Shown here one piece after another: positions 1-64,000 of a stretch of DNA of 64,000 nt. The DNA lies in assembly GCF_003721565.1 (NCBI RefSeq), contig NZ_RJJE01000002.1:434001-498000 (forward strand), read 5' to 3'. The notes under the pieces are model-generated. The model ran no database searches. It worked only from the letters and a program-made list of their open reading frames with translations, and was not told where the DNA came from. How positions within the stretch are numbered: position 1 is the first letter of the stretch; each line of letters begins with the position of its first letter. The position numbers were made by a program, and so were the translations under genes. The stretch is from Rufibacter immobilis. GTDB lineage: Bacteria > Bacteroidota > Bacteroidia > Cytophagales > Hymenobacteraceae.

Positions 1-297
1 AAATCCCGTTTCAATGTTCTGGGCGGGCACCGTGAGGTAGTAGTTGGTGAGGTCAGGTGAGGTGAAAGCGTTATTCTCGCCACCGGCCTGCTGCAGGGGC
101 GCGTCATAGTTGGGGATGTTCACGGAGCCGCTGAACATGAGGTGTTCAAACAGGTGGGCAAACCCGGTATGTTGTTCGTCTTCATCGCGTGAGCCAACGT
201 TGTAGAGCACGTTCAGGACCGCCAGGGGCGTAGTAGGGTCTTCGTGCACCAGGCAGCGCAGGCCGTTCTCCAGCGTGAATTCTTTGTAGTGGATCAT
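1..297 (-). CDS. M16 family zinc peptidase, N-terminal part (cut by window edge)
   Basis: Reading the minus strand from the ATG at 297 gives 99 codons open to the window edge. The product begins MIHYKEFTLENGLR and contains HLFEHLMF, the inverted HxxEH zinc motif of M16 (pitrilysin/insulinase) peptidases, at about residues 46-53. LYNVGSRDED before it and GGENNAFTSPDLTNYY after it are typical of the family's first catalytic half. M16 proteins usually have a catalytic and an inactive half or form pairs; only the start is visible here. It starts directly without a signal peptide, so a cytoplasmic enzyme or a different true start is possible. It is divergent from the E1 gene, with a palindromic repeat between them. 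Confidence 0.88.
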   Translation of the reverse strand, partial: MIHYKEFTLENGLRCLVHEDPTTPLAVLNVLYNVGSRDEDEQHTGFAHLFEHLMFSGSVNIPNYDAPLQQAGGENNAFTSPDLTNYYLTVPAQNIETGF

Positions 298-384
298 AGG
301 TAACAATAAGTGAGACTGCTCTTTGTAGAGCGTGGTATTCTAACGCGGCCGGGCAAGCGGTGTTACAGTCTGCCGGTGGCGTTT

Positions 385-424
385 CCGTTTAGGGGCTCTT
401 TTTTAGAAAACAGCCCCTAAACGG
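385..424. repeat. GTTTAGGGGC palindrome, copy 1
   Basis: Inverted repeat CCGTTTAGGGGCTC-T6 / AAAACAGCCCCTAAACGG between the divergent M16 and E1 genes. There is a C:C mismatch at the base after GGGGCT that recurs in several other copies. It lies between two gene starts, so it is not serving as a terminator here. Confidence 0.9.
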
Positions 425-505
425 CAAAAGTAAAAATAAGTAGCCTAGTATTTCACCCCTTCATTGATTGCTGTAAATTTACGATTCGCAGAAACCGCGA
501 ATGCC

Positions 506-2485
506 ATGAAATTCAACCGAAAAGACTATACAGACGACGATCTGCTGCATTTGTACCGGGGTATCTTAAAACCTCGCATGATTGAAGAGAAAATGCTGAT
601 TCTGCTGCGGCAGGGCAAGGTGAGCAAGTGGTTCTCCGGCATTGGGCAGGAGGCAATCTCGGTGGGCTCTACCCTGGCGCTGGACGAAGATGAATACATT
701 CTGCCGCTGCACCGCAACCTGGGGGTGTTCACGTGCCGGAATGTGCCATTGGACCGCCTGTTTGCTCAGTTCCAGGGCAAGAGAACCGGTTTCACCAAAG
801 GGCGTGACAGGTCTTTCCACTTCGGGAGCAACGAGCACCACATTGTGGGCATGATCTCGCACCTGGGCCCGCAGCTGGCCGTAGCCGATGGCATTGCCCT
901 GGCGGAGTTGCTGGACAATCGTGAGAAAGTGGCCCTGGTCTACAGCGGCGACGGCGGCGCCAGCGAAGGTGATTTCCATGAGGCCCTGAACGTGGCCGCC
1001 GTGTGGAGCCTGCCGGTCATTTTCATGATTGAGAACAACGGCTACGGCTTATCTACGCCCAGCAATGAGCAGTTCAAGTGCCAGTACTTCATTGACAAAG
1101 GCCCGGCCTACGGCATAGATGCCCTGCAGATAGACGGGAACAATGTGCTGGAGGTGTATGACACCGTTCGGCAGGCGGCCTACAGCATCAGGAAGAACCC
1201 ACGCCCCATGCTCATAGAAGCCATGACCTTTAGAATGCGCGGGCACGAAGAGGCTTCCGGTACCAAATACGTGCCACAGGAGCTGTTTGAGCGCTGGAGC
1301 AAGAAAGACCCGGTAGAGAACTTTGAGAAATACCTGCTGGATGAGAAAGTGCTCACGCCTAAATCACTCGCGGCCATCAGGGAAGAGATAAGGGAAGAGA
1401 TTGAGCGCGGGCTGGAGACCGCCCACGCCACGCCCATGCCTACCCCAGACCCCAAGGAAGAGCTCGCAGATATGTACCAGCCGTTCATCCAGACGGTGAT
1501 TAAGCCCCGCGACAGCGCCCGCTCAGAGCGCCGCTTTGTAGACGCAGTGTCAGACGCCTTGCGCCAAAGCCTGGAGCGCTACCCAGAGCTGGTGATTATG
1601 GGGCAAGACATCGCCGAATACGGTGGGGTATTTAAGGTAACCGAAGGGTTTGTGGAGAAGTTCGGGAAGGAGCGCATCCGCAACACGCCCCTGTGCGAGT
1701 CTGCCATCCTGGGCGTGGGGCTGGGGATGTCTATTCGGAAGAAGAAGTCTGTGGTGGAAATGCAGTTCGCCGATTTTGTGAGTGCCGGTTTTAGCCAGAT
1801 TGTGAATAACCTGGCCAAGAGCCACTACCGCTGGGGCCAGAACGCCGATGTGGTGGTGCGTATGCCCACAGGTGCGGGCGCGGCGGCCGGTCCGTTCCAC
1901 TCCCAGAGCAACGAAGCCTGGTTTTTCCATACGCCCGGCCTCAAAATTGTGTATCCGTCTACCCCCTATGATGCCAAGGGTTTGCTCAACGCCGCCATTG
2001 AAGACCCTAACCCGGTCATGTACTTTGAACACAAGCTGTTGTACCGGTCGCTCACAGAAGCCATCCCAGATGATTACTACACTATTGAGATAGGCCGGGC
2101 CCGGCTGGTGCAGGAAGGCACAGACTTCTCCATCGTGACCTACGGGATGGGCGTGCACTGGGCGAAACAGCTCCTGAACACCATGCCAGACGTAAGCGCC
2201 GATATTCTAGACCTACGTTCGCTCTTACCTTGGGATAAAGAAGCCGTAGGGCAGACGGTGGCCAAAACCGGCCGCGTGATTGTGCTGCACGAAGACACCC
2301 TTACCGGTGGTATAGGTGCCGAAATTGCCGCCTGGATCTCAGAGAACTGCTTTACCCAGCTAGATGGGCCGGTGGTGCGGGTAGGAAGCCTGGACACAGC
2401 CGTGCCTTTCGCGCCGCCGCTGGAGCAGGAGTTCTTGCCCGTGAAACGGTTGCGGGAAAAGGTGGAGGCTTTGCTAAATTTCTAA
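506..2485 (+). CDS. Fused alpha/beta 2-oxoacid dehydrogenase E1 (branched-chain or pyruvate type)
   Basis: Thiamine-diphosphate E1 component that decarboxylates a 2-oxoacid and passes the acyl group to a lipoyl E2. Residues 1-330 are an E1-alpha-like half with the ThDP motif GDGGASEGD at about 148-156 and the closing ENNGYG about 25 residues later. From about residue 340 an E1-beta-like half begins (RRFVDAVSDALRQSL, MGQDIAEYGGVFKVTEGF). Single-chain fusions of this kind are common in Bacteroidota and act like branched-chain 2-oxoacid dehydrogenase E1; the exact substrate cannot be read from sequence. The ATG at 506 is chosen because MKFNRKDYTDDDLLHLYR is the usual family start; an in-frame start at 464 adds 14 unlikely residues. 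No E2 lies beside it. Confidence 0.9.
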   Translation: MKFNRKDYTDDDLLHLYRGILKPRMIEEKMLILLRQGKVSKWFSGIGQEAISVGSTLALDEDEYILPLHRNLGVFTCRNVPLDRLFAQFQGKRTGFTKGRDRSFHFGSNEHHIVGMISHLGPQLAVADGIALAELLDNREKVALVYSGDGGASEGDFHEALNVAAVWSLPVIFMIENNGYGLSTPSNEQFKCQYFIDKGPAYGIDALQIDGNNVLEVYDTVRQAAYSIRKNPRPMLIEAMTFRMRGHEEASGTKYVPQELFERWSKKDPVENFEKYLLDEKVLTPKSLAAIREEIREEIERGLETAHATPMPTPDPKEELADMYQPFIQTVIKPRDSARSERRFVDAVSDALRQSLERYPELVIMGQDIAEYGGVFKVTEGFVEKFGKERIRNTPLCESAILGVGLGMSIRKKKSVVEMQFADFVSAGFSQIVNNLAKSHYRWGQNADVVVRMPTGAGAAAGPFHSQSNEAWFFHTPGLKIVYPSTPYDAKGLLNAAIEDPNPVMYFEHKLLYRSLTEAIPDDYYTIEIGRARLVQEGTDFSIVTYGMGVHWAKQLLNTMPDVSADILDLRSLLPWDKEAVGQTVAKTGRVIVLHEDTLTGGIGAEIAAWISENCFTQLDGPVVRVGSLDTAVPFAPPLEQEFLPVKRLREKVEALLNF

Positions 2486-2493
2486 AACACTCT

Positions 2494-2543
2494 ACTTTCT
2501 GTTTAGGGGCCGTTTTTCTAAAAACGGCCCCTAAACAGAAAGT
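2494..2543. repeat. GTTTAGGGGC palindrome, copy 2 (perfect 24-bp arms)
   Basis: Arms 2494-2517 and 2520-2543 are exactly complementary around a CT loop. The 7 outer bases (ACTTTCT / AGAAAGT) are specific to this copy yet still pair. It starts 9 bases after the E1 stop codon. Confidence 0.95.
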
Positions 2544-2581
2544 AGGCAGCCCTGTTGGCTGAAATACGTATACCTTAACAG

Positions 2582-2878
2582 ATGAGGATGATGAAGTTAC
2601 AGTTCTTGGTTCCCATGGCCCTGGCCACTGGAATACTAGTAGGTGGTTGCAGCGCCAACAGGATTGCCTGCCCAGATGTTACAGGTAAAAAGAAAATCCC
2701 TTTGGTAAGTCTGTTCAAGAAAAACGAGCCCACCCCAGAAGATCAGGCCAATGAAGGCCGCGATATTGGCGGCCGGAACATGGAGTATGACAAAAATGGC
2801 TTATTGACCAAGAAGAAGGTGAAAGTTCCTGCCCCAAAACGGAAAAGGAGCCTTTTGGAGAAAGTGGGGCTAAAATGA
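2582..2878 (+). CDS. Small predicted lipoprotein, unknown function
   Basis: 98 residues. An N-terminal hydrophobic segment ends in a lipobox (ILVGGC, Cys about residue 23), so the mature protein is probably lipidated. The rest is polar with lysine-rich stretches (TGKKKIPLVSLFKKNE, KKKVKVPAPKRKR). I do not recognise a family. Its stop overlaps the start of the next gene by ATGA at 2875-2878, so the two are almost certainly co-translated and probably act together at the envelope. Confidence 0.75.
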   Translation: MRMMKLQFLVPMALATGILVGGCSANRIACPDVTGKKKIPLVSLFKKNEPTPEDQANEGRDIGGRNMEYDKNGLLTKKKVKVPAPKRKRSLLEKVGLK

Positions 2879-3210
2879 AACAGACATTACGCTTTCTTCC
2901 CATGCTGGTAGGTTTGGCATTGGTTTTATTGACGGTAGAACCAGTTGCTGCCCAAACGGAATTTGTATCCCGTAAACAGCACAAGCGGGAAGTACGGAAC
3001 AGCATCAAGGCCGCCAAAAAGGTGGAGACGGATTTTAATGAATCGCACCTTAACATAAGTGCGTACAATCTACGGGATGGCGAAAGCGGCCGTAAGCTGA
3101 AAAAGCAGAAAAAGAAAAACGCGATGCCCATCAGTGAAGATGGAACGGCCGTAACCAAACCTAAGCTTTTCCCTAAAAGGAACGTGCAAGCCAAGGCTAA
3201 AAAGAAATAA
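2875..3210 (+). CDS. Small secreted basic protein, unknown function
   Basis: 111 residues with a clear signal peptide (MKQTLRFLPMLVGLALVLL, cleavage probably after VAAQ at about residue 27). The mature part is strongly basic with runs of lysine (KLKKQKKKN and a KAKKK C-terminus). No family recognised. It overlaps the upstream lipoprotein gene by four bases; the pair may form a periplasmic or surface complex, but that is inference from gene order only. Confidence 0.72.
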   Translation: MKQTLRFLPMLVGLALVLLTVEPVAAQTEFVSRKQHKREVRNSIKAAKKVETDFNESHLNISAYNLRDGESGRKLKKQKKKNAMPISEDGTAVTKPKLFPKRNVQAKAKKK

Positions 3211-3241
3211 AGAGTTCAGAAACAATTATCCAGCAGAAACT

Positions 3242-3580
3242 ATGCAGTGGCACCCTATAACGAACGCAGAGCAGATAGAGCAGATTAAAGAAGAGTCTAA
3301 AGAACGGCCGGTGGTCATCTTCAAGCATAGCACCCAGTGCTCCATTAGCGCCACCGCCAAGAGCCGGCTGGAGCGCCAGTGGGATGATGCAGGGCTGAAT
3401 GCGGTAAAACCTTATTATCTGGACCTGTTAAGCTACCGCCCGGTCTCCAATGAAATTGCCCAATCCTTTAATGTGCGGCATGAGTCGCCTCAGTTATTGC
3501 TCATCAAAGACGGGCAATGCCAGTACCATGGCTCTCACTTAGGCATCAATCTACAGGAAGTGAAGAAAATCGCTTCTTAA
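3242..3580 (+). CDS. ytxJ: Bacillithiol-system redox protein YtxJ family
   Basis: 112-residue thioredoxin-fold protein of the YtxJ family, which is linked phylogenetically to bacillithiol and is thought to act as a monothiol bacilliredoxin. The key feature is VVIFKHSTQCSIS at residues 24-36 with a single active cysteine, C33; the second cysteine of thioredoxins is replaced (TQCSIS rather than CxxC). The later ESPQLLLIKDGQ segment matches the cis-Pro strand of the fold. Length is normal for the family. It lies 31 bases after the small secreted gene and converges on the OsmC gene, with a long hairpin between. Confidence 0.88.
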   Translation: MQWHPITNAEQIEQIKEESKERPVVIFKHSTQCSISATAKSRLERQWDDAGLNAVKPYYLDLLSYRPVSNEIAQSFNVRHESPQLLLIKDGQCQYHGSHLGINLQEVKKIAS

Positions 3581-3587
3581 GAGACAA

Positions 3588-3655
3588 GATATAAAAAATC
3601 CCGCTGTAGGTACTTTGTCTTAAAATAGAGTACCTATAGCGGGATTTTTTATATC
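3588..3655. terminator. Bidirectional terminator between ytxJ and osmC-like gene
   Basis: Two 27-base arms (3588-3614, 3629-3655), complementary except for one G:T position, around a 14-base loop. T6/A6 runs lie near both ends. It sits between convergent genes, as expected of a shared terminator. Confidence 0.88.
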
Positions 3656-3687
3656 TAAACAATTATTTATTACGTTATATATCAGCA

Positions 3688-4095
3688 CTAAACGTAATAA
3701 AAAGACACCGCTTGGGTAATGTCTGGATGAAGACTAAGGGCAACAGGGCAAGTGCGGGCCGCGTTTTCAAGCATGGCTTTTTCCTTGTCTGTGAAAATTC
3801 TGGCCGGCATCATGATCTCTAGCCCTATTTCAGAGATGCGGCGTGGTTCAGCGGCCATTTTTTTGGTGATGGACATGCTCATTCCGGTTAAGTCTATGGC
3901 GTTGCGCTCCGCCACAATGCCCATGATGGTCATCATGCAACTGCCCAGGGCACTGCAAACTAAGTCTGTGGGAGAGTATGCCTCACCACGGCCATTATTG
4001 TCTACTGGGGCGTCTGTCACGATGGTATTGCCCGAGGCCAAGTGCGTTCCCGAGGTGCGTAACTGGCCAGAATATGTTAGTGTCATTGAACTCAT
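3688..4095 (-). CDS. OsmC family peroxiredoxin-like protein
   Basis: 135 residues. OsmC/Ohr proteins reduce organic hydroperoxides in the cytoplasm through two cysteines; here C53 (LGSCMMT) and C116 (RTCPVALS) are in the expected places, followed by the usual C-terminal LHPDI segment. YSPTDLVCSALGSC is the classic helix start. Its closeness to ytxJ suggests a thiol-peroxide defence neighbourhood, though the two genes converge and are not an operon. It is divergent from the outer-membrane protein gene beginning near 4167. Confidence 0.92.
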   Translation of the reverse strand: MSSMTLTYSGQLRTSGTHLASGNTIVTDAPVDNNGRGEAYSPTDLVCSALGSCMMTIMGIVAERNAIDLTGMSMSITKKMAAEPRRISEIGLEIMMPARIFTDKEKAMLENAARTCPVALSLHPDITQAVSFYYV

Positions 4096-4166
4096 TGCCT
4101 TATAATTAAGATTTGCAGGTGCCTGTAAAGTTATTTACTTTTAAACAAAACTTAGCCTTTTGCTCT

Positions 4167-4934
4167 GTGCGCAAATTTCTATCTGTACTTGTTTGTATTT
4201 ACGGACTATCAGTTGGTCTAGCTTCTGCCCAATCTGCTGAAGAAGAGGAAAGCTATTCCCGTGAATTTACCTATGGGCTCAATTTTAACTCCAATGGTGG
4301 GTTATTAGGCGGTGCCATGATCAAACAGGTGTACCACATGGGAGGTAAATGGTACCAATTCTGGGCGTTGGAAGGCGTAGAAGTAAAGCATCCAAAGGAA
4401 AGCCGTGTTCAGAATTATAATACAGGGGCTTCTTATATAAATGGAAAGAGTAATTATCTGTTTGTGCTCCGGCCACAGTACGGGCGTGAATATACTTTTT
4501 TTCGGAAAGCTGCTGAGTCTGGGGTACAGGTAAACGGATTAGTGGCAGCTGGTCCCTCTATTGGAATTATGGCTCCGTACTTTATTGAATATGACAGAAG
4601 CAACTACATTGAGCAGCAAGGTGCCTTGTATTTAGTTGGGCCACTCATCATTAATACAGAGCAGTATGATCCTAATGTACATACAAATAATTTTTTCATT
4701 GTAGGTGCACCAGGTGTGTTCAAAGGCTTGAGCGAACCAAGCTTTAGAGTAGGGGCTAACTTGAAAGCGGGTTTAAGCTTTGAGTATGGCCGCTATATGG
4801 AGAGCGTGACGGGTATAGAGGTAGGGATGTTGGTAGAAGCCTTTGCCGGCGACATGACGCTAATGCCCAATGCTTCCAACCGTAATGCCTTCTTTTCGGT
4901 TTACCTGACTTTATATTACGGTCGCCGCCGTTGA
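4167..4934 (+). CDS. Predicted outer-membrane beta-barrel protein, unknown
   Basis: 255 residues from a GTG start at 4167. This start gives a textbook signal peptide (RKFLSVLVCIYGLSVGLASAQ) followed by an acidic mature start (SAEEEES); an in-frame TTG at 4113 would add 18 residues ahead of it. The mature protein alternates aromatic and polar residues (YGLNFNSNGGLLGGAMIKQVYHMG, FRVGANLKAGLSFEYGRYME) and ends in a short strand (FFSVYLTLYYGRRR), pointing to a small beta barrel. I do not recognise a named family. It lies between divergent osmC-like and the downstream lipA promoter. Confidence 0.75.
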   Translation: MRKFLSVLVCIYGLSVGLASAQSAEEEESYSREFTYGLNFNSNGGLLGGAMIKQVYHMGGKWYQFWALEGVEVKHPKESRVQNYNTGASYINGKSNYLFVLRPQYGREYTFFRKAAESGVQVNGLVAAGPSIGIMAPYFIEYDRSNYIEQQGALYLVGPLIINTEQYDPNVHTNNFFIVGAPGVFKGLSEPSFRVGANLKAGLSFEYGRYMESVTGIEVGMLVEAFAGDMTLMPNASNRNAFFSVYLTLYYGRRR

Positions 4935-4958
4935 ACGATCCTGTCCCTTTGGCTGTTT

Positions 4959-4990
4959 TTTGCCTATCCGCTCCTCACTTAGTACCTTTG
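4959..4990 (+). promoter_or_regulatory. Bacteroidota promoter for lipA
   Basis: TTTG at 4959-4962, a 20-base spacer, then TACCTTTG at 4983-4990 fits the Bacteroidota sigma consensus TTTG-N19-21-TAnnTTTG. The ATG of lipA is only four bases further (4995), so transcription should start at or next to the start codon. Confidence 0.7.
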
Positions 4991-4994
4991 TACC

Positions 4995-5888
4995 ATGGAT
5001 CAATTGATTGCGTTGCCGGTTATTCAACCAGCTGAAGCTCAAACTAAAACCCGTAAGCCAGACTGGCTGCGTGTGAAATTGCCAGTAGGCAAGGAATACG
5101 CTAAAGTCAGACAACTGGTAGATACTTATAAATTACATACCATCTGCGAAAGCGGGAATTGCCCTAACATGGGGGAGTGCTGGGGTGCCGGTACTGCTAC
5201 TTTCATGATTCTGGGCAATGTATGTACCCGTTCCTGTTCTTTCTGTGCCGTGGCTACCGGTCGGCCTAATGAGTATGATCTGGATGAACCCCGCCGCGTA
5301 GCGGAAGCCATACAGCTCATGGGCGTGAAACATGCGGTAATTACTTCGGTAAACCGTGATGAGTTGAAAGACAGAGGCGCCAGCATTTGGCACGAGACTA
5401 TTGTTCAGATCAAAAAGCTTTCTCCTCAGACTACCATTGAAACCCTCATTCCAGATGTGAAAGCAAACTGGGAGGCATTAGAAGTGATGATCTCTGCCGG
5501 GCAGGAAGTAGTTTCCCATAACGTGGAAACAGTGAAGAGCCTTTACCGGCAGGTGCGGCCACAGGCCAAGTATGACCGCAGTCTGGAGCAAATCAGACGC
5601 ATCAAAGAGTATGGTAAGCGCACCAAAACGGGAATCATGCTGGGTTTGGGCGAAACAAAAGATGAGGTCTACGAAGCCATGGATAACTTAGCCGCCAATG
5701 GTTTAGATATCCTTACCTTGGGTCAATACCTGCAACCTACCAAAATGCACCTGGAAGTGGCGGAGTTTATTCATCCAGATTTGTTCGCCCACTATAGAGA
5801 AGAAGGGTTGCGCCGCGGATTGAAGTATGTAGAATCTGGGCCATTGGTGAGATCTTCCTACCACGCAGAACGCCACGTACACGTATAG
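4995..5888 (+). CDS. lipA: Lipoyl synthase
   Basis: Radical-SAM enzyme that inserts two sulfurs into octanoyl groups on lipoyl domains of E2 and GcvH proteins. Both iron-sulfur sites are visible: the auxiliary cluster cysteines C51, C56, C62 ([12 protein letters not shown]) and the radical-SAM CxxxCxxC at C77, C81, C84 (CTRSCSFC). The C-terminal RSSYHAE serine segment that ligates the auxiliary cluster is present. 297 residues is normal. Its product is needed by the 2-oxoglutarate dehydrogenase E2, the E1 fusion's partner E2 and the glycine cleavage system, other parts of which lie in this window. Confidence 0.97.
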
Positions 5889-5896
5889 GTTTAACC

Positions 5897-5974
5897 AAAA
5901 ATACTACTGCTTTAAAACACGAAGCCCCGCCAAATTATTGGCGGGGCTTCGTGTTTTAAAGCAGTAGTATTTTT
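5897..5974. terminator. Perfect 35-bp inverted repeat after lipA
   Basis: Arms 5897-5931 and 5940-5974 are exactly complementary around AAATTATT. GC-rich base-paired core next to the loop and A/T-runs at the outer ends. It starts 8 bases after the lipA stop. Probably a strong bidirectional terminator, although the arms are longer than a terminator needs. Confidence 0.8.
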
Positions 5975-6335
5975 CTGGGGAAATGAAAAGAATGCGGAAG
6001 AGTTGATGCAGATAGGAATTAGATGAAGGGTAAATTAGCCAGAGGTAGCTTGATAAAGTATATAATACAATGGGCTGGGTGTTTCTTGTTGAATGGAAAT
6101 CAATAGCTTAAGTATTTATACCATAGCTTAGGGTTTATACTTATGCCATGTTTGCTGGCTCAAGTTGCACAATTGATATTGGCTCTTTCTGTAAAATAAG
6201 AGAAGAGTAAGCAAACGCTCTTAATTGCATCTTTTTAACATAGCTGAACTTTTGTGGAAAAGAGAAGTACATGCAGGAGTTCTATCTATATATATGAATA
6301 TCCAATAGTCCCAACATTACTTCCCTTTCTACTTC
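5975..6335. other. AT-rich intergenic stretch upstream of adhesin operon
   Basis: About 360 bases without a plausible gene on either strand. AT-rich with several near-palindromic TATA-like words (for example ATCTATATATATGAATA near 6282). It probably holds the promoter of the ice-binding adhesin operon, but I see no clear TTTG-N20-TAnnTTTG match. Confidence 0.5.
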
Positions 6336-8519
6336 ATGAATAAAATTTTACAACTATTGACAGCGCTTCTTGCTGTTACATTCTCTTCCTATGCCCAAAG
6401 TCAAACACCTCCTTCCTTAGGGGCGGCCCGTGAGTTTGCTGTATTGGGTACCAATGCTGTAACCAGTATTGGCAGTAGCGTTTTATACGGAGATTTAGGC
6501 ACCTCTCCCGGTACTCTCATCACAGGTTTCCCTACCGGTAAAGTAGTGGGGAAAGTGGAAAGTGGCACCACAGTGGCAGCCAATGCCAAAACTGACATAG
6601 TGCGGGTGTACAATGAACTAGGGCAATTCTCTGCTACCCAGAATCTGACAGGTAAAACGTTAGGAGCAGGTTTCTCCTCCAGCAACGCGGCCGTAAGAGG
6701 TACCACTTTGAACCGAGGCGTCTATAAGTTTGACGGTGATGCCCGTATAAGTGGACGATTGAAGTTTGACGGACAGAATAATCCCAATTCTGTATTTGTG
6801 GTTCAGGTTAACGGCAATTTGATCATAGAAGAAGGGTCTGTTATCAATGTATTTAACGCCAGCGCCAATAATGTCTTCTTTCAGGTTACCGGTAATATTC
6901 AGATTGGTGCCGGAGGAATGACGGGTACTCCCTCTAACCTGAGCGGTAACTTTCTGGTACGGAACAATGCGGTATTAAGCTTAGGCACCAGTTTGGTAGG
7001 CCGTATTCTTTCCACAACCGGTGACGTAACCCTCAGCAATAATAATATTTCTTTGCCTGAGCCTATCACTTCCGGGAGCGGTAATGATGATGGAGATGTG
7101 GAGGAGAACGCAACCCTAGAGATTTCAAAAACGGCAAATAGTTCTACCGTCACTTTAGGAGATAATGTGGTATACACCATTAGAGTAACCAATAGAGGGC
7201 CAGAAGATGCCAGCAGTGTAACGGTAGAAGACAAGTTGCCGGCCGGCTTAACGTTGGTGCCACCGGCAGAGGCTGACAGAGGCACATATAACGCCACCAC
7301 TGGCATCTGGACCATTGGGGCCTTGCCAGCCAACCAGACCGCCACTCTACGCATTACAGCTAAAACCACTGCCCTTGGGGAAATAACCAACGTGGCTGTC
7401 ATTGGTGGGGGAGGTAGCTCCAGTGACGTAACCATTTGTGTGCGTCCCGCCAGACCAAATGTGGTAGGAGTAGGGGAAGTGTGCGCTAATGGTTCTGCTA
7501 GCTACACCGTGAGCAATGTGTCTACCGGAGTAACACGTCTAGCCATTGAGGTGCCTGCTAACAGCGGGCTGAGCGTAGAGTCGCAAACGCTGTCGGGCTT
7601 TACCGTCAAAGCGGGCGCTACAACTGCCCCAGGGACTTATACTATTACCGTAATTGCCGTTGTGCCGGGCAATTGCCAGAACAGTCGGGCTTTCCCGGTT
7701 GAACTGGTAGTGGGAGCCACGCCTACAGTACCGGTTATTGCAGCGCCACAAGTTAGTGCATTGTGTTCGGGTACTACATACCAGTACCGTGTGGAGCAGC
7801 CAGTTGCGGGGATTACCTACACCTGGAGTGTTACCGGAACGGGCTGGGAAGTGATAGGTGCGGCCACCGGTACCCAAGTACAGGTGAAAGCCGGTACCGG
7901 AACAGGTAAAGTAACAGTGGTAGCCACTAACGCCTGTGGAACCGCCACCGCTTCTACGCAGGAGGTAACACCGGGTGCTGCACCTGCTATGCCGGTTGTC
8001 ATAGACAACAGCGGGCCATGTACTGGCTTAACTTATTCAATCTCTAATCCAACTGCTGGTTTGGTGTACACTTGGACCGCGCCCGCAGGCTTCACCTTTG
8101 CAGACAACAGTACAACCGCCACCGGTACTAGCGTGACCCTGAAATCTAGCAACGCAAACGCGACAGGAACTCTAACGGTAACAGCTGGCAATACAGTTGG
8201 CGCCGCTTGCCCAAGCAGTGCCGCCTCTGTAGAAGTAAACGCTTCGGCGGCGGGTAGTGAGATAGTAATCCCTACCGTGTTCAGCCCTAACGGCGACAAT
8301 ATCAATGACACTTGGGTAATCAAAAACCTCCTCAACTTCCCAGACAATGACCTGGCGCTCTACAACCGTTGGGGCAACGAGATCTACAAAACCAAAGGCT
8401 ATAAGAACGACTGGCGCGCTACAGGCCTGGAAGAAGGTACCTATGTGTATGTGCTGCGCGTGAGAGGCTGCGATGGCAAAGAGCAGGTGTTCAGAGGAAT
8501 GGTACAGGTAGTTCGCTAA
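6336..8519 (+). CDS. DUF3494 ice-binding-type adhesin with T9SS type B sorting domain
   Basis: 727-residue secreted protein. Order: signal peptide (1-20, ending SSYAQ); a DUF3494 ice-binding-like domain (about 27-245: LGAAREFAVLGTNAVTS, GDLGTSPGT, FVVQVNGNLII, VFFQVTGNIQIG, VGRILSTTGDVTL); a DUF11 repeat (about 260-365: LEISKTANSSTVTLGDNVVY); several PKD/Ig-like segments rich in T and G; and a C-terminal gliding-type (CHU_C) domain (IPTVFSPNGDNINDTW, LYNRWGNEIY) that targets proteins to type IX secretion. DUF3494 proteins bind ice or act as adhesins; the extra repeats make an extended surface fibre. First gene of a tight operon with PorP/SprF and OmpA-PD40 genes. Confidence 0.9.
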   Translation: MNKILQLLTALLAVTFSSYAQSQTPPSLGAAREFAVLGTNAVTSIGSSVLYGDLGTSPGTLITGFPTGKVVGKVESGTTVAANAKTDIVRVYNELGQFSATQNLTGKTLGAGFSSSNAAVRGTTLNRGVYKFDGDARISGRLKFDGQNNPNSVFVVQVNGNLIIEEGSVINVFNASANNVFFQVTGNIQIGAGGMTGTPSNLSGNFLVRNNAVLSLGTSLVGRILSTTGDVTLSNNNISLPEPITSGSGNDDGDVEENATLEISKTANSSTVTLGDNVVYTIRVTNRGPEDASSVTVEDKLPAGLTLVPPAEADRGTYNATTGIWTIGALPANQTATLRITAKTTALGEITNVAVIGGGGSSSDVTICVRPARPNVVGVGEVCANGSASYTVSNVSTGVTRLAIEVPANSGLSVESQTLSGFTVKAGATTAPGTYTITVIAVVPGNCQNSRAFPVELVVGATPTVPVIAAPQVSALCSGTTYQYRVEQPVAGITYTWSVTGTGWEVIGAATGTQVQVKAGTGTGKVTVVATNACGTATASTQEVTPGAAPAMPVVIDNSGPCTGLTYSISNPTAGLVYTWTAPAGFTFADNSTTATGTSVTLKSSNANATGTLTVTAGNTVGAACPSSAASVEVNASAAGSEIVIPTVFSPNGDNINDTWVIKNLLNFPDNDLALYNRWGNEIYKTKGYKNDWRATGLEEGTYVYVLRVRGCDGKEQVFRGMVQVVR

Positions 8520-8551
8520 GGCAGGTTTTAATACCCTAATCTCAAGTAGAA

Positions 8552-9505
8552 ATGAAAAGAATTTTAATCATACTCACGGCGGTGCTGTTCACGGGCAGCG
8601 CCTGGGCACAGCATAGAGCCCAATTCTCCCAATATATCTTTAACCAGCTAGTGATTAACCCCGCCTATGCGGGCAGCAAAGAAACACTTACCCTCAATGC
8701 GTTCCACCGCACTCAATGGGCAGGGTTAGACGGTGCGCCTAATACCCAAACCTTCAGCATAGACGGGTTAACCAGAAACAAACGGCTAGGGTTAGGCTTC
8801 CATGCCTCCCGCGATGAAATCTTTGCTCAGAACCGCAAGAACATTGAGGTAGACGCCGCCGTGAAACTGCCGGTGAGTGAGACCGGAGTTTTGTCCTTGG
8901 GTTTGGCGGCAGGTGTATCCCATTTTGCGGTAGACGGTAAGAAGTTGATCACCGGTAATGATATGGAAGACCCCGCCGTGGTAGCGGCCCAGAAAGAAAC
9001 CACCTGGAGCCCCAGTCTCAAAGCGGGTATTTTCTTCCATACAGAGCGTTTCTACGCCGGTGTTTCGGTTACAGATCTGATTGGTATTGACAAAGACATC
9101 AATTATGATCCGGAGCGGCACTACTTCCTGAACGTGGGATATGTGGCAGACATCAGCCATAACATAAAGGTGAAGCCCAGCATCATGCTCAAAGAGAATT
9201 TTGACGGCCCTACCAACGTAGATTTCAATGTTTTCTTCCTGTTTGGTGAGCGCATTTGGTTAGGGGGCAGCTACCGCACCGCCATGAACATCTTCAAGAA
9301 TGATTTCGAAGGCAAGGGATTAAGCTCCAAAGATGCACTGGTGGCCATGGCCGAGCTGTATGTGACCAAGCGGCTGCGGGTGGGCTATGCCCATGATTTC
9401 ACCTTGCATGGCAACCTGAATGATTTGAGTACCCATGAAATATCTGTTGGCTACAGCTTCCTTAAAAAGGAACAGACCAAAATGGTAACCCCCCGGTATT
9501 TCTAA
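8552..9505 (+). CDS. PorP/SprF family type IX secretion membrane protein
   Basis: 317 residues with signal peptide (MKRILIILTAVLFTGSAWAQ) then the family hallmark start HRAQFSQYIFNQLVINPAYAG and FHRTQWAGLDGAP. PorP/SprF proteins are outer-membrane barrels that help secrete or anchor individual T9SS type B adhesins such as SprB. It lies 32 bases after the adhesin gene, so it is most likely the dedicated partner of that protein. The C-terminus (HEISVGYSFLKKE) looks like a closing barrel strand. Confidence 0.93.
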   Translation: MKRILIILTAVLFTGSAWAQHRAQFSQYIFNQLVINPAYAGSKETLTLNAFHRTQWAGLDGAPNTQTFSIDGLTRNKRLGLGFHASRDEIFAQNRKNIEVDAAVKLPVSETGVLSLGLAAGVSHFAVDGKKLITGNDMEDPAVVAAQKETTWSPSLKAGIFFHTERFYAGVSVTDLIGIDKDINYDPERHYFLNVGYVADISHNIKVKPSIMLKENFDGPTNVDFNVFFLFGERIWLGGSYRTAMNIFKNDFEGKGLSSKDALVAMAELYVTKRLRVGYAHDFTLHGNLNDLSTHEISVGYSFLKKEQTKMVTPRYF

Positions 9506-9523
9506 TTTTAACCAGACGCTTTT

Positions 9524-11506
9524 ATGTTGAAAATATACAGATCAGTTTTACTTTCTCTTCTTGCTGGCGGGTTGGCTTTCACGGGCTGCCAGACCACGCA
9601 CAAAGCAGATCGGCTTTACGAGAATTATGATTACGCACTGGCCATTGAGGAATACCAGGAGGTGTTCGCAAAGAAGGAACCTGGCTTGGAAGGGGCTCAA
9701 CGGTTGGCAGATGCCTACCGCCTGACGGGACGTACCGCGGAGGCGGAGCAATGGTACGCCAAAGTGGTGGCCATGCCCGAGGCCGATCCCATCAACACGT
9801 ACTATTATGCGGAGGCGCTCCGGAGCAACGGCAAGTATTTTGAGGCCAAAACTCAGTACCAGAACTATGCCATGAAGGTTCCCGCCGAGGCCGCCAAAGC
9901 CAATGCCAAAGCCCAGGCTTCTGACGCCGCCCTCAAACTGTTGGAAGAGCCGCCTACGGCTATTGTGGTCAATGAGGTACAGATCAACTCAGGTAACGCA
10001 GACTTTAGCCCTACCGTGTATGACAACGGCATCCTGTTTACCTCAGACCGGGGCGGCAGTACGAACGGAAAAGATTCTGAGGCAGGCACCTACGGTTGGA
10101 CCGGCCGGCCATACCTGCAGATCTTCTATGCCCAGCGCAACCAGGACAGTACCTGGCAAATGCCTACCCTGGCCAGCGCTACCCTCAACTCCGCGTACCA
10201 TGACGGACCGGCGGTGCTGGATTCAGCCAACACCACGTTGTTTTTCACCCGCACCAAAATGGTGAAGAAAAAGCAGGAGAACGTGAACACAGACCCTACC
10301 AGCTGGGTGCAGAAACCGCTTTCCAACAACTACGTCAACCGACTGGAAATTTTCACCGCCCGCCGCGAGGGTTCTACCTGGGCAGACGTGAAGCCTTTCG
10401 CTCATAATAAAGTGGAGGAATACAGCGTGGGGCATCCGGCGCTGTCACCAGACGGACAGGTGTTGTATTTTGTGTCTGATAAACCCGGCGGCCTGGGCGA
10501 GACGGATATCTATTATTCAGAACTTCAGCCAGACGGTTCCTGGGGGCAACCCGTTAATGCGGGAAGCACCATCAATACCGCGGGAAAAGAGATGTTCCCG
10601 GCGTTTGACCAGGCCGGTAACCTTTACTTCTCCTCAGACACCCATCCGGGGTTTGGTGGTTTAGATGTGTTCAAGGCCAAAGGAAACCGAGCCAATTGGA
10701 GCAGACCCGAAAACCTTCGGGCACCCGTGAACTCACCCAAAGACGATTTCGGGATGGTGTTCATGCGGGGAGCAGCCAACGCGCAGGTGGGGTACCTGTC
10801 TTCTAACCGCGACAGCAACAACGGCACAGATGACATCTACTCCTTCAAACTGTTGAGCAACGCCATCCTGCACGTGACCACGTTGGAGCGGGTGCAGGTA
10901 AAGGGTAAACGCAGCATTAACCAACCGTTAGCCGATGTCCGGCTGAAGCTCACGCCTCAGAACACCCAGGATTCTACCGTCGCTTTCTCTGACCGCAACG
11001 GCGAATACAAATTTGGGGTGATGAAAGGCAACAGCTATGACCTGATTGGGGAGAAGTTCGGGTACCTGACTCAGTCTGCCCTGGTGGCCATAGACACCGT
11101 GAAACTAGCCGACACTACCCGTGTAACGCTCATCTTTGACAAGAGCCAGAAAGAGCAGAGCATAGCGCTGGAGAACATCTACTATGACCTTGACAAATGG
11201 AACATCAGGCCAGATGCCGCTACTGAGTTAGACAAGCTGGTGAGAACCCTCAAAGACAACCCCAGCATCAAGATTGAGCTGAGCGCCCACACAGACAGCC
11301 GCGAAGGCCACGGCTACAATCAGGTACTTTCTGAGCGCAGAGCCCAGTCTGCGGTAGAGTATTTGGTAAGCAAAGGAATTGCGCGTAACCGACTCACCTG
11401 GCGCGGCTACGGGGAGACCATGCTGAAGAACCGCTGCGCCGATGGCGTAGAATGCACCGAAGACGAACACCAATTAAATAGAAGAACAGAATTCAAGATT
11501 AAATAA
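9524..11506 (+). CDS. OmpA-family lipoprotein with TPR and PD40 repeats (PorE-like)
   Basis: 660 residues. Lipobox LAFTGC at about residues 17-22; TPR-like helices to about 130; PD40 beta-propeller blades (TVYDNGILFTSDRGG, GHPALSPDGQVLYFVSD, AFDQAGNLYFSSD) to about 440; a carboxypeptidase-regulatory-like segment (LADVRLKLTPQ, FSDRNGEYKFGV); and a C-terminal OmpA peptidoglycan-binding domain (ENIYYDLDKWNIRPDA, LSAHTDSREGHGYN, LSERRAQSAVEYL). This is the layout of PorE-like proteins that fix T9SS parts to the cell wall. It follows the PorP/SprF gene by 18 bases and ends at a terminator. Confidence 0.92.
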   Translation: MLKIYRSVLLSLLAGGLAFTGCQTTHKADRLYENYDYALAIEEYQEVFAKKEPGLEGAQRLADAYRLTGRTAEAEQWYAKVVAMPEADPINTYYYAEALRSNGKYFEAKTQYQNYAMKVPAEAAKANAKAQASDAALKLLEEPPTAIVVNEVQINSGNADFSPTVYDNGILFTSDRGGSTNGKDSEAGTYGWTGRPYLQIFYAQRNQDSTWQMPTLASATLNSAYHDGPAVLDSANTTLFFTRTKMVKKKQENVNTDPTSWVQKPLSNNYVNRLEIFTARREGSTWADVKPFAHNKVEEYSVGHPALSPDGQVLYFVSDKPGGLGETDIYYSELQPDGSWGQPVNAGSTINTAGKEMFPAFDQAGNLYFSSDTHPGFGGLDVFKAKGNRANWSRPENLRAPVNSPKDDFGMVFMRGAANAQVGYLSSNRDSNNGTDDIYSFKLLSNAILHVTTLERVQVKGKRSINQPLADVRLKLTPQNTQDSTVAFSDRNGEYKFGVMKGNSYDLIGEKFGYLTQSALVAIDTVKLADTTRVTLIFDKSQKEQSIALENIYYDLDKWNIRPDAATELDKLVRTLKDNPSIKIELSAHTDSREGHGYNQVLSERRAQSAVEYLVSKGIARNRLTWRGYGETMLKNRCADGVECTEDEHQLNRRTEFKIK

Positions 11507-11522
11507 ATTTCCATGAAGGGGG

Positions 11523-11554
11523 AGAGAGCCACTGCTGAAGTGGCTCTCTTTGTT
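11523..11554 (+). terminator. Terminator of the T9SS adhesin operon
   Basis: 11-bp stem AGAGAGCCACT / AGTGGCTCTCT with a 5-base loop followed by TTTGTTTTA, 16 bases after the OmpA-family stop codon. Confidence 0.88.
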
Positions 11555-11588
11555 TTAGGGCAGTTTTAGGAAAAAGAGCCCCTAAACG
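11552..11588. repeat. GTTTAGGGGC palindrome, copy 3 (decayed left arm)
   Basis: Right arm AGAGCCCCTAAACGC is intact; the left arm GTTTTAGGGCAGTTTT has lost part of the G-run. It abuts the operon terminator. Confidence 0.75.
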
Positions 11589-11719
11589 CACTGCATGTGT
11601 CCAAAGTCAAACACCTGATTAAAAGCGAAAGAAGCTCAACATATCTGTTTCCTCTGCTTTAGCTGTCACCTATAGCCAACAACAGAAAAGAGCTTAATCA
11701 AACAATGACTCTTAATTGA

Positions 11720-11767
11720 AAATGCGTTTAGCGGCTCTTTTTCCAAAAACGGCCGCTAAACGCATTT
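11720..11767. repeat. GTTTAGCGGC palindrome, copy 4
   Basis: AAATGCGTTTAGCGGC...GCCGCTAAACGCATTT. Both arms carry the same change from GGGG/CCCC to GCGG/CCGC, so the stem is kept. Outer flank AAATGC/GCATTT also pairs. The 130 bases between this copy and copy 3 hold no gene I can see. Confidence 0.9.
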
Positions 11768-11835
11768 CTTATAAAAGAGTAAGTTTGGGAGCAAGCTCTC
11801 ACCGTAAGCTAACCATGAGATGATAGCCATAAAAA

Positions 11836-11863
11836 AAGCCTTTTGCGTAAGCAAAAGGCTTTA
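11836..11863 (-). terminator. Terminator of DUF4136 lipoprotein gene
   Basis: AAAGCCTTTTGC / GCAAAAGGCTTT stem with loop GTAA; on the minus strand it is followed by a T-run (plus-strand A7 before 11836). It lies 22 bases beyond the minus-strand stop. Confidence 0.85.
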
Positions 11864-11884
11864 GATGATTAGGGTTTCCTGAGA

Positions 11885-12508
11885 TTACCGGCGGGCAGTA
11901 GCTCTTTCCTCCGCCTGAGGCGGGAATTTAGCTAGTATGCTGGAAACAATGGCCTGTACTTTTTCATCGGTCAGGGAGCGTTCAGTGGCGGCGGTGGCAT
12001 TGGTTCCGCGCCAGATCAACTCATTAGACTTCGCATCTACCACATCCAGAAGAAGAGTGCCTTCCTGGTAATCTTGCACCGTGCTGGCGTTGTAGAGGCG
12101 GTTGTACGTGTAGGCATAGCGGTAGCCGTACCAATAACCATACCCAATAGACGGTATGCTCATAAAATTGGGGTGCAGGCGCTGCTGGTTATCTATGGTG
12201 AAATCATAGGCCAGTAACATGTCTGGTTTCTCAGACGCGGCGGCTTTGGTGAAGCCCCGGCGCTGCATCTCGGCTTCCACCGCGTTCTTCACCCGTTTGT
12301 CTAAAAAGGTGGTGTATCTGCGGTTGGTAGAGTCTTTGGCTATCGGCTGGTCCTGGTACCAGCGCCAGGTTTTGTAAGCCTGAAAATTAGTGGATTTGTC
12401 AAAGTCTGTGACTACGTTGTAAGTGGTTGCGCAACCGGTAAAACCTATCACCAACAGCCCCATCATTACCCCCGTCACCAACTTCGCTATTCTGCTGAAG
12501 GATTTCAT
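11885..12508 (-). CDS. DUF4136 domain lipoprotein
   Basis: 207 residues with a lipobox (VIGFTGC, Cys about residue 26) and the DUF4136 pattern: TYNVVTDFDKSTNFQAYKTWRW near the start, a central AVEAEMQRRGFTK segment, and the closing GTLLLDVVDAKSNELIWRGT. These lipoproteins are common in Bacteroidota; their role is not established. Single gene with its own terminator, convergent with the T9SS operon. Confidence 0.88.
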   Translation of the reverse strand: MKSFSRIAKLVTGVMMGLLVIGFTGCATTYNVVTDFDKSTNFQAYKTWRWYQDQPIAKDSTNRRYTTFLDKRVKNAVEAEMQRRGFTKAAASEKPDMLLAYDFTIDNQQRLHPNFMSIPSIGYGYWYGYRYAYTYNRLYNASTVQDYQEGTLLLDVVDAKSNELIWRGTNATAATERSLTDEKVQAIVSSILAKFPPQAEERATARR

Positions 12509-12703
12509 GGATTTTTACAGTTTTAGTAAATAAATATTCATCAAAGAACAATCGCCCGTGTTAAGGCTTACAGCTTCTATACGAAAGAAATGAGAGGCAG
12601 GCTTGATACGCAGGAGATGTTCTTTGGGAAGTTATTGTGCAAAAACTATGCCCATTTGATAGGTGAAGCACCCCTTCTGGAAGAATATGTTCAGAAAAGT
12701 GAA

Positions 12704-12742
12704 GTGCGTTTAGCGGCTGTTTTTTCAAAATAGGAGCTAAAA
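12704..12742. repeat. GTTTAGCGGC palindrome, copy 5 (decayed)
   Basis: GCGTTTAGCGGCTG-T6 then CAAAATAGGAGCTAAAAC: left arm is intact, right arm has drifted. Directly beside the gcvP terminator. Confidence 0.72.
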
Positions 12743-12743
12743 C

Positions 12744-12778
12744 AAAAACCGCCTGCGGAAGCTCCACAGGCGGTTTTT
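12744..12778 (-). terminator. Terminator of gcvP
   Basis: AAAAACCGCCTG / CAGGCGGTTTTT stem, 22 bases beyond the minus-strand gcvP stop. T-runs on both strands. Confidence 0.88.
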
Positions 12779-12800
12779 GATAGCAAAGCAAGGTTTGGCC

Positions 12801-15716
12801 TTAAACGGCTTTCATCTCCTCGCCCTGTTCATTATAGGCTTCAATAGGGGCGCAGCTGCACACCAGATTGCGGTCACCGTAGGCACTGTCAATACGGCTA
12901 ACGGTTGGCCAGAATTTGGCAGTGCGGGTGTTGGCGGTTGGGTACACGGCTCTCTCGCGGGTGTACGGGAAAGTCCAGTTTTCCATCAGAGCCACATGGG
13001 CTGGGTGCGGGGCGTTCTTGAGTAGGTTGTTTTTCTGATCTGCCTTGCCTTCCTCAACCTCCCGGATTTCCTCCCGAATAGAGATCATGGCATTACAGAA
13101 GCGGTCCAGCTCTTCTTTGCTCTCGCTCTCAGTGGGCTCTACCATCAAGGTACCTGCTACCGGGAAAGACACAGTTGGCGCGTGGAAACCGTAATCCATC
13201 AAACGCTTGGCAATGTCTTCTACCTCTACACCTGCTTTCTTGAAGGAACGGCAATCCAGGATCATCTCATGGGCGCAGCGTCCTTTAGAGCCTACGTACA
13301 GCACAGGGTAATGCTCTTCCAGGCGGGCTTTGATGTAGTTGGCGTTCAGGATGGCCATTTTAGTGGCTTCGGTCAAACCTTCGCCGCCCATCATGGCAAT
13401 GTACGCATAGGAGATAGGCAGAATGCTGGCGCTGCCCCAAGGAGCCGCAGATACCGCGTTAATGGCTTCTGGGCGCTCCAGGTCTACTACCGCGTGACCG
13501 GGGAGGTAAGGCGCCAGATCAGCTACTACGCCAATAGGCCCAACGCCTGGTCCACCACCACCGTGCGGAATACAGAAGGTTTTGTGCAGGTTCAAGTGGC
13601 ACACATCGGCGCCAATATTGGCCGGCGAGGTCAAGCCTACCTGAGCGTTCATGTTGGCACCGTCCATGTACACACGGCCGCCGTTTTCATGGATGATCTG
13701 GCAGATCTCAATAATGCTTTCTTCATACACGCCGTGGGTAGACGGGTACGTCACCATTAAGCAGGATAGTTCGTTTTTGTACTGTTCAGCTTTAGCGCGA
13801 AGATCAGCTACGTCAATATTGCCGCGCTCATCGCATTTCACAATCACTACCTTCATGCCAGCCATTACCGCAGAGGCAGGGTTGGTGCCGTGCGCCGAGG
13901 ACGGAATCAAAGAGATGTTACGGTGATGGTCGCCGCGGGCTTCATGGTAGGCTCTGATCACCATTAAACCGGCGTACTCACCTTGCGCTCCAGAGTTAGG
14001 CTGCAAAGAAACAGCGGCAAAACCAGTCACTTCACATAACCAGGCCTCCAGATCATTGAAGATTTGGGCATAGCCTTTGGCTTGGTCTGCCGGCGCGAAT
14101 GGGTGGAGTGAACCAATCTCTGGCCAGGTCACCGGAATCATCTCGGCGGTGGCGTTCAGTTTCATGGTGCAGGAACCCAACGGAATCATGCCATGCGTCA
14201 ATGAAAAGTCCTTGTTCTCCAGGTACTTCATGTAACGAAGGATTTCGCTTTCTGAGTGGTACTTGTTAAAGACTTCGTGTTGCAGGTACGGTGAGGTGCG
14301 GATCAATGCTTCTGGCCACGTGATCTCCGTCTCGGCCGGAATCTCTTCCAGGTCCAGCGTGGCTTCCGCTTTGCCGGCTACTTTGGCAAAAACTGCTAAA
14401 ATGGCTTTCACATCGTCCAGGTCAGTGTTCTGGTTCAGGGAAATGCCAATGTTGTTGTCCCCGAAGTAGCGGAAGTTGATCTGCGCCGCCTCAGCCTCCT
14501 GACGGATGGCTTGCTGCAGTTCAGCACTCTCTACCCGCAGTTGCAGGGTGTCAAAATAGTTTTCGTTCAGTTGCTCAAAACCTAAGCGCTCCAGACCTTT
14601 GGCCAGAATCTGCGTGAGGCTATGGATGTTGAGGCCAATGTATTTCAGGCGGCGTGGTCCGTGGTAAACGGCGTACATACCGGCCATAACCGCTAACAAT
14701 ACCTGTGCAGTACAGATATTGGACGTAGCTTTCTCGCGGCGGATGTGCTGCTCACGTGTTTGCAGAGCCATGCGGTAAGCTTTCTGCCCAAACGCATCCT
14801 GCGAAAGACCAATGATACGGCCCGGAATAGAACGCTTGTACTCATCTTTGGTGGCGAAGTAACCGGCGTGCGGTCCGCCATAACCCATGGGTACGCCAAA
14901 ACGCTGCGAAGAACCTACCACTACGTCGGCACCCATTTCACCAGGTGATTTCAATAAGGTTAAGCTCAGCAAATCAGCGGCCACGGCTACCGGAATATCT
15001 TGCCCATGTGCCTGGGAGATGAAGTCAGTGTAGTCAAACACTTCTCCGTCGGCGGCAGGGTATTGTACCAGGGCACCAAACAGGGTGTCATCCTGCAGAT
15101 TGGCCTCGCGGTGATCGCCAATAACTAATTCAATGCCCAGTGGCGTGGCACGGGAAAGTAACACATCAATGGTTTGCGGCAATACCTGCTCAGATACAAA
15201 GTAGCGGCTGGCATTTTTACGGGCTCCTTTGCGCAGGGAGTACTGGAGGTTCATGGCCTCGGCGGCGGCGGTGGCCTCGTCCAGCAAAGAGGCATTGGCG
15301 ATGGCCATGCCAGTGAGATCAATGATGAGGGTCTGGTAGTTGATGAGGGCTTCCAGACGTCCTTGGGCAATCTCAGCCTGGTAAGGGGTATAGGCCGTGT
15401 ACCAACCTGGGTTCTCCAGAATATTGCGCTGGATCACCGGCGGCAGAATGGTGTCATGGTATCCTAAACCAATGTAAGATTTGTATAATTTGTTCTGCTT
15501 GGCAATCTGGGAGAACTTCCGCAGGAAATCGCGCTCAGTAAGCGAGGCAGGCAAATTCAAAGGCTTCTTTAAGCGAATGGCTGGGGGAACAGTCTCGTCT
15601 ATGAGTTGATCTAGCGAGGCGGCTCCAATTGTCTGCAGCATTTCCTGCATCTGTTCTTTTACGGGGCCGTTGTGGCGCTCCTTGAAGATATCGGCAGGCT
15701 TGGTTTTAAAGATCAT
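12801..15716 (-). CDS. gcvP: Glycine dehydrogenase (decarboxylating), P-protein
   Basis: 971-residue homodimeric-type P-protein of the glycine cleavage system; it decarboxylates glycine with PLP and transfers the aminomethyl group to lipoylated GcvH. The PLP lysine is K712 in [31 protein letters not shown] (N-terminal half) and [14 protein letters not shown] (C-terminal half) are conserved family blocks. Length matches the single-chain bacterial/eukaryotic form. gcvT and gcvH are not nearby. A TACTTTTG box on the minus strand upstream (15785-15792) may be its promoter. Confidence 0.98.
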
Positions 15717-15784
15717 TTATCGCTGGAATTTAGGTAGATAAGTTTCTTTTGTCCTGTAACAAACGTTTGGTGCAAATGATTTAA

Positions 15785-15792
15785 CAAAAGTA
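15785..15792 (-). promoter_or_regulatory. Possible TAnnTTTG promoter box for gcvP
   Basis: TACTTTTG on the minus strand, 68 bases upstream of the gcvP ATG. No good TTTG is found at the usual 19-21 bases further upstream, so this is weak. Confidence 0.35.
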
Positions 15793-15853
15793 AAGGTTAA
15801 TATTAACTAATGACAGAGAGCGTCAATAAATTGCGAAAAAGGCATACGTCCTA

Positions 15854-15896
15854 TTCAGTTTTGCTTTACTTTAGGAAAAACAGCCTCTAAACGGAA
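15854..15896. repeat. GTTTAGAGGC palindrome, copy 6 (left arm decayed)
   Basis: Right arm AAAAACAGCCTCTAAACGGAAT is clear; the left arm (TTCAGTTTTGCTTTACTTT) retains only traces. Lies between the divergent gcvP and LYS1-like genes. Confidence 0.65.
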
Positions 15897-15917
15897 TTAA
15901 GCCCCAGACTTACCTCT

Positions 15918-17147
15918 ATGAAAAAGCTAAAAATTGGTGTGCTGCGCGAAGGAAAGGTGCCGGTAGATAAGCGCGTGCCGCTTACCCCCAAAAAATGCCA
16001 GGAAGTGCTACAGGTGTACCCAGAAATAGAGCTAGTGGTGCAGCCCAGCCCCATCAGGTGTTTCTCAGACGCAGAATACCAGGAGTTGGGCATTCCTTTA
16101 GCAGAAGACTTGAGTGACTGTGATGTGCTGTTTGGGGTGAAGGAGGTGCCCATAGACCAGCTAATTCCCAAGAAGACGTACTTTTTCTTTTCGCATACGG
16201 TGAAGAAGCAGCCTCATAACCAGAAGTTGCTGCAAGCCATCTTGGAGAAGAAAATTACCATGGTTGACTATGAGACCATCACCAATGCCCAAGGTGAGCG
16301 GGAGGTGGCTTTCGGGCGGTGGGCCGGGATTGTGGGGGCGTACAACGGGCTGCTCACCTATGGCCGTAAGTGGAACCTTTACCACCTCAAGCCAGCCCAC
16401 CAGTGCCAGGACATGGAAGACATGCTGGAGGAGTTCTTTAAGGTGAAGACGTTGCCAAACATCAAAATTGCCGTAACCGGCGGCGGAAGGGTAACCCAGG
16501 GGGCATTGGAAGTTCTTGCCAGAATGGGCCTGAAGCAGGTGAGTGTGTTTGACTACTTATATAAAGAGTTTGCGGAGCCGGTGTTTACCCAGTTGCGCTC
16601 TTCCCATTACCATGTGCGGCCAGATGTAGAAGTGTGGGACTCCCATGACTTCTACCAGAACCCGCACCTGTATAAATCTACCTTCCATAAATTCTCCAAA
16701 GTAACTGATCTGCTCATGGCCTGCGCCTACTGGAACCCGTCTGCGCCGGTCTTGTTCACGCAAGAAGACATGCAGCGGCCAGATTTTAAGATCAACACCA
16801 TTGCCGATATCACCTGTGATGTAAATGGATCAATACCGTGTACCAAGCGGGTGACCTCCATCGCAGAGCCCTCCTTTGATTATAATCCTTGGACGGGAGA
16901 ACTGGAGGAAGCATATTCTTCAGAGGAAAACATCACGGTAATGGCCGTTGATAACCTGCCCTGCGAATTGCCCAGAAATGCATCACGGGATTTTGGCCGA
17001 CAGATCATTGATAAGGTTCTGCCTCACCTCTTCAACAATGACCAAGAAGGCATTTTGGGAAATGCCACTATTGCCAAAGATGGAAAGCTGTGTGAGCGGT
17101 ACAGGTATTTGGAAGACTACGCTTATCCTGCCAAAAGCATGGCGTAG
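15918..17147 (+). CDS. LYS1-type saccharopine / alanine dehydrogenase family NAD(P) oxidoreductase
   Basis: 409 residues. The N-terminal block KIGVLREGKVPVDKRVPLTP is the signature of the alanine dehydrogenase / lysine-forming saccharopine dehydrogenase superfamily. A Rossmann segment IAVTGGGRVTQGALEVL lies at about residues 182-198. ITCDVNGSIPCT near residue 310 and the EPSFDYNPWTGE block resemble the yeast LYS1 type (NAD+, L-lysine-forming) more than alanine dehydrogenase. The likely reaction is oxidative interconversion of saccharopine or a related amino-acid adduct in the cytoplasm. The substrate is not certain. The start at 15918 lies 22 bases from palindrome copy 6. Confidence 0.8.
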   Translation: MKKLKIGVLREGKVPVDKRVPLTPKKCQEVLQVYPEIELVVQPSPIRCFSDAEYQELGIPLAEDLSDCDVLFGVKEVPIDQLIPKKTYFFFSHTVKKQPHNQKLLQAILEKKITMVDYETITNAQGEREVAFGRWAGIVGAYNGLLTYGRKWNLYHLKPAHQCQDMEDMLEEFFKVKTLPNIKIAVTGGGRVTQGALEVLARMGLKQVSVFDYLYKEFAEPVFTQLRSSHYHVRPDVEVWDSHDFYQNPHLYKSTFHKFSKVTDLLMACAYWNPSAPVLFTQEDMQRPDFKINTIADITCDVNGSIPCTKRVTSIAEPSFDYNPWTGELEEAYSSEENITVMAVDNLPCELPRNASRDFGRQIIDKVLPHLFNNDQEGILGNATIAKDGKLCERYRYLEDYAYPAKSMA

Positions 17148-17165
17148 GTAAAGCCTAGTTGTTTG

Positions 17166-17624
17166 TTAAATGAAAGGAAGGTCCTTGCTCTCAAAGGAGA
17201 AGGCTGCGTCAGAGTTTTTATCCAAAGGCTTGGAAACCCATTCAAGGGCAGAGTCTACATCTTCAAAGTATTGTAACTCAAACGGGAAAGATGCGTGAAG
17301 GGTATAGACTAAATGGTTGAAATTCAATTGGCTGGCGCCTAACGTAGATTCCAAGATTGCCACTTTGGCCATAGATGAATGTATGAGAATGGGCAAAATC
17401 TCATCTATGAGCCAGTCTTGGTCGTGCGGATGCAGGCTTCTCAGCTTGCTTACATTGTAAATGCCCGCTTTAAAGTGCTCATTTTTAACAATCTCCAATG
17501 CAGATAAAACCGTTTGCCTAAAAACTGAGCTGGGTACATATCCTTCACATATGATATGCACTACATGCAGGTCCGCATCTACATATACACTAGTATACGG
17601 TAAGGTTTGACAAGCTAATTTCAC
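17166..17624 (-). CDS. Unknown protein, possible STAS/SpoIIAA-like fold
   Basis: 152 residues from a GTG start (VKLACQTLPYTSVYVDADLHVVHI). The alternation of strands and helices (VVHIICEGYV, TVLSALEIVKNEHFKAGIYNVSKL, DWLIDEILPILIHS, KVAILES, DVDSALEWVSKPL) looks like the SpoIIAA/STAS-like proteins that are frequent in Bacteroidetes, but no diagnostic motif is visible. The end of the LYS1-like gene lies only 18 bases away and the two genes converge without an obvious terminator. Confidence 0.65.
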   Translation of the reverse strand: MKLACQTLPYTSVYVDADLHVVHIICEGYVPSSVFRQTVLSALEIVKNEHFKAGIYNVSKLRSLHPHDQDWLIDEILPILIHSSMAKVAILESTLGASQLNFNHLVYTLHASFPFELQYFEDVDSALEWVSKPLDKNSDAAFSFESKDLPFI

Positions 17625-17744
17625 GAGGCAAGGTTTGTCTATGGTTGAGGAGCGGGGGGCTACAAATATAATTCTATTTGTTTAATTATATCATTATCTC
17701 AAAAAAAAATAGAATAATTTTAAAGATCTGTTTGCTGATTAAAA

Positions 17745-17782
17745 AAGCCTGCCTGTAAAGCTTTTGCTTTACAGGCAGGCTT
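17745..17782 (-). terminator. Terminator of small acidic lipoprotein gene
   Basis: 17-bp perfect stem AAGCCTGCCTGTAAAGC / GCTTTACAGGCAGGCTT with loop TTTT and an A6 run on the plus-strand side, giving a T-run on the minus strand. 26 bases beyond the minus-strand stop. Confidence 0.88.
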
Positions 17783-17808
17783 CAATACAAGTATTTCTAA
17801 AGAACCTT

Positions 17809-18030
17809 TTATTGGTTTTCTACTTTATCTGCCACTCCATCCTTGACTGGCTCATCTTCTACTGTGATAGTATCTGTAGGGGCAAGGGCTGAGTCAGCAG
17901 TTGTTTCTATCTCCTCTGCGGCAGATTCTGCTGCGTTTTCTACATTCTGGGCTGTTTTTGACTCACAGGAAGCAAATCCGAAGGCTACAGCTAAGACAAT
18001 AGCGGCTAATATTTTAGGTGCTTTTTTCAT
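17809..18030 (-). CDS. Small acidic lipoprotein
   Basis: 73 residues: lipid signal peptide with lipobox GFASC (Cys 22) then an acidic, Ala/Glu-rich, low-complexity tail (NVENAAESAAEEIETTADS). It resembles the three small lipoproteins at 51.6-52.5 kb in length, lipobox (F-S/A-A/S-C) and composition, so it is probably a member of the same dispersed family. No function known to me. Confidence 0.78.
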   Translation of the reverse strand: MKKAPKILAAIVLAVAFGFASCESKTAQNVENAAESAAEEIETTADSALAPTDTITVEDEPVKDGVADKVENQ

Positions 18031-18555
18031 AGTAGTGGTGTTTTTGGTTCACAGACAAGGATATACGGTAAATACAGATATTAGATTAAGGACTTGCCAT
18101 ACGCTCAGAGCATATTTGCCAACACAAGGAGACTGTCCTCTGGTTTGGCAAATATAGAATTGTAACTATTTGGATGATGCGCGCTTAGCTCTGATTCAGA
18201 TAGTCTAATTTTTACGCCAAATTTTATGGGATATGCCCCTAATGAAGCAGGCGTAATTAATGCGGGATTGTAAGGTCACAGTACGTCTGCTACTGCATTT
18301 TTCCTTCCTCATTAGTCTTAAAACAGAGTTAGAGCTGACGTGATATAAATACTGATTTTTAGATTAATTCTACAGCCTGAAAATGTGTAATTAGAAATTA
18401 CTTCATTGTAAATGGTTAATAATGAGTAGTATATATTTAGTAGTATGTTTATATATTATTGAATAAAAATAATTTTTTTATCAATAGATAATCGTCCGGA
18501 AAACATTTTTCATCGTTTAGAAAGTGAAATTATTGTTTCATTCAAACAAAATAAT
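18031..18555. other. Intergenic AT-rich region with an operator-like hairpin
   Basis: 525 bases without a credible gene. 18112-18155 has perfect 11-bp arms ATATTTGCCAA / TTGGCAAATAT around a 22-base centre; on the minus strand this includes TATATTTG, a possible promoter box for the lipoprotein gene. The rest, toward the catalase gene, is AT-rich and probably holds its promoter. Confidence 0.5.
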
Positions 18556-19428
18556 ATGTTTTACCACGATCGTAGATTACAGTATAAGGTAAGGGTAGAT
18601 AAACCCAATCCAGCGTTTGCTAAAATGCTGCAACAAGCCATTGGCGGAGTGGAGGGAGAAATCAGGGTATGTTTGCAGTACCTGTTCCAGGCATGGGGAA
18701 ACAGAGGCCCAGTAAAATATAAAAACATGCTTCTGGAAACCGGTACCGAAGAAATTGGCCATATTGAAATGCTGGCCACCGCGGTAGCCCTTAACCTGGA
18801 AGGTGCCACCAATTCCTTAAAAGATGAAATTGTTGGCAAAAACCCTTTGGTGGGCGCCATTATGGGTGGTATGGACCCGCGTCACTTCCTCTCTACTGGT
18901 TTGGCAGCCATGCCTTCAGACAGTAATGGTGTGCCGTTCAATGGATCTTGGGTAATAGCCACGGGTAACATTGCCGCAGACATGATGGCAAACGTGCATG
19001 CAGAGGCCAGTGGCCGTGTGTTGGCTACCCGCCTGTGGGAAGCCACCGATGACCCTGGTATGAAAGACATGCTGGCCTTCCTGATAGCCCGTGATGCCAT
19101 GCACCAAAACCAATGGCTAGCCGTGATTGAGGAGCTAGGAGGCCTTAAGCAGCAACTTCCAATTCCAAACAGCTTCCCGCAGAGCGAAGAAGTACAGGGC
19201 TTCAACTACTCGTTTGTTACCACTAACATTTACAAAGACCAGGAGTCATACGGCCGCTGGGCAGAAGGACCTTCCATTGACGGGAAAGGTACTTTCCAGA
19301 TGGTGCCAGGTGAGCCAATGGGCGACATTCCTATTTTGCCGCCACCTGCTCCTGAAGGACATGCCCAAGTTGAGCAAATGACCGGCGCAGCGGGCGGATT
19401 GATGGATAAAATCAAAGATGCCTTATAA
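18556..19428 (+). CDS. Manganese catalase family protein
   Basis: 290 residues of the ferritin-like dimanganese catalase family, which disproportionates hydrogen peroxide. The four-helix metal site is readable: GGVEGEIRVCLQYLFQAW (first Glu helix), TEEIGHIEMLATAV (ExxH), NVHAEASGRVLATRLWE and ARDAMHQNQWLAVIEELG (second Glu and His). The C-terminal tail (PPPAPEGHAQVEQMTGAAGG) matches family members. The start at 18556 gives the usual MFYHDRRLQY N-terminus. No signal peptide; cytoplasmic. Monocistronic, ended by a hairpin. Confidence 0.95.
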   Translation: MFYHDRRLQYKVRVDKPNPAFAKMLQQAIGGVEGEIRVCLQYLFQAWGNRGPVKYKNMLLETGTEEIGHIEMLATAVALNLEGATNSLKDEIVGKNPLVGAIMGGMDPRHFLSTGLAAMPSDSNGVPFNGSWVIATGNIAADMMANVHAEASGRVLATRLWEATDDPGMKDMLAFLIARDAMHQNQWLAVIEELGGLKQQLPIPNSFPQSEEVQGFNYSFVTTNIYKDQESYGRWAEGPSIDGKGTFQMVPGEPMGDIPILPPPAPEGHAQVEQMTGAAGGLMDKIKDAL

Positions 19429-19442
19429 GAGAAGCAATAAAG

Positions 19443-19479
19443 AAAAAGCCTTCCTTCAGAAATGAAGGAAGGCTTTTTT
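19443..19479. terminator. Bidirectional terminator, catalase / unknown gene
   Basis: AAAAAGCCTTCCTTC / GAAGGAAGGCTTTTTT with a 6-base loop between convergent genes. Confidence 0.9.
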
Positions 19480-19864
19480 ATGCGGCTTGTAATTGCGCTA
19501 GCCGGTACACCCCATCCAGCTTTTGTTTCCCTACCCTAAGACCGAAGAGCGGGGCGTCTTCAGATACATTCCAGAAGATATCGGTAATCTCGGCAACGGG
19601 GCCGGAGGGTTGGTTAGCCGGTTTTACCCATTCGCCAAAAGTGAAGGGCAGCCAGGAGATGGCGGTGAACAGGTCTGGGCGCACTTTAAACTCTTCATCG
19701 GCGTAGCGCAGGAGCAGCCAGCCGTTGATCTCACTTACTTTCTCAAACACTTTATTATGGGGTTCCAGTTGTTCGAACTCCCGTCGGTTAGCCGGATGGA
19801 TATGCGCGTAGCCATACCCCGGAAACCACGAGTACAACCCGAACTCAAGACTTTTCTTAGGCAT
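19478..19864 (-). CDS. Unknown 128-residue protein
   Basis: Short aromatic-rich protein (GLYSWFPGYGYAHIHPANRREF, INGWLLLRYADEEFKV, ISWLPFTFGEWV) with no signal peptide and no metal or nucleotide motif that I recognise. Codon use and length look genuine, and homologues of this type are common single-domain proteins in Cytophagales as far as I recall, but I cannot name a function. It is 38 bases downstream of the RNase D gene on the same strand, so possibly co-transcribed. Confidence 0.7.
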   Translation of the reverse strand: MPKKSLEFGLYSWFPGYGYAHIHPANRREFEQLEPHNKVFEKVSEINGWLLLRYADEEFKVRPDLFTAISWLPFTFGEWVKPANQPSGPVAEITDIFWNVSEDAPLFGLRVGKQKLDGVYRLAQLQAA

Positions 19865-19902
19865 TTTAAATGTGATTTCTGTTTCTGTGTGACAGCATAA
19901 CC

Positions 19903-21051
19903 TTACAGGGTTACCTGTAGTTCCTGGGCGGTGGCCAGTACAATCTCCCGGGCATATTTCTTGGAGATAACCACCTCGCCAGTTTGGCTGTAGTGAGTAA
20001 TAATGCTTTGGTCCAGCAGCATGGGAGTGGCATAAGCGCCATAGCGTTCTATCAACTCTCTTTGCACAATACAGAGCTGTTCCCGCCGGGCTTCGGTCTC
20101 CGGGGTTTTCAGCCGGGGTGGAAACGGGTTGGGCGGCAGCCGGTTTGGGATCTGGCGCTTCTTCGCTTCTTTCAGCGAGCCATTGACAATACGCTCTAGC
20201 TGCTCTGCATAACGATCTTGCTGTAGCCGCCCGTTAATGCCTTTGGTGTGGTGCAGCCACTCATTAACGCTTTGCTCCGGGTCATTGAGAAGTTGCATCA
20301 AAGCATTGGTATTGATCACCTGCCCGGCCGGTATGTTCCATTTCTGCGCCAGTTGGTCTCTAAAGTCATAGACGGGCTTTAGCACGAACTGCTGCAGAAA
20401 AGTAAGCCGCTGCGGAAACTTGATCTTTAAATGTGGGTCTTCCTGCTCTGTATAGGTAATGGCCTCCAGCAACTGGTCTTCTTCCTGCAGCCAGTGCAGG
20501 CGGCCCAGTTCCTGTATCTTAGAAACCATGGTGTTCTTAAGCTCGTGCAGGTACAGAACATCTTGGGCAGCATACTCCAGTTGCCGCCTAGACAGGGGGC
20601 GCTGGTTCCAGTTGCTCATCTGCTGAGACTTGTCCAGGCGCAGGCCCAGTTCTTCTTCCAGCAAAGTGCCCAGGGCGGCTTTGGCGTAGTTGAGAATCTT
20701 AGCGGCTACGGCCGTGTCTACCAGAGACCTTACCTGGCACCCCAACATGCTGAGCAGCATCAGGTCATTGTTAGCATGGTGGAAGATCTTGGTGATGCCA
20801 GGATTTTCCAGCACATCCCACAGGGGTTGCAGGTCGTCTATGGGAAAAGGGTCTATGATAAAGCAGGTGTGTCCGTCTGAGATCTGGATGAGGCACAGCG
20901 TAAACCCATAGGTATAATGGTGCTGGTCAAATTCCAAGTCCAAAGCTAATTCGGGCTGCTGGCTTAAATGGGAAACAGCTTGTTGCAGCGCCTCACTGGT
21001 CTCCACCACGTGCACAGGTCTTCCCTCCAGAGTAAATGCAGGTTCCTTCAT
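19903..21051 (-). CDS. rnd: Ribonuclease D family 3'-5' exonuclease with HRDC domain
   Basis: 382 residues. DEDDy exonuclease domain: ALDLEFDQHHY (Exo I Asp-x-Glu), KIFHHANNDLMLL (Exo II) and QLEYAAQDVLYL (Exo III Tyr..Asp). After about residue 215 an HRDC-like helical region follows (FRDQLAQKWNIPAGQVINTNALMQL). RNase D trims the 3' ends of tRNAs and other stable RNAs in the cytoplasm. Length is close to E. coli Rnd. Probably transcribed alone or with the small gene downstream. Confidence 0.93.
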   Translation of the reverse strand: MKEPAFTLEGRPVHVVETSEALQQAVSHLSQQPELALDLEFDQHHYTYGFTLCLIQISDGHTCFIIDPFPIDDLQPLWDVLENPGITKIFHHANNDLMLLSMLGCQVRSLVDTAVAAKILNYAKAALGTLLEEELGLRLDKSQQMSNWNQRPLSRRQLEYAAQDVLYLHELKNTMVSKIQELGRLHWLQEEDQLLEAITYTEQEDPHLKIKFPQRLTFLQQFVLKPVYDFRDQLAQKWNIPAGQVINTNALMQLLNDPEQSVNEWLHHTKGINGRLQQDRYAEQLERIVNGSLKEAKKRQIPNRLPPNPFPPRLKTPETEARREQLCIVQRELIERYGAYATPMLLDQSIITHYSQTGEVVISKKYAREIVLATAQELQVTL

Positions 21052-21113
21052 AATCTTCCAAAGATACCAAAAAACAGAATAGTTGCTTGACGGCTAACTA
21101 CTGTTCGGCGTTG

Positions 21114-21153
21114 CCGTTTAGGGGCTATTTTCTGAAAAACAGGCGCTAAACGG
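21114..21153. repeat. GTTTAGGGGC palindrome, copy 7
   Basis: CCGTTTAGGGGCTATTTT ct GAAAAACAGGCGCTAAACGG; one mismatch in the G-run (AGGGGC against GGCGCT). Between rnd and the SIMPL gene. Confidence 0.88.
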
Positions 21154-21192
21154 AAGAATTTGCTGCAAACAGGCAAAAAGGCACCAAAAGAA

Positions 21193-21241
21193 AACTCCGC
21201 GGGGAAGAGAAGCCAGTTTAACTTCTCTTCCCCGCGGAGTT
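21193..21241 (-). terminator. Terminator of SIMPL gene (perfect 20-bp arms)
   Basis: Arms 21193-21212 and 21222-21241 (AACTCCGCGGGGAAGAGAAG and its complement) are exact around a 9-base loop; 30 bases beyond the minus-strand stop. Very GC-rich stem; only a short T-run follows. Confidence 0.82.
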
Positions 21242-21270
21242 CCTGCATCTATAAAAAATAAGGTTATGGT

Positions 21271-21981
21271 TTACTCCAGAATAAAGCTTACCTCAACGGT
21301 AGAGGTGATCAGCAGCTCGCCTAGCGCCAAGGTGTTTCCTCCGCCGTCCATGGCTGCTTCTTGCCGAACCATCATGCTCTTGTACATAATGGGCCCCGGG
21401 GCGTTGCTGCCACCTTCATTGATCTGGTAAGGTCTGCCCACTTTAGCGCCTAATTCAGAGGCAAGGGAAACGGCCTTTTGGCGGGCTTCCTGCACTGCTT
21501 TTTTGCGGGCTTCTTCCTGGTGCTTCTTAAGTTGAGTGCTCTGGTAGCTGATGCCGTCTACCCGGTTGGCCCCGGCATTGTAAAGCCCAGACATGAGCTC
21601 GTCATATTTGTTCAGCTTGGTAAGAGTCACTGAGATAGAGCGGGTAGCCATGTAAGATTGAGGCGTGGTCTGGCCATACTCCCCAGAGTAAATGGGCTGA
21701 ATAGAAAGATAGGCCGTCTGCACGTGCTTGTCTTCCACCCCGTTTTTCTTCAGGTAGCTGATGAGGGCGGTAGTGCGCTTATCAGCCTCGCGCCGGGCTT
21801 CCTCCAAGGTCTTCGCTCTGATCTCAACCCCCGTCTGGAACGTGATCTGGTCTGGTGTTGCCCGTACCTCACCCACACCGGAGGTAGTAACCAAAGGGGG
21901 CAAGGCGTTCTGCTGGGCCTGGGCAGAAGAAACAAAGAAAGACAGTAAAAAGGCAGAGGCGAAAGCGAGTGCGGTTTTCAT
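21271..21981 (-). CDS. SIMPL (DUF541) domain periplasmic protein
   Basis: 236 residues from the ATG at 21981, which begins a clear signal peptide (MKTALAFASAFLLSFFVSSAQAQ). An upstream in-frame start would put 12 polar residues before it. The mature start LVTTSGVGEVRATPDQITFQTGVE is the SIMPL/DUF541 hallmark, followed by the Ala-rich helix EEARREADKRTTALISYLKKNGVEDKHVQT and the repeat of YQSTQLKKHQEEARKKAVQEAR. Periplasmic, sometimes linked to oxidative or envelope stress (YggE relatives); precise role unknown. Followed by a strong hairpin. Confidence 0.92.
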   Translation of the reverse strand: MKTALAFASAFLLSFFVSSAQAQQNALPPLVTTSGVGEVRATPDQITFQTGVEIRAKTLEEARREADKRTTALISYLKKNGVEDKHVQTAYLSIQPIYSGEYGQTTPQSYMATRSISVTLTKLNKYDELMSGLYNAGANRVDGISYQSTQLKKHQEEARKKAVQEARQKAVSLASELGAKVGRPYQINEGGSNAPGPIMYKSMMVRQEAAMDGGGNTLALGELLITSTVEVSFILE

Positions 21982-22096
21982 AGCGGTTATTGATTTGTGT
22001 TTCTGCTGCCGTTGCAAGTTCCATGCCGGGTTTTGCCACGCGCTGGTTTAACGGGTGCCACCAAAGCAAAGGTAGGCCCTAAGCCACGTAAATGTG

Positions 22097-22104
22097 TACC
22101 TTTG
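22097..22104 (+). promoter_or_regulatory. TAnnTTTG promoter box for the 22139 gene
   Basis: TACCTTTG 35 bases upstream of the ATG at 22139. It argues against the longer reading frame that starts at 22094. No clear upstream TTTG. Confidence 0.45.
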
Positions 22105-22138
22105 CCGCGTAATTTTAGCTTCGGTTTCCCGTATTCTT

Positions 22139-23149
22139 ATGCAGCAGCACCTAACCATTTTTGATCCGTTTGATGAGATGCGCTTTGGCCACCATATCTG
22201 TTTCTCCTGTGGCACCACCATTACCCAGGATCAGCAGACGCCGGTTTTCCCGGCTTGGCTTATGGAAAAATACGGCTTTGGGCAGGAACTTCTGCGCATG
22301 CTGGACCAGAGCATTATCGCTTACCAGGACCTGAAAATCCCGTGCTGCCACCAATGCCAGACCCAGGTGCTGGATCCGCTGGAGGAAAAAGTGCGGCAGG
22401 CGCTTAGCCAAGGAGTGACAGGACTCAGGGGGCTGGAAGAAAAAGTGCTTTTTCAGTGGCTGGGGAAAATGTTCTACGGAACTCTGGTAACCGAGCTCAT
22501 CAAAGAACAGAACCCTTTGGTGCGGCCAGAATATGCGGTGAGCGAGCAGCCCAAGATGTTGCTCAAGTTTCAGTCCTTCTTTAGAGTGCTGCAGTCCATA
22601 CGAGTGCCCATAGAGTTCTCAGATTTCCTGCCTTGCTCGCTCTTCATCATAGACGTAGACGCTTCCGCGGAGCCTCTGAGGTTTGAGTTCAGGGATGAGT
22701 TGTCTACCATGATGTTCAGCGTAAGGATAGACAATGCGCTTGTTGTGTGCTGCCTGCTGGACAACGGCATGATCAAACAGTCATTGCGGCGCGTTTGGGA
22801 CATCATAGAGCCCCGGCAGTTGCAGCCTATCCAGGCTGCCGAGTTCAGTGCCCGTGTCTTCTACGCCGCTTATCTGCTCAACGTAGTGCCAGATTACCTG
22901 CTTAGGCCGGTAAAGCCCCAGGACGATCACTTGGTCATGGATACGCTCATTGATGATGTCACCAACGTGATCTTCAATCCCTGGCAGCACACGTCTTATG
23001 CCAAGTTGCTGGCCACCGTTTGGGCCAAATGGGGCATTACGCAGGAAGACATTCTGCGCGATCCGGCAGAGCCCCTCAGCATGCTCTTCAGCCCCGAGGG
23101 TGAGTTCATAGAGTTTCCTAAGATTCCGGGGGAGCAGGCGGGGAATTAA
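22139..23149 (+). CDS. Unknown protein with paired CxxC zinc-ribbon-like N-terminus
   Basis: 336 residues from ATG 22139. The N-terminal 75 residues hold CFSCG (about residues 20-24) and PCCHQC (about 68-73), about 50 residues apart, resembling the zinc-binding knuckles of HNH-type proteins (HHICFSCG), but the catalytic HNH residues are not evident. The rest is a mainly helical domain with hydrophobic patches (LLKFQSFFRVLQSIRVPIEFSDF, FIIDVDASAEPLRFEF, ARVFYAAYLLNVVPDYLL). Family not recognised. Single gene, followed by palindrome copy 8. Confidence 0.72.
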   Translation: MQQHLTIFDPFDEMRFGHHICFSCGTTITQDQQTPVFPAWLMEKYGFGQELLRMLDQSIIAYQDLKIPCCHQCQTQVLDPLEEKVRQALSQGVTGLRGLEEKVLFQWLGKMFYGTLVTELIKEQNPLVRPEYAVSEQPKMLLKFQSFFRVLQSIRVPIEFSDFLPCSLFIIDVDASAEPLRFEFRDELSTMMFSVRIDNALVVCCLLDNGMIKQSLRRVWDIIEPRQLQPIQAAEFSARVFYAAYLLNVVPDYLLRPVKPQDDHLVMDTLIDDVTNVIFNPWQHTSYAKLLATVWAKWGITQEDILRDPAEPLSMLFSPEGEFIEFPKIPGEQAGN

Positions 23150-23175
23150 CATCCGTATTACATAGTACAGGTACC

Positions 23176-23223
23176 AGCGCCGTTTAGGGGCCGTTTTTCC
23201 AAAAACAGCCCCTAAACGGCGCT
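23176..23223. repeat. GTTTAGGGGC palindrome, copy 8
   Basis: AGCGCCGTTTAGGGGCCG-T5 cc A5-CAGCCCCTAAACGGCGCT; outer flank AGCGCC/GGCGCT pairs and is unique to this copy. The 226 bases that follow (to 23449) show no gene. Confidence 0.93.
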
Positions 23224-23449
23224 GCTGCGTTAGAAGCGCCTGTGCAGGCGGCAACGGGAACCATGGCGGCTTGCCAACTTCGGCTTAAATTATTGCTCCT
23301 GTATTCACCTGTCGCAGCCAAGGGTAGCGGTCTTGGGGCGGTGCGGTTTGTGCGTACTGGCAGAGGAACCCGCTGGGTATAAACCTCTGTAGAAAAGCTT
23401 CGTACGCAAGTAAGTGGCGCTGCCGCATTGACCTAACCTAACTAAAACT

Positions 23450-23641
23450 ATGGCCGAAATCAATATTGAACCAAAAAAGCGCTCTGGCTGGAGCTGGATA
23501 ATAGTGCTGCTCATCCTGCTGCTGGTGGGCTGGATTCTGTACAAATATGTCTTTGAATCTAAAGGCGGAAACCCAGCCACCACGGGCGCACCCACCAACG
23601 GAATGGTAATACCAATTGCCCCCGTGTTCCTGTCCCATTAA
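23450..23641 (+). CDS. Small single-pass membrane protein
   Basis: 63 residues: a basic N-terminal segment (NIEPKKRSGW), one strong transmembrane helix (SWIIVLLILLLVGWILYKYVF), and a Gly/Pro/Ala tail. No family recognised. It lies 26 bases before the PRC-barrel gene on the same strand and is likely its operon partner. Confidence 0.65.
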   Translation: MAEINIEPKKRSGWSWIIVLLILLLVGWILYKYVFESKGGNPATTGAPTNGMVIPIAPVFLSH

Positions 23642-23667
23642 TCAGTCTCCCTTAACGCAAAACCAAC

Positions 23668-24324
23668 ATGACCTATAAATCAAACGATGGGCTGCCCCGG
23701 CTTGCCCCTTTGCATGACCTGAAAGATTTTAAAGTAGCCGACCGAAACCTGGATGTGAGAGGTTGGGAAGTGATCGGCTCAGACGGGAAACGCTTGGGTA
23801 AAGTAGATGACCTCATTGTGGACCGCGAACTGATGAAGGTGCGCTACCTGGACGTAGACGTAGATAAAAACCATATTTTGCCAGACACCGATGCCCGCCA
23901 TATTCTGGTGCCCATTGGTGCCGCGCAGCTAGATGATGACGGTGACCAGGTGTTTGTGACCATGGACCAAGCTTCCCTGTCCCGTTTCCCGTTCTACAGA
24001 GGCGGGGCCGTAGACGCAGACTATGAGTATCGGGTGATGCACGCCGTTACCAGCCCCGGGCAAGCGTATACGCAGCAATCTGCGGCGGCCACCACTTCGC
24101 CCAACGCTGACTTCTACAGCCGCGAGCAGTTTGATGAGAACCGCTTCTACAGCAACCGGCAGCAGCGTCAGCAGACGCAGGACAACTATCAGTCACCAAT
24201 CATGGGCAATAGTCCCATCCAGGAAGATATTGCCACTATTGAGCGTCTTCGGCAGATGCTGGAGCAGGGTACCATCACCCATGATGAGTTCACCGCCTTA
24301 AAGCGGAAGGCAATTGGCCTATAA
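23668..24324 (+). CDS. PRC-barrel domain protein with C-terminal SHOCT-like helix
   Basis: 218 residues. N-terminal PRC-barrel (about 15-110: DLDVRGWEVIGSDGKRLGKVDDLIVDRE-type pattern, here RNLDVRGWEVIGSDGKR, VRYLDVDVDKNH, HILVPIGAAQLDD), a fold shared with the photosynthetic reaction-centre H subunit and RimM and often stress-linked in bacteria. A polar linker rich in Gln/Asn leads to a C-terminal SHOCT-type motif (ATIERLRQMLEQGTITHDEF). No signal peptide, so cytoplasmic or membrane-associated through the small membrane protein upstream. Function unknown. Confidence 0.88.
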   Translation: MTYKSNDGLPRLAPLHDLKDFKVADRNLDVRGWEVIGSDGKRLGKVDDLIVDRELMKVRYLDVDVDKNHILPDTDARHILVPIGAAQLDDDGDQVFVTMDQASLSRFPFYRGGAVDADYEYRVMHAVTSPGQAYTQQSAAATTSPNADFYSREQFDENRFYSNRQQRQQTQDNYQSPIMGNSPIQEDIATIERLRQMLEQGTITHDEFTALKRKAIGL

Positions 24325-24328
24325 ACGC

Positions 24329-24370
24329 TGCGTTTAGGAGCTCTTTTTCCAAAAACGGGCCCTAAACGCA
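24329..24370. repeat. GTTTAGGAGC palindrome, copy 9
   Basis: TGCGTTTAGGAGCTC-T5 cc A5-CGGGCCCTAAACGCA, beginning 4 bases after the PRC gene stop; a real terminator follows separately at 24385. Confidence 0.9.
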
Positions 24371-24384
24371 ACACCAATGCCCAT

Positions 24385-24431
24385 AAAAAGGGAGAGGGCG
24401 CACAGATCATCTGCGCGCCCTCTCCCTTTTT
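24385..24431. terminator. Bidirectional terminator, PRC gene / MBL gene
   Basis: 17-bp arms AAAAAGGGAGAGGGCGC / GCGCCCTCTCCCTTTTT between convergent genes. Confidence 0.92.
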
Positions 24432-24444
24432 GCTTTATGCCAGC

Positions 24445-25542
24445 CTACGGATAATTGTTGGTAACAGTAAGGGCTGGGTTGAGGGAGTCTGAAGAATAGT
24501 CTTTCTCTGGCTCAGAGGGTGTGTGGTGTGAAGTATTACCAGCCGCATAACCTGGCCACGTTCTCTTAACGCGGGAATACGTTCTGCTTTTGCGCCGTTT
24601 GGTCAAAGCATAGGTAGCCAAACCAGCCAGCGCAACCAAACCCGCGGTGGCCAACACTTTAGGTACGGTATTGTTTACCGCGGGGGGCAATTGTACCACT
24701 CCGTGCCGGTCTGTGATGGCGGGTTCCGGGACATACCTGCCTTTGCTGGGAATGGCCAATTGGTCAAACAGCCGCGCCAGGTCAGACAGGCCTTGCGTGA
24801 GTTCTGAGCCTTGCATGGGCAGCCCGTGGCCACTGGCGGCAATGGCAGGATGCAGCTCCGCCAGCTTGCGCACCGATGCCCGGGCCGCTTCCCAGTCTGG
24901 GGTGAAATACGCGGGCGGGCCGCAGATCTCCTGCTTCTGAGTGAGTACCGCCAAGGCGGATTCTGGTTTGCGGGTCACAAAGGCATCGCCTACCAGCAAC
25001 ACCCGGTCATGCTCCCGGAAGAACGAAACGTGCCCCGGCGAGTGGCCCGGCGTTTCCAGCCATTTCCACTCCGGCAGAAACGGCACAGAACCGTCTGAGG
25101 GCAGCAGCTCCAGCCTCCCTTTAAAGGTGATAGGCTTCTTTGGGTACATGAACGAAAGGTAAGCCATACCGCCGCCGCCCACGCTGGAGTCTGGCGGCGG
25201 ATAGCTGGAAAGTCCGGTCAGGTAAGGCAACTCCAGCGGGTGGGCGTACACCGGCACCTGCCAGATGTCGGCTAGGGTTTGCAGGGCGCCTACGTGGTCA
25301 AAGTGGCCGTGGGTGAGCAAGATGGCTTTGGGCGGATTGCCTTTGCCAAACTTGTCCTCGGCGGCTTTTCTGATTCTATCGGCGGAGCCGTACAGGCCTG
25401 CATCTATGAGCACCCAGGATTTGTCTGGATTCTCTACGTAATACAGGTTCACGAAAACAATTTCCATGCCCATGACACCTGGTGCCACCTTAAAGCAGGA
25501 GTGCTGCTTTTGCCGCAGGAGGTTGCTTAACTGATCTTGCAT
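24445..25542 (-). CDS. MBL-fold metallohydrolase with C-terminal membrane anchor
   Basis: 365 residues. Metallo-beta-lactamase fold with THGHFDHVG at residues 77-85 (HxHxDH), ETPGHSPGHVSFF (third metal His), VGDAFVT (bridging Asp) and ASGHGLPM (final His): a complete glyoxalase-II-like metal site. After about residue 300 there is a hydrophobic helix (VLATAGLVALAGLATYAL) followed by KRRKSR and a polar tail, so the enzyme seems tethered to the inner membrane with the catalytic part N-terminal. Substrate unknown. The small 25561 gene lies just upstream (18 bases) on the same strand. Confidence 0.9.
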   Translation of the reverse strand: MQDQLSNLLRQKQHSCFKVAPGVMGMEIVFVNLYYVENPDKSWVLIDAGLYGSADRIRKAAEDKFGKGNPPKAILLTHGHFDHVGALQTLADIWQVPVYAHPLELPYLTGLSSYPPPDSSVGGGGMAYLSFMYPKKPITFKGRLELLPSDGSVPFLPEWKWLETPGHSPGHVSFFREHDRVLLVGDAFVTRKPESALAVLTQKQEICGPPAYFTPDWEAARASVRKLAELHPAIAASGHGLPMQGSELTQGLSDLARLFDQLAIPSKGRYVPEPAITDRHGVVQLPPAVNNTVPKVLATAGLVALAGLATYALTKRRKSRTYSRVKRTWPGYAAGNTSHHTPSEPEKDYSSDSLNPALTVTNNYP

Positions 25543-25560
25543 AGTCTCTAGCAGTCTGGA

Positions 25561-25806
25561 TTAACTATCCATACGGCCAAACACGCTCATCTCATCGCCG
25601 GAGTCGTGGCGGGAGTTTTTCTCTCCGTCAGCGGTGCTGCCACCCTGGCCTCCCTGGCTGTTGCCCGGTTGCTGGCCGCCTTGCTGGAAGCTCGCTTTGT
25701 CATTGGTACCGGCACCGGGCTCTTCTGGTGTTTGCTTCAGGTCACCGGCCGTTTCTTTTCCCTGGGGCAGTTTTTCTTTCTCGTTATACTTATTGTCGTT
25801 TTCCAT
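25561..25806 (-). CDS. Small hydrophilic Gly/Gln-rich protein
   Basis: 81 residues from ATG 25806 (MENDNKYNEKEKLPQGKE). Entirely polar, low complexity (GGQQPGNSQGGQGGSTADGE), likely disordered; no signal peptide. Same strand as the MBL gene and 18 bases ahead of it, so probably co-transcribed. No family recognised; could be a stress-type hydrophilin, but that is speculation. Confidence 0.55.
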   Translation of the reverse strand: MENDNKYNEKEKLPQGKETAGDLKQTPEEPGAGTNDKASFQQGGQQPGNSQGGQGGSTADGEKNSRHDSGDEMSVFGRMDS

Positions 25807-26063
25807 GGTGTAGTATGGTTTATAGTTCAAAAAGAAATAAATGCCAGCTAAACCGGCTTGTGTTTGTACGAACAGAAGGGAAAGAGGGTGTCTCTGAGAA
25901 TGGAAATTATACGGAGCAGTTGGAATTTTAGAAAATGCTGCGTATACTAGTCATGCTAATACCCGGCAAAGCGTGTGAAGGAAACAGAGGGGTTGGTCAC
26001 CAGCGAAGAAAGAAGACACACGCGCCGCCGGAATTTTTCTCACCTGTTTATAGTTAACAAGAC

Positions 26064-26324
26064 ATGGTAAATCTGATCTATCCACCTAGCTATATGGCGG
26101 TATATGCCAAGTGTATTGACGCCACTTTGCCCAGCTTTGATCCTGAGGAATGGATTGAAGAAGGACACGTGTATATTGTAAAACACTTTACGGAGCCTCT
26201 CAACCAAGAGGAAGGAATGGCAGTGACCATCATTGATGAGGCAGGGGAAGAGATTCACCCATCGCCTTCGCACTGGAGCTTTTCCTCTAACCGGTTTGAA
26301 CTGTTCTCTATTTTCCTGAACTAA
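26064..26324 (+). CDS. Small unknown protein
   Basis: 86 residues (MVNLIYPPSYMAVYAKCIDA...). Composition is normal for a folded cytoplasmic protein with a beta-rich pattern (EEGHVYIVKHFTEPL, GMAVTIIDEAGEEI, WSFSSNRFELFSIFLN). No family recognised. Single gene converging on the Omp85-fusion gene. Confidence 0.65.
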   Translation: MVNLIYPPSYMAVYAKCIDATLPSFDPEEWIEEGHVYIVKHFTEPLNQEEGMAVTIIDEAGEEIHPSPSHWSFSSNRFELFSIFLN

Positions 26325-26364
26325 GCGTTTTAAGGCTTTTTTGAGAAAAAGAGCCCCTAAACAG
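26325..26364. repeat. GTTTAGGGGC palindrome, copy 10 (left arm decayed)
   Basis: Right arm AGAGCCCCTAAACAG intact; left arm GCGTTTTAAGGCT lost bases. Its last bases overlap the next terminator. Confidence 0.7.
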
Positions 26365-26400
26365 AAAGGGCTGGCCATATGGCCAGCCCTTTCTGTTTTT
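26359..26400. terminator. Bidirectional terminator (perfect 20-bp arms)
   Basis: AAACAGAAAGGGCTGGCCAT followed directly by its complement (26359-26378, 26379-26398), then T's. Between convergent genes. Confidence 0.9.
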
Positions 26401-26412
26401 AAGAGGTGTTGG

Positions 26413-29400
26413 TTAGAACTGGAACCCGGCTCTAATCAAGAGCAGGCTTTCTTCCTGTGAGGCCGCGTAGCCCACAGAGATCACCACCTGGTTCAGCGGC
26501 GACAGCCATACCCCGCCACCGTAGCCGGTGTGCCATTTGTTGGAGTCTTCATTGTCCATCCAGACACGGCCTACGTCATGGAACCCGAACACGCCCAATG
26601 AGGCTGGGAACAGGTACGTAGTGAAGCTGAACAGACGCAAGCGGGCCTCGGTGTTGTTGTAGAGGCTGGTCTGCCCACTGAACCGGTTGCGGCGGTAACC
26701 GCGCAGGGTGGTGGGGCCGTCCAGTGTCTGGGCCTGGAAGAACTCAAAACCGTCGCCAAAGGTGTGGCCGCCGCCAAAGCGGGTAGCCAGGGTCAGTTTC
26801 AGCGGTATCCGGAGGGTTTTGTACACCGCGAACTGCGTATGCACCCGGGCCACGTCTGAGGATTGCTGGTTTGTTCCTTTCAACAAGTCTGCGGCAACTT
26901 GCCAATAAACCCCTTTGGCCGGTAAGGCCGGTAAATCTCTGGAGTCTAACACATACTCAATGCGGGCACCGGCATAGGAAGTGGGCTCAAAATAATCTGC
27001 GGCCCGTTCTGTGTTGGCCAGCTGGCGTTCCAGAAACCTTTCGGGCGTGCGTTCTACGTTCACCGTCTGGAAGACCGGACCCACAAAGAGCGTTTCATAG
27101 TCGCTGAGCTTGCGGCCCACCAGCAGGTTGGCGTAAAGCTGCGATGACCGGTACCGGTAATTTTCTATGTCAATGTCTGGGTTGTAGGCTGTCTCATTGC
27201 CCAGCCCGAAGAAGTTCTGCTCAAAGCCGGGGCTCTTGAAATTCACGTTCAGTTTCAGGTCCAGCCCCATTCTAAGCTGCGGGAAGTGCGCCGCGTAGTC
27301 CACCAGAAAAGACTGAGTGTTGAAGGCGTAAGAACCCACCAGACGCTGCATCATGCCGTACGGCTCTTTCTGGAAGCCCTGCGTCTTGAGCAGTACTCCG
27401 GCACCCAGCAAGACACCGTCATCGCGGTTGAACTCAATAGAGGCCAGCGGCCCCAGGTAATTGTATCGGAAGCTTTGCCGGTTGTATTCCACTGGTCCGC
27501 GGCGCGAAAGATTTCGGGCTTCAGGGCCTAATTGGAATTGGGTGCCTTTGGGATCATCATAGACATACGTGAGGCGGCGGAGGCCAACCACGCTGGAACT
27601 GTCCGTGATTCTGTCTTCGCCCTGACCGCCAATGATGCGCAAGCGTATGCCGTCTGCGGCCTGGCCCTGTACGCTGAATTCATCGGCACCGCCCAAACCG
27701 TACAACCTAATCTCACGGGTCTCATTTGGGAGGAAACGGCGTCTGTACAGCTGGTTTTCTGGCGAGGCATCTGCGCCTTTTTTGTAAATGGTAACCAACG
27801 TAGCCCCACCGGGTTCACGCTGCACCTCAAACCGTTCTTCCTGGTCTGTACCAACCACGTCTACCTTCTGGGCCAGAAACTCATAGTATTCCTCGGCATC
27901 ACGTTTGATGTAGGCCCGGCGGGCTTTCAAGGTGTTGGCCAAACGCTCCCCGGAAATCTGGTAGATCTCCGGTGGCAATTGCCGAACGGCTTCTTCAATG
28001 GCTTCATCGGTTAGGCCGGCCCGCACAGAGTCTGCCATGGCAATCCAGTCTTCGCGCTCCAATTCCGTGAGGAAAGAGCGGTCAAAGTAGCGGTTGTTGA
28101 AGTTGAAGCCTTTGATGTCACGGAGGCTTTCATCAAAGCCCTGCACCTTGGGCAGAATCCAGCGGCGGCTGGCAATATTAGGAATCACCCCCTGGTTCAC
28201 GAAGAACGCCTGGTCACGGTCGCGGGGCACGGGTTTGTAGATTTTACCCTTGCCTTCTTTCTTGAACTCGGCCCAGCGCCATTGGTCATCGTGGCGGTCC
28301 CAGTCGGCAATGAAGAAGTCCAGGAGGCGGGCCCGCAGCACGCTCCGTTGGTCTACTTCATCGTTCTGGTCTTCCAGCGTGTTTTCCAGCACTTTGTCGG
28401 TGCCCACCAGGTTCTTGGAATTCCCGAAGCTGGCAATGTCTGACATGTCTTCATCGGGTCGTTCCTCAAACAAGCCAATGGTATTGGCGAAGCCTTTCAG
28501 ATATTTCCCAAACCTGGGGTCTTCCGGAATTACAAAGTACTTAGGGTTGGTATGGTATACGCCCACGGCATCGGCTAATCTGGGGACTACCAGGGAACCG
28601 TACGGGTGGGAGGCCGAGATCTGGTCTTTCACCACGTCGGCGGCCAGGGTATGGCGCAGGATGCGGGGGAGCGCCGCATCTGGGTACTTCTCCACAGACC
28701 GCAAGGCATACTGCCGGCCGGTGCTGTCTTCCAGGCGCAGAGAAACCGTCTGGAACCCGCCGCCACGCTGTACTACTTTAAGCCCGCCCTGCTGCGCGCC
28801 AATATCAAAGACCGGTAAAGAAACCGGGGTTTCCCACTCTGGGCGGTAGTTGCGGCCCAGCAGCCATTCCCTGAAGCCGCTGCCCTTGTATACCTGGCTG
28901 GCGGGCAACGCCGATTTTTGGCCTGCAAACGAAAGGTTCATCTTTTTGATGCTGGCCTCCATCTGCTTGGTGGTGGGCTTGCGCGAAAGTAGCGCTCTGT
29001 GGGCTACTTGTCCCTGGCGGCTCTGCGCGTCTGGCGCCGTCCAGATTTCTAGCCAGGTTTCGCCGTTGGCGAAGTACAGTAGCTTGGCAAACCCGGCGGT
29101 GGCTTGGGAAAACACAGGAGCGGCGCCCTTGGAGTTTTTTAATTTGTTTAAACCAAAACCGGTGCTCACGTAGTGGATGCTGTCCTGCGTACGGTGCGAG
29201 AGGGCGGCAGAGTTTCCTTCGGCGTGCACCAGGCCTTTGTGCTGGGCATACATCTGGGAAAGCTGACGCACCATGATCCGATGTTCCAGACTGCTCATTT
29301 CCGGCGACACGCTCATGGCCACCAGCAGGTTTTTGTCTTCGTTGCTGCGCAGCACATCATCTAAGGCCGCCAGCGTAGCGGTTCCGCCGGTGGTAGGGCA

Positions 29401-29973
29401 GCCGCGCTGTTCCTCTTCCTCGTCCATGCGGCGGTTAGGCATGAGCCACTGGGTGTCCATGATGAGCAGGTGCACATCGTCGGTGAGGGCTATCTCAGAG
29501 GGGCCGGGGCAGTGGTTTTCCGGCAGGAACAGTTTCTCGTTCTGCAGGTACTGGGCTATGTAGCGCTCCTGGTTTCTAACTTCCTGCACCAGACTTCCTT
29601 TGGCGTCATGCTCGCCGGGCAAAATAATGATCTTGCCGCTGTAGCCCTGCAAATGACCCAGTTGTCGCTGTAGTTGGCTTTCCAGCTCTTTGCGGTTGGC
29701 GGCAGAAACGCCGGGCAGCCTGGCCGGCTGGAACGGATTGCCCATAAACACCACCGCGCTCTTGTCTCCGGCAGCTCTCAGTTGTTCCTGCAGCAGAGGT
29801 AAAGGTGCGGCCGTGCTTTCTCCCGGCGACCACCTGCCCGCCAGTACTACGGTATAGGAAGGCGCACCAGACGGTAGGGAAGGCAGTTGTGCCCAGGCTG
29901 GGACCGCGCAGCATGCCCAGACGCAGACTTGCAATAGGATTACCCTTAAGGGTAAAGTTTTTTTCATGTTCAT
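26413..29973 (-). CDS. Degenerate phosphoesterase + kinase-like domain + Omp85 (BamA/TamA-like) barrel
   Basis: 1186 residues (a second ATG at 29967 is equally possible). Signal peptide to about 29 (CAVPAWAQ). Residues 30-310 follow a calcineurin-like phosphoesterase layout, but the metal motifs are changed: GNP at 78-80 where GDN is usual, GEHD at 120-123 for GNHD, and no His in the later VSP and EGNSAALS positions. Residues about 395-770 are a conserved middle domain with RGGGFQT (GGG 404-406), YALRSVEK (K429), DWDRHDDQW (557-565) and RDRDQAFF (D585, D587), kinase-like in layout. From about 790 to the end is an Omp85 barrel with the LRGYRRNRF motif and a terminal Phe. Outer membrane. A stand-alone paralogue of the middle domain is at 32554. 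Confidence 0.85.
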   Translation of the reverse strand: MNMKKTLPLRVILLQVCVWACCAVPAWAQLPSLPSGAPSYTVVLAGRWSPGESTAAPLPLLQEQLRAAGDKSAVVFMGNPFQPARLPGVSAANRKELESQLQRQLGHLQGYSGKIIILPGEHDAKGSLVQEVRNQERYIAQYLQNEKLFLPENHCPGPSEIALTDDVHLLIMDTQWLMPNRRMDEEEEQRGCPTTGGTATLAALDDVLRSNEDKNLLVAMSVSPEMSSLEHRIMVRQLSQMYAQHKGLVHAEGNSAALSHRTQDSIHYVSTGFGLNKLKNSKGAAPVFSQATAGFAKLLYFANGETWLEIWTAPDAQSRQGQVAHRALLSRKPTTKQMEASIKKMNLSFAGQKSALPASQVYKGSGFREWLLGRNYRPEWETPVSLPVFDIGAQQGGLKVVQRGGGFQTVSLRLEDSTGRQYALRSVEKYPDAALPRILRHTLAADVVKDQISASHPYGSLVVPRLADAVGVYHTNPKYFVIPEDPRFGKYLKGFANTIGLFEERPDEDMSDIASFGNSKNLVGTDKVLENTLEDQNDEVDQRSVLRARLLDFFIADWDRHDDQWRWAEFKKEGKGKIYKPVPRDRDQAFFVNQGVIPNIASRRWILPKVQGFDESLRDIKGFNFNNRYFDRSFLTELEREDWIAMADSVRAGLTDEAIEEAVRQLPPEIYQISGERLANTLKARRAYIKRDAEEYYEFLAQKVDVVGTDQEERFEVQREPGGATLVTIYKKGADASPENQLYRRRFLPNETREIRLYGLGGADEFSVQGQAADGIRLRIIGGQGEDRITDSSSVVGLRRLTYVYDDPKGTQFQLGPEARNLSRRGPVEYNRQSFRYNYLGPLASIEFNRDDGVLLGAGVLLKTQGFQKEPYGMMQRLVGSYAFNTQSFLVDYAAHFPQLRMGLDLKLNVNFKSPGFEQNFFGLGNETAYNPDIDIENYRYRSSQLYANLLVGRKLSDYETLFVGPVFQTVNVERTPERFLERQLANTERAADYFEPTSYAGARIEYVLDSRDLPALPAKGVYWQVAADLLKGTNQQSSDVARVHTQFAVYKTLRIPLKLTLATRFGGGHTFGDGFEFFQAQTLDGPTTLRGYRRNRFSGQTSLYNNTEARLRLFSFTTYLFPASLGVFGFHDVGRVWMDNEDSNKWHTGYGGGVWLSPLNQVVISVGYAASQEESLLLIRAGFQF

Positions 29974-30000
29974 TTTTAATAAGGTACTGGCAGCCTCTGC

Positions 30001-30040
30001 CTGTTTAGGGGCTCTTTTTTGAGAAACAGGCCCAAAACAG
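30001..30040. repeat. GTTTAGGGGC palindrome, copy 11
   Basis: CTGTTTAGGGGCTC-T6 GAGAAACAGGCCCAAAACAG; right arm has two changes. Upstream of the Omp85-fusion gene, between it and the divergent 30235 gene; nothing else is seen in 30041-30234. Confidence 0.85.
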
Positions 30041-30234
30041 AATGAGGTTAACGTGGAAAAGCTGACCTTGTAAGGTTCGTTTGCGGCTGTTTACGCAGTT
30101 TGGGTAGCATAAGGTTAATTGTATCTTCGGGTTTTCTGCGCGGCGGCTGCGCTTGTTGGGGCACCGGAGAAAAATAGGCCTGAAATGGAATAGATAGTAC
30201 CTGCCTTTTGTTCTGCCAACAGAGAACCTTTCTT

Positions 30235-30792
30235 ATGCCCGCACTAGAAAAAGAACTACGGAAAGCAATCCTGAGCCTTCCTGCCGCCCGAAAAGATAAA
30301 TTGCTGCTCCAGTTGCTCACGCCCAACCAACTCCTGCAGGAGCAGCTGGCCTTTGAGTTATTGGAAGGCCCCGAGGGGTTAGAAACTCGGCGCGAGGCGC
30401 TGCAACACCAGATCACTACGGTGGCCCAGGGCTTTTATTATAATGCTTCAGAGCTGCTCATAGGGCTGCGGCAAGTATGCCCGGTCATCAGCAACCACGT
30501 TAAAGTAACCCATGATGCTTATGGCGAAGTGTCACTGCTGCTGCTGCTCCTGAACCAGGTATTGTCTCACCAGAAAGAGCTACTGCATACCCTAACCGGC
30601 GCCAATGAAGCGCTGGGACTTTTCCTGGCCAAACGCACCGAAGAAGCGCTCCAGAAACTGGATAGGTTACATGAAGACCTGCACGTGGAGTTTGCTCAAC
30701 AAATGAGCAATTTGCTGCCCAAACTCCACGCTTCCGCCGCCGGCTATTCTGCCAGAAAACTCGGCTTGCCGCTGAATTGGCAAGAGGAGTAA
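30235..30792 (+). CDS. Unknown all-helical protein
   Basis: 185 residues from ATG 30235 (MPALEKELRKAILSLPAARK); an in-frame start 27 bases upstream is less likely. Leucine- and glutamine-rich amphipathic helices throughout (LLLQLLTPNQLLQEQLAFELL, VSLLLLLLNQVLSHQKELLHTL, EEALQKLDRLHEDLHVEF). No signal peptide, no motif recognised. Orphan gene between the Omp85-fusion and vsr. Confidence 0.68.
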   Translation: MPALEKELRKAILSLPAARKDKLLLQLLTPNQLLQEQLAFELLEGPEGLETRREALQHQITTVAQGFYYNASELLIGLRQVCPVISNHVKVTHDAYGEVSLLLLLLNQVLSHQKELLHTLTGANEALGLFLAKRTEEALQKLDRLHEDLHVEFAQQMSNLLPKLHASAAGYSARKLGLPLNWQEE

Positions 30793-30901
30793 GGGAATAA
30801 CCGAAATGCCCGGTAAGTCTGGGAAGAGATAGATGTATACGAAGTGAAGGTGGTTCTTAACAAAAGAAGCCAAAGATGGGAACACCAGTGTTTCTTGCCT
30901 T

Positions 30902-30943
30902 GGCGTTTAGGGGCCCTTTTTAGAAAAACAGCCCCTAAACGCT
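30902..30943. repeat. GTTTAGGGGC palindrome, copy 12
   Basis: GGCGTTTAGGGGCCC-T5 ag A5-CAGCCCCTAAACGCT, between the convergent 30235 gene and vsr; one C:C mismatch. No separate terminator is seen here. Confidence 0.93.
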
Positions 30944-30978
30944 AATGCATTCTTAATCCGAAGGATGAAAACCAGGAA

Positions 30979-31458
30979 TTACGCCGCCTCCAGCCAATAG
31001 CTTTCCGGTACCCCCGCATGCAGCGCCTTGATGGTGAAGAGGCAGCCTTCCAGATCTTGCTGCAACTGGCACGCCCAGATGACCAGTACCTGCCAACCGG
31101 CGGCTTTCAGCTTCTCGCGGTTTTGTCTGTCCCGTTCCTGGTTGCGGGTAAATTTCTCAGCCCAGAAGGGCAGGTTGGTTTTAGGCATGGCCGGCAGGCA
31201 GTGAGGGCAGCGGTGCCAGAAACAGCCGTGCAGGAAAATGGCCAGTTTACGGCCGGGGTAGCAGACATCGGGCTTGCCCGGGAGGTTCTTCCAATGGATC
31301 CGGTAGCCGCGCAGCCCGTTCTGCCAGAGGGCCCGACGCAGCCTAAGCTCAGGTTGGGTGTTCTTGCTTTTGTTGCCACGCATATAGCGGCTAACGCGCT
31401 CCTGGGCCGTGAGCGGCGTGTTCCCCAAAACAGAATACCTTTTCTTCTTCTTTGCCAT
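30979..31458 (-). CDS. vsr: Very short patch repair endonuclease (Vsr), orphan
   Basis: 159 residues from the ATG at 31458 (MAKKKKRYSV). Vsr nicks next to T:G mismatches that arise from deamination of 5-methylcytosine. Diagnostic blocks: SRYMRGNKSKNTQPELRLRR, NLPGKPDVCYP with the catalytic Asp at residue 64, LAIFLHGCFWHRCPHC (conserved His 78 and Trp, plus zinc Cys), and GWQVLVIWACQL. Vsr genes usually sit beside a cytosine-5 methyltransferase and restriction enzyme; none is found within this window, so the partner methylase must be elsewhere or lost. Confidence 0.93.
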   Translation of the reverse strand: MAKKKKRYSVLGNTPLTAQERVSRYMRGNKSKNTQPELRLRRALWQNGLRGYRIHWKNLPGKPDVCYPGRKLAIFLHGCFWHRCPHCLPAMPKTNLPFWAEKFTRNQERDRQNREKLKAAGWQVLVIWACQLQQDLEGCLFTIKALHAGVPESYWLEAA

Positions 31459-31572
31459 AGGGAAGCTGTGCAAAGAAAACACAAATCTGCCGGGGAGAGT
31501 GCCTTGGCGGGTAGTTTTCTATAGGAAGGAATGTAAGGAGAATATGAAGTTACTTTTTGCGTCAGCGCGAAC

Positions 31573-31610
31573 GCGTTTAGGGGCCGTTTTTCTGAAAATA
31601 GCCCCAAAGT
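31573..31610. repeat. GTTTAGGGGC palindrome, copy 13 (right arm decayed)
   Basis: GCGTTTAGGGGCCG-T5 then GAAAATAGCCCCAAAGT. Upstream of vsr. Confidence 0.75.
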
Positions 31611-31632
31611 AGATGAGCCTAATAGGGTAAAA

Positions 31633-31672
31633 GCAAACGGCCCCGCCTATCTGCACAGGCGGGGCCGTTTGC
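31633..31672 (-). terminator. Terminator of 31692 gene
   Basis: 16-bp stem GCAAACGGCCCCGCCT / AGGCGGGGCCGTTTGC, 20 bases beyond the minus-strand stop. Confidence 0.82.
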
Positions 31673-31691
31673 CCTAGAGGGTGATAAAGGA

Positions 31692-31961
31692 CTATTCCTT
31701 CACTTCCTGAGCCTCTGAGAACTGGTGGTTGCTGCCGTAAGACACCAGCACAATAGCGCCAATGGCAACGGCCGCCACAGACAGCACCAACTGTACCGGG
31801 GTCATTTTCTCGCGCACTTTCAGGAGCATTCTGCCTGCGTCTGAGAGTAAATCTGGCAGCACGTCATGGTTGCCTTGGTATACATGTACAATGGACTCAA
31901 CGGTTCTGGCGAAGTCTTTTGGCTGTACAAGCTGAGTAGAGGTATTGGGTGTCTGTTCCAT
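31692..31961 (-). CDS. Small membrane protein, one C-terminal helix
   Basis: 89 residues. Polar N-terminal half (FARTVESIVHVYQGNHDVLPDLLSDAGRMLLKVREKM) then one transmembrane helix (PVQLVLSVAAVAIGAIVLVSYG) and a short acidic tail. No signal peptide. Family not recognised. Follows the 32088 gene on the same strand but a terminator lies between them. Confidence 0.65.
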   Translation of the reverse strand: MEQTPNTSTQLVQPKDFARTVESIVHVYQGNHDVLPDLLSDAGRMLLKVREKMTPVQLVLSVAAVAIGAIVLVSYGSNHQFSEAQEVKE

Positions 31962-32003
31962 AGTGGTTGTGTCTCTTGAGAGGTTGAAGTCTTACAAATA
32001 AAA

Positions 32004-32043
32004 AAATCCCGGCCTGGCCAGCTAAGGCACAAGACCGGGATTT
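32004..32043 (-). terminator. Terminator of 32088 gene
   Basis: AAATCCCGG / CCGGGATTT stem with A-run on the plus-strand side (T-run on minus), 45 bases beyond the minus-strand stop. Confidence 0.78.
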
Positions 32044-32087
32044 CTATACGCAAACACAGCCGCTTAGGTCGTGCTTTTTAAGACAAG

Positions 32088-32360
32088 TTATGCCACCTGC
32101 CCGCCGGCGCCGCGCACCGCTTCGTTTATTTTCTGGATAATCTTATCTGGGCTGAACATCATACTAGCCGGAAAGCTTACCTGTACGTTATTGATTTGCA
32201 GGGTCTGCGAAGCTTCTTCGTAGGCATAATCAGCCGTAACGCCTTGTTTGGAAACGCGTCCGCTGTTGCCAGCCAGCTCAATACCGGCTGCGCCTAATTT
32301 ATCGCGCAATTGGTTGTACAGATCTGGAGTAATGCCGGTGTAGGTAGCACTGTTTGCCAT
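32088..32360 (-). CDS. Small unknown protein
   Basis: 90 residues from ATG 32360 (MANSATYTGITPDLYNQLRDKLGAAG). The frame stays open further upstream to 32483 but that part has unrelated composition. Pattern is a small alpha/beta fold (ITPDLYNQLRDKL, LQINNVQVSFPASMMFSPDKIIQKINEAVRGAGG). No family recognised; about the right size for a DNA- or ligand-binding domain, but without evidence. Confidence 0.65.
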   Translation of the reverse strand: MANSATYTGITPDLYNQLRDKLGAAGIELAGNSGRVSKQGVTADYAYEEASQTLQINNVQVSFPASMMFSPDKIIQKINEAVRGAGGQVA

Positions 32361-32553
32361 AAGTGTAGAATTAAGGTTGGGTAGTTGGTTTATAACGCAG
32401 GGACCAACCGCAAGGTTAGCCACGGTGCGCCTTGGCTTAAAGGTATAGGTTTTCTGCCGGTTTTCCTTGCAAACCACTACCACCGCCGCCCGGTTCTGCC
32501 AGAACCTTTGCCCCTGTTTTGAGGTAAAGCTGTACTCTAGTTAACACGCTTCC

Positions 32554-34170
32554 ATGAAAAAAAGGATTTTACGGACACTGGTAGGGGTGTTGATCCTGTA
32601 CGGATTGGTGACTTTCTTTTTTGCTGATCAGGCTACTGAACAAACAGATGCCCCCGCCGTCTTCTTTGGGGAAAACAACGCCACGCAGATACTGCAAGAC
32701 AGCGTGCTGGTTAGCGCTGGTGCGCATTACCAATTAAGTAAAGTAGGCATGTTCTTTCTGGGGAAGCATTACCGCCCGGTGTGGGCCGTACCGGTGAAAG
32801 CCAAAGTTTTCCACATGGATGAAGCCGAGGGAGGACTGGCCATTGAGAAACTGGGCGGCGGTATGCAAACCACCAGCCTCACCCTTACAGATTCCTCGGG
32901 CCGGCGTTTCGCCCTGCGCTCTTTAGACAAAGATCCGGTGAGTGTGTTGTCTCCTTTCTGGCGCAAAACCTTGGTTGGGTCCTTTGTGCGGGACCAGGTT
33001 TCGGCCACCAACCCATACGCAGCTTTGGTGGTAGCGCCGCTGGCCCAGGCCGTGGGCGTGTTCCACCCATCGCCCAGGCTGGTGTACGTGCGGCCCTCAG
33101 ACAAGAGTTTTAAGCAGTACGCCTACCTCTTCGGGAGCAAGTTGTTTCTGATGGAAGAGAAATTCACCTCCAAAGCCTCCCTGACCAAAGAATTCGGCGC
33201 AGCCACAGATTTAGTCAGCTCAGAGGAAATGTTGGCGCGCCGTTTCCGGTCCAGCCAGCACCGCATAGACCAGTGGGCCTTTGCCCGCGCCCGCCTCCTG
33301 GACATGCTCCTGAGCGATTGGGACCGGCATGAGGGCCAATGGGACTGGGCGGTGTACGTGCAAGGAAAAGAAACCTGGTACAAACCGGTGCCCAAAGACC
33401 GTGACCAGGCCCTCTGCCTCTATGACGATGGCGTGATTCCCTGGCTGGCTACCCGTAAATTTGCCGCCCGTAAGTTTGAGTCTTTTCATGCGTCTTTCCA
33501 TGATGTGTATGGGCTAACCATTAATGCCGCCTTTCTGGATGCCCGTGCCCTGTCTGAGGTTACCTTAACAGATTTCAAGAGAATTGCCCGGGAGATGCAA
33601 ACAGCCCTGTCTGATTCTGTCTTGAGCGCGGCTGTGAAACAACTGCCATCCCCGGTGTACCAGCTGGTGGGCGAAGAGACATTTGCCAAACTGAAAAGCA
33701 GGAGAAAACTACTGGTGCAGGTAGCCGAAGAATATTACTCCATACTGGCAAAGGAAGTAATGGTACCCGGTTCAGATGCCGCAGACCGCTTTGTGGTGCA
33801 GCGTCTCTCGCAGGGCAGAACTGTGGTAGAAGTGTTCAGAATGGGCGAGGGGAATGTGAACAAGTCAAAAGTCTACAGCCGAACCTTCTTTGCAAGCGAA
33901 ACCGAGAAGATCCATCTATACGGGCTAGGCGGGAACGACATCTTTGATGTGAAAGGCACCGCCGCCAAAGGCAGTTATGTGCACCTCTATGGAGGCGAAG
34001 GCACCGATGAAGTAACTGATGTTTCCAGCTTAGAGGGTTGGCGAAAAAAGTCGGTGGTGTTAGATGACGCTGCCGGAGTAAAGGTGAAAACAGGACCTAT
34101 CACGGAGGTGAAACTTTCAGACTCACGGAAAGATGTGCCCTCATTTGTGCGGGTAAGGGTGCGGGAGTAA
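32554..34170 (+). CDS. Stand-alone paralogue of the kinase-like middle domain
   Basis: 538 residues. An N-terminal hydrophobic segment (TLVGVLILYGLVTFFFA) acts as signal or anchor, so the rest is periplasmic. Residues about 95-520 align with residues 395-780 of the Omp85-fusion protein: GGGMQTTSLTL (GGG 101-103), FALRSLDK, QVSATNPYAALVVAPLA, LLDMLLSDWDRHEGQWDW (DWDRH 255-259), YKPVPKDRDQAL (D282, D284), VKQLPSPVYQL, EKIHLYGLGGNDIFDV. It lacks both the phosphoesterase-like N-terminus and the barrel. The kept motifs argue for a shared catalytic or binding role. I do not know a characterised relative. Confidence 0.82.
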   Translation: MKKRILRTLVGVLILYGLVTFFFADQATEQTDAPAVFFGENNATQILQDSVLVSAGAHYQLSKVGMFFLGKHYRPVWAVPVKAKVFHMDEAEGGLAIEKLGGGMQTTSLTLTDSSGRRFALRSLDKDPVSVLSPFWRKTLVGSFVRDQVSATNPYAALVVAPLAQAVGVFHPSPRLVYVRPSDKSFKQYAYLFGSKLFLMEEKFTSKASLTKEFGAATDLVSSEEMLARRFRSSQHRIDQWAFARARLLDMLLSDWDRHEGQWDWAVYVQGKETWYKPVPKDRDQALCLYDDGVIPWLATRKFAARKFESFHASFHDVYGLTINAAFLDARALSEVTLTDFKRIAREMQTALSDSVLSAAVKQLPSPVYQLVGEETFAKLKSRRKLLVQVAEEYYSILAKEVMVPGSDAADRFVVQRLSQGRTVVEVFRMGEGNVNKSKVYSRTFFASETEKIHLYGLGGNDIFDVKGTAAKGSYVHLYGGEGTDEVTDVSSLEGWRKKSVVLDDAAGVKVKTGPITEVKLSDSRKDVPSFVRVRVRE

Positions 34171-34173
34171 CGA

Positions 34174-34223
34174 GATTTGCGTTTAGAGGCTATTTTTCTA
34201 AAAACGGCCCCTAAACGCAAATC
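34174..34223. repeat. GTTTAGAGGC palindrome, copy 14
   Basis: GATTTGCGTTTAGAGGCTA-T5 ct A5-CGGCCCCTAAACGCAAATC; outer flank GATTTGC/GCAAATC pairs exactly and is unique to this copy. 3 bases after the 32554 gene stop. Confidence 0.93.
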
Positions 34224-34310
34224 CTATAATCTATGCGTAGGAGTTGAGTTTAAAGGCGACCTTACTTGCTTAGAGCCCAAGGGTATTGCCAATTCTGTTT
34301 GGCACTTCAT

Positions 34311-34593
34311 TCAATTTTTTGTTGAACAAAATCTTCCAGATACACACCTAATTGATCCACGAGGTAGATCTGCACAGAGGACTATATGTCCTGTGCAGCT
34401 ACTACTGCGTCGGCCTTCCGCAGTTTCTTAATGAGATTATACACTTCGCCTATCTTGCCGGGAATAGTGTTGCTCCGGTTGGAAAGTGTCCAGTCTATGT
34501 ATTTTATAGGTACCCTGGCTTTATTTGCATAGCTGGTGCACGTAGCTCAGCTACTTGAAATTTATAAAAAGGAGTTTTGTTCGCCATATTCAT
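34311..34593 (-). pseudogene. Broken small gene (frameshift + in-frame stop)
   Basis: Minus strand from ATG 34593: MNMANKTPFYKFQVAELRAP ... then a stop (TAA at 34506-34504). Shifting frame across that stop gives an uninterrupted IDWTLSNRSNTIPGKIGEVY NLIKKLRKADAV-type reading to a TAG at 34384-34382. The same frame then goes on for 22 more codons (VQIYLVDQLGVYLEDFVQQK) to a TGA at 34313. A single ancestral protein of about 92 residues with one frameshift and one nonsense change explains all three parts. Family not recognised. Confidence 0.55.
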
Positions 34594-34850
34594 TACATGA
34601 AAAGCGGAAAATACAGGACAAATTCCAGAGTTTTCAGAAAGGTTTGGTGCTTATCTATTTCTCCATAATTTAGCCAAAGTCTACAGTTTTCACGTACGTG
34701 TATGTTGAGTTTATTTTTAGCGCCTCTTCGGCAATACTGACAAATGCAAAACGTTAAAAGATAGATATATTTGCGTATGCGAATTTGTGATTACGTCAAA
34801 CTAAAAACATTTTCTATTTTGCCGCGATTTAAGTAAGTACTCTCAATTTT
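34594..34850. promoter_or_regulatory. Upstream region of sucA
   Basis: No gene. TATATTTG at 34766-34773 matches the TAnnTTTG box, 78 bases before the sucA ATG, without a clear upstream TTTG partner. AT-rich to the start codon. Confidence 0.4.
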
Positions 34851-37610
34851 ATGGATAAATACTCATATATCGCCAACGCGCATGGTGCGTACATTGATGA
34901 GCTGTACAAGCAGTATCAGCAAGATCCGGCTTCCGTAGAGTTCGGTTGGCAAAAATTCTTTGAAGGGTTCGATTTCTCCCAGAGCTACCCAAGCGAGAAC
35001 GGTGAGGCCGCTACAGCCGCCAAGCCTGCTACGGGTTCCTCTACTGGCGCTACTGCCGGGGAGGTGGAAAAAGAGATTCAGGTAAGAAATCTGATCTATG
35101 CCTACCGTTCCCGCGGGCACTTACGCTCCAATACCAACCCGGTGCGTCCACGTAAAGACCGTAAAGCCTTATTAGATCTATCTGACTTTGGACTTTCTGA
35201 GGCTGATCTGGATACCAAATTCCAGAGCGGTGCTGAACTTGGCTTAGGAACCGCTACCCTCCGTGATATTCTGGCCACCCTGAAGAAAGTGTACGAAAGA
35301 ACCATCGGGTTTGAGTACATGTACATCCGTGACCCTGAGGTGCTGGAGTGGTTCAAGCAGAAGGCTGAGAAAGAGTCTCTAAACTTTAACCCTTCTATTG
35401 ACTATAAAAAACGCATCCTGTCTAAATTAAATGAGGCAGTGGTGTTTGAGAACTTCCTGCACACCAAATTCTTAGGTCAGAAGCGCTTCTCCCTGGAAGG
35501 TGGTGAAACCACCATTCCGGCCCTGGATGCCATCATTGACAAAGGCTCTGAATTAGGCGTTGAGGAAGTGGTGATTGGTATGGCGCACCGTGGCCGCCTG
35601 AACGTGCTGGCCAACATCATGGGCAAAACCTATGAGCAGATTTTCTCTGAGTTTGAGGGAACGGCCGTGCCAGACTTAACCATGGGCGACGGAGACGTGA
35701 AATACCACATGGGCTTCTCCAGTGAGGTGCACACGCCGTCTGGCCATAAAGTTAATCTGAAATTAGCGCCTAACCCGTCACACTTAGAGGCGGTGAACCC
35801 AGTGGTAGAAGGCTTTGTGCGGGCCAAACTAGACTCTATGTATGGCCGCGATACAAATAAAATCCTCCCCATCCTGATTCACGGTGATGCCGCCGTAGCC
35901 GGTCAGGGCATTGGGTATGAGGTAACGCAGATGGTGAAACTGGAAGGTTACAGCACCGGCGGTACCATCCACTTCGTAATCAACAACCAGGTTGGTTTCA
36001 CCACCGACTTTGAAGACGCCCGTTCGTCTATCTACAGCACAGACTTGGCCAAGATTATTGATGCGCCGGTGCTACACGTGAACGGAGATGATCCAGAAGC
36101 AGTGGTGTTTGCCGTGCGTCTGGCCACTGAATACCGTCAGCGGTTCCATAATGACATCTTCATTGATATGGTGTGCTACCGCCGCCATGGGCACAATGAG
36201 GCAGATGAGCCTAAGTTCACGCAGCCGCAGCTGTACAACCTTATCTCTAAGCATTCTAACCCGCGTGAGATCTACAACAAGTCTCTGGTAAGCCGTGGAG
36301 AACTAGATGCGAAGGTAGCTGAAGAAATGGACCAGCACTTCCGCCAGATGCTGCAAGACCGTCTGGATATGGTAAAGCAGAAGCCGTTGCCCTATAACTA
36401 CCAAGTGCTGGAGAAAGAGTGGCAGGAACTGCGCCGTTCTACGCCAGAAGATTTCCACCAGAGCCCAAATACTGGTATTCCAGTAGAGGCAATTGAGAAA
36501 GTAGGAAAGGCGTTAACTACGCTACCGGAAAACTTCAAGCCCCTCAAGCAGATTGAGAAACTTATGAAAGAACGCCAAGATATGTTCTTTGAGAGCCGCA
36601 CGCTCAACTGGGCTTCAGCAGAATTGCTGGCATACGGTTCTATTCTGTTAGAGAACAAGATTGTGCGCATGAGCGGACAAGACGTGCGCCGGGGTACGTT
36701 CTCGCACCGCCACGCCGTATTGCGTGATGCCAATACCAATGCCGCGTACACCAACCTGAACCATATTCAGGAAAACCAGCAGCAGTTACAGATTTACAAC
36801 TCGCTGCTGTCTGAGTATGGCGTGTTAGGCTTTGAGTTTGGGTACGCCATGGCCAATCCTAATGCCCTGGTGATTTGGGAAGCCCAGTTTGGTGACTTCG
36901 CCAACGGTTCTCAGGTCATGATTGACCAGTTCATCTCTTCTACTGAGTCTAAGTGGCAGCGCATGAACGGTGTGGTTATGTTATTGCCGCACGGTTATGA
37001 AGGCCAGGGACCAGAGCACTCCAATGCTCGTCCTGAGCGTTTCCTGCAGTTGGCCGCTGAGTACAACATGTATGTGACCCAGTGTACTACCCCGGCTAAC
37101 TTCTTCCACATGCTGCGCCGCCAATTGGCTACTCCGTACCGCAAGCCGTGCATCCACATGTCGCCTAAGTCCATGCTGCGTCACCAGAATGTGATGTCGC
37201 CTATTGAAGACTTCGTGAATGGTGCCTTCCAGGAAGTGATTGGAGATACCTACGCCGATGCCAAAGCCGTGACCAAAGTGTTGCTATGTACCGGTAAAGT
37301 GTACTATGACCTGTTGGAAGAGCAGCAAAAGACTAACCGTACAGATGTGGCCATTATCCGTCTGGAGCAGCTGCATCCGTTCCCAGAAGTTCAGTTGGTA
37401 CGCGAGCTGGAGAAATACCCTAATGCGCAAATCATCTGGGTGCAGGAAGAACCTTATAACATGGGTGCCTGGACTTACATCCTGAGCGTGATGCGCAAGA
37501 ACATTGACGATGTGGTGTCTCGTAAGCCAAGTTCTTCGCCGGCTACCGGTTACAACAAAATCCACCAGAAAGAGCAACGCGCGGTGGTAGAGAAAGCATT
37601 TAGCATTTAA
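34851..37610 (+). CDS. sucA: 2-oxoglutarate dehydrogenase E1
   Basis: 919 residues; ThDP-dependent decarboxylase of 2-oxoglutarate in the TCA cycle. Begins with the helical SYIANAHGAYIDELYKQYQQ segment, then AHRGRLNVLANIMGK, HGDAAVAGQGIGYE with INNQVGFTT about 30 residues on (ThDP/Mg site), YRRHGHNEADEPKFTQP, and the C-terminal transketolase part (LPHGYEGQGPEHSNARPERFLQ). Length is normal. Followed by the E2 gene after palindrome copy 15 (86-base gap) and then the E3 gene; together they make the complete complex. Confidence 0.97.
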   Translation: MDKYSYIANAHGAYIDELYKQYQQDPASVEFGWQKFFEGFDFSQSYPSENGEAATAAKPATGSSTGATAGEVEKEIQVRNLIYAYRSRGHLRSNTNPVRPRKDRKALLDLSDFGLSEADLDTKFQSGAELGLGTATLRDILATLKKVYERTIGFEYMYIRDPEVLEWFKQKAEKESLNFNPSIDYKKRILSKLNEAVVFENFLHTKFLGQKRFSLEGGETTIPALDAIIDKGSELGVEEVVIGMAHRGRLNVLANIMGKTYEQIFSEFEGTAVPDLTMGDGDVKYHMGFSSEVHTPSGHKVNLKLAPNPSHLEAVNPVVEGFVRAKLDSMYGRDTNKILPILIHGDAAVAGQGIGYEVTQMVKLEGYSTGGTIHFVINNQVGFTTDFEDARSSIYSTDLAKIIDAPVLHVNGDDPEAVVFAVRLATEYRQRFHNDIFIDMVCYRRHGHNEADEPKFTQPQLYNLISKHSNPREIYNKSLVSRGELDAKVAEEMDQHFRQMLQDRLDMVKQKPLPYNYQVLEKEWQELRRSTPEDFHQSPNTGIPVEAIEKVGKALTTLPENFKPLKQIEKLMKERQDMFFESRTLNWASAELLAYGSILLENKIVRMSGQDVRRGTFSHRHAVLRDANTNAAYTNLNHIQENQQQLQIYNSLLSEYGVLGFEFGYAMANPNALVIWEAQFGDFANGSQVMIDQFISSTESKWQRMNGVVMLLPHGYEGQGPEHSNARPERFLQLAAEYNMYVTQCTTPANFFHMLRRQLATPYRKPCIHMSPKSMLRHQNVMSPIEDFVNGAFQEVIGDTYADAKAVTKVLLCTGKVYYDLLEEQQKTNRTDVAIIRLEQLHPFPEVQLVRELEKYPNAQIIWVQEEPYNMGAWTYILSVMRKNIDDVVSRKPSSSPATGYNKIHQKEQRAVVEKAFSI

Positions 37611-37622
37611 GTAGATACATTT

Positions 37623-37662
37623 CCGTTTAGCGCCTCTTTTTTGAAAAAGAGGCGCTAAACGG
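37623..37662. repeat. GTTTAGCGCC palindrome, copy 15
   Basis: CCGTTTAGCGCCTC-T5 tg A5-GAGGCGCTAAACGG, perfectly paired 19-bp arms although both arms differ from the usual GGGGCT core. It lies inside the sucA-sucB operon. Confidence 0.93.
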
Positions 37663-37696
37663 ATTTTCAACAACATTCTTAATCTAACTAGAGATT

Positions 37697-39325
37697 ATGG
37701 CATTAGAAGTAAAAGTGCCGGTGGTTGGGGAATCCATTACGGAGGTCACCATCGCCAAATGGCTAAAACAAGATGGCGACCAAGTGGCCATGGACGAGGT
37801 AATCTGCGAACTGGAGTCTGATAAGGCTACCTTTGAGTTGCCCGCCGAAGCAGCTGGTATATTGAGAATCAAAGCTCAGGAAGGCGATACCATTCCAATT
37901 GGCGAGATCATCTGCGTGATTGAAGGTTCTGGCCAAGGAACTTCTGCCCCTCAGCCAACTACATCGGCTTCTCAAGATACCATCACAGAAGACAAATCTG
38001 TGACTGATCCACAAAGCACCGTTGCTGCTGAAAACACGCCAAGCCATGGCACCCAGAACCAGTCTACCACGGGTGGCGCGGGCCAGATCATTGAGGTGAA
38101 AATCCCAACCGTGGGCGAGTCTATCACCGAGGTGACCATCTCTAAATGGTTGAAAGCTGACGGCGACCAGGTAGCCATGGATGAAGTACTTTGCGAGCTG
38201 GAATCTGACAAAGCTACCTTTGAACTTCCTGCTGAAGCGGCGGGTGTGCTGCGCATTGTAGCTCAGGAAGGTGACACCGTAGAGATTGGCGCCACCATAT
38301 GCCGCATTGAGGCCGGTGCCGGTTCAGGTGTTTCTACTGCTCCTGCGCCACAGACGGCTCCTGCTGCCCAACCAGCACAGGCCGCTTCAGCGCAAGGCGG
38401 CGGTGCATCTACCTACGCCAGTGGTACTCCTTCGCCGGCGGCGGGTAAAATTCTTTCTGAAAAAGGGATATCCGCTTCTGATGTAACGGGTTCTGGACGT
38501 GACGGACGTATCACTAAAGAAGACGCACAGAACGCACAGGCTCGTCCGGCGGCTCCTGCAGCCCAGCCGGCTGCTGCACCAGCGGCCAAAGAATCTGCGG
38601 CATCAGCGCCAGCCGCGGCGGGCTCAAGAAACTCACGCCGTGAGAAAATGAGCAGCCTGCGTAAAACCGTAGCTCGCCGTCTGGTGGCGGTGAAAAATGA
38701 AACGGCTATGTTAACCACCTTCAACGAGGTAGACATGAAGCCGATCATGGACATCAGAGCCAAATACAAAGACAAGTTCAAGGAGAAGCACGAAGTAGGC
38801 TTAGGCTTTATGTCGTTCTTCGTGAAGGCTTGTACCGTAGCTCTGCAAGAGTGGCCAGCGGTGAATGCCCAAATTGATGGTGGTGAGATCGTGTACAATG
38901 ACTTCTGCGATGTGTCTATTGCCGTTTCTGCGCCTAAAGGCTTGGTGGTGCCAGTGATCCGCAACGCCGAAGGCCTGAGCCTAGATGGTATTGAGAAAGA
39001 AGTGGTAAGATTGGCCAAGCGTGCCCGTGAGAATAAACTGGGCATTGACGAGATGACCGGCGGTACGTTCACCATCACCAACGGTGGCGTGTTCGGGTCT
39101 ATGATGTCTACGCCTATCATCAACGCGCCGCAGAGTGCTATCTTGGGCATGCACAACATTGTGAACCGTCCGGTAGCTGTAGGCAACGAGGTGGTCATCA
39201 GACCTATGATGTACCTGGCCCTGTCTTACGACCACCGCATCATTGACGGCCGCGAGTCGGTGAGCTTCCTGGTGCGCGTGAAAGAGTTGCTGGAAGACCC
39301 AATGAGACTTCTTTTAGGAGTATAA
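37697..39325 (+). CDS. sucB: 2-oxoglutarate dehydrogenase E2 with two lipoyl domains
   Basis: 542 residues; dihydrolipoyl succinyltransferase. Two near-identical lipoyl domains at about 1-75 and 132-205, each with [15 protein letters not shown] (lipoylated Lys), then Ala/Pro-rich linkers, a peripheral subunit-binding domain ([21 protein letters not shown]), and the catalytic domain (from about 310: [20 protein letters not shown]) ending with the active-site [12 protein letters not shown] (His). Canonical bacterial E2o has only one lipoyl domain, so this doubling is notable; the alternative is a generalist E2. Lipoate is supplied by lipA in this window. Confidence 0.95.
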
Positions 39326-39340
39326 TAATTTGACTGCGTG

Positions 39341-39373
39341 AAGGAGGGGTAAGCTATCAGTTTGCTCCTCCTT
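39341..39373 (+). terminator. Possible terminator after sucB
   Basis: AAGGAGGGGTAAGC ... GCTCCTCCTT imperfect stem followed by TATG rather than a strong T-run, 15 bases after the stop. Weak. Confidence 0.45.
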
Positions 39374-39423
39374 TATGTTATGAGCGGGTGGTGGTGGTGA
39401 GGCAGCGCTGCTTTGCTTGAAAA

Positions 39424-39545
39424 CCTACCCCTCCCAGGAGGGGAGTATCAGATAAAGTAGAGAATTTGCTCCTTTATTGAGCAACAGACGCTTCCTTTTC
39501 AGGAGGACGGTGCATGTTTCAAAAGCCCCTCCTAGGAGGGGTAGG
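39424..39545. repeat. Inverted pair of CCTACCCCTCC-AGGAGGGG elements
   Basis: 39424-39443 (CCTACCCCTCCCAGGAGGGG) and 39526-39545, whose complement differs at one of 20 bases. Each copy is itself a CCCCTCC/GGAGGGG palindrome. They flank an 82-base spacer between sucB and lpd. No coding signal in between. Confidence 0.8.
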
Positions 39546-39617
39546 GGTGGGTTCAACTCCTGCTGTGAAATACTTTTAGTGAACGGGGAAGTCTTTCCTC
39601 CATAAAAATAAAATATT

Positions 39618-41021
39618 ATGAAATACGATGTAACGGTTATTGGTTCCGGTCCTGGGGGCTACGTGGCGGCTATTCGCTGTGCGCAACTGGGCCTGAAAAC
39701 AGCCATCATTGAGAAATATTCCGTTTTGGGCGGGACCTGCTTGAACGTGGGGTGTATTCCGTCAAAGGCTTTGTTAGATTCATCTGAGCATTTCCACAAT
39801 GCCGCGCACACATTTAAGGAGCACGGCATTGAGCTGGAAAACCTGAAGGTGAACCTGGAACAGATGATTACCCGCAAGAGTGGCGTGATTAAATCTAATA
39901 ATGATGGGATTGCCTACCTCATGAAGAAGAACAAGGTAGATGTGTACAACGGCTTGGGCTCTTTCGTGAACAAGAACACCATCAAAATCACGGGCCAGGA
40001 CGGTGCCGAGCAGCAGATTGAAACGGACAAAACCATTATTGCCACCGGTTCTAAGCCGGTGAACCTGCCTTTCCTGCCCGTTGATAAAAACCGCATCATC
40101 ACTTCTACCGAGGCTTTGACGCTGAAAGAGGTTCCCAAGCACCTGATTGTAATAGGTGGTGGCGTGATTGGTCTGGAATTGGGTTCTGTATACGCCCGCT
40201 TAGGCGCAAAAGTGTCTGTAGTAGAATATACAGATGCCATCATCCCTACCATGGACCGGGCTTTGGGCAAAGAGTTACAGCGAGTGTTGAAGAAAACCCT
40301 CGGCTTTGAGTTCTTCTTCGGGCACAAGGTAACGGGCGCGCAGGTGGAAGGCGACGTGGTGAAAGTAACCGCTGAGTCTCCTAAAGGCCAGGAGGTAACC
40401 TTTGAAGGCGATTACTGCCTGGTATCTGTTGGGCGTAAACCTTACACAGAAGGTTTGGGCTTAGAGAACGCCGGTGTGCAATTGGGCGAGCGCGGTATGA
40501 TTGCCGTAGATGATCACCTGCAAACTAATGTTCCCGGCATTTATGCCATTGGGGATGTAGTACGCGGGGCTATGTTGGCGCACAAAGCCGAAGAAGAAGG
40601 CGTATTGGTAGCTGAGCAGATAGTAGGCCAGAAACCACACATCAACTACAACCTGATCCCAGGCGTGGTGTACACCTGGCCAGAAGTAGCCGGTGTTGGT
40701 TTCACGGAGGAGCAGTTGAAAGCCCAAGGCGTAGCCTACAAAACCGGCTCTTTCCCGTTCAAAGCATCTGGCCGCGCCAAGGCCTCTATGGATACCGACG
40801 GTTTCGTGAAAGTGCTGGCCGATGCCAAAACAGACGAGATCCTGGGGGTACACATGATCGGGCCCCGTGCCGCAGACATGATTGCCGAAGCCGTGGTGGC
40901 CATGGAGTTCCGGGCTTCGGCCGAGGACATCGCCCGTATGAGCCACGCGCACCCCACCTACACAGAAGCCATGAAAGAAGCCTGCTTGGCTGCTACTGAG
41001 AACAGAGCCATTCACATCTAA
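39618..41021 (+). CDS. lpd: Dihydrolipoyl dehydrogenase (E3)
   Basis: 467 residues. FAD-binding GSGPGGYVAAIRCAQLG at about 9-25, the redox disulfide GGTCLNVGCIPSK (C41, C46), NAD-binding VIGGGVIGLELGSVYARLG, second FAD block AIGDVVRGAMLAHKA, and the C-terminal HAHPTYTEA with the catalytic His. It reoxidises dihydrolipoamide in OGDH, the glycine cleavage system and the branched-chain or pyruvate complexes. It is 292 bases downstream of sucB, the gap holding an inverted repeat pair. Confidence 0.97.
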   Translation: MKYDVTVIGSGPGGYVAAIRCAQLGLKTAIIEKYSVLGGTCLNVGCIPSKALLDSSEHFHNAAHTFKEHGIELENLKVNLEQMITRKSGVIKSNNDGIAYLMKKNKVDVYNGLGSFVNKNTIKITGQDGAEQQIETDKTIIATGSKPVNLPFLPVDKNRIITSTEALTLKEVPKHLIVIGGGVIGLELGSVYARLGAKVSVVEYTDAIIPTMDRALGKELQRVLKKTLGFEFFFGHKVTGAQVEGDVVKVTAESPKGQEVTFEGDYCLVSVGRKPYTEGLGLENAGVQLGERGMIAVDDHLQTNVPGIYAIGDVVRGAMLAHKAEEEGVLVAEQIVGQKPHINYNLIPGVVYTWPEVAGVGFTEEQLKAQGVAYKTGSFPFKASGRAKASMDTDGFVKVLADAKTDEILGVHMIGPRAADMIAEAVVAMEFRASAEDIARMSHAHPTYTEAMKEACLAATENRAIHI

Positions 41022-41037
41022 GCGATTGTTCTTCTAT

Positions 41038-41082
41038 AAAAGAGAAGGCCTCTCCTAAGAATTAGGAGAGGCCTTCTCTTTT
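41038..41082. terminator. Bidirectional terminator, lpd / FadL-like gene (perfect 20-bp arms)
   Basis: AAAAGAGAAGGCCTCTCCTA, loop AGAAT, and the exact complement ending TTTT, 16 bases after lpd. Confidence 0.92.
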
Positions 41083-41122
41083 GCGTTTAGGGGCTCTTTT
41101 TTCAGAAACAGCCCCTAAACAG
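41083..41122. repeat. GTTTAGGGGC palindrome, copy 16
   Basis: GCGTTTAGGGGCTC-T6 CAGAAACAGCCCCTAAACAG, directly beside the terminator; C:C mismatch again. Confidence 0.92.
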
Positions 41123-41125
41123 GAA

Positions 41126-42625
41126 TTAGAAGTTCCAGCCTACTGTGGCTACAAAGTTGGTGTTCTCATGCTTATTCTTCACTGAAGGAGCTGAGATCTG
41201 ATAGAACTCAGAAGCAGGATTGTCAAACTCAAGGTTGGTATAAGGTGAGTACACGCTGTTGTATTTGCTGTATACTAAAGCGGCATCAATAAAGAAGTTG
41301 CTCTGTCTTATGCCTAACCCTCCGGTTAAGAAAGTCTTCGCCTGGTCTACATCGCTGTTTTTGAATGGATCACCATGTTGGGCAAATCCAGCTCTTACTC
41401 TAAAGATATCCAATCTGGCTTCGGCACCTACTCTAAAATTCAGCGCTTTGTCATACACATTCCTGATGGTCTGGTTTTCGCTATTGAAAGAATCGTCTGC
41501 GTTAAGCCGCGCATTGCTGTAGTCTACATACTCCACATCAGCGGTAATGAAGCCATTCTTCCCTATGAAAACGGCCGCACCGCCGCTGGCTCTGAAGGGG
41601 GTGGTGAGATTATACTCATATTCCCCAGGGTCTGCTGCGAAAAATTGATTCACAGATGCCCCCTCTTCTGGAGCCTGATTGAAATTAACGGCTAAGTTAG
41701 TGTCAAATCTATCCGTTAGGTTGTACCAGGTTGGGGTTTGCACGGAAAAGCCCAAGCGTAGTGCATCACTGGGTTTGTAAATAGCCCCAACCCGCAGACT
41801 TATCCCCGTTCCCTCTGTTCTCAGCTCATCGCGTAGGGTCAGTGAATTGATGTCAGTGGCTGGTGCCTCTTCCAAGTAGGTTCTGGTTTGCTTGAAGCGC
41901 ACATTGGTCAAGCCAATGGAAGCGCCCAAGAACAGCTTATCTCTGAAGCTGGCTCCGTAGGCAAAGTCCCATTGGTTTTGGGAACCGCTGCTCTGTATAT
42001 TCTCCTCAAAGATATTAGACGCTACCAGGTTAGGGGAGATGTAGTAGCCATCATCTTCCGGACTGATAAGGTACGTTTTGTACGCAAGCTCTTGGAGTGT
42101 ATTGTAGGTGAGCTCACCGTTTACATGAGGATCACCGTTGGCCAACTGGGCGGCGTATTCGCCAAACTTCAAATTCTCTAATTGGCCTGTGGCGCGGTAA
42201 AAGCTGCGCTGGTTGAAGTTGTTTTGCCTAGTGTAGCCAATCCCGAAGGTGCTGGAGCGCCAATCGCCCTCCTCATCATCTGCCTTACGGGTAGTAAACA
42301 CCGCTGAAAATCCCGGTATGTTCAAGTTGTTGCGGCTGTTCATGGCCTCTGAACCATACACGGTGCTGTTCACCTCGTTGGCATTGAACCCGGCGGAAAC
42401 CGTGATCTCAGAGCGTCTGAACAAGCCTAAACCGGCGGGGTTAGAGGAAAAGCTGCCGGCGTCGCCTCCAAGGGCTACGTTTGCGCCGCCAAGGCCCATG
42501 GTGCGGGCGGTGCCGCCAAAATCGGTGCGGGAGTAACGGAGGGCATCTACCTCATTCTGGGCAAAGCCCTTCCCGGCACTGCCTAGCAATGCTAGACAGG
42601 CCAAAAGAAAGCTATATCGTTTCAT
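41126..42625 (-). CDS. OmpP1/FadL/TodX-family outer-membrane transporter
   Basis: 499 residues. Signal peptide (MKRYSFLLACLALLGSAGKGFAQ) then the FadL-family start ALRYSRTDFGGTARTMGLGGANVALGGDAGSFSSNPAGLGLF. A beta barrel follows with many alternating strands and a terminal aromatic (VATVGWNF). FadL proteins import hydrophobic compounds such as long-chain fatty acids; the acyl-CoA ligase and fad operon further along the window fit such a substrate, though they are 14 kb away. It shares orientation with the Arg/Ser-rich lipoprotein gene upstream (21-base gap). Confidence 0.88.
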   Translation of the reverse strand: MKRYSFLLACLALLGSAGKGFAQNEVDALRYSRTDFGGTARTMGLGGANVALGGDAGSFSSNPAGLGLFRRSEITVSAGFNANEVNSTVYGSEAMNSRNNLNIPGFSAVFTTRKADDEEGDWRSSTFGIGYTRQNNFNQRSFYRATGQLENLKFGEYAAQLANGDPHVNGELTYNTLQELAYKTYLISPEDDGYYISPNLVASNIFEENIQSSGSQNQWDFAYGASFRDKLFLGASIGLTNVRFKQTRTYLEEAPATDINSLTLRDELRTEGTGISLRVGAIYKPSDALRLGFSVQTPTWYNLTDRFDTNLAVNFNQAPEEGASVNQFFAADPGEYEYNLTTPFRASGGAAVFIGKNGFITADVEYVDYSNARLNADDSFNSENQTIRNVYDKALNFRVGAEARLDIFRVRAGFAQHGDPFKNSDVDQAKTFLTGGLGIRQSNFFIDAALVYSKYNSVYSPYTNLEFDNPASEFYQISAPSVKNKHENTNFVATVGWNF

Positions 42626-42646
42626 GTAGTTTTTAAAAGAAGAATG

Positions 42647-43744
42647 TTAATTTCTGCCTCTGCGGCCGCCACCAGAACTGCTTCCGCCGCCGCTAGAAGA
42701 GCCAGAAGAAGACGAACGGGACGGTTCATAAGACCTGCTAGGCTCATAAGAACGGCTGGGTTCATAGGAGCGGGTGCGGGTTTCTGTTGGTCTGGGCTGA
42801 CTGTACTCTACAGTGCGCTGGCGTCTGGTTGGCTGAACCCCTTCTGAGCTGCTGCTGGCACTGGTCCGGACTCTTCTGCCAGTGTTAACAGTACCTGACT
42901 CTTGTGTCTGGCTTTGTGAAGGTGTCACAATCTGTCTGCGGCGTGGTTGCGGCTGAACAGTTCCATCTGGCGTGGTTTGCGTAGTGGCCGCAGTTCTGGA
43001 AGAGCGGCTGGTTCTGCCTGCGGGCTGCGCCACGGCATCACTTGTTCTGGAGCCGGCTACGTTGCCGCGCCCGCCGCGGGAAATATTAGGGTTGCCGGTG
43101 CCCACATTAGAGCTTCTGTCTGTACGGCGGCCATATGCCACGCGGTTGGCAATGACACGCCCTCCGCCATAATACCCGCCGTCATAATAGCCATAGCCGT
43201 AGCGGTAAGGGTTGTAACCATACCCATAGCCACCATAGCCCCACGGGTTGTAGTAACGGCCAAGGCCAATGCCTATCCCAATAGAAACTCCGGTACGAGG
43301 CCAGAACGGATCATACATGGCCATGCTTGGCCCAAAGAACGGGTCATACCATGGGTCCATCCAAGGGTCCATCATGATCGCTCGGGAGTAGTAGCGGCCT
43401 GGATAGTAAAACGGAGAAGCATAGGCGTAGAATGGGTTCCCAAAGGGAGCGTCATAATATGAGTACTGGTAAGGGGTGTTGTTTCGGCGGGAGCTTTTAG
43501 CGTACGACTCCGGGTCACTCACCCGTTCGGTGATGTCGCCCTGGGAGCCGTCCTGGTCGGTCTCAGAGGCAAATGCCTCCTCCACCGTCATGTCCTGAGC
43601 GGGCTCTACGTACGTCACCTTGTCTGTAGAGGAGAAATACACATCATCTACCTCGCTGCTCTGGAGGTTAGAAGAAGTGCTACACCCTGCCGCCAGAAAC
43701 CCCAGCAACGGAAGTATAAGCAGTTTATTTGTATAGGAATTCAT
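42647..43744 (-). CDS. Lipoprotein with Tyr/Gly-rich and EPSRSY-repeat regions
   Basis: 365 residues. Lipobox FLAAGC (Cys 21). The middle is extremely Tyr/Pro/Gly-rich (YYDAPFGNPFYAYASPFYYP, YGGYGYGYNPYRYGYGYYDG). The C-terminal 150 residues are Arg/Ser/Thr-rich with the repeat YEPSRS four times and an SSGGGSSSGGG tail. Low-complexity surface-exposed lipoprotein; no catalytic motif. It lies just ahead of the FadL-type gene and may be in one operon. Function unknown. Confidence 0.82.
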   Translation of the reverse strand: MNSYTNKLLILPLLGFLAAGCSTSSNLQSSEVDDVYFSSTDKVTYVEPAQDMTVEEAFASETDQDGSQGDITERVSDPESYAKSSRRNNTPYQYSYYDAPFGNPFYAYASPFYYPGRYYSRAIMMDPWMDPWYDPFFGPSMAMYDPFWPRTGVSIGIGIGLGRYYNPWGYGGYGYGYNPYRYGYGYYDGGYYGGGRVIANRVAYGRRTDRSSNVGTGNPNISRGGRGNVAGSRTSDAVAQPAGRTSRSSRTAATTQTTPDGTVQPQPRRRQIVTPSQSQTQESGTVNTGRRVRTSASSSSEGVQPTRRQRTVEYSQPRPTETRTRSYEPSRSYEPSRSYEPSRSSSSGSSSGGGSSSGGGRRGRN

Positions 43745-43949
43745 AAGAGTAAAGATGTTGGTTAAGGATGCTAGATCTATTCACGAAACCAAGTCACACG
43801 AGTATCCGGTTCGCCAACGTTTCTATTCAGATATATTAACGTATTTTTGACCCGAAAAGGTATAAATTCGCTTCAGTTGGTATGAGCAAATTTTATGCCG
43901 CCTTATTCACGTTTCGCTATATATTTCTTCTTTATCAAAGATACACAAA

Positions 43950-45428
43950 ATGAGTAAAGGGTTGCCTAAACGCAGTGAGGATTATTCTCTCTGGTATAAT
44001 GAGTTAGTAAAGCGGGCCGGACTGGCCGAAAACTCAGCGGTGCGCGGCTGTATGGTCATTAAACCGTACGGGTACGCCATCTGGGAAAAAATGCAGCGCG
44101 TGCTGGATGACATGTTCAAAGCCACCGGGCACTCCAACGCCTATTTCCCGCTGTTCGTGCCCAAAAGTTTGTTTGAGGCCGAAGAACAGAATGCCGAAGG
44201 CTTCGCCAAGGAATGTGCCGTAGTCACCCACTACCGCCTGCAAACCGACCCGGACAAGCCCGGCAAGCTGCGTGTAGACCCCAATGCCAAACTAGAGGAA
44301 GAGCTCATTGTGCGCCCTACCTCAGAAGCCATCATCTGGAACACCTACAAAGGCTGGATCCAGAGTTACCGCGACCTGCCCTTGCTCATTAACCAGTGGG
44401 CCAACGTGGTGCGCTGGGAAATGCGGACCCGTCTGTTCCTGCGTACCGCCGAGTTCCTGTGGCAGGAAGGCCACACCGCCCACGCCACCGAGAAAGAAGC
44501 CATTGCCGAGACTGAGCAAATGCTACATGTGTATGCAGATTTCGCGGAGGGTTACCTGGCCCTGCCGGTGATTAGAGGCAAGAAAACTCCCAATGAGCGC
44601 TTTGCAGGGGCATTGGATACTTACTGCATTGAAGGGCTCATGCAAGACGGGAAAGCCTTGCAGGCCGGTACGTCACACTTCTTGGGCCAGAACTTCGCGC
44701 AGGCGTTTGACGTGAAATTCGCCACCAAAGAAGGCGGGCTGGAACACGTGTGGGGAACCTCATGGGGCGTGAGCACCCGTCTGATGGGCGCCTTGGTCAT
44801 GGCGCACTCAGATGATGAAGGCTTGGTACTGCCGCCAAAACTGGCGCCTATCCAGGTAGTGATTGTGCCTATCTACAAAGGCGAGGAGCAACTGGCGCAA
44901 ATCTCTGAGAAAGTGCTGGGCCTGAAAAAGCAGCTGGAAGCCAAAGGCATCTCCGTGAAGTTTGACGACCGCGACACCGAGCGCCCCGGGTTCAAGTTTG
45001 CTGAGTGGGAGCTGAAAGGCGTTCCGGTGCGCATCGCCATTGGCGGCAGAGATTTAGAGAACGGCACCGCCGAAGTAGCCCGCCGCGACACCAAAGAGAA
45101 ATCTTCGCAGCAGTTTGATGAGCTGGTGAACATCATTCCGGCTTTGCTGGAGGAGATCCAGGCCAACATCTTCCAGAAAGCCCTGGACTTCCGCGAAGCG
45201 AACACCACCAAGGTAGACTCTTACGAGGAGTTCAAGCGCGTGCTGGACGAGAAACCCGGTTTTGTGCTGGCTCACTGGGACGGCACCCCGGAGACCGAAG
45301 AGCGTATCAAAGAAGAGACCAAAGCCACCATCCGTTGCATTGCCCTGGATTCGCCGGAGGAAGACGGCGTGGACATGGTCACCGGGCAGCCCTCTAAGCG
45401 CCGCGTGTACTTCGCCAGAGCGTACTAA
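43950..45428 (+). CDS. proS: Prolyl-tRNA synthetase (archaeal/eukaryotic-type)
   Basis: 492 residues; charges tRNA-Pro in the cytoplasm. The short length and absence of an inserted editing domain show the archaeal/eukaryotic-like (ProS type 3) form. Class II motifs: motif 1 [19 protein letters not shown], motif 2 [23 protein letters not shown], motif 3 [18 protein letters not shown]; then the anticodon-binding domain ([18 protein letters not shown]) and a C-terminal zinc-like region. The upstream 200 bases are AT-rich. Ends with a terminator. Confidence 0.97.
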
Positions 45429-45478
45429 AATTTAAGATCTGGAAGTGGGGCAATGATTTCTCCGTTTCCTGAAGTATA

Positions 45479-45510
45479 AAAACGGGAGCCGCGCAAGTGG
45501 CTCCCGTTTT
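45479..45510 (+). terminator. Terminator of proS
   Basis: AAAACGGGAGCC / GGCTCCCGTTTT with an 8-base loop, 50 bases after the stop. Confidence 0.88.
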
Positions 45511-45549
45511 CTGTTTAGGGGCTCTTTTTCTGAAATCAGGCCAAAAACG
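45511..45549. repeat. GTTTAGGGGC palindrome, copy 17 (right arm drifted)
   Basis: CTGTTTAGGGGCTC-T5 CTGAAATCAGGCCAAAAACG. Next to the proS terminator and one base before the 45551 inverted-repeat element. Confidence 0.8.
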
Positions 45550-45550
45550 T

Positions 45551-45708
45551 AGCGTCGTTACACCCTAACGTCGTGTCTCTGTGAAACGGTAATGTTTCCC
45601 TGGGTAAAGCCTGAAACATTGCTGTAGCTTTCGTTTCAGGGAGATGAATTGGTCAGGTAAGGACTTATGGCGCTTCGTGGAAACACATCGTTACGGTGTA
45701 ACGACGCT
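45551..45708. repeat. 158-bp MITE-like inverted-repeat element
   Basis: Terminal arms AGCGTCGTTACACCCTAACG (45551-45570) and CGTTACGGTGTAACGACGCT (45689-45708) match 19 of 20. The interior has further nested stems (CCTGAAAC / GTTTCAGG at 45610-45640). It is sandwiched between palindrome copies 17 and 18 with no coding signal. Could be a small non-autonomous element or a structured RNA. Confidence 0.75.
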
Positions 45709-45739
45709 GCAAACCCGGTAATGGGAGGAAGGAAGAAGT

Positions 45740-45779
45740 GTGTTTAGGGGCTCTTTTTTCAAAAACAGGCCCTAAACGG
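45740..45779. repeat. GTTTAGGGGC palindrome, copy 18
   Basis: TGTTTAGGGGCTC-T6 c A5-CAGGCCCTAAACG; one unpaired change in each arm. Confidence 0.9.
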
Positions 45780-45804
45780 AGAGAGGAGAAGACAGCCACT
45801 TTCG

Positions 45805-45812
45805 TACTTTTG
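45805..45812 (+). promoter_or_regulatory. TAnnTTTG promoter box for the LOG gene
   Basis: TACTTTTG 28 bases upstream of the ATG at 45841. The upstream -33 element is not clear. Confidence 0.45.
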
Positions 45813-45840
45813 CTTCTCCACCAATCATGCTCATAAGCTT

Positions 45841-46422
45841 ATGAAAAGCATCGCCATTTTCTGCGGGGCCAGCAGCGGCCACAATCCGGTGTACCGTGAA
45901 GCGGCTCAGGCCTTGGGTACGCTCTTCGCACAGAAAGGAATCAGGCAGGTGTACGGCGGCGGAAAAGTGGGCCTCATGGGTACCATTGCCGATGCCGTGC
46001 TCGCCCACGGCGGGCAGGTGGTAGGCGTGATTCCGCAGAGCCTGGTAGACATGGAAGTGGCGCACCAGGGGCTTACGCAACTGCACGTGGTGCAGACCAT
46101 GCACGAGCGCAAAGCCCTCATGGCCGCCGAGTCTGACGCGTTTGTGGCCCTGCCCGGCGGCTTCGGGACGTTTGACGAGTTCTGCGAGATTGTGACCTGG
46201 AACCAGTTGCGCATCATCCAAAAACCGGCCGCCCTGTTCAATGTGAACGGCTACTTCAATCCGTTCCTGCAGATGCTGGACCAGGCGGTCACGGAAGGTT
46301 TTCTGAAAGCCGAGCACAAAAGCAACCTGATCATCTCTGACCAAAGCCAGGACCTGCTCACCCAGCTCCTGCACCATGCCCCCGTCATCACCCAGAAGTG
46401 GGTAGACTTCAACCGCATTTAG
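45841..46422 (+). CDS. LOG family / TIGR00730 Rossmann-fold protein
   Basis: 193 residues. IAIFCGASSGHNPVY at the N-terminus, VYGGGKVGLMG at about 39-49 and LPGGFGTFDEFCEIVTWNQL (PGGxGTxxE) at about 104-123 are the nucleotide-binding and catalytic signatures of LOG proteins, which cleave nucleoside monophosphates at the base (phosphoribohydrolase), in plants releasing active cytokinins. In bacteria the usual role is nucleotide housekeeping. Length is normal. Single gene between two repeat clusters. Confidence 0.93.
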   Translation: MKSIAIFCGASSGHNPVYREAAQALGTLFAQKGIRQVYGGGKVGLMGTIADAVLAHGGQVVGVIPQSLVDMEVAHQGLTQLHVVQTMHERKALMAAESDAFVALPGGFGTFDEFCEIVTWNQLRIIQKPAALFNVNGYFNPFLQMLDQAVTEGFLKAEHKSNLIISDQSQDLLTQLLHHAPVITQKWVDFNRI

Positions 46423-46453
46423 TACACGGGAAAACAGATAAATGCCAAAGGCT

Positions 46454-46492
46454 ACGTTTAGGGCCTGTTTTCAGAAAAAGAGGCTCTAAACG
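46454..46492. repeat. GTTTAGGGCC palindrome, copy 19
   Basis: ACGTTTAGGGCCTG-T4 CAGA5-GAGGCTCTAAACG; several mismatches in the stem. Downstream of the LOG gene. Confidence 0.82.
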
Positions 46493-46584
46493 GCTGCGTG
46501 TGCTTTACCAAAGTTAATCTCCAGAGACAGGCAACGAGGAATAGCAGATCTGCATCTATCTAATAGATAAACCCCGGCAGAACC

Positions 46585-47631
46585 ATGAAGCAGAAGTACC
46601 TACTCCTCGTTTTCTTTCTATTGTTGATGGGCAAAAGCGCCGTGGCGCAGAACAACGCCTACGGCATCACAGACAGCGTCAAAGCATACCTAGACAAAGG
46701 CCTCACGGTGCTGCAAACCCATTCCCTGAACCGCGATGTCGTGAATTGGGAGGAGCTTCGGGCGGCGGTGTACCAGAAAGCGCGGGGTGCCAAGGCGTAT
46801 GAAGACGTGCTGCCCGTTTACCCTTTCCTCTTTGAGCAGCTCAAGGATCACCACGGCTGGTTTACGTACAAAGGCAAGAACTATTCCTGGCAAAGGAACC
46901 CCGCCCAGCCCCGCAATGCGGCGGTAGTGGCCGAGCTGAAAAAGAAGCCCAAGGTGGAAGTGAACGTGCTGAAGAACGGCATCGGGTACATCTTGCTCCC
47001 GGGCAACAGTGACTTCGGGATGACGAATGTGAACCGTGACGCGCAAGCCATTCGGGATTCCATCAGCAAAATCCATCCGGGTAAAATCAAAGGCTGGATC
47101 ATAGACCTGCGGCTGAACACCGGCGGCAACATGTATCCCATGTTTGGGGGCTTGGCCCAGCTCATAGGTGACGGAAAAGTAGGCGGCTTTGTGACGAAAA
47201 ACCAGAAACCCGAGGAGGAGTGGAGCATCAGGGGCGGTAACTTCTACGTGAACACAGCCCAGGTTACCAACGTGCCCCAAGTGCCGCAGGTAGCCGGAGA
47301 CGCGCCCATGGCCGTGCTGTTGAGTAACATGACCGCCAGCGCCGGCGAGGCCGTGGCCATCAGCCTCAAAGGGCGGCCATCCACCCGGTTCTTCGGGGAA
47401 ACCACCCACGGGCTCACCACCGCCAACGAAGGTTTCCAGATAGACAAAAACTCCGGCCTTACCCTCGCCGTCCTGTACGAAGCCGACCGCAACGGGATGA
47501 TCTACCAAAAAAACATAAAGCCAGACGAAGAAATCCTGAACGGCGATGATTTCACTAACTGGAAGAAAGACCAGAAGATCACGGCTGCCATGAAGTGGCT
47601 TAAAAAAGAAATCAAGGCTCAAAAGAGATAA
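46585..47631 (+). CDS. S41 family (C-terminal processing-like) peptidase
   Basis: 348 residues with signal peptide (MKQKYLLLVFFLLLMGKSAVAQ); periplasmic. The tail-specific protease core is seen: NGIGYILLPGN, GWIIDLRLNTGGNMYPM (Ser-Lys enzyme core strand) and MTASAGEAVAISLKG with the likely nucleophile S252, followed by FGETTHGLTT. No PDZ domain is obvious, so this is a short interphotoreceptor-retinoid-binding/S41-type hydrolase rather than full-length CtpA. Substrate unknown. Converges on hemH with a shared terminator. Confidence 0.9.
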   Translation: MKQKYLLLVFFLLLMGKSAVAQNNAYGITDSVKAYLDKGLTVLQTHSLNRDVVNWEELRAAVYQKARGAKAYEDVLPVYPFLFEQLKDHHGWFTYKGKNYSWQRNPAQPRNAAVVAELKKKPKVEVNVLKNGIGYILLPGNSDFGMTNVNRDAQAIRDSISKIHPGKIKGWIIDLRLNTGGNMYPMFGGLAQLIGDGKVGGFVTKNQKPEEEWSIRGGNFYVNTAQVTNVPQVPQVAGDAPMAVLLSNMTASAGEAVAISLKGRPSTRFFGETTHGLTTANEGFQIDKNSGLTLAVLYEADRNGMIYQKNIKPDEEILNGDDFTNWKKDQKITAAMKWLKKEIKAQKR

Positions 47632-47648
47632 CGTCAGCTACTGCCATA

Positions 47649-47686
47649 AAGAGAGAAGCCCAGGCAACTGCCTGGGCTTCTCTCTT
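47649..47686. terminator. Bidirectional terminator, S41 gene / hemH
   Basis: AAGAGAGAAGCCCAGGCA / TGCCTGGGCTTCTCTCTT, 18-bp arms with a 2-base loop. Confidence 0.9.
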
Positions 47687-47698
47687 AAATCTAAATCA

Positions 47699-47729
47699 TG
47701 CTACGCGATAAGTGCTACTTGATACCGAA
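47699..47729. repeat. GCTACGYGATA... tandem-type element, copy A
   Basis: ATGCTACGCGATAAGTGCTACTTGATACC, two degenerate units of about 14 bases. Closely similar to 50114-50143. Lies between the terminator and the hemH stop codon. Confidence 0.65.
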
Positions 47730-47730
47730 C

Positions 47731-48759
47731 CTACGCTTCCTGCACCATCTGGGCTACCGCCTTGATCCAGCTAGGGTGCGTGTTCAGGCTTTCCACCAGT
47801 TGCCAGTGTTCGCCCCCGGCAGCTTCAAACTCCTCTTTGAATTCCTTGCCTACTTCAATGGTGGTTTCCAGGCAGTCGGCGACAAACGCGGGGCTGAAAG
47901 CCAGCACGTTCTTCACGCCGGCGGCAGCCAAGTCTTTCAGGATGAAATCGGTGTAGGGCGTGAGCCAAGGGTCTTTGCCCAGCCGTGACTGGAACGAAAC
48001 TGTGTACTTGCCTTCGGGGATGTTGAGGGCTTTGGCCAACTGGCGCGAGGTCTCAAAACACTGGGCGCGGTAGCAGTAGCGGTTGCGGCTGTGGTAGGTG
48101 TTGCAGCAGACGCCCAACTGGCAATAGCCTTTGGTGCTGGCTTTCAGAACCTGCCGCTCCGGGATGCCGTGGTAGCTGAACACAAAATGGTCATAGTCGC
48201 GCTGGGCCATGTGCTGGCTCGCAATCTCGGCAAAGGTGCCAATAAAACCCGGGTGGTTGCAGAACGTGCTGATGAACCTGATGTCTGGGATCACCTCCCA
48301 CTTGCTCACCAGTTCCATCACTTTCTCTTGCACAGAACCCGTGCTGGCCGAGGCGTACTGCGGGAACAGCGGCAGCACCACAATGCGGTCCACCACTTTG
48401 TCCTGCAGCTCTTTCAAGGCACTTTCAATGCTGGGGCTCTGGTACCGCATGCCAAACGCCACGTGGTAGTCTTTGCCCAGCTGCTCCTGCACCAGACGCT
48501 GCAGATCCAGGCCATGGAACAAGAGCGGCGAGCCGCGTTCGGTCCACAGCTGCGCGTAGATCTTCGCAGATTTAGGGGCCCTGAAAGGCGCAATCACGCC
48601 GTTCACCAGCATGTATCTGGAAGGCGCGGCAATGTCCAGCACCCGTTTGTCCAATAAGAATTCGCGCAGGTATTTGCGCACGTGCGGTACGCTGGGAGAG
48701 TCCGGCGTGCCGAGGTTGACTAGTAATACTCCTGTTTTGCCAGTGGCTCCACTTTTCAT
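47731..48759 (-). CDS. hemH: Ferrochelatase
   Basis: 342 residues; inserts ferrous iron into protoporphyrin IX, the last step of protoheme synthesis. KTGVLLVNLGTPDSPSV at the start, FSYHGIPERQV with the active-site His, and AFSPAFVADCLETTIEV with the conserved Glu are diagnostic. CQLGVCCNTYHSRNRYCYRAQC holds a Cys cluster of the type that in some ferrochelatases binds a [2Fe-2S] centre, though spacing is not proof. A TATCTTTG box lies just upstream (48778-48785). Confidence 0.96.
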   Translation of the reverse strand: MKSGATGKTGVLLVNLGTPDSPSVPHVRKYLREFLLDKRVLDIAAPSRYMLVNGVIAPFRAPKSAKIYAQLWTERGSPLLFHGLDLQRLVQEQLGKDYHVAFGMRYQSPSIESALKELQDKVVDRIVVLPLFPQYASASTGSVQEKVMELVSKWEVIPDIRFISTFCNHPGFIGTFAEIASQHMAQRDYDHFVFSYHGIPERQVLKASTKGYCQLGVCCNTYHSRNRYCYRAQCFETSRQLAKALNIPEGKYTVSFQSRLGKDPWLTPYTDFILKDLAAAGVKNVLAFSPAFVADCLETTIEVGKEFKEEFEAAGGEHWQLVESLNTHPSWIKAVAQMVQEA

Positions 48760-48777
48760 ACGCTTTCAATTGAGGGG

Positions 48778-48785
48778 CAAAGATA
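48778..48785 (-). promoter_or_regulatory. TAnnTTTG promoter box for hemH
   Basis: TATCTTTG on the minus strand, 18 bases before the hemH ATG. No clear upstream TTTG. Confidence 0.5.
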
Positions 48786-49139
48786 CGGATTTGGGGGCCA
48801 GTTGGCACCGGCCAGACAGGTGATCTATATCATTTTCCGATAGATATTGCCAATGGGTGATAGAGACGGTCCCTCCCGTTTCAGGTTCATTTGCCGGGAA
48901 ACCCGCCAAACTCCATAAGCGCTAATGGCGGCTAAATGTTTTGAAGTTTTTGTACGCGTAAATAATAGATGCGTTTTCAGGCGCCGCCTTCTGCCGTCTT
49001 TGCTGAGGAGGTGTTGGTCTCTGGGTATGCCGGTGGCAGAGCCGCTGCGGGTATGTGTTGTCGTGAATAATTGATACTCAAGAAGTAGCAAGCCGCAGGA
49101 TACTTGTTGTATGATACTTAATACGATTTAAAAAAGCGT
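48786..49139. other. Intergenic region between hemH and era
   Basis: About 350 bases without a credible gene; mixed composition, no clear hairpin, a few GATAC-type words near 49100 (GGATACTTGTTGTATGATACT) similar to the elements at 47699 and 50114. Confidence 0.4.
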
Positions 49140-49168
49140 TACCTTTGCAAATTGTTTTAAAAGGAGGT
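49140..49168 (+). promoter_or_regulatory. Promoter box and strong Shine-Dalgarno for era
   Basis: TACCTTTG at 49140-49147 followed by AAGGAGGT at 49161-49168, seven bases from the ATG at 49175. A full-strength Shine-Dalgarno is unusual among the genes of this window, most of which have none. Confidence 0.6.
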
Positions 49169-49174
49169 AAAAAA

Positions 49175-50065
49175 ATGGCAGAGCAGCCGCATAAAGCAGG
49201 GTTTGTAAGCATCATAGGGAAACCCAACGTGGGCAAGAGCACCCTGATGAACGTGATGGTAGGCGAGAAGCTGTCCATTATCACGTCCAAAGCCCAAACC
49301 ACCCGCCACCGCATCATGGGCATCCTCAACGGCGATGATTTCCAGGTGGTGTACTCAGACACGCCCGGCATCATTCAGCCGCAGTACGAGCTGCATGAGT
49401 CTATGATGCGCTTTGTGCATTCTTCTCTGGAAGACGCCGATGTGATTCTCTTCGTCACGGATATTTACGAGAAGCATGACGAGAGCGAAGTGGTGGCCCG
49501 CCTGCGCAACGCCAAATCTCCCATTCTGCTGCTCATCAACAAAATAGACCAGGCCACCCAGGAAGACGTGGAGGCGAAGATTGCCTACTGGAAAGAACAG
49601 CTGCCGGCACAGGAGTATATGGCTATCTCGGCGCTGCACAACCAGGGCGTTCCTGGCGTGTTCCAGAAAATCCTGGACCTGCTGCCCCAGCACCCCCCCT
49701 ATTACCCCAAAGATGAACTAACCGATAAGCCCGAGCGTTTCTTTGCCGCCGAGATGATCAGGGAGAAAATCTTCCTCAACTACAAGAAAGAAATCCCTTA
49801 CAGCTGCGAAGTGGTGATTGAGGAATTCAAGGAAGACGACACCATCATCAGAATGCGCGCCGAGATCAGCGTGGAGCGCAAAAGCCAGAAAGGCATTGTG
49901 ATTGGCGATAAAGGCGCCGCGCTCAAAAAAGTAGGCACCCAGGCCCGCATAGACATGGAAGAGTTCTTCCAGAAGAAAGTGTTCCTGGATTTGTACGTAC
50001 GCGTGAACGAGAACTGGCGCACAGACAAACGCCTGCTGGACCGGTTCGGGTATAACAGCATATAA
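49175..50065 (+). CDS. era: GTPase Era
   Basis: 296 residues from ATG 49175 (a TTG at 49145 is not needed). Ribosome-assembly GTPase acting on 16S rRNA and the 30S subunit. G1 GKPNVGKST at 15-23, G3 DTPGI, G4 NKID, then the C-terminal KH RNA-binding domain with the VIGDKGAALKKVG loop. Length is normal. It lies upstream of der with about 180 bases of repeats in between, and has a strong Shine-Dalgarno sequence. Confidence 0.97.
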   Translation: MAEQPHKAGFVSIIGKPNVGKSTLMNVMVGEKLSIITSKAQTTRHRIMGILNGDDFQVVYSDTPGIIQPQYELHESMMRFVHSSLEDADVILFVTDIYEKHDESEVVARLRNAKSPILLLINKIDQATQEDVEAKIAYWKEQLPAQEYMAISALHNQGVPGVFQKILDLLPQHPPYYPKDELTDKPERFFAAEMIREKIFLNYKKEIPYSCEVVIEEFKEDDTIIRMRAEISVERKSQKGIVIGDKGAALKKVGTQARIDMEEFFQKKVFLDLYVRVNENWRTDKRLLDRFGYNSI

Positions 50066-50071
50066 GAGTAT

Positions 50072-50143
50072 CAAGACACACGTATCACGTATCAAGATTT
50101 CTAGGTTAAGGTCGTGCTACGTGATACGCGCTACGTGATACCA
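50072..50143. repeat. GTATCACGTA / TACGTGATAC inverted elements, copy B
   Basis: ACACGTATCACGTATCAAG near 50078 and GTGCTACGTGATACGCGCTACGTGATACC at 50114-50143 are inverted relative to each other; the second closely matches 47699-47729. Between era and der, no gene. Confidence 0.7.
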
Positions 50144-50189
50144 AAGAGTCCCTAGCGGCGCCACGGAGGCGATACCGCAGGTTTAACCC

Positions 50190-50229
50190 GCGTTTTGGGA
50201 GTGATTCTTAAAAAGGAGCCCCTAAACGC
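50190..50229. repeat. GTTTAGGGGC palindrome, copy 20 (left arm decayed)
   Basis: GCGTTTTGGGAGT...AAAAAGGAGCCCCTAAACGC: right arm intact. Just upstream of der. Confidence 0.72.
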
Positions 50230-50243
50230 ACATTCCAAGTAAT

Positions 50244-51557
50244 ATGGCACAGAATACGATCGCCATTGTAGGACGCCCCAATGTGGGCAAATCAACCCTG
50301 TTCAACCGCCTGGTGGGCGAGCGCAAAGCCATCATGGACAACGTGAGCGGCGTGACCCGTGACCGCCACTACGGCCACGGCGAGTGGACAGGCAAATACT
50401 TCACCGTGATTGACACCGGCGGCTACGTACACGGGTCAGACGATATTTTTGAGGAGGAAATTAGAAAGCAGGTAGAACTTGCCATTAAAGAGGCTAATGT
50501 CATCCTGTTCATGGTAGACGTGGAGGCTGGTCTCACCGGCCTGGACGAAGAGTTTGCCAACGTACTGCGCCGCACAGACAAGCCGGTCTATATTGTGGCC
50601 AATAAAGCAGACACGCACGCCCGCGGTCACCTTTCAGGGGAGTTTTACGCGCTGGGTTTTGAGAACGAGATCTTTCCGGTTTCCAGCCAGAACGGCTCCG
50701 GTACCGGTGACTTGCTGGATGCCGTGGTGGCCCATTTCCCAGAAGAAGGAATTGAAAACCCAGAGGCCGGTATTCCGCGCATTGCCGTGGTGGGCAGACC
50801 CAACGTAGGGAAATCATCGTTCGTGAACCTGCTCTTGGGCGAGGACCGCAACATTGTAACCGATATTGCCGGCACCACCCGTGACTCCATCCACTCGCAC
50901 TACAACGCCTACGGCAAAGAGTTCATCATTGTAGACACCGCCGGGCTCCGGAGGAAAAGCAAAGTGCATGAGGACATTGAGTTCTACTCAGTGCTGCGCT
51001 CCATCAGGGCACTGGAGGAGAGCGACGTGGTGATTGTCATGCTGGATGCCACCCGCGGCCTTGAGGCCCAGGACATGAACATCATTGGTCTGGCAGACAA
51101 GAACCGCAAAGGTCTGGTGATTCTGGTGAACAAGTGGGACCTGGTGGAGAAAGAAACCAACACCATGCGTGATATGGAGCAGGCTATCTATGACCGTATT
51201 GCGCCCATTGCGTACCCGCCCATTGTATTCATTTCGGTGCTGAACAAGCAACGGGTGCACAAAGCCATTGAGAAGGCCATTGAGGTACATGAGAACCGGT
51301 CCATGAAAATACCAACCTCCAAGCTGAATGACGCCATGCTCAAAGAGATTGAGCGCTACCCGCCGCCATCTATCAAAGGGAAATTCGTGAAGATTAAATA
51401 CGTGACGCAGCTGCCCACGCACACGCCCACGTTCGCATTTTTCTGTAACTTGCCGCAATACATCAAAGAATCGTACACCCGCTACCTGGAGAACCGCTTG
51501 CGCGAGAATTTTGGTTTTGAGGGTGTGCCCATTAACTTAGTGTTCAGAAAGAAATAG
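50244..51557 (+). CDS. der: GTPase Der (EngA), double G-domain
   Basis: 437 residues; 50S ribosome assembly. Two G domains: first P-loop GRPNVGKST at 10-18 with DTGG, second GRPNVGKSS at about 183-191 with DTAGL and NKWDLV; then the C-terminal KH-like domain ([20 protein letters not shown]). Normal length. Era and Der side by side is a common arrangement in Bacteroidota. Confidence 0.97.
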
Positions 51558-51621
51558 GCCTTGGGGCCTTGCTCTTTCTTCGCGCTATCTTTTTCTACAA
51601 AACCCTAATTTATTTACGTTT

Positions 51622-51822
51622 ATGCGGACTGTCTTATCGTTAGTAGCATTGGCAGGTGTAATGACATTCTCTGCGTGTGAAACCAAGCAAGCCCAGGAAA
51701 CCACTACTATTCCAACAGTGGAAGAGGCGACCAATGCAACAGATGTGGCAGAAACCACGGCATCTCCTATAGACACTATAGGCATGCCTTCTGACTCACT
51801 GGGAACAGACTCTATTCAGTAG
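51622..51822 (+). CDS. Small acidic lipoprotein, cluster copy 1
   Basis: 66 residues: lipobox MTFSAC (Cys 19), then a Thr/Glu/Ala/Asp-rich tail (ETTTIPTVEEATNATDVAE). First of three small lipoproteins in a row (51622, 52052, 52317), all 66-67 residues with the F-S/A-A/S-C lipobox and an acidic tail. Family unknown to me. Confidence 0.72.
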   Translation: MRTVLSLVALAGVMTFSACETKQAQETTTIPTVEEATNATDVAETTASPIDTIGMPSDSLGTDSIQ

Positions 51823-51851
51823 GGCGCAACACGCACTGCTTCCATAGAAGG

Positions 51852-51893
51852 GGCGCAGGTTTCTTCCGGTTCAGGCCGGAAGAGGCCTGCGCC
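51852..51893 (+). terminator. Hairpin terminator after the 51622 gene
   Basis: GGCGCAGG/CCTGCGCC outer stem and CTTCCGG/CCGGAAG inner stem, followed within 15 bases by TTTTAAAG. Confidence 0.65.
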
Positions 51894-52051
51894 TTGTGCG
51901 TTTTAAAGATAGTAATTGCATTGTAGGTATATCTGCAAAGAAAAATATATCCATTCACCCATACACTCGTACACTACAGTAAGTCAGCTTCTTCGCCGGT
52001 GCCTCCGGCGGGCGGCGGGCTTGAAATTCCCCGTCCTTACAAAATAAGACT

Positions 52052-52255
52052 ATGAAAAAGACATTGTTTCTGTTGGCGCTTCTGTCTGGTGTTGCTGGGT
52101 TCTCTGCCTGTGACTCCAAGACCGAAAACCGAATGGAAGACCAAGCGGAGAAAGTAGAACTACACGCAGAAATGGCTGGTGATACTACCTTGGCCAAACA
52201 GGCCAGAGAAGTGAAAGACAGCATTGATGCCGTAGATCCTAAAGATCCCGAATAA
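52052..52255 (+). CDS. Small acidic lipoprotein, cluster copy 2
   Basis: 67 residues (MKKTLFLLALLSGVAGFSAC, Cys 20), acidic tail with heptad-like spacing (ENRMEDQAEKVELHAEMAGD). The upstream leader TTACAAAATAAGACTATGAAAAAGACA is nearly the same as that of the next gene (GTACAAAATAAAACTATGAAAAAGACA-type), so the two look like tandem duplicates. Confidence 0.75.
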   Translation: MKKTLFLLALLSGVAGFSACDSKTENRMEDQAEKVELHAEMAGDTTLAKQAREVKDSIDAVDPKDPE

Positions 52256-52316
52256 ATATTGGCGATTTTGGCCCTCCTGGAGCCAATTCCTAACCAGACA
52301 CGTACAAAATAAAACT

Positions 52317-52517
52317 ATGAAAAAGACACTCTATGCAATGGCCCTGGCCACAGGAATGATGACGTTCGCTTCCTGCAACAACGCTACGGAAGAGCGTGCC
52401 GAAGACCGTTCTGAACAAGTGGAAGACGCTGCCGAAGACGCCGGCGATGAAATTGAGGAAGGCGCTGAAAAAACCGGTGACGCCGTGGAAGACGCCGCCG
52501 ATGACGTGAAAGACTAG
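52317..52517 (+). CDS. Small acidic lipoprotein, cluster copy 3
   Basis: 66 residues (MKKTLYAMALATGMMTFASC, Cys 20). Tail is almost pure Glu/Asp/Ala (ERAEDRSEQVEDAAEDAGDE), apparently forming an amphipathic helix with ED/EA repeats. Ends at a terminator. Same leader sequence as copy 2. Function unknown. Confidence 0.75.
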   Translation: MKKTLYAMALATGMMTFASCNNATEERAEDRSEQVEDAAEDAGDEIEEGAEKTGDAVEDAADDVKD

Positions 52518-52534
52518 ACTTTTACGCACCTATT

Positions 52535-52572
52535 AAAAAGAGAGGGCGCCCCGTAAGGCACCCTCTCTTTTT
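52535..52572 (+). terminator. Terminator after the lipoprotein cluster
   Basis: AAAAAGAGAGGG / CCCTCTCTTTTT with a GC-rich 14-base loop. Confidence 0.88.
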
Positions 52573-52610
52573 ATGCCTAATATTTTAAAAAGCCTTTGCA
52601 AAACGATGTT

Positions 52611-52650
52611 GCGTTTAGGGGCTGTTTTTCCAAAAACAGCCCCTAAACGT
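52611..52650. repeat. GTTTAGGGGC palindrome, copy 21 (consensus)
   Basis: GCGTTTAGGGGCTG-T5 cc A5-CAGCCCCTAAACGT: fully paired core, the cleanest copy in the window. Between convergent genes. Confidence 0.96.
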
Positions 52651-52656
52651 AAAAGG

Positions 52657-53226
52657 CTAAGCTCCCAGCCTGCGCTGGATGAGGCTGTTCACAACATGGA
52701 ACAATTGCGGCGGTGTAATGGTACGCCACGGAATTTTATCCAGTTCACCACCAAAGTTGATATAGTAGTCCAGGTGGAACTGTTGCATCTCCTGCACCAC
52801 AAACTCCTGGAACCCGAGGGCAGCGATCCAGCCGTCTTCCACCTCCTCAAACCATTCCTCATAATAAGCGTCATCTGAGCCGTGGAAGTTGAACACGTTC
52901 TCCCCAATCAGAATGAAATGGTTGATGCCTTCGCCAATCATAAGGTCTATGATGTTGCGCTTCAGGGTCATGATGTCATTGTTGAGGGTGTCGTTCCACT
53001 CCCCAATGAACTCAATCACAGCATAGCCCTCGTTGTAGTCTACGTAGAGGATCTTCAGGAAGAGGGTCTCTGAGTCAATGTTGTCCCACTGCGGGTGTAT
53101 GTAATAGCCGTAAATGGTGTCTGTGTACTGAGACTCATTGTTCTCTGCCCCATACAGCGGCGAGCGCTCGTCTTCAGAGGCAGTATAGGCTTCTATCCAA
53201 TTGTAAAAGGGTTCAATGGTATGCAT
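52657..53226 (-). CDS. Unknown acidic protein
   Basis: 189 residues from ATG 53226 (MHTIEPFYNWIEAYTASEDE). Rich in acidic and aromatic residues (HFILIGENVFNFHGSDDAYYEEWFEE, VEDGWIAALGFQEFVVQEMQ). The strand-helix pattern is that of a soluble alpha/beta protein. No signal peptide, no motif recognised. Stand-alone between palindromes. Confidence 0.7.
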   Translation of the reverse strand: MHTIEPFYNWIEAYTASEDERSPLYGAENNESQYTDTIYGYYIHPQWDNIDSETLFLKILYVDYNEGYAVIEFIGEWNDTLNNDIMTLKRNIIDLMIGEGINHFILIGENVFNFHGSDDAYYEEWFEEVEDGWIAALGFQEFVVQEMQQFHLDYYINFGGELDKIPWRTITPPQLFHVVNSLIQRRLGA

Positions 53227-53291
53227 GGTGGTATGAAATAGCTGCAAAGTTGCATAACGGAGAATCACTGCCCAAGGATGGGGAAGGGCAT

Positions 53292-53324
53292 AAAAAAAAG
53301 ATCCGCCCCAGCCGGGCGGATCTT
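53292..53324 (-). terminator. Terminator of murQ
   Basis: AAGATCCGCCC / GGGCGGATCTT stem; plus-strand A8 gives the minus-strand T-run. Lies 56 bases beyond the murQ stop. Confidence 0.88.
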
Positions 53325-53330
53325 CTGGGT

Positions 53331-53369
53331 ACGTTTAGCGCCTGTTTTTGGAAAAGAGCCGCTAAACAC
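53331..53369. repeat. GTTTAGCGCC palindrome, copy 22
   Basis: ACGTTTAGCGCCTG-T5 gga AAAGAGCCGCTAAACA; right arm differs by one base from perfect pairing. Between the murQ stop and its terminator. Confidence 0.88.
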
Positions 53370-53379
53370 AAAAAGTACC

Positions 53380-54186
53380 TTAGTGCTCGTTCTGGGCCGT
53401 GATGGCGGCGCGCACGCTGCCGTGCAGATCTAGTAATTCTTTGGCTTTCTCTTCAGAGATGTTGAGCTCTTCCATGATCATGCGGGTGCCACGGTCTACC
53501 AGTTTATGGTTGGTGAGCTGCATGTCTACCATCTTGTTGCCCTTCACGCGGCCCAATCTAATCATGGTGGAGGTGGTGAGCATGTTGAGGGCTAGTTTCT
53601 GACCGGTGCCGGCTTTCATGCGGGTGCTGCCGGTCACAAACTCTGGGCCGGTCACTACTTCCACTGGGAATTTAGCCACGGCGGCCACTTTGCTGTTGGC
53701 GTTGCAGACAATGCAGCCGGTGGTGATGCCGCGCTCATTGCAGGCCTGCAAACCGCCAATCACGTAAGGTGTGCGGCCAGAGGCGGCAATGCCTACCACT
53801 ACATCTTTCTCGTTCACCCCAAAGGCGTCTAAGTCAATGATGGCCTGCTGGTCATCGTCCTCAGCGAACTCCACGGCTTTCCGAATGGCGGTGTCGCCGC
53901 CCGCCATGATGCCAATGACCATGTCAAACGGTACGCCGTAAGTAGGCGGGCACTCAGACGCGTCTACCACGCCCAGACGGCCGCTGGTGCCGGCGCCAAT
54001 GTAGAACAGGCGGCCGCCTTCTTTCATTTTGGCTACGGTGGCCTCTACCAGCTTCTCTAACTGCGGAATGGCTTTTTCCACGGCCAGGGGTACTGTTTTA
54101 TCTTCTTTGTTGATGTTGGTGAGGAGTTCTTGCACGCTCATCTGTTCCAGATGGTCGTAGTGCGAGGAGGTTTCAGTGGTACTCAT
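53380..54186 (-). CDS. murQ: N-acetylmuramic acid 6-phosphate etherase
   Basis: 268 residues; SIS-fold lyase that cleaves the D-lactyl ether of MurNAc-6-P to give GlcNAc-6-P in cell-wall recycling. GAGTSGRLGVVDASECPPTYG at about 62-82 and VGIAASGRTPYVIGGL are family-specific, with the GSTRMKAGTGQKLALNM block later. Its ATG overlaps the stop of the kinase gene by ATGA (54183-54186), so the two are translated together. Confidence 0.95.
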   Translation of the reverse strand: MSTTETSSHYDHLEQMSVQELLTNINKEDKTVPLAVEKAIPQLEKLVEATVAKMKEGGRLFYIGAGTSGRLGVVDASECPPTYGVPFDMVIGIMAGGDTAIRKAVEFAEDDDQQAIIDLDAFGVNEKDVVVGIAASGRTPYVIGGLQACNERGITTGCIVCNANSKVAAVAKFPVEVVTGPEFVTGSTRMKAGTGQKLALNMLTTSTMIRLGRVKGNKMVDMQLTNHKLVDRGTRMIMEELNISEEKAKELLDLHGSVRAAITAQNEH

Positions 54187-55034
54187 ACGGTCATTTTCTG
54201 TTGGTGGTACAGGGCTAGCCCTGCAATAGGATTTTCTAGGATGTGGCCAACGGTGATGTGGTGCTCCTTGGCTACTGTACGCAGAATGTCGTCAAAATAG
54301 TAGGCGATGGAACCTACAAAATGGGTTTTCTTCTGCTGGTACGCGGGGTATTTGGTCACGTTCACCTTGAAGAAATCGGCGAAGCACTGGCTAATCAGCT
54401 GGTAGATGAACGGGTGCTGGCGGTGATCTGAGAGAAACCGGGCGTAGGCGGCCATGTACCGGTTAGGGTACGGTTTGCGGTACACGTGGTCTACAATCTC
54501 GTCTCGGTTGGTGTGGTAGCGGTCCATGAAGGCCTGGTGCAGGTCTGCGGGAAGTTCCTGGTTCAGGAAGGCCTGCACCAGGCGTTTGCCCATGTACCCG
54601 CCGCTGCCTTCGTCGCCCAGGATAAAGCCCAAGTTGGGGTGGTTCTGCACAATCTTCTCCCCGTCATAGAGGCAGGAGTTGGAACCGGTGCCCAAGATGC
54701 AGGCAATGCCCTCCTCGTGGCCGCAGAGGGCGCGGGCGACGGCTTCCAGGTCATGGTGCACCTGTACGTCTGCGTGGGGGAAAAGCTCCGCCAGGGCGGC
54801 CGCCACTATGGCTTGTTTGTCTTTGGCGCTGCAGCCTGCCCCGTAAAAGTACACCTCCTGGGGAGCCTCGCCGGAGAGTTGGGGAACTAAGCTTTCCCGC
54901 AGCATTTGGGCTATCTCTGGGGTGTCTTGGTAATAGGGGTTGATCCCAACGGTATGGGCCTGGCCTACAATGCCCCCGGCGTCCAGAAGGCGCCAGGCGG
55001 TTTTGGTAGAGCCGCTGTCAGCAATTAAAATCAT
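54183..55034 (-). CDS. BadF/BadG-type sugar kinase (MurNAc/GlcNAc kinase-like)
   Basis: 283 residues from ATG 55034 (MILIADSGSTKTAWRL). ASKHA-fold kinase: phosphate-1 loop ADSGSTKTAW, phosphate-2 LGTGSNSCLYDG, and GDEGSGGYMGKRLV. The neighbouring overlapping murQ points to phosphorylation of MurNAc (or GlcNAc), producing MurNAc-6-P for the etherase, as in the MurK system. A phosphotransferase system is not seen nearby, so import must differ from E. coli MurP. Confidence 0.88.
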   Translation of the reverse strand: MILIADSGSTKTAWRLLDAGGIVGQAHTVGINPYYQDTPEIAQMLRESLVPQLSGEAPQEVYFYGAGCSAKDKQAIVAAALAELFPHADVQVHHDLEAVARALCGHEEGIACILGTGSNSCLYDGEKIVQNHPNLGFILGDEGSGGYMGKRLVQAFLNQELPADLHQAFMDRYHTNRDEIVDHVYRKPYPNRYMAAYARFLSDHRQHPFIYQLISQCFADFFKVNVTKYPAYQQKKTHFVGSIAYYFDDILRTVAKEHHITVGHILENPIAGLALYHQQKMTV

Positions 55035-55087
55035 AAGCGAAACAAACAAGTAAGGGCCAAATCTCTGAAAAACTGCCCAAACAAGAG

Positions 55088-55318
55088 CTATTTTTTTAAA
55101 ATTCCTACCACAGAGAATTTGTCGAAGACATAGGCGGTGTGGGGGGCGTCTTGCAGTTCATGGGTGAGGTCCTGGCCCGCCCAGTGCTCATAATGCTGTC
55201 CTCGCCGCCATAGCCTGGACTTGGTTACGTCATAGATTTCGCCTTTGTAGGCTACCCAGATTTCGTCGCGGTCTTGTCCGTTCCGGAGGGCCAGCTGGGC
55301 GCGGGTGTATTCTTGCAT
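55088..55318 (-). CDS. Cytochrome b5-like heme-binding domain protein
   Basis: 76 residues, a single domain of the cytochrome b5-like/steroid-binding type: WVAYKGEIYDVTKSRLWRRG, HYEHWAGQDLTHELQDAPHT, FSVVGIL. A His in the YEHWAGQDLT segment is the candidate heme ligand; other residues are consistent. Bacterial versions of this size have no established role. 53 bases upstream of the kinase gene on the same strand, but not clearly in its operon. Confidence 0.88.
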   Translation of the reverse strand: MQEYTRAQLALRNGQDRDEIWVAYKGEIYDVTKSRLWRRGQHYEHWAGQDLTHELQDAPHTAYVFDKFSVVGILKK

Positions 55319-55402
55319 GGCAACAGGTGGTTTCTATGGGTTGGCTGCGGAAAGGTATAGGAGAGGATAGAAGCGGCAGGCTTTTTTGTTTTATCTGTAG
55401 CG

Positions 55403-55448
55403 TTTGCGTTTAGGGGCTGTTTTTGGAAAAAGAGCCCCTAAACGCAAA
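55403..55448. repeat. GTTTAGGGGC palindrome, copy 23
   Basis: TTTGCGTTTAGGGGCTG-T5 gg A5-GAGCCCCTAAACGCAAA; G:G mismatch at the variable position, outer TTTGCG/CGCAAA paired. Confidence 0.94.
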
Positions 55449-55461
55449 AGGCTTTTATCCT

Positions 55462-56625
55462 TTACATCTTGGTTTGCATCAGAATCCAGCGGTTGGGCAC
55501 TTCGCCGTCTACGGCGGTAAGGTAGTCCTGGTAGCTGCAGGGAACTATGAGGGGCGCGCGTTCGCCGGTAAGGTCGTCTACCTGCATCCACCACTTCTCT
55601 GTGTGCCGGTTCTTGAAGAAGTACATCTTGCTGGGGTTGTCATGGAAGCCCACCGAGAACTTGATGAACTGGTTGCTCCCGAAGTCGAGGTTACCCTGGC
55701 GTTGGTAGAACCCTTCAATGCTGTACCACACCATGGTGGCCAGGGTGGTGGCGGTGAGGTGGCGGTAATCCAGCTCGGGGCGGTAACCGTAGAAACCCAG
55801 GGAGCTGAGTTGGTCGTTCTGCCCGGCGTACCAGCACAGCTGGCAGGCCTCCTCGCCGGTGAGCCCAAACGGATTCGCCTCTTGCTGACCGGGCGCGTCC
55901 TGGTGGCGGATGGCCGAAACGTCAAAGCTCATCAGATCGGCTTGCCGAAGCACAGGTTCCATTTCCTGCATCTGCTGGCGTACCTGCCCCACCCTGAACA
56001 GCTCAAAGTGAAGTTTCTCCAGCGTGGCCAGTGTAGTAGCGTCTGCCAGGTAGGTCTGGTAACCAAGTTGGCTGAACCCAAACAGGTAATTAGGGTCGTG
56101 CAGCAAGATGCGGTGCAGGTGGTGCTGGTCTGGGGCAGTGTTTCCGGCCTCCTCCATGTCCAGTTTGCTGTCTATCATGGCCAGGTGCACCGTTTTGGCC
56201 AGATGCTCGTACCCCAAAAACTGACCGTACGTAAGATCATGGGAACCACCCAGCAGAATAGGGAATTTGCCGGCGTCTACCAGAATCTCTATCACCTCTT
56301 TGAGCCGCAGGTAGGTATCTTCCAGCTGTATGCCGGGCAAAAGGTTGCCTAAATCCATGATCAGCCAGGCGCCGGAGCCTTTCATGAGCCGGTACAGTTG
56401 CTGCCGTATAAGGTTAGGGCCTTGGTAAGTGTGCTCCGTGGCGGCGGCGGTGCCGCGGTACTCCGGCAAGCCGATGAGCACCACTTGGGCAGAGCGCCAG
56501 TCTGGGAAAGAATGGACGAAAGGTGCCAGGTAGCCCCCTACAGATTTTGGGTTCTCGGGGTACCCGAAAGGATCTTCCGGAAGGGGCTCAAAAAAGATGG
56601 AAAGGTTCATGCAAACGTCAGGCAA
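55462..56625 (-). CDS. Formimidoylglutamase/arginase-like ureohydrolase with altered metal site
   Basis: 387 residues, ureohydrolase fold. GGSHDLTYGQ at about 132-141 is the first metal motif. At the place of the usual DAHxD the sequence is MIDSKLDM (His missing) and at SxDxDxxDP it reads SFDVSAIRHQDAP. So three of the usual manganese ligands are replaced. Bacteroidota formimidoylglutamase-annotated proteins often look like this; activity on N-formimidoylglutamate in histidine breakdown is therefore unproven here. Single gene between palindrome copy 23 and the acyl-CoA ligase promoter. Confidence 0.82.
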   Translation of the reverse strand: MPDVCMNLSIFFEPLPEDPFGYPENPKSVGGYLAPFVHSFPDWRSAQVVLIGLPEYRGTAAATEHTYQGPNLIRQQLYRLMKGSGAWLIMDLGNLLPGIQLEDTYLRLKEVIEILVDAGKFPILLGGSHDLTYGQFLGYEHLAKTVHLAMIDSKLDMEEAGNTAPDQHHLHRILLHDPNYLFGFSQLGYQTYLADATTLATLEKLHFELFRVGQVRQQMQEMEPVLRQADLMSFDVSAIRHQDAPGQQEANPFGLTGEEACQLCWYAGQNDQLSSLGFYGYRPELDYRHLTATTLATMVWYSIEGFYQRQGNLDFGSNQFIKFSVGFHDNPSKMYFFKNRHTEKWWMQVDDLTGERAPLIVPCSYQDYLTAVDGEVPNRWILMQTKM

Positions 56626-56764
56626 AAATCAAATTTAGGTAATTCTGCACCATTGCCGAGAAGCATTTTTGACATTTTGGTGAAGCGGGCGTAAAGTCGT
56701 TTTGTTTTTTTAAATGGATTTTTGCGTTAACTTAACCCAACGAACGACCTACAAAGACTAATAT

Positions 56765-58531
56765 ATGAAAGTAACCCGTGTTTTTGATTTGCTAGCCAAT
56801 CAGTTACAGCAGTTTCCACAGCCAGACTGCCTGGGTGCAAAGATCAACGGAGAATGGGTGAAATACAGCACTCAGCAAGTGGTGGAGACGGTGAACACTC
56901 TAAGCCTGGCGCTGCTTCGGTCTGGGATCCAGAAAGACGACAAAGTTGCCCTGATCTCCATGAACCGCCCGGAGTGGGTATTCGCGGATTACGGTATTCA
57001 ACAGACCGGGGCGGTGAGTGTGCCCATGTACCCCACCATTACGGTAGAAGATTACCGCTACATCCTCAAAGACTCAGAGACCAAACTCATTCTGGTTTCT
57101 ACCCAGGACCTCTACAACAAAGTAAAGGAAGCCGCCGAAGGGTTACCCGGTATTCAGGATATTTACACCTTTGACCACGTGCCCGGCGCCAAGCACTGGA
57201 GCGAGCTCCTCAAGCTGGGCGAAGGCCAGGACCCGGCCACGCTGGAACCGTACAAAGCCGCTGTGCAGCCGTCAGACCTGCTATCCATCATCTATACCTC
57301 CGGCACCACGGGCGCACCCAAAGGCGTGATGTTGAGCCACAATAACCTGGTGAGCAATTTTACCTCGGCCATGCCGTACGTGCCGGTGAACCAAAGCCAC
57401 CGCGCCCTCAGTTTCTTGCCGCTGTGCCACATCTATGAGCGCATGGTGTCCTGTATCTACATGTCAGTAGGGGTGTCTATCTATTACGCCGAAAGCATTG
57501 ACAAAGTAGCCGACAACCTGAAGGAAGTGGCGCCGCACATCTTCGTGACCGTGCCGCGCCTGCTGGAGAAGGTGTATGATAAAATTGTAGCCAAAGGCGG
57601 CGAGCTCACGGGCGTGAAAAAAGCACTGTTCTTCTGGGCCTTGGGCTTGGGGCAGAAATACGACACCCGCACTTCGCCGGGCTTCTTCTATGACGTGCAG
57701 CTCAAACTGGCCCGCAAACTTATTTTCTCCAAGTGGCAGGAAGCGCTGGGCGGAAATGTAAAAGTGATTGTGTCTGGGGGCGCAGCCCTGCAGCCGCGTC
57801 TGGCCCGGGTGTTCTGGGCCGCCGACATCAGGGTGATGGAAGGCTACGGCTTAACTGAGACCTCGCCGGTGATTGCCGTGAACCGCTACGAGCCCGAGAA
57901 CAACGTGATTGGCACCGTGGGCCCGGCCATTGACCGCGTGGAAATCAAGATTGCCGAGGACGGCGAAATCCTGACCCGTTCTGAAAGCGTGATGGTAGGC
58001 TATTACAAGCGTCCTGACCTCACCGCCGAAGTTATTGACCAGGAGGGTTGGTTCCATACCGGCGACATTGGCGAACTGGTGGAAGGCAAGTACCTCAAGA
58101 TCACAGACCGCAAGAAGGAGATGTTCAAAACCAGCGGTGGCAAGTACATCGCGCCGCAGCTCATTGAGAACAAACTCAAAGAATCACTGGTGATTGAGCA
58201 GGTGATGGTGGTGGGTGAGGGCGAGAAGTTCCCATCGGCGCTGATTGTGCCCGCGTTTGAGGGGCTTCAGGAATGGTGCAAGATCCACAGCATCCCGTAC
58301 ACCACCAATGAGGAGATGATCAGGAAGCCCGAGGTGCTGGACAAGTTCCAGAAAGAGGTAGACAAGCTCAATGAGCACCTGGCGCAGTATGAGAAGATCA
58401 AGAAGTTTGTGCTGCTGCCCAAGGCTTGGAGCGTGGAAAGCGGCGAGATGACTCCTAAGCTCAGCATAAAGCGCAAGATCATCACCAACAACAACCGCGC
58501 TCTCATAGACAGTCTGTACCGCACTGCCTAA
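56765..58531 (+). CDS. Long-chain acyl-CoA synthetase (AMP-binding)
   Basis: 588 residues of the ANL superfamily; activates fatty acids to acyl-CoA via acyl-adenylate. YTSGTTGAPKGV at about 177-188 is the ATP/AMP P-loop, GYGLTETSPV the adenylate motif, and GWFHTGDIGEL with KITDRKKEMFKTSGGKYIAP the hinge and C-terminal catalytic lysine region. Length fits the long-chain AMP-forming synthetases of Bacteroidota (FadD-like/FACL15). It lies just before the marR-fadNAE region and matches it in function. Terminated by a hairpin overlapping its stop codon. Confidence 0.95.
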   Translation: MKVTRVFDLLANQLQQFPQPDCLGAKINGEWVKYSTQQVVETVNTLSLALLRSGIQKDDKVALISMNRPEWVFADYGIQQTGAVSVPMYPTITVEDYRYILKDSETKLILVSTQDLYNKVKEAAEGLPGIQDIYTFDHVPGAKHWSELLKLGEGQDPATLEPYKAAVQPSDLLSIIYTSGTTGAPKGVMLSHNNLVSNFTSAMPYVPVNQSHRALSFLPLCHIYERMVSCIYMSVGVSIYYAESIDKVADNLKEVAPHIFVTVPRLLEKVYDKIVAKGGELTGVKKALFFWALGLGQKYDTRTSPGFFYDVQLKLARKLIFSKWQEALGGNVKVIVSGGAALQPRLARVFWAADIRVMEGYGLTETSPVIAVNRYEPENNVIGTVGPAIDRVEIKIAEDGEILTRSESVMVGYYKRPDLTAEVIDQEGWFHTGDIGELVEGKYLKITDRKKEMFKTSGGKYIAPQLIENKLKESLVIEQVMVVGEGEKFPSALIVPAFEGLQEWCKIHSIPYTTNEEMIRKPEVLDKFQKEVDKLNEHLAQYEKIKKFVLLPKAWSVESGEMTPKLSIKRKIITNNNRALIDSLYRTA

Positions 58532-58589
58532 GGCCATGAAACAGAAGAAGAGACGCAGTTTTGTGTCTCTTCTTCTGTTTCATGGCCTT
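58530..58589 (+). terminator. Terminator overlapping the acyl-CoA ligase stop (perfect 25-bp arms)
   Basis: Arms 58530-58554 and 58565-58589 are exactly complementary around a 10-base loop; the first arm includes the stop codon. AAGGCCATGAAACAG... / ...CTGTTTCATGGCCTT. Confidence 0.85.
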
Positions 58590-58630
58590 GCGTTTAGGGG
58601 CTCTTTTTCCAAAAACAGGCCCTAAACGCA
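58589..58630. repeat. GTTTAGGGGC palindrome, copy 24
   Basis: TGCGTTTAGGGGCTC-T5 cc A5-CAGGCCCTAAACGCA; adjoins the terminator directly. Confidence 0.93.
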
Positions 58631-58968
58631 TAGGGGTACATGGAGGCAAAGAGCGGCTTTCTCAGGATTCCTCCACCTCAAAGTAGTCTAGAACCATCTT
58701 CCTGCTTCCCTAGGCAGACAATGCCCTGGCTTAGCCGCTTAGCTGTGCCTCCAACCCTATAATCCTGATTTAGCAGCTGATAGGTGAAACCGAATGCCTC
58801 TTCTGCTCGGATAACTAACTCTATTAGAAGATCAGGAGACCTTCGGTTTCATGCCCTGGTGGGGAAAGCTGGCCTTGACAGACAGCCCCTATGGCGAAAA
58901 TCTGGAGGGCGAAGAGAAAATTTTTAAAAAATAAGTTTTGGATAGTATGCAAGCATAACATATTTTTT
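58631..58968. other. Inverted-repeat-rich intergenic region upstream of marR
   Basis: No credible gene. 58631-58657 (TAGGGG...GGAGGC...AGCGGCT) is partly complementary to 58733-58760 (AGCCGCTT...GCCTCC...CCCTAT), and TGAAACCGAA / TTCGGTTTCA (58785-58794, 58842-58851) form a second exact 10-bp pair. It could be an RNA leader, a degraded mobile element or protein-binding sites. Confidence 0.5.
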
Positions 58969-58976
58969 TAAATTTG
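58969..58976 (+). promoter_or_regulatory. TAnnTTTG promoter box for marR
   Basis: TAAATTTG 15 bases before the marR ATG (58992), preceded by an AT-rich stretch. A TTTTG lies at 58936-58940, 28 bases up, longer than usual. Confidence 0.5.
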
Positions 58977-58991
58977 GTATGATACAACATT

Positions 58992-59426
58992 ATGAAAGCA
59001 GACGAGACCGTAGACTATAATATAAAGGTATGTTGGCATGCCATTGCACGCATGTACAATGCCCAGGCGGTGAAGAATGACATCACCACCTCTATTGGGT
59101 TTGTGCTGCTCAACATTGACCCAGAGAAAGGCACGCCAGCCACCAAGATCGCGCCCCTGCTGGGGCTGGAGGCCCGCAGCCTCACCCGCATTCTCAAGAG
59201 CATGGAGGAGAAAGGCCTCATCTACAAAGAAGCCGATGTGCAGGACAAACGCTCCGTCCGGATCCTGCTTACGCAGCTGGGGCTGGAGAAACGGGAGGTG
59301 AGCCGGGTAACGGTGCGGCAGTTCAACCAGAAGGTGCGGGAAGTGATCCCAGAGAGCCAACTACAGGTGTTCTTCCAGGTCATTGGGCAGATCAACGAGC
59401 TCATAGAGGCTAAACAGGTGTTCTAG
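58992..59426 (+). CDS. MarR family transcriptional regulator
   Basis: 144 residues. Winged-helix DNA-binding domain ATKIAPLLGLEARSLTRIL-KSMEEKGLIYKEADVQDKRSVRILLT at about 55-98 with N- and C-terminal dimerisation helices (VKNDITTSIGFVLLNID; VREVIPESQLQVFFQVIGQI). As first gene ahead of fadN-fadA-fadE it is the likely regulator of fatty-acid degradation, perhaps responding to acyl-CoA; this is inference from position. It ends 116 bases before fadN. Confidence 0.92.
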   Translation: MKADETVDYNIKVCWHAIARMYNAQAVKNDITTSIGFVLLNIDPEKGTPATKIAPLLGLEARSLTRILKSMEEKGLIYKEADVQDKRSVRILLTQLGLEKREVSRVTVRQFNQKVREVIPESQLQVFFQVIGQINELIEAKQVF

Positions 59427-59443
59427 TCCCTTGGCAGACGGGA

Positions 59444-59484
59444 GCTGTTTTGGGCCTGATTCTGGAAAAACGGCCGCTAAACGG
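59444..59484. repeat. GTTTAGCGGC palindrome, copy 25 (left arm decayed)
   Basis: GCTGTTTTGGGCCTG...GGAAAAACGGCCGCTAAACGG; right arm intact. Between marR and fadN. Confidence 0.7.
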
Positions 59485-59542
59485 AAAAGTAAGTAATAGT
59501 GCGCTTTGCTTCGCACATGGTGATATATTAAAAAGAGTGACT

Positions 59543-61945
59543 ATGAAGAGAATCATTAAGAAAGTGGCGGTGCTGGGTTCGGGCATTATGGGCTCGCGCA
59601 TTGCCTGCCACTTCGCAAACATTGGCGTGCAGGTGCTCCTGCTGGACATGGTGCCCCGTGAGCTCCTGCCCGAGGAGGAAGCCAAAGGCCTCACGCTGGA
59701 GAACAAGCTGGTGCGCAACCGCATTGTGAACACCGCCCTGCAAACCGCCATTACCTCCAACCCGGCGCCTCTCTACGAGAAAACTAAAGCCAGCCTCATC
59801 AAGACCGGTAACTTTGACGATAACCTCCCGGAGATCGCCACCTGTGACTGGACCATTGAAGTAGTTGTGGAGAACCTAAAAATAAAGCAGTCTATCTTTG
59901 AGCGGGTAGAGCAGTTCCGCAAGCCGGGCACACTCATCACCTCCAACACCTCCGGTATTCCTATCCATCTGATGGCCGAGGGACGTTCTGAGGATTTCCA
60001 GAAACACTTCTGCGGCACGCACTTCTTCAACCCGCCGCGCTACCTCAAATTGCTGGAGATTATTCCCACGCCGCACACAGACCCAGAAATCACGCAATTC
60101 CTGTTGCAGTACGGTGACCTGTATCTGGGCAAAACCACCGTGCTGGCCAAAGACACGCCTGCATTCATCGCTAACCGCGTGGGTATCTACGGTATCATGC
60201 AGGTGCTGCACGTGATGGAGAAACTAGGCCTGAATGTAGACGAGGTAGACCGCTTAACCGGTCCGGTGGTAGGCCGTCCTAAATCAGCCACGTTTAGGAC
60301 TTCTGATGTGGTGGGTCTGGACACGCTGGCCAAAGTAGCGCAAGGCTTGTACCAAACCGGCGAGAACGATGAGGCTCGTGACCTGTTCCAACTGCCTGGC
60401 TATATTCAGCAGATGCTGGAGAAAAACTGGCTAGGCGATAAAAGCAGACAAGGCTTCTACAAGAAAACCAAAAATGCCCAGGGAGCCACCGAGATTCTCA
60501 CCCTGGACCTGAAAACCATGGAATACGGGCCTAAGCAGAAGGTCAAATTCCAGAGCATGGACATGCTCAAGCCTATTGAAGACCTGCGCAAGCGCCTCAA
60601 AGCCTTCAGCCAGGTGCAAGACAAGGCCGGTGATTTCTTCAGAGAAACTTCTTTTGGCCTGTTCCAATACGTGACCAACCGCATTCCGGAGATTTCTGAT
60701 GAGCTCTACCGCATTGATGATGCCATGCGCGCGGGCTTCGGGTGGGAGCTGGGGCCGTTTGAAACCTGGGATGCCGTGGGCGTGCGCGAGACCGTGAGCG
60801 CCATGGAAGCCGCCGGTTACAAGCCTGCCCAGTGGGTGTACCAGATGCTGGAGGCCGGGCATGAGCATTTCTACCGCAGCCACAATGGCCAGCGCCAATA
60901 CTATGACATTCCGACCCAGGAGTACAAGCAGATTCCGGGTACGGAGAAATTCGTGCTGCTGGATGTGCTGCGCGGGACCAATGTAGTCTGGAAAAACGCC
61001 GGTTGCTCTATTATTGACTTAGGCGACGGGATCCTGAACGTGGAGTTCCACTCCAAGATGAACTCCATTGGCAGCGAGATCATCCAGGGACTGAACAAAG
61101 GCATTGATCTGGCGGAGCAGAACTTCAGAGGCGTGGTAGTAGGCAACGAGGCTGCTAACTTCTCGGCGGGAGCCAACCTGGGCCTCGTGTTCATGTACGC
61201 CTTGGACCAGGAGTATGACGAGCTCAACCTCATGATCAAGCAGTTCCAGAACACCATGATGCGCATGCGCTACTCGGCTATTCCGGTGGTGGCCGCGCCG
61301 CACGGGCTAACCTTGGGTGGTGGCTGTGAGCTTTGCTTACACGCTGACCGCGTACAGGCGGCCGCTGAATCGTACATCGGGTTGGTGGAGTTTGGCGTGG
61401 GCTTAATCCCGGGCGGCGGTGGTACCAAGGAAATGACCCTGAGAACCTCGGCGGCCTACGAAGAAGGCGATACTGAATTTAATGCCCTGCGCAACGTGTT
61501 CATGACCATCGGCATGGCCAAAGTCTCAACCTCGGCCCAGGAGGCCTTTGACTTGGGCTTTATGCGTCGCGGCGATGGCATCACGCTCAACGCCAACCGC
61601 CAGATTGCCGAAGCCAAAGCCGAAGCTATCTTGTTGGCCGAAGCCGGTTATACCAAGCCTACGCCTAGAACCAACATCAAGGTGCAGGGCCGCGCCGGTT
61701 TGGGTATGTTTATCACGGGTGCCCACGCCATGCAGGCCGGAGGCTACATCTCTGACCATGACCGCAAAATCTCTGAGAAGTTGGCCTACGTGATGTGCGG
61801 TGGTGATTTGTCTATGCCGTCTGAGGTGTCTGAGCAATACCTGCTGGACCTGGAGCGCGAAGCCTTCCTGAGTCTCTGCGGCGAGCGCAAGACCCTGGAG
61901 CGCATCAAGAGCATCCTGACCACCGGTAAACCTCTGCGGAATTAG
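59543..61945 (+). CDS. fadN: Bifunctional 3-hydroxyacyl-CoA dehydrogenase / enoyl-CoA hydratase (FadN-type)
   Basis: 800 residues from ATG 59543; an upstream in-frame start would run through the repeat. Dehydrogenase first, with GSGIMGSRIACHFA at 12-25 (NAD fold), GTHFFNPPRYLKLLEI (catalytic His) and the helical 3HCDH C-terminal domain to about 480. Then a crotonase domain (from about 495) with SAGANLGLVF, HGLTLGGGCELCLHADR (oxyanion hole and Glu) and VEFGVGLIPGGGGTKEM. This domain order is the Bacillus FadN (YusL) type and the reverse of E. coli FadB. It starts the fadN-fadA-fadE set. Confidence 0.95.
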   Translation: MKRIIKKVAVLGSGIMGSRIACHFANIGVQVLLLDMVPRELLPEEEAKGLTLENKLVRNRIVNTALQTAITSNPAPLYEKTKASLIKTGNFDDNLPEIATCDWTIEVVVENLKIKQSIFERVEQFRKPGTLITSNTSGIPIHLMAEGRSEDFQKHFCGTHFFNPPRYLKLLEIIPTPHTDPEITQFLLQYGDLYLGKTTVLAKDTPAFIANRVGIYGIMQVLHVMEKLGLNVDEVDRLTGPVVGRPKSATFRTSDVVGLDTLAKVAQGLYQTGENDEARDLFQLPGYIQQMLEKNWLGDKSRQGFYKKTKNAQGATEILTLDLKTMEYGPKQKVKFQSMDMLKPIEDLRKRLKAFSQVQDKAGDFFRETSFGLFQYVTNRIPEISDELYRIDDAMRAGFGWELGPFETWDAVGVRETVSAMEAAGYKPAQWVYQMLEAGHEHFYRSHNGQRQYYDIPTQEYKQIPGTEKFVLLDVLRGTNVVWKNAGCSIIDLGDGILNVEFHSKMNSIGSEIIQGLNKGIDLAEQNFRGVVVGNEAANFSAGANLGLVFMYALDQEYDELNLMIKQFQNTMMRMRYSAIPVVAAPHGLTLGGGCELCLHADRVQAAAESYIGLVEFGVGLIPGGGGTKEMTLRTSAAYEEGDTEFNALRNVFMTIGMAKVSTSAQEAFDLGFMRRGDGITLNANRQIAEAKAEAILLAEAGYTKPTPRTNIKVQGRAGLGMFITGAHAMQAGGYISDHDRKISEKLAYVMCGGDLSMPSEVSEQYLLDLEREAFLSLCGERKTLERIKSILTTGKPLRN

Positions 61946-61980
61946 GAAAAAAGAGAATTGTTGAAGGGAGATGCGCCAGT

Positions 61981-62020
61981 GCGTTTAGGGCCTGTTTTTC
62001 AAAAAATAGCCCCTAAACAG
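61981..62020. repeat. GTTTAGGGCC palindrome, copy 26
   Basis: GCGTTTAGGGCCTG-T5 c A6-TAGCCCCTAAACAG, inside the fadN-fadA intergenic gap, so within an operon. Confidence 0.9.
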
Positions 62021-62066
62021 AAAGGTGCCTCAACCATTACCCCAGAAACATCAAACAGAAAAGAAA

Positions 62067-63245
62067 ATGCAAACTGCCTATATAGTTGCCGGATTTAGAA
62101 CAGCCGTGGGGAAAGCTCCCCGCGGTGTATTCCGGTTCACCCGGCCAGATGATTTGGCCGCCGATGTGATCAAACACCTGCTGGCTTCGGTGCCGCAACT
62201 GGACCCCGCGCGTGTAGACGACCTGTTGGTGGGGAACGCGGTGCCTGAGGCCGAGCAAGGCCTGCAGATGGGCCGCATGATTTCGCTGTTGTCGTTGCCC
62301 ATCAACGTGCCCGGCGCTATCATGAACCGCTACTGCGGCTCCGGGATTGAGACCATCGCTACGGCGTCTTTCAAAATCCAGGCCGGCATGGCCGACTGTA
62401 TTATCGCCGGAGGCGCCGAGTCTATGAGCCTGGTGCCGGTGGTGGGTTGGAAAACGGTGCCTAACTACAAGATCGCCAAAGAGCACCCAGAGTACTACCT
62501 GAGCATGGGTTTGACTGCGGAGGCCGTAGCCAATGATTTCAAGATCAGCCGCGAAGACCAGGACGCCTTTGCCTATGCCTCGCACCAGAAAGCGATCAGG
62601 GCCATTCAGGAAGGCCGTTTCAAAGACCAAATTGTGCCTATCACGGTAGAGGAAACTTTCCTGGACGAGAACGGCAAAAAGAAAACCCGCTCTTACGTGG
62701 TAGACACCGATGAAGGTCCGCGCGCCGATACTTCCATGGAGAAATTGGCCAAGCTTCGTCCGGTATTCTCTGCCACCGGCAGCGTAACCGCCGGTAATTC
62801 CTCACAGACATCAGACGGGGCCGCCTTTGTGCTGGTGATGAGTGAGCGCATGGTGAAAGAACTCAACATTGAGCCTATCGCCCGCCTGGTGTCTTACGCC
62901 GCCGAGGGGGTTGACCCGCGCATTATGGGCATGGGCCCAGTAAAAGCCATTCCGCGCGCCCTTAAGAATGCGGGCATGAACCTGCAGGACATTGACATCA
63001 TTGAGATGAACGAAGCATTCGCGTCTCAGTCGGTGGCTGTGATGCGGGAATTGGGCATTGACCCAGACAAATTGAACCCGAACGGCGGTGCCATTGCCTT
63101 GGGGCATCCGCTAGGCTGTACGGGTGCTAAACTGAGCGTGCAGCTCTTCAGTGACCTGCGCCGCCAGAACAAGAAATACGGCATGGTAACGGCCTGCGTA
63201 GGCGGTGGCCAGGGTGTGGCCGGTATTTATGAGCTGTTACGCTAG
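62067..63245 (+). CDS. fadA: Acetyl-CoA acyltransferase (thiolase)
   Basis: 392 residues from ATG 62067 ([20 protein letters not shown]). Thiolase that cleaves 3-ketoacyl-CoA with CoA to give acetyl-CoA, last step of beta-oxidation. Nucleophilic Cys90 in [28 protein letters not shown] (catalytic His) and [13 protein letters not shown] (second Cys). Normal length. Follows fadN by 121 bases with palindrome copy 26 in the gap, and is followed by the four-helix-bundle cassette instead of fadE directly. Confidence 0.96.
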
Positions 63246-63258
63246 GCGTTTTTGCGCC

Positions 63259-63691
63259 AGACACAAGATGTAGGACATAAGACGCAAGACTCTTCATGCA
63301 CAATTTTAAAGAACTTAAGATTTGGCAAGAAGCAATGAAATTGGCCAAGCAGGTGTATGAACTGTCGGCCACGTTTCCGGCTAATGAAAGATATAGTCTT
63401 ACATCACAAATTAACCGTTCTGCTGTTTCTGTTCCGTCTAACATCTCAGAAGGAGCAGGAAGAGGCAGCAACAAAGAGTTTATTCAGTTCCTGAATATAG
63501 CAAGAGGCTCAGCCTATGAAGTAGAAACACAATTGCTTTTGGCCCAAAGTTTTGGGTTTGTAAGCGAAACAGATTTACAACCGTTGCTCCAGCAAGTAAG
63601 CATGGTACAACGCATGATCAATAGGTTTAAAGACAAATTACTCAATGATTCAAAATAAAGTCTTGAGTCTTATGTCCTGTATCTTATGTCT
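63259..63691. repeat. Inverted repeats flanking the four-helix-bundle gene
   Basis: 63259-63290 (AGACACAAGATGTAGGACATAA...) and the complement of 63660-63691 match at 28 of 32 bases; each holds degenerate tandem GACATAAGA-like units. They bracket the gene at 63296-63658 exactly, leaving 5 bases before its ATG and 1 base after its stop. Confidence 0.85.
63296..63658 (+). CDS. Four-helix-bundle protein (23S rRNA-intervening-sequence / Avd-like family)
   Basis: 120 residues of the S23/TIGR02436 family: FKELKIWQEAMKLAKQVYEL, TSQINRSAVSVPSNISEGAGRG, QFLNIARGSAYEVETQLLLA. The pattern of four helices with the NISEGAGR turn is characteristic. Members are related to Avd of diversity-generating retroelements and to ORFs in 23S intervening sequences; their job is unclear (nucleic-acid binding suspected). 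No reverse transcriptase is nearby. It sits between fadA and fadE inside inverted repeats, which marks it as an inserted cassette. Confidence 0.93.
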   Translation: MHNFKELKIWQEAMKLAKQVYELSATFPANERYSLTSQINRSAVSVPSNISEGAGRGSNKEFIQFLNIARGSAYEVETQLLLAQSFGFVSETDLQPLLQQVSMVQRMINRFKDKLLNDSK

Positions 63692-63713
63692 AAACGGATA
63701 AAGTAGTAATACA

Positions 63714-64000
63714 ATGGCAAATACAGAATCAGCATCTAGAACACTAAAAGGCGGTGAGTTTATCATCAAAGAAACGAACGCCGCAGATGTCTTCACCCCA
63801 GAAGATTTTTCTGAGGAGCAACGCATGATGGCCGAGACGGCCCAGCAATTTGTACAAACAGAAGTGTACCCGGTGGTAGAGCGGCTGGATAACCATGAGG
63901 AGGGCCTTATGGAAAGCCTCATGAAGAAAGCCGGTGACTTAGGTTTGTTCGGGGTGGCTATTCCGGAGGAATACGGCGGGCTGAGCATGGACTTCAACTC
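63714..64000 (+). CDS. fadE: Acyl-CoA dehydrogenase, N-terminal part (cut by window edge)
   Basis: Open from ATG 63714 to the window edge (95 codons). DVFTPEDFSEEQRMMAETAQ and VYPVVERLDNHEE, then GDLGLFGVAIPEEYGG are the typical N-terminal helical domain of acyl-CoA dehydrogenases and in particular the FadE/YusJ type of about 590 residues. It introduces the alpha-beta double bond in beta-oxidation and passes electrons to ETF. Position after fadN-fadA matches the Bacillus fadNAE operon; the four-helix-bundle cassette separates it here. Confidence 0.9.
   Translation, partial: MANTESASRTLKGGEFIIKETNAADVFTPEDFSEEQRMMAETAQQFVQTEVYPVVERLDNHEEGLMESLMKKAGDLGLFGVAIPEEYGGLSMDFN

Follow-up and report, generated by a model that had tools for sequence, protein, structure and literature searches.

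A kinase-like domain, alone or joined to an Omp85 barrel, in predicted envelope proteins of Bacteroidota

Two proteins encoded in a 64,000-nucleotide window of the Rufibacter immobilis genome share a homologous domain for which structure prediction and residue conservation support a kinase-like (PKL) fold. The longer protein, P1186, consists of a signal-like N-terminus, a decayed purple-acid-phosphatase-like domain, the kinase-like domain, a beta-rich linker and an Omp85 barrel. Both open reading frames had been described in a sequence-only reading of this DNA, and both are present with the coordinates and lengths reported there (Table 1). We computed homology, predicted fold, residue conservation, the relations to phosphatases and Omp85 proteins, and gene pairing. 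We consider it probable that the two proteins belong to an envelope-targeted PKL family, which would combine catalytic phosphotransfer, reversal by a phosphatase, anchoring by a barrel and regulation within pairs of Asp and Ser copies.

Table 1. Coordinates of the two proteins and their parts in the window
Feature	Position	Strand	Remarks
P1186 ORF	26413..29973	-	1186 aa
P1186 36-331, phosphatase-like domain	28981..29868	-	1/8 metal-ligand positions kept
P1186 355-702, kinase-like domain	27868..28911	-	Homology, alignment, predicted model
P1186 557-565, DWDRHDDQW, catalytic-loop segment	28279..28305	-	D559 presumed catalytic Asp, Q564 at +5
P1186 585-587, DRD	28213..28221	-	Presumed metal-binding (DFG-like) segment
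P1186 839-1186, Omp85 barrel	26416..27459	-	16 long strands counted in predicted model
P538 ORF	32554..34170	+	538 aa; stand-alone kinase-like protein, membrane-anchored or exported
P538 78-399, kinase-like domain	32785..33750	+	N-lobe strands 81-123, C-lobe from 240
P538 101-107, GGGMQTT	32854..32874	+	Gly-rich loop
P538 R122 (strand 3) to K126	32917..32931	+	Both invariant
P538 255-263, DWDRHEGQW	33316..33342	+	Catalytic loop (predicted)
P538 282-284, DRD	33397..33405	+	Immediately past 273-280 strand
P538 401-522, beta-rich C-terminal part	33754..34119	+	Mostly common to P1186 703-817

The shared domain and its predicted fold

The proposal that the two proteins share a domain is borne out by BLASTP, in which residues 362-817 of P1186 and 59-515 of P538 are identical at 186 of 458 columns (41%, 356 bits, E = 5e-115); this match indicates homology and rules out chance likeness of motifs. 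The ordered motifs lie where they had been claimed, with RGGGFQT in P1186 and GGGMQT in P538, then ALRSVEK and ALRSLDK, the DWDRH segment and, about 25 residues on, RDRDQA and KDRDQA. No Pfam or NCBIfam model matches the shared block over its cut-off, and the Pfam models for CotH (PF08757) and HipA (PF07804) have no match in the window proteins up to E = 1. Matches to the pfkB and 1-PFK models of NCBIfam at residues 633-743 (E = 0.073, 12 bits) were rejected, because they are far under the cut-offs of 292 and 216 and are located behind the kinase motifs.

The AlphaFold2 model of P538 (pLDDT 92.6, pTM 0.92, from an 81-row alignment) has the two lobes of the PKL superfamily, with a presumed catalytic Asp and then a presumed metal-binding Asp after the N-lobe, both intact in P1186 and P538. 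When this model was compared with the PDB by Foldseek, as the sequence-only reading had proposed, 473 matches were found at E <= 10; all 20 at E <= 0.001 and all 50 listed of the 473 are kinases or kinase-like, as judged for several from the entry name. Nearest among the solved folds are CtkA (3akk, E = 1.8e-6), HipA (4pu4, 2.6e-5), PI4KIIalpha (4hne, 3.1e-5) and HipT (8ezr, 2.2e-4). Of the likeness to HipA, CotH and FAM20 that had been suggested, the HipA part stands near the top of the matches and the CotH part at rank 23 (5jd9, E = 1.4e-3), but no FAM20 entry is named among the top 50. TM-scores are modest (best target-normalised value 0.52; rmsd 6.9-18.6 A among the matches listed).

Profile comparison by hhalign points to the same families. 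A 145-row core profile gave P = 0.00086 for HipA_C and P = 0.0033 for CotH against a control minimum of 0.072, and a longer domain profile gave P = 0.0046 and P = 0.0087 with controls of at least 0.072; the 24 controls were 11 unrelated profiles, each also used in reverse, plus CotH and HipA in reverse. The hhalign probabilities are low (23.5% and 9.7%), though the P values are small. In these alignments DWDRHxxQ falls in register on the HipA and CotH catalytic loops, and the LAxAAGV segment ahead of the catalytic loop aligns with HipA. Against PDB sequences, no relative of the kinase-like domain was found either with single P1186 and P538 sequences or with the domain profile (best E = 1.2). 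The PI3/PI4-kinase Pfam family has no member in 31 genomes of the phylum and so yielded no comparison profile.

We collected relatives with the pattern WDRHx[DG]QW and kept the best 80 of 586. Conservation was scored over 145 domains, after 3 of the 148 ORFs had been left out as identical or contained; one domain is clipped by a contig end, so that 144 were scored at some sites. In P538 numbering, R122 and K126 are present in 145/145, and D255, D282 and D284 each in 144/144; position 262 is Gln in 139 and Asn in 5 of 144, and position 257 is Asp in 119 and Ser in 25 of 144. Strand 3 thus bears an Arg, with K126 four residues later; kinases usually carry Lys in that strand. The copies comprise 61 long, 51 solo-Asp, 25 solo-Ser and 7 mid forms, and Asp257 is kept in all 61 long proteins, while 76 of the 144 scored domains lie on ORFs shorter than 700 aa, a few of them clipped by sequence ends. 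None of the P1186 residues that had been put forward for a conservation test (K429, D559, D585 and D587) varies in a 29-sequence full-length alignment. The sequence-only reading had named an unrelated fold or unconserved DRH and DRD residues as grounds for giving up the kinase idea; the predicted fold and the residue conservation, with Ser257 confined to one paralogue clade, both support it instead.

Phosphatase-like front, barrel and export

The decayed phosphatase-like domain ahead of the kinase-like domain is an addition to the earlier description. As judged by sequence comparison, the canonical long form is a purple-acid-phosphatase-like domain, a kinase-like domain and an Omp85 barrel; an N-domain profile from 15 canonical long members matches TRAP5 (1ute) at E = 4.7e-12. 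Scored on the purple-acid-phosphatase ligand motifs GDxG, GDxxY, GNHD, HHP and GHxH, 47 of 61 long proteins keep at least 7 of the 8 metal ligands, and 14 of 61 have decayed sets (0-4 of 8). P1186 retains all kinase motifs and has lost all but one of the ligands that mark a purple acid phosphatase. Its front domain has no Pfam match in the window copy, and the assignment as phosphatase-like rests on the intact relatives.

The claim of an Omp85 barrel in P1186 is confirmed by PF01103 (E = 1.1e-15, 58.4 bits, cut-off 24) and by BamA as top Foldseek match (E = 9.5e-12); NF047779 scores 110 bits, below its cut-off of 200. The 29-sequence alignment shows invariant positions in the barrel, R1091-G1092 among them. 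No POTRA model of Pfam matches P1186, whose front is phosphatase-like and kinase-like, and other non-POTRA members of the Omp85 superfamily are described in the available part of PMC4104836. Since the kinase-like domain sits at the usual POTRA place, it should face the periplasm. Both window proteins appear to be exported, as P1186 begins with a signal-peptide-like segment and a helix is predicted at residues 2-23 of P538. With a crude script based on Met starts, the fraction of copies lacking a signal call was 2/61 for long, 5/51 for solo-Asp, 12/25 for solo-Ser and 1/7 for mid forms, and a scan that ignores the start codon (mean Kyte-Doolittle value of at least 1.6 over 12 residues) found a hydrophobic N-terminal peak in 61/61, 51/51, 25/25 and 6/7, respectively.

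Paired paralogues and proposed working

The Asp-to-Ser paired paralogues and the gene neighbourhood also go beyond the earlier description. The 25 Ser257 copies form one solo clade (support 98); for 24 of them the locus also contains an intact copy, and the 25th (L005) adjoins L002 (locus L149). Because the collecting pattern requires Asp257, pairing in that set is biased, and an Asp-free search was run to lift the bias: its best-scoring 30 places are without exception Ser copies, each next to an intact copy (29 divergent pairs, 1 tandem). The Ser257 copies retain every other invariant motif residue and are therefore possibly altered enzymes rather than dead ones. Loss of the presumed catalytic Asp marks the clade as candidate pseudokinases, and the arrangement suggests that Asp and Ser neighbours are an envelope kinase and its helper pseudokinase. 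The Rufibacter genome also encodes a Ser257 copy. Of 36 long genes, 29 have a gene for an HD-PycTM protein nearby, versus 1 of 38 solo genes. The PycTM and PycC models of PADLOC are matched by one representative of the HD-PycTM proteins and one of the cyclases. PADLOC gave no match for P538 or the Ser257 copy of the same genome, and hence a defence role of the kinase-like domain itself is unsupported.

We propose that the kinase-like domain would bind a nucleotide in the cleft between Gly-loop and hinge, that Asp257 would act as catalytic base, with a metal held by Gln262 and Asp282 (with Asp284), and that phosphate, or another nucleotide-derived group, would be passed to a protein, glycan or lipid of the envelope. 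In members whose phosphatase domain is intact, that domain would undo the transfer; the barrel would hold the unit in the outer membrane, and in one solo branch the Asp257-to-Ser copy would regulate its intact partner as a pseudokinase, comparable to FAM20C/FAM20A. The Arg of strand 3 and a periplasm poor in ATP count against this proposal. Export, catalysis, donor, substrate, topology and partner function are what we infer. A more far-reaching idea, which we put forward tentatively, is that Bacteroidota possess reversible outer-membrane phosphorylation, with one polypeptide that joins a kinase to a counteracting phosphatase of the purple-acid type and to an Omp85 barrel, an exported obligate kinase-pseudokinase branch as counterpart of FAM20C/FAM20A, and a long form tied genetically to a cyclase/HD-PycTM nucleotide-signalling pair.

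That the fold is unrelated to kinases and the DRH and DRD motifs arose by chance is highly improbable: it would agree with the lack of over-cut-off sequence matches to known kinase families in Pfam, NCBIfam and PDB, but not with the AlphaFold2 model, the Foldseek matches and the register with HipA and CotH. A kinase fold that serves only as a binding module for nucleotide, phospho-ligand or glycan, replacing POTRA domains or acting as a scaffold for assembly, is rather unlikely. The invariant Arg where strand 3 usually has Lys and the retention of 25 copies without Asp257 would fit such a module, as would the periplasm, which is not known to have an ATP pool; however, the metal and base positions are kept (D282, D284 and Gln/Asn262 throughout, D257 in most copies), which a pure scaffold need not do.

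It is possible, if doubtful, that the domain does not phosphorylate proteins and instead uses another chemistry, such as AMPylation or glutamylation, or acts on glycans or lipids as a kinase. Kinase-like proteins with AMPylation and glutamylation activity and the xylose kinase FAM20B are precedents (PMC7948968, PMC10870513, in the parts available), and a glycan or lipid as target would suit the location in the envelope and the phosphate-related neighbours, but the 10 neighbour families scanned include no obvious acceptor pathway. Quite unlikely is a family in which the Omp85 part does the work, in outer-membrane protein assembly or translocation, with the front domains as regulators. The invariant barrel residues favour it, and Heinz and Lithgow (2014, PMC4104836) propose assembly roles for Omp85 subfamilies of unknown function and describe a PF00149-bearing 'Metallo' subfamily; against it, barrel-less forms are numerous and preserve the kinase motifs, save for Asp257 in 25 of them.

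Known systems and distribution

HipA, HipT and CtkA are intracellular or toxin kinases. With them the family shares the predicted fold and the D-x-H catalytic-loop register with its +5 residue, and with HipA also the aligned LAxAAGV segment, the metal Asp lying 23 residues on in the HipA_C alignment versus 25 here; it differs in that it is apparently exported, has Arg in strand 3 and Gln at +5, and carries a further beta-rich domain and, in the long forms, the barrel. GNWD...PYDYD of CotH aligns with SDWD...PKDRD of the family at similar Asp-Asp spacing (26 versus 25), but the profile alignment runs from the catalytic loop onwards, with the N-lobe outside. CotH is also encoded in the same genome. 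FAM20 carries a DRH motif. FAM20C and FAM20A are a secretory-pathway kinase and its pseudokinase paralogue, the latter with Gln in place of the Mn-binding Glu (available part of PMC7948968). The Asp/Ser pairs resemble them in this pairing, though FAM20A loses that Glu and the Ser257 clade the presumed catalytic Asp. The front domain differs from TRAP5 and purple acid phosphatases in its fusion with the kinase-like domain and the barrel, and in P1186 also in its decay.

The family is partly known already: Heinz and Lithgow (2014) named a non-POTRA 'Metallo' Omp85 subfamily with N-terminal PF00149, which they labelled a metalloprotease (PMC4104836, in its available part). The canonical long forms are likewise non-POTRA Omp85 proteins with a PF00149-type front, whereas P1186 is without the PF00149 ligands; 'Metallo' members presumably belong to the P1186-type family, and a correction of the metalloprotease label is suggested. 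The word 'kinase' occurs 0 times in the main text of PMC4104836, and we found no description of the kinase-like domain in the open-licence literature, including the accessible parts of that paper, PMC12611786, PMC7948968, PMC10870513 and PMC12599244; it may have been recognised earlier in the KINtaro family table or by Gradowski et al. 2020. To our knowledge, extracytoplasmic phosphorylation in bacteria is hardly explored, and the family supplies concrete proteins and residues for asking whether diderms phosphorylate their envelope, and with which donor.

A viral-contig scan for P538 relatives gave 7 pattern matches, none a true relative. Among plasmids, 317 residues of P538 used as query returned 5 records, all below 60% identity and predicted to be non-mobilizable (4 annotated as 'hypothetical protein', 1 without annotation). 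Phosphate-related genes occur among the neighbours. The family is present in 112 of 296 sampled genomes of Bacteroidota, and among the 80 loci there is one, L108, whose title names a Chlorobiota MAG.

Predicted fold of the shared domain

Both open reading frames claimed in the sequence-only reading were found, those of the long protein P1186 and the solo protein P538. Their common domain aligns at 41% identity over 458 columns (BLASTP), in a homologous block that spans the motifs noted there and extends past them into a beta-rich segment. In a Pfam and NCBIfam scan no model reached its cut-off in this block, where two NCBIfam matches (E 0.073) were set aside as noise-level, and the Omp85 barrel of P1186 was the sole part recognised. 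Between the two genes lies an ORF that by eye resembles a very-short-patch (Vsr-type) repair endonuclease.

The AlphaFold2 model of P538, built from an 81-row alignment (pLDDT 92.6, pTM 0.92), has the GGGxQT loop between strands 2 and 3, and its elements follow the kinase order. A Foldseek comparison with the PDB gave 473 matches at E ≤ 10; the best 50, which include the 20 with E ≤ 0.001, are without exception kinases or proteins of kinase-like fold, with MSMEG_1954, Rv3197, YihE, the 'MDT protein', mTORC1 chain B and pre-40S chains z counted among the latter two classes. The TM-scores are modest (best 0.52 by target), with rmsd of 6.9-18.6 Å among the matches listed. The kinase-like fold proposed earlier is favoured by these predictions, and by these models the shared domain very probably has it.

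As an independent sequence test, a core profile of 145 rows was compared with profiles built for this analysis of HipA_C (12 rows, P 0.00086) and CotH (20 rows, P 0.0033), against P ≥ 0.072 for 24 controls. The alignments place D257 in register with the catalytic Asp of both HipA and CotH. HH probabilities are low (HipA_C 23.5%, CotH 9.7%). Taken by itself the sequence evidence is therefore weak, and it is the fold that carries most of the kinase case. The window's genome also carries a CotH (PF08757) match, with E of 3.0e-47.

Features of the two proteins, the P538 model and other genes of the same genome (model positions in P538 residues)
Feature	Location	Strand	Remark
P1186	window 26413-29973	-	long
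Vsr-like ORF	window 30979-31482	-
P538	window 32554-34170	+	solo
Canonical long copy	contig 1
Head-to-head solo pair (contig 10)	L149:9560-11194 and 11255-12871	- and +	one DWDRHEGQW, other DWSRREDQW
HD-PycTM gene	L148:11780-13024	+
CotH match	G000:C16:114612-115610
N-lobe strands	81-85, 96-101, 108-112, 118-123
Helix	140-149		invariant D147
Strands	175-179, 196-203		E201 in the second
Helix	240-252
Loop	255-262		D255-W-D257-R-H-x-x-Q262
Strands	263-270, 273-280
Motif	282-284		D282-R-D284

Conserved positions and the Asp/Ser pairs

From 148 ORFs, 145 non-identical domains were aligned, of which 144 reach the catalytic-loop and DRD motifs. R122, the Arg in strand 3, and K126 occur in 145/145 domains, and position 262 is Gln in 139 and Asn in 5 of the 144. 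The conservation check proposed for the DRH and DRD residues favours the kinase idea: R258, D282, R283 and D284, like D255, are present in 144/144, and position 257 is Asp in 119 and Ser in 25. We consider it somewhat probable that the domain is a catalytically competent enzyme, for which the Arg of strand 3 and the source of phosphate in the periplasm are difficulties; protein phosphorylation in particular is possible, on the doubtful side.

All 25 Ser257 copies are solo-length and form one clade by FastTree only (support 98, one change), and each adjoins an intact copy with Asp257, 24 within the same locus and the remaining one via L149. Because the locus search pattern demands Asp257, a second search used a Ser copy as query in 291 genomes of the window's order. 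Its 30 best-scoring places (30 genomes, which may overlap those of the 25 copies) are all Ser copies, and every one of the 30 has an intact neighbour, oriented divergently in 29 cases and in tandem in one. The chances are about even that the Asp/Ser pair represents a kinase and a pseudokinase partner. In a review of the FAM20 family (PMC7948968), FAM20A is presented as a pseudokinase that activates FAM20C.

The domain is found at E ≤ 0.001 in 112/296 genomes and 62/140 genera sampled from the window's phylum, and the window's genome has five copies. Three loci among the best 80 of 586 relatives (L035, L071, L072) carry copies with 74-75% identity to P538. In each locus a P1186 relative, truncated where the stretch ends, sits on the opposite strand; it was assigned by tree placement with P1186 (L071, L072) or by alignment to P1186 1-470 (L035). 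The main text of KINtaro (PMC10870513) contains neither Omp85 nor Bacteroid-.

The long form and its gene neighbourhood

PF00149, the calcineurin-like phosphoesterase model of Pfam, is over its cut-off in all three canonical long members scanned (L008, L009, L012), and a 15-member N-domain profile matches tartrate-resistant (purple) acid phosphatase in the PDB (E 4.7e-12). Heinz & Lithgow 2014 (PMC4104836) describe 'Metallo' Omp85 proteins that carry PF00149, labelled metalloprotease, and 'kinase' is absent from their main text. Among 61 long proteins, the ligand positions are kept 8/8 in 45, 7/8 in 2 and 0-4/8 in 14; P1186 keeps 1/8. The tree requires at least three changes for this decay among long rows, the starred branches alone forcing two. 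Decayed copies outside the Rufibacter/Adhaeribacter clade containing P1186 (L077, L079, L085, L099, L091, L094, L102, L107, L111, L105) bear titles including Labilibaculum, Marinifilum, Ancylomarina, Draconibacterium, Mariniphaga and Agaribacillus. Asp257 is kept in 61/61 long proteins, so the phosphatase is dispensable and the kinase-like domain the constant part. The P1186 barrel is Omp85-like by Pfam, AlphaFold2 (whole protein, pLDDT 84.0, pTM 0.77) and Foldseek, with no POTRA match in the Pfam scan.

Neighbourhoods were counted in 79 of 80 loci drawn from the best 80 of 586 relatives (one, with an identical domain only, was dropped), sorted by longest copy into 36 long, 38 solo and 5 mid loci, the last classed between and two of them contig-cut. 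A gene for an HD phosphohydrolase fused to PycTM (HD-PycTM) lies within 29/36 long loci versus 1/38 solo loci (L093), which makes it a conserved companion of the canonical gene for phosphatase, kinase-like domain and Omp85 barrel. Among the 7 long loci that lack it, several are truncated by contig ends. The label comes from a Pfam scan of one representative (PF01966 and PF18967), single-linkage BLAST and PADLOC on this genome's copy, and PycTM is the membrane domain of Pycsar effectors. Of the 36 long loci, 11 contain a PycC-like class III cyclase, so named from PF00211 in a single scanned member and from PADLOC PycC models, and HD-PycTM is also present in 11/12 cyclase loci, counting the duplicate L106. 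These neighbours may form a module for nucleotide signalling and not one for defence. Further neighbours in the 36 long loci, each named from one scanned representative, are SdiA/phytase-like (13), DUF6268 (13), PPK (13), SixA (10) and His_Phos_1 (7). The HD-PycTM, DUF6268, PPK and SixA models have no match within the window, and all four adjoin the canonical long copy of the same genome, at L148.
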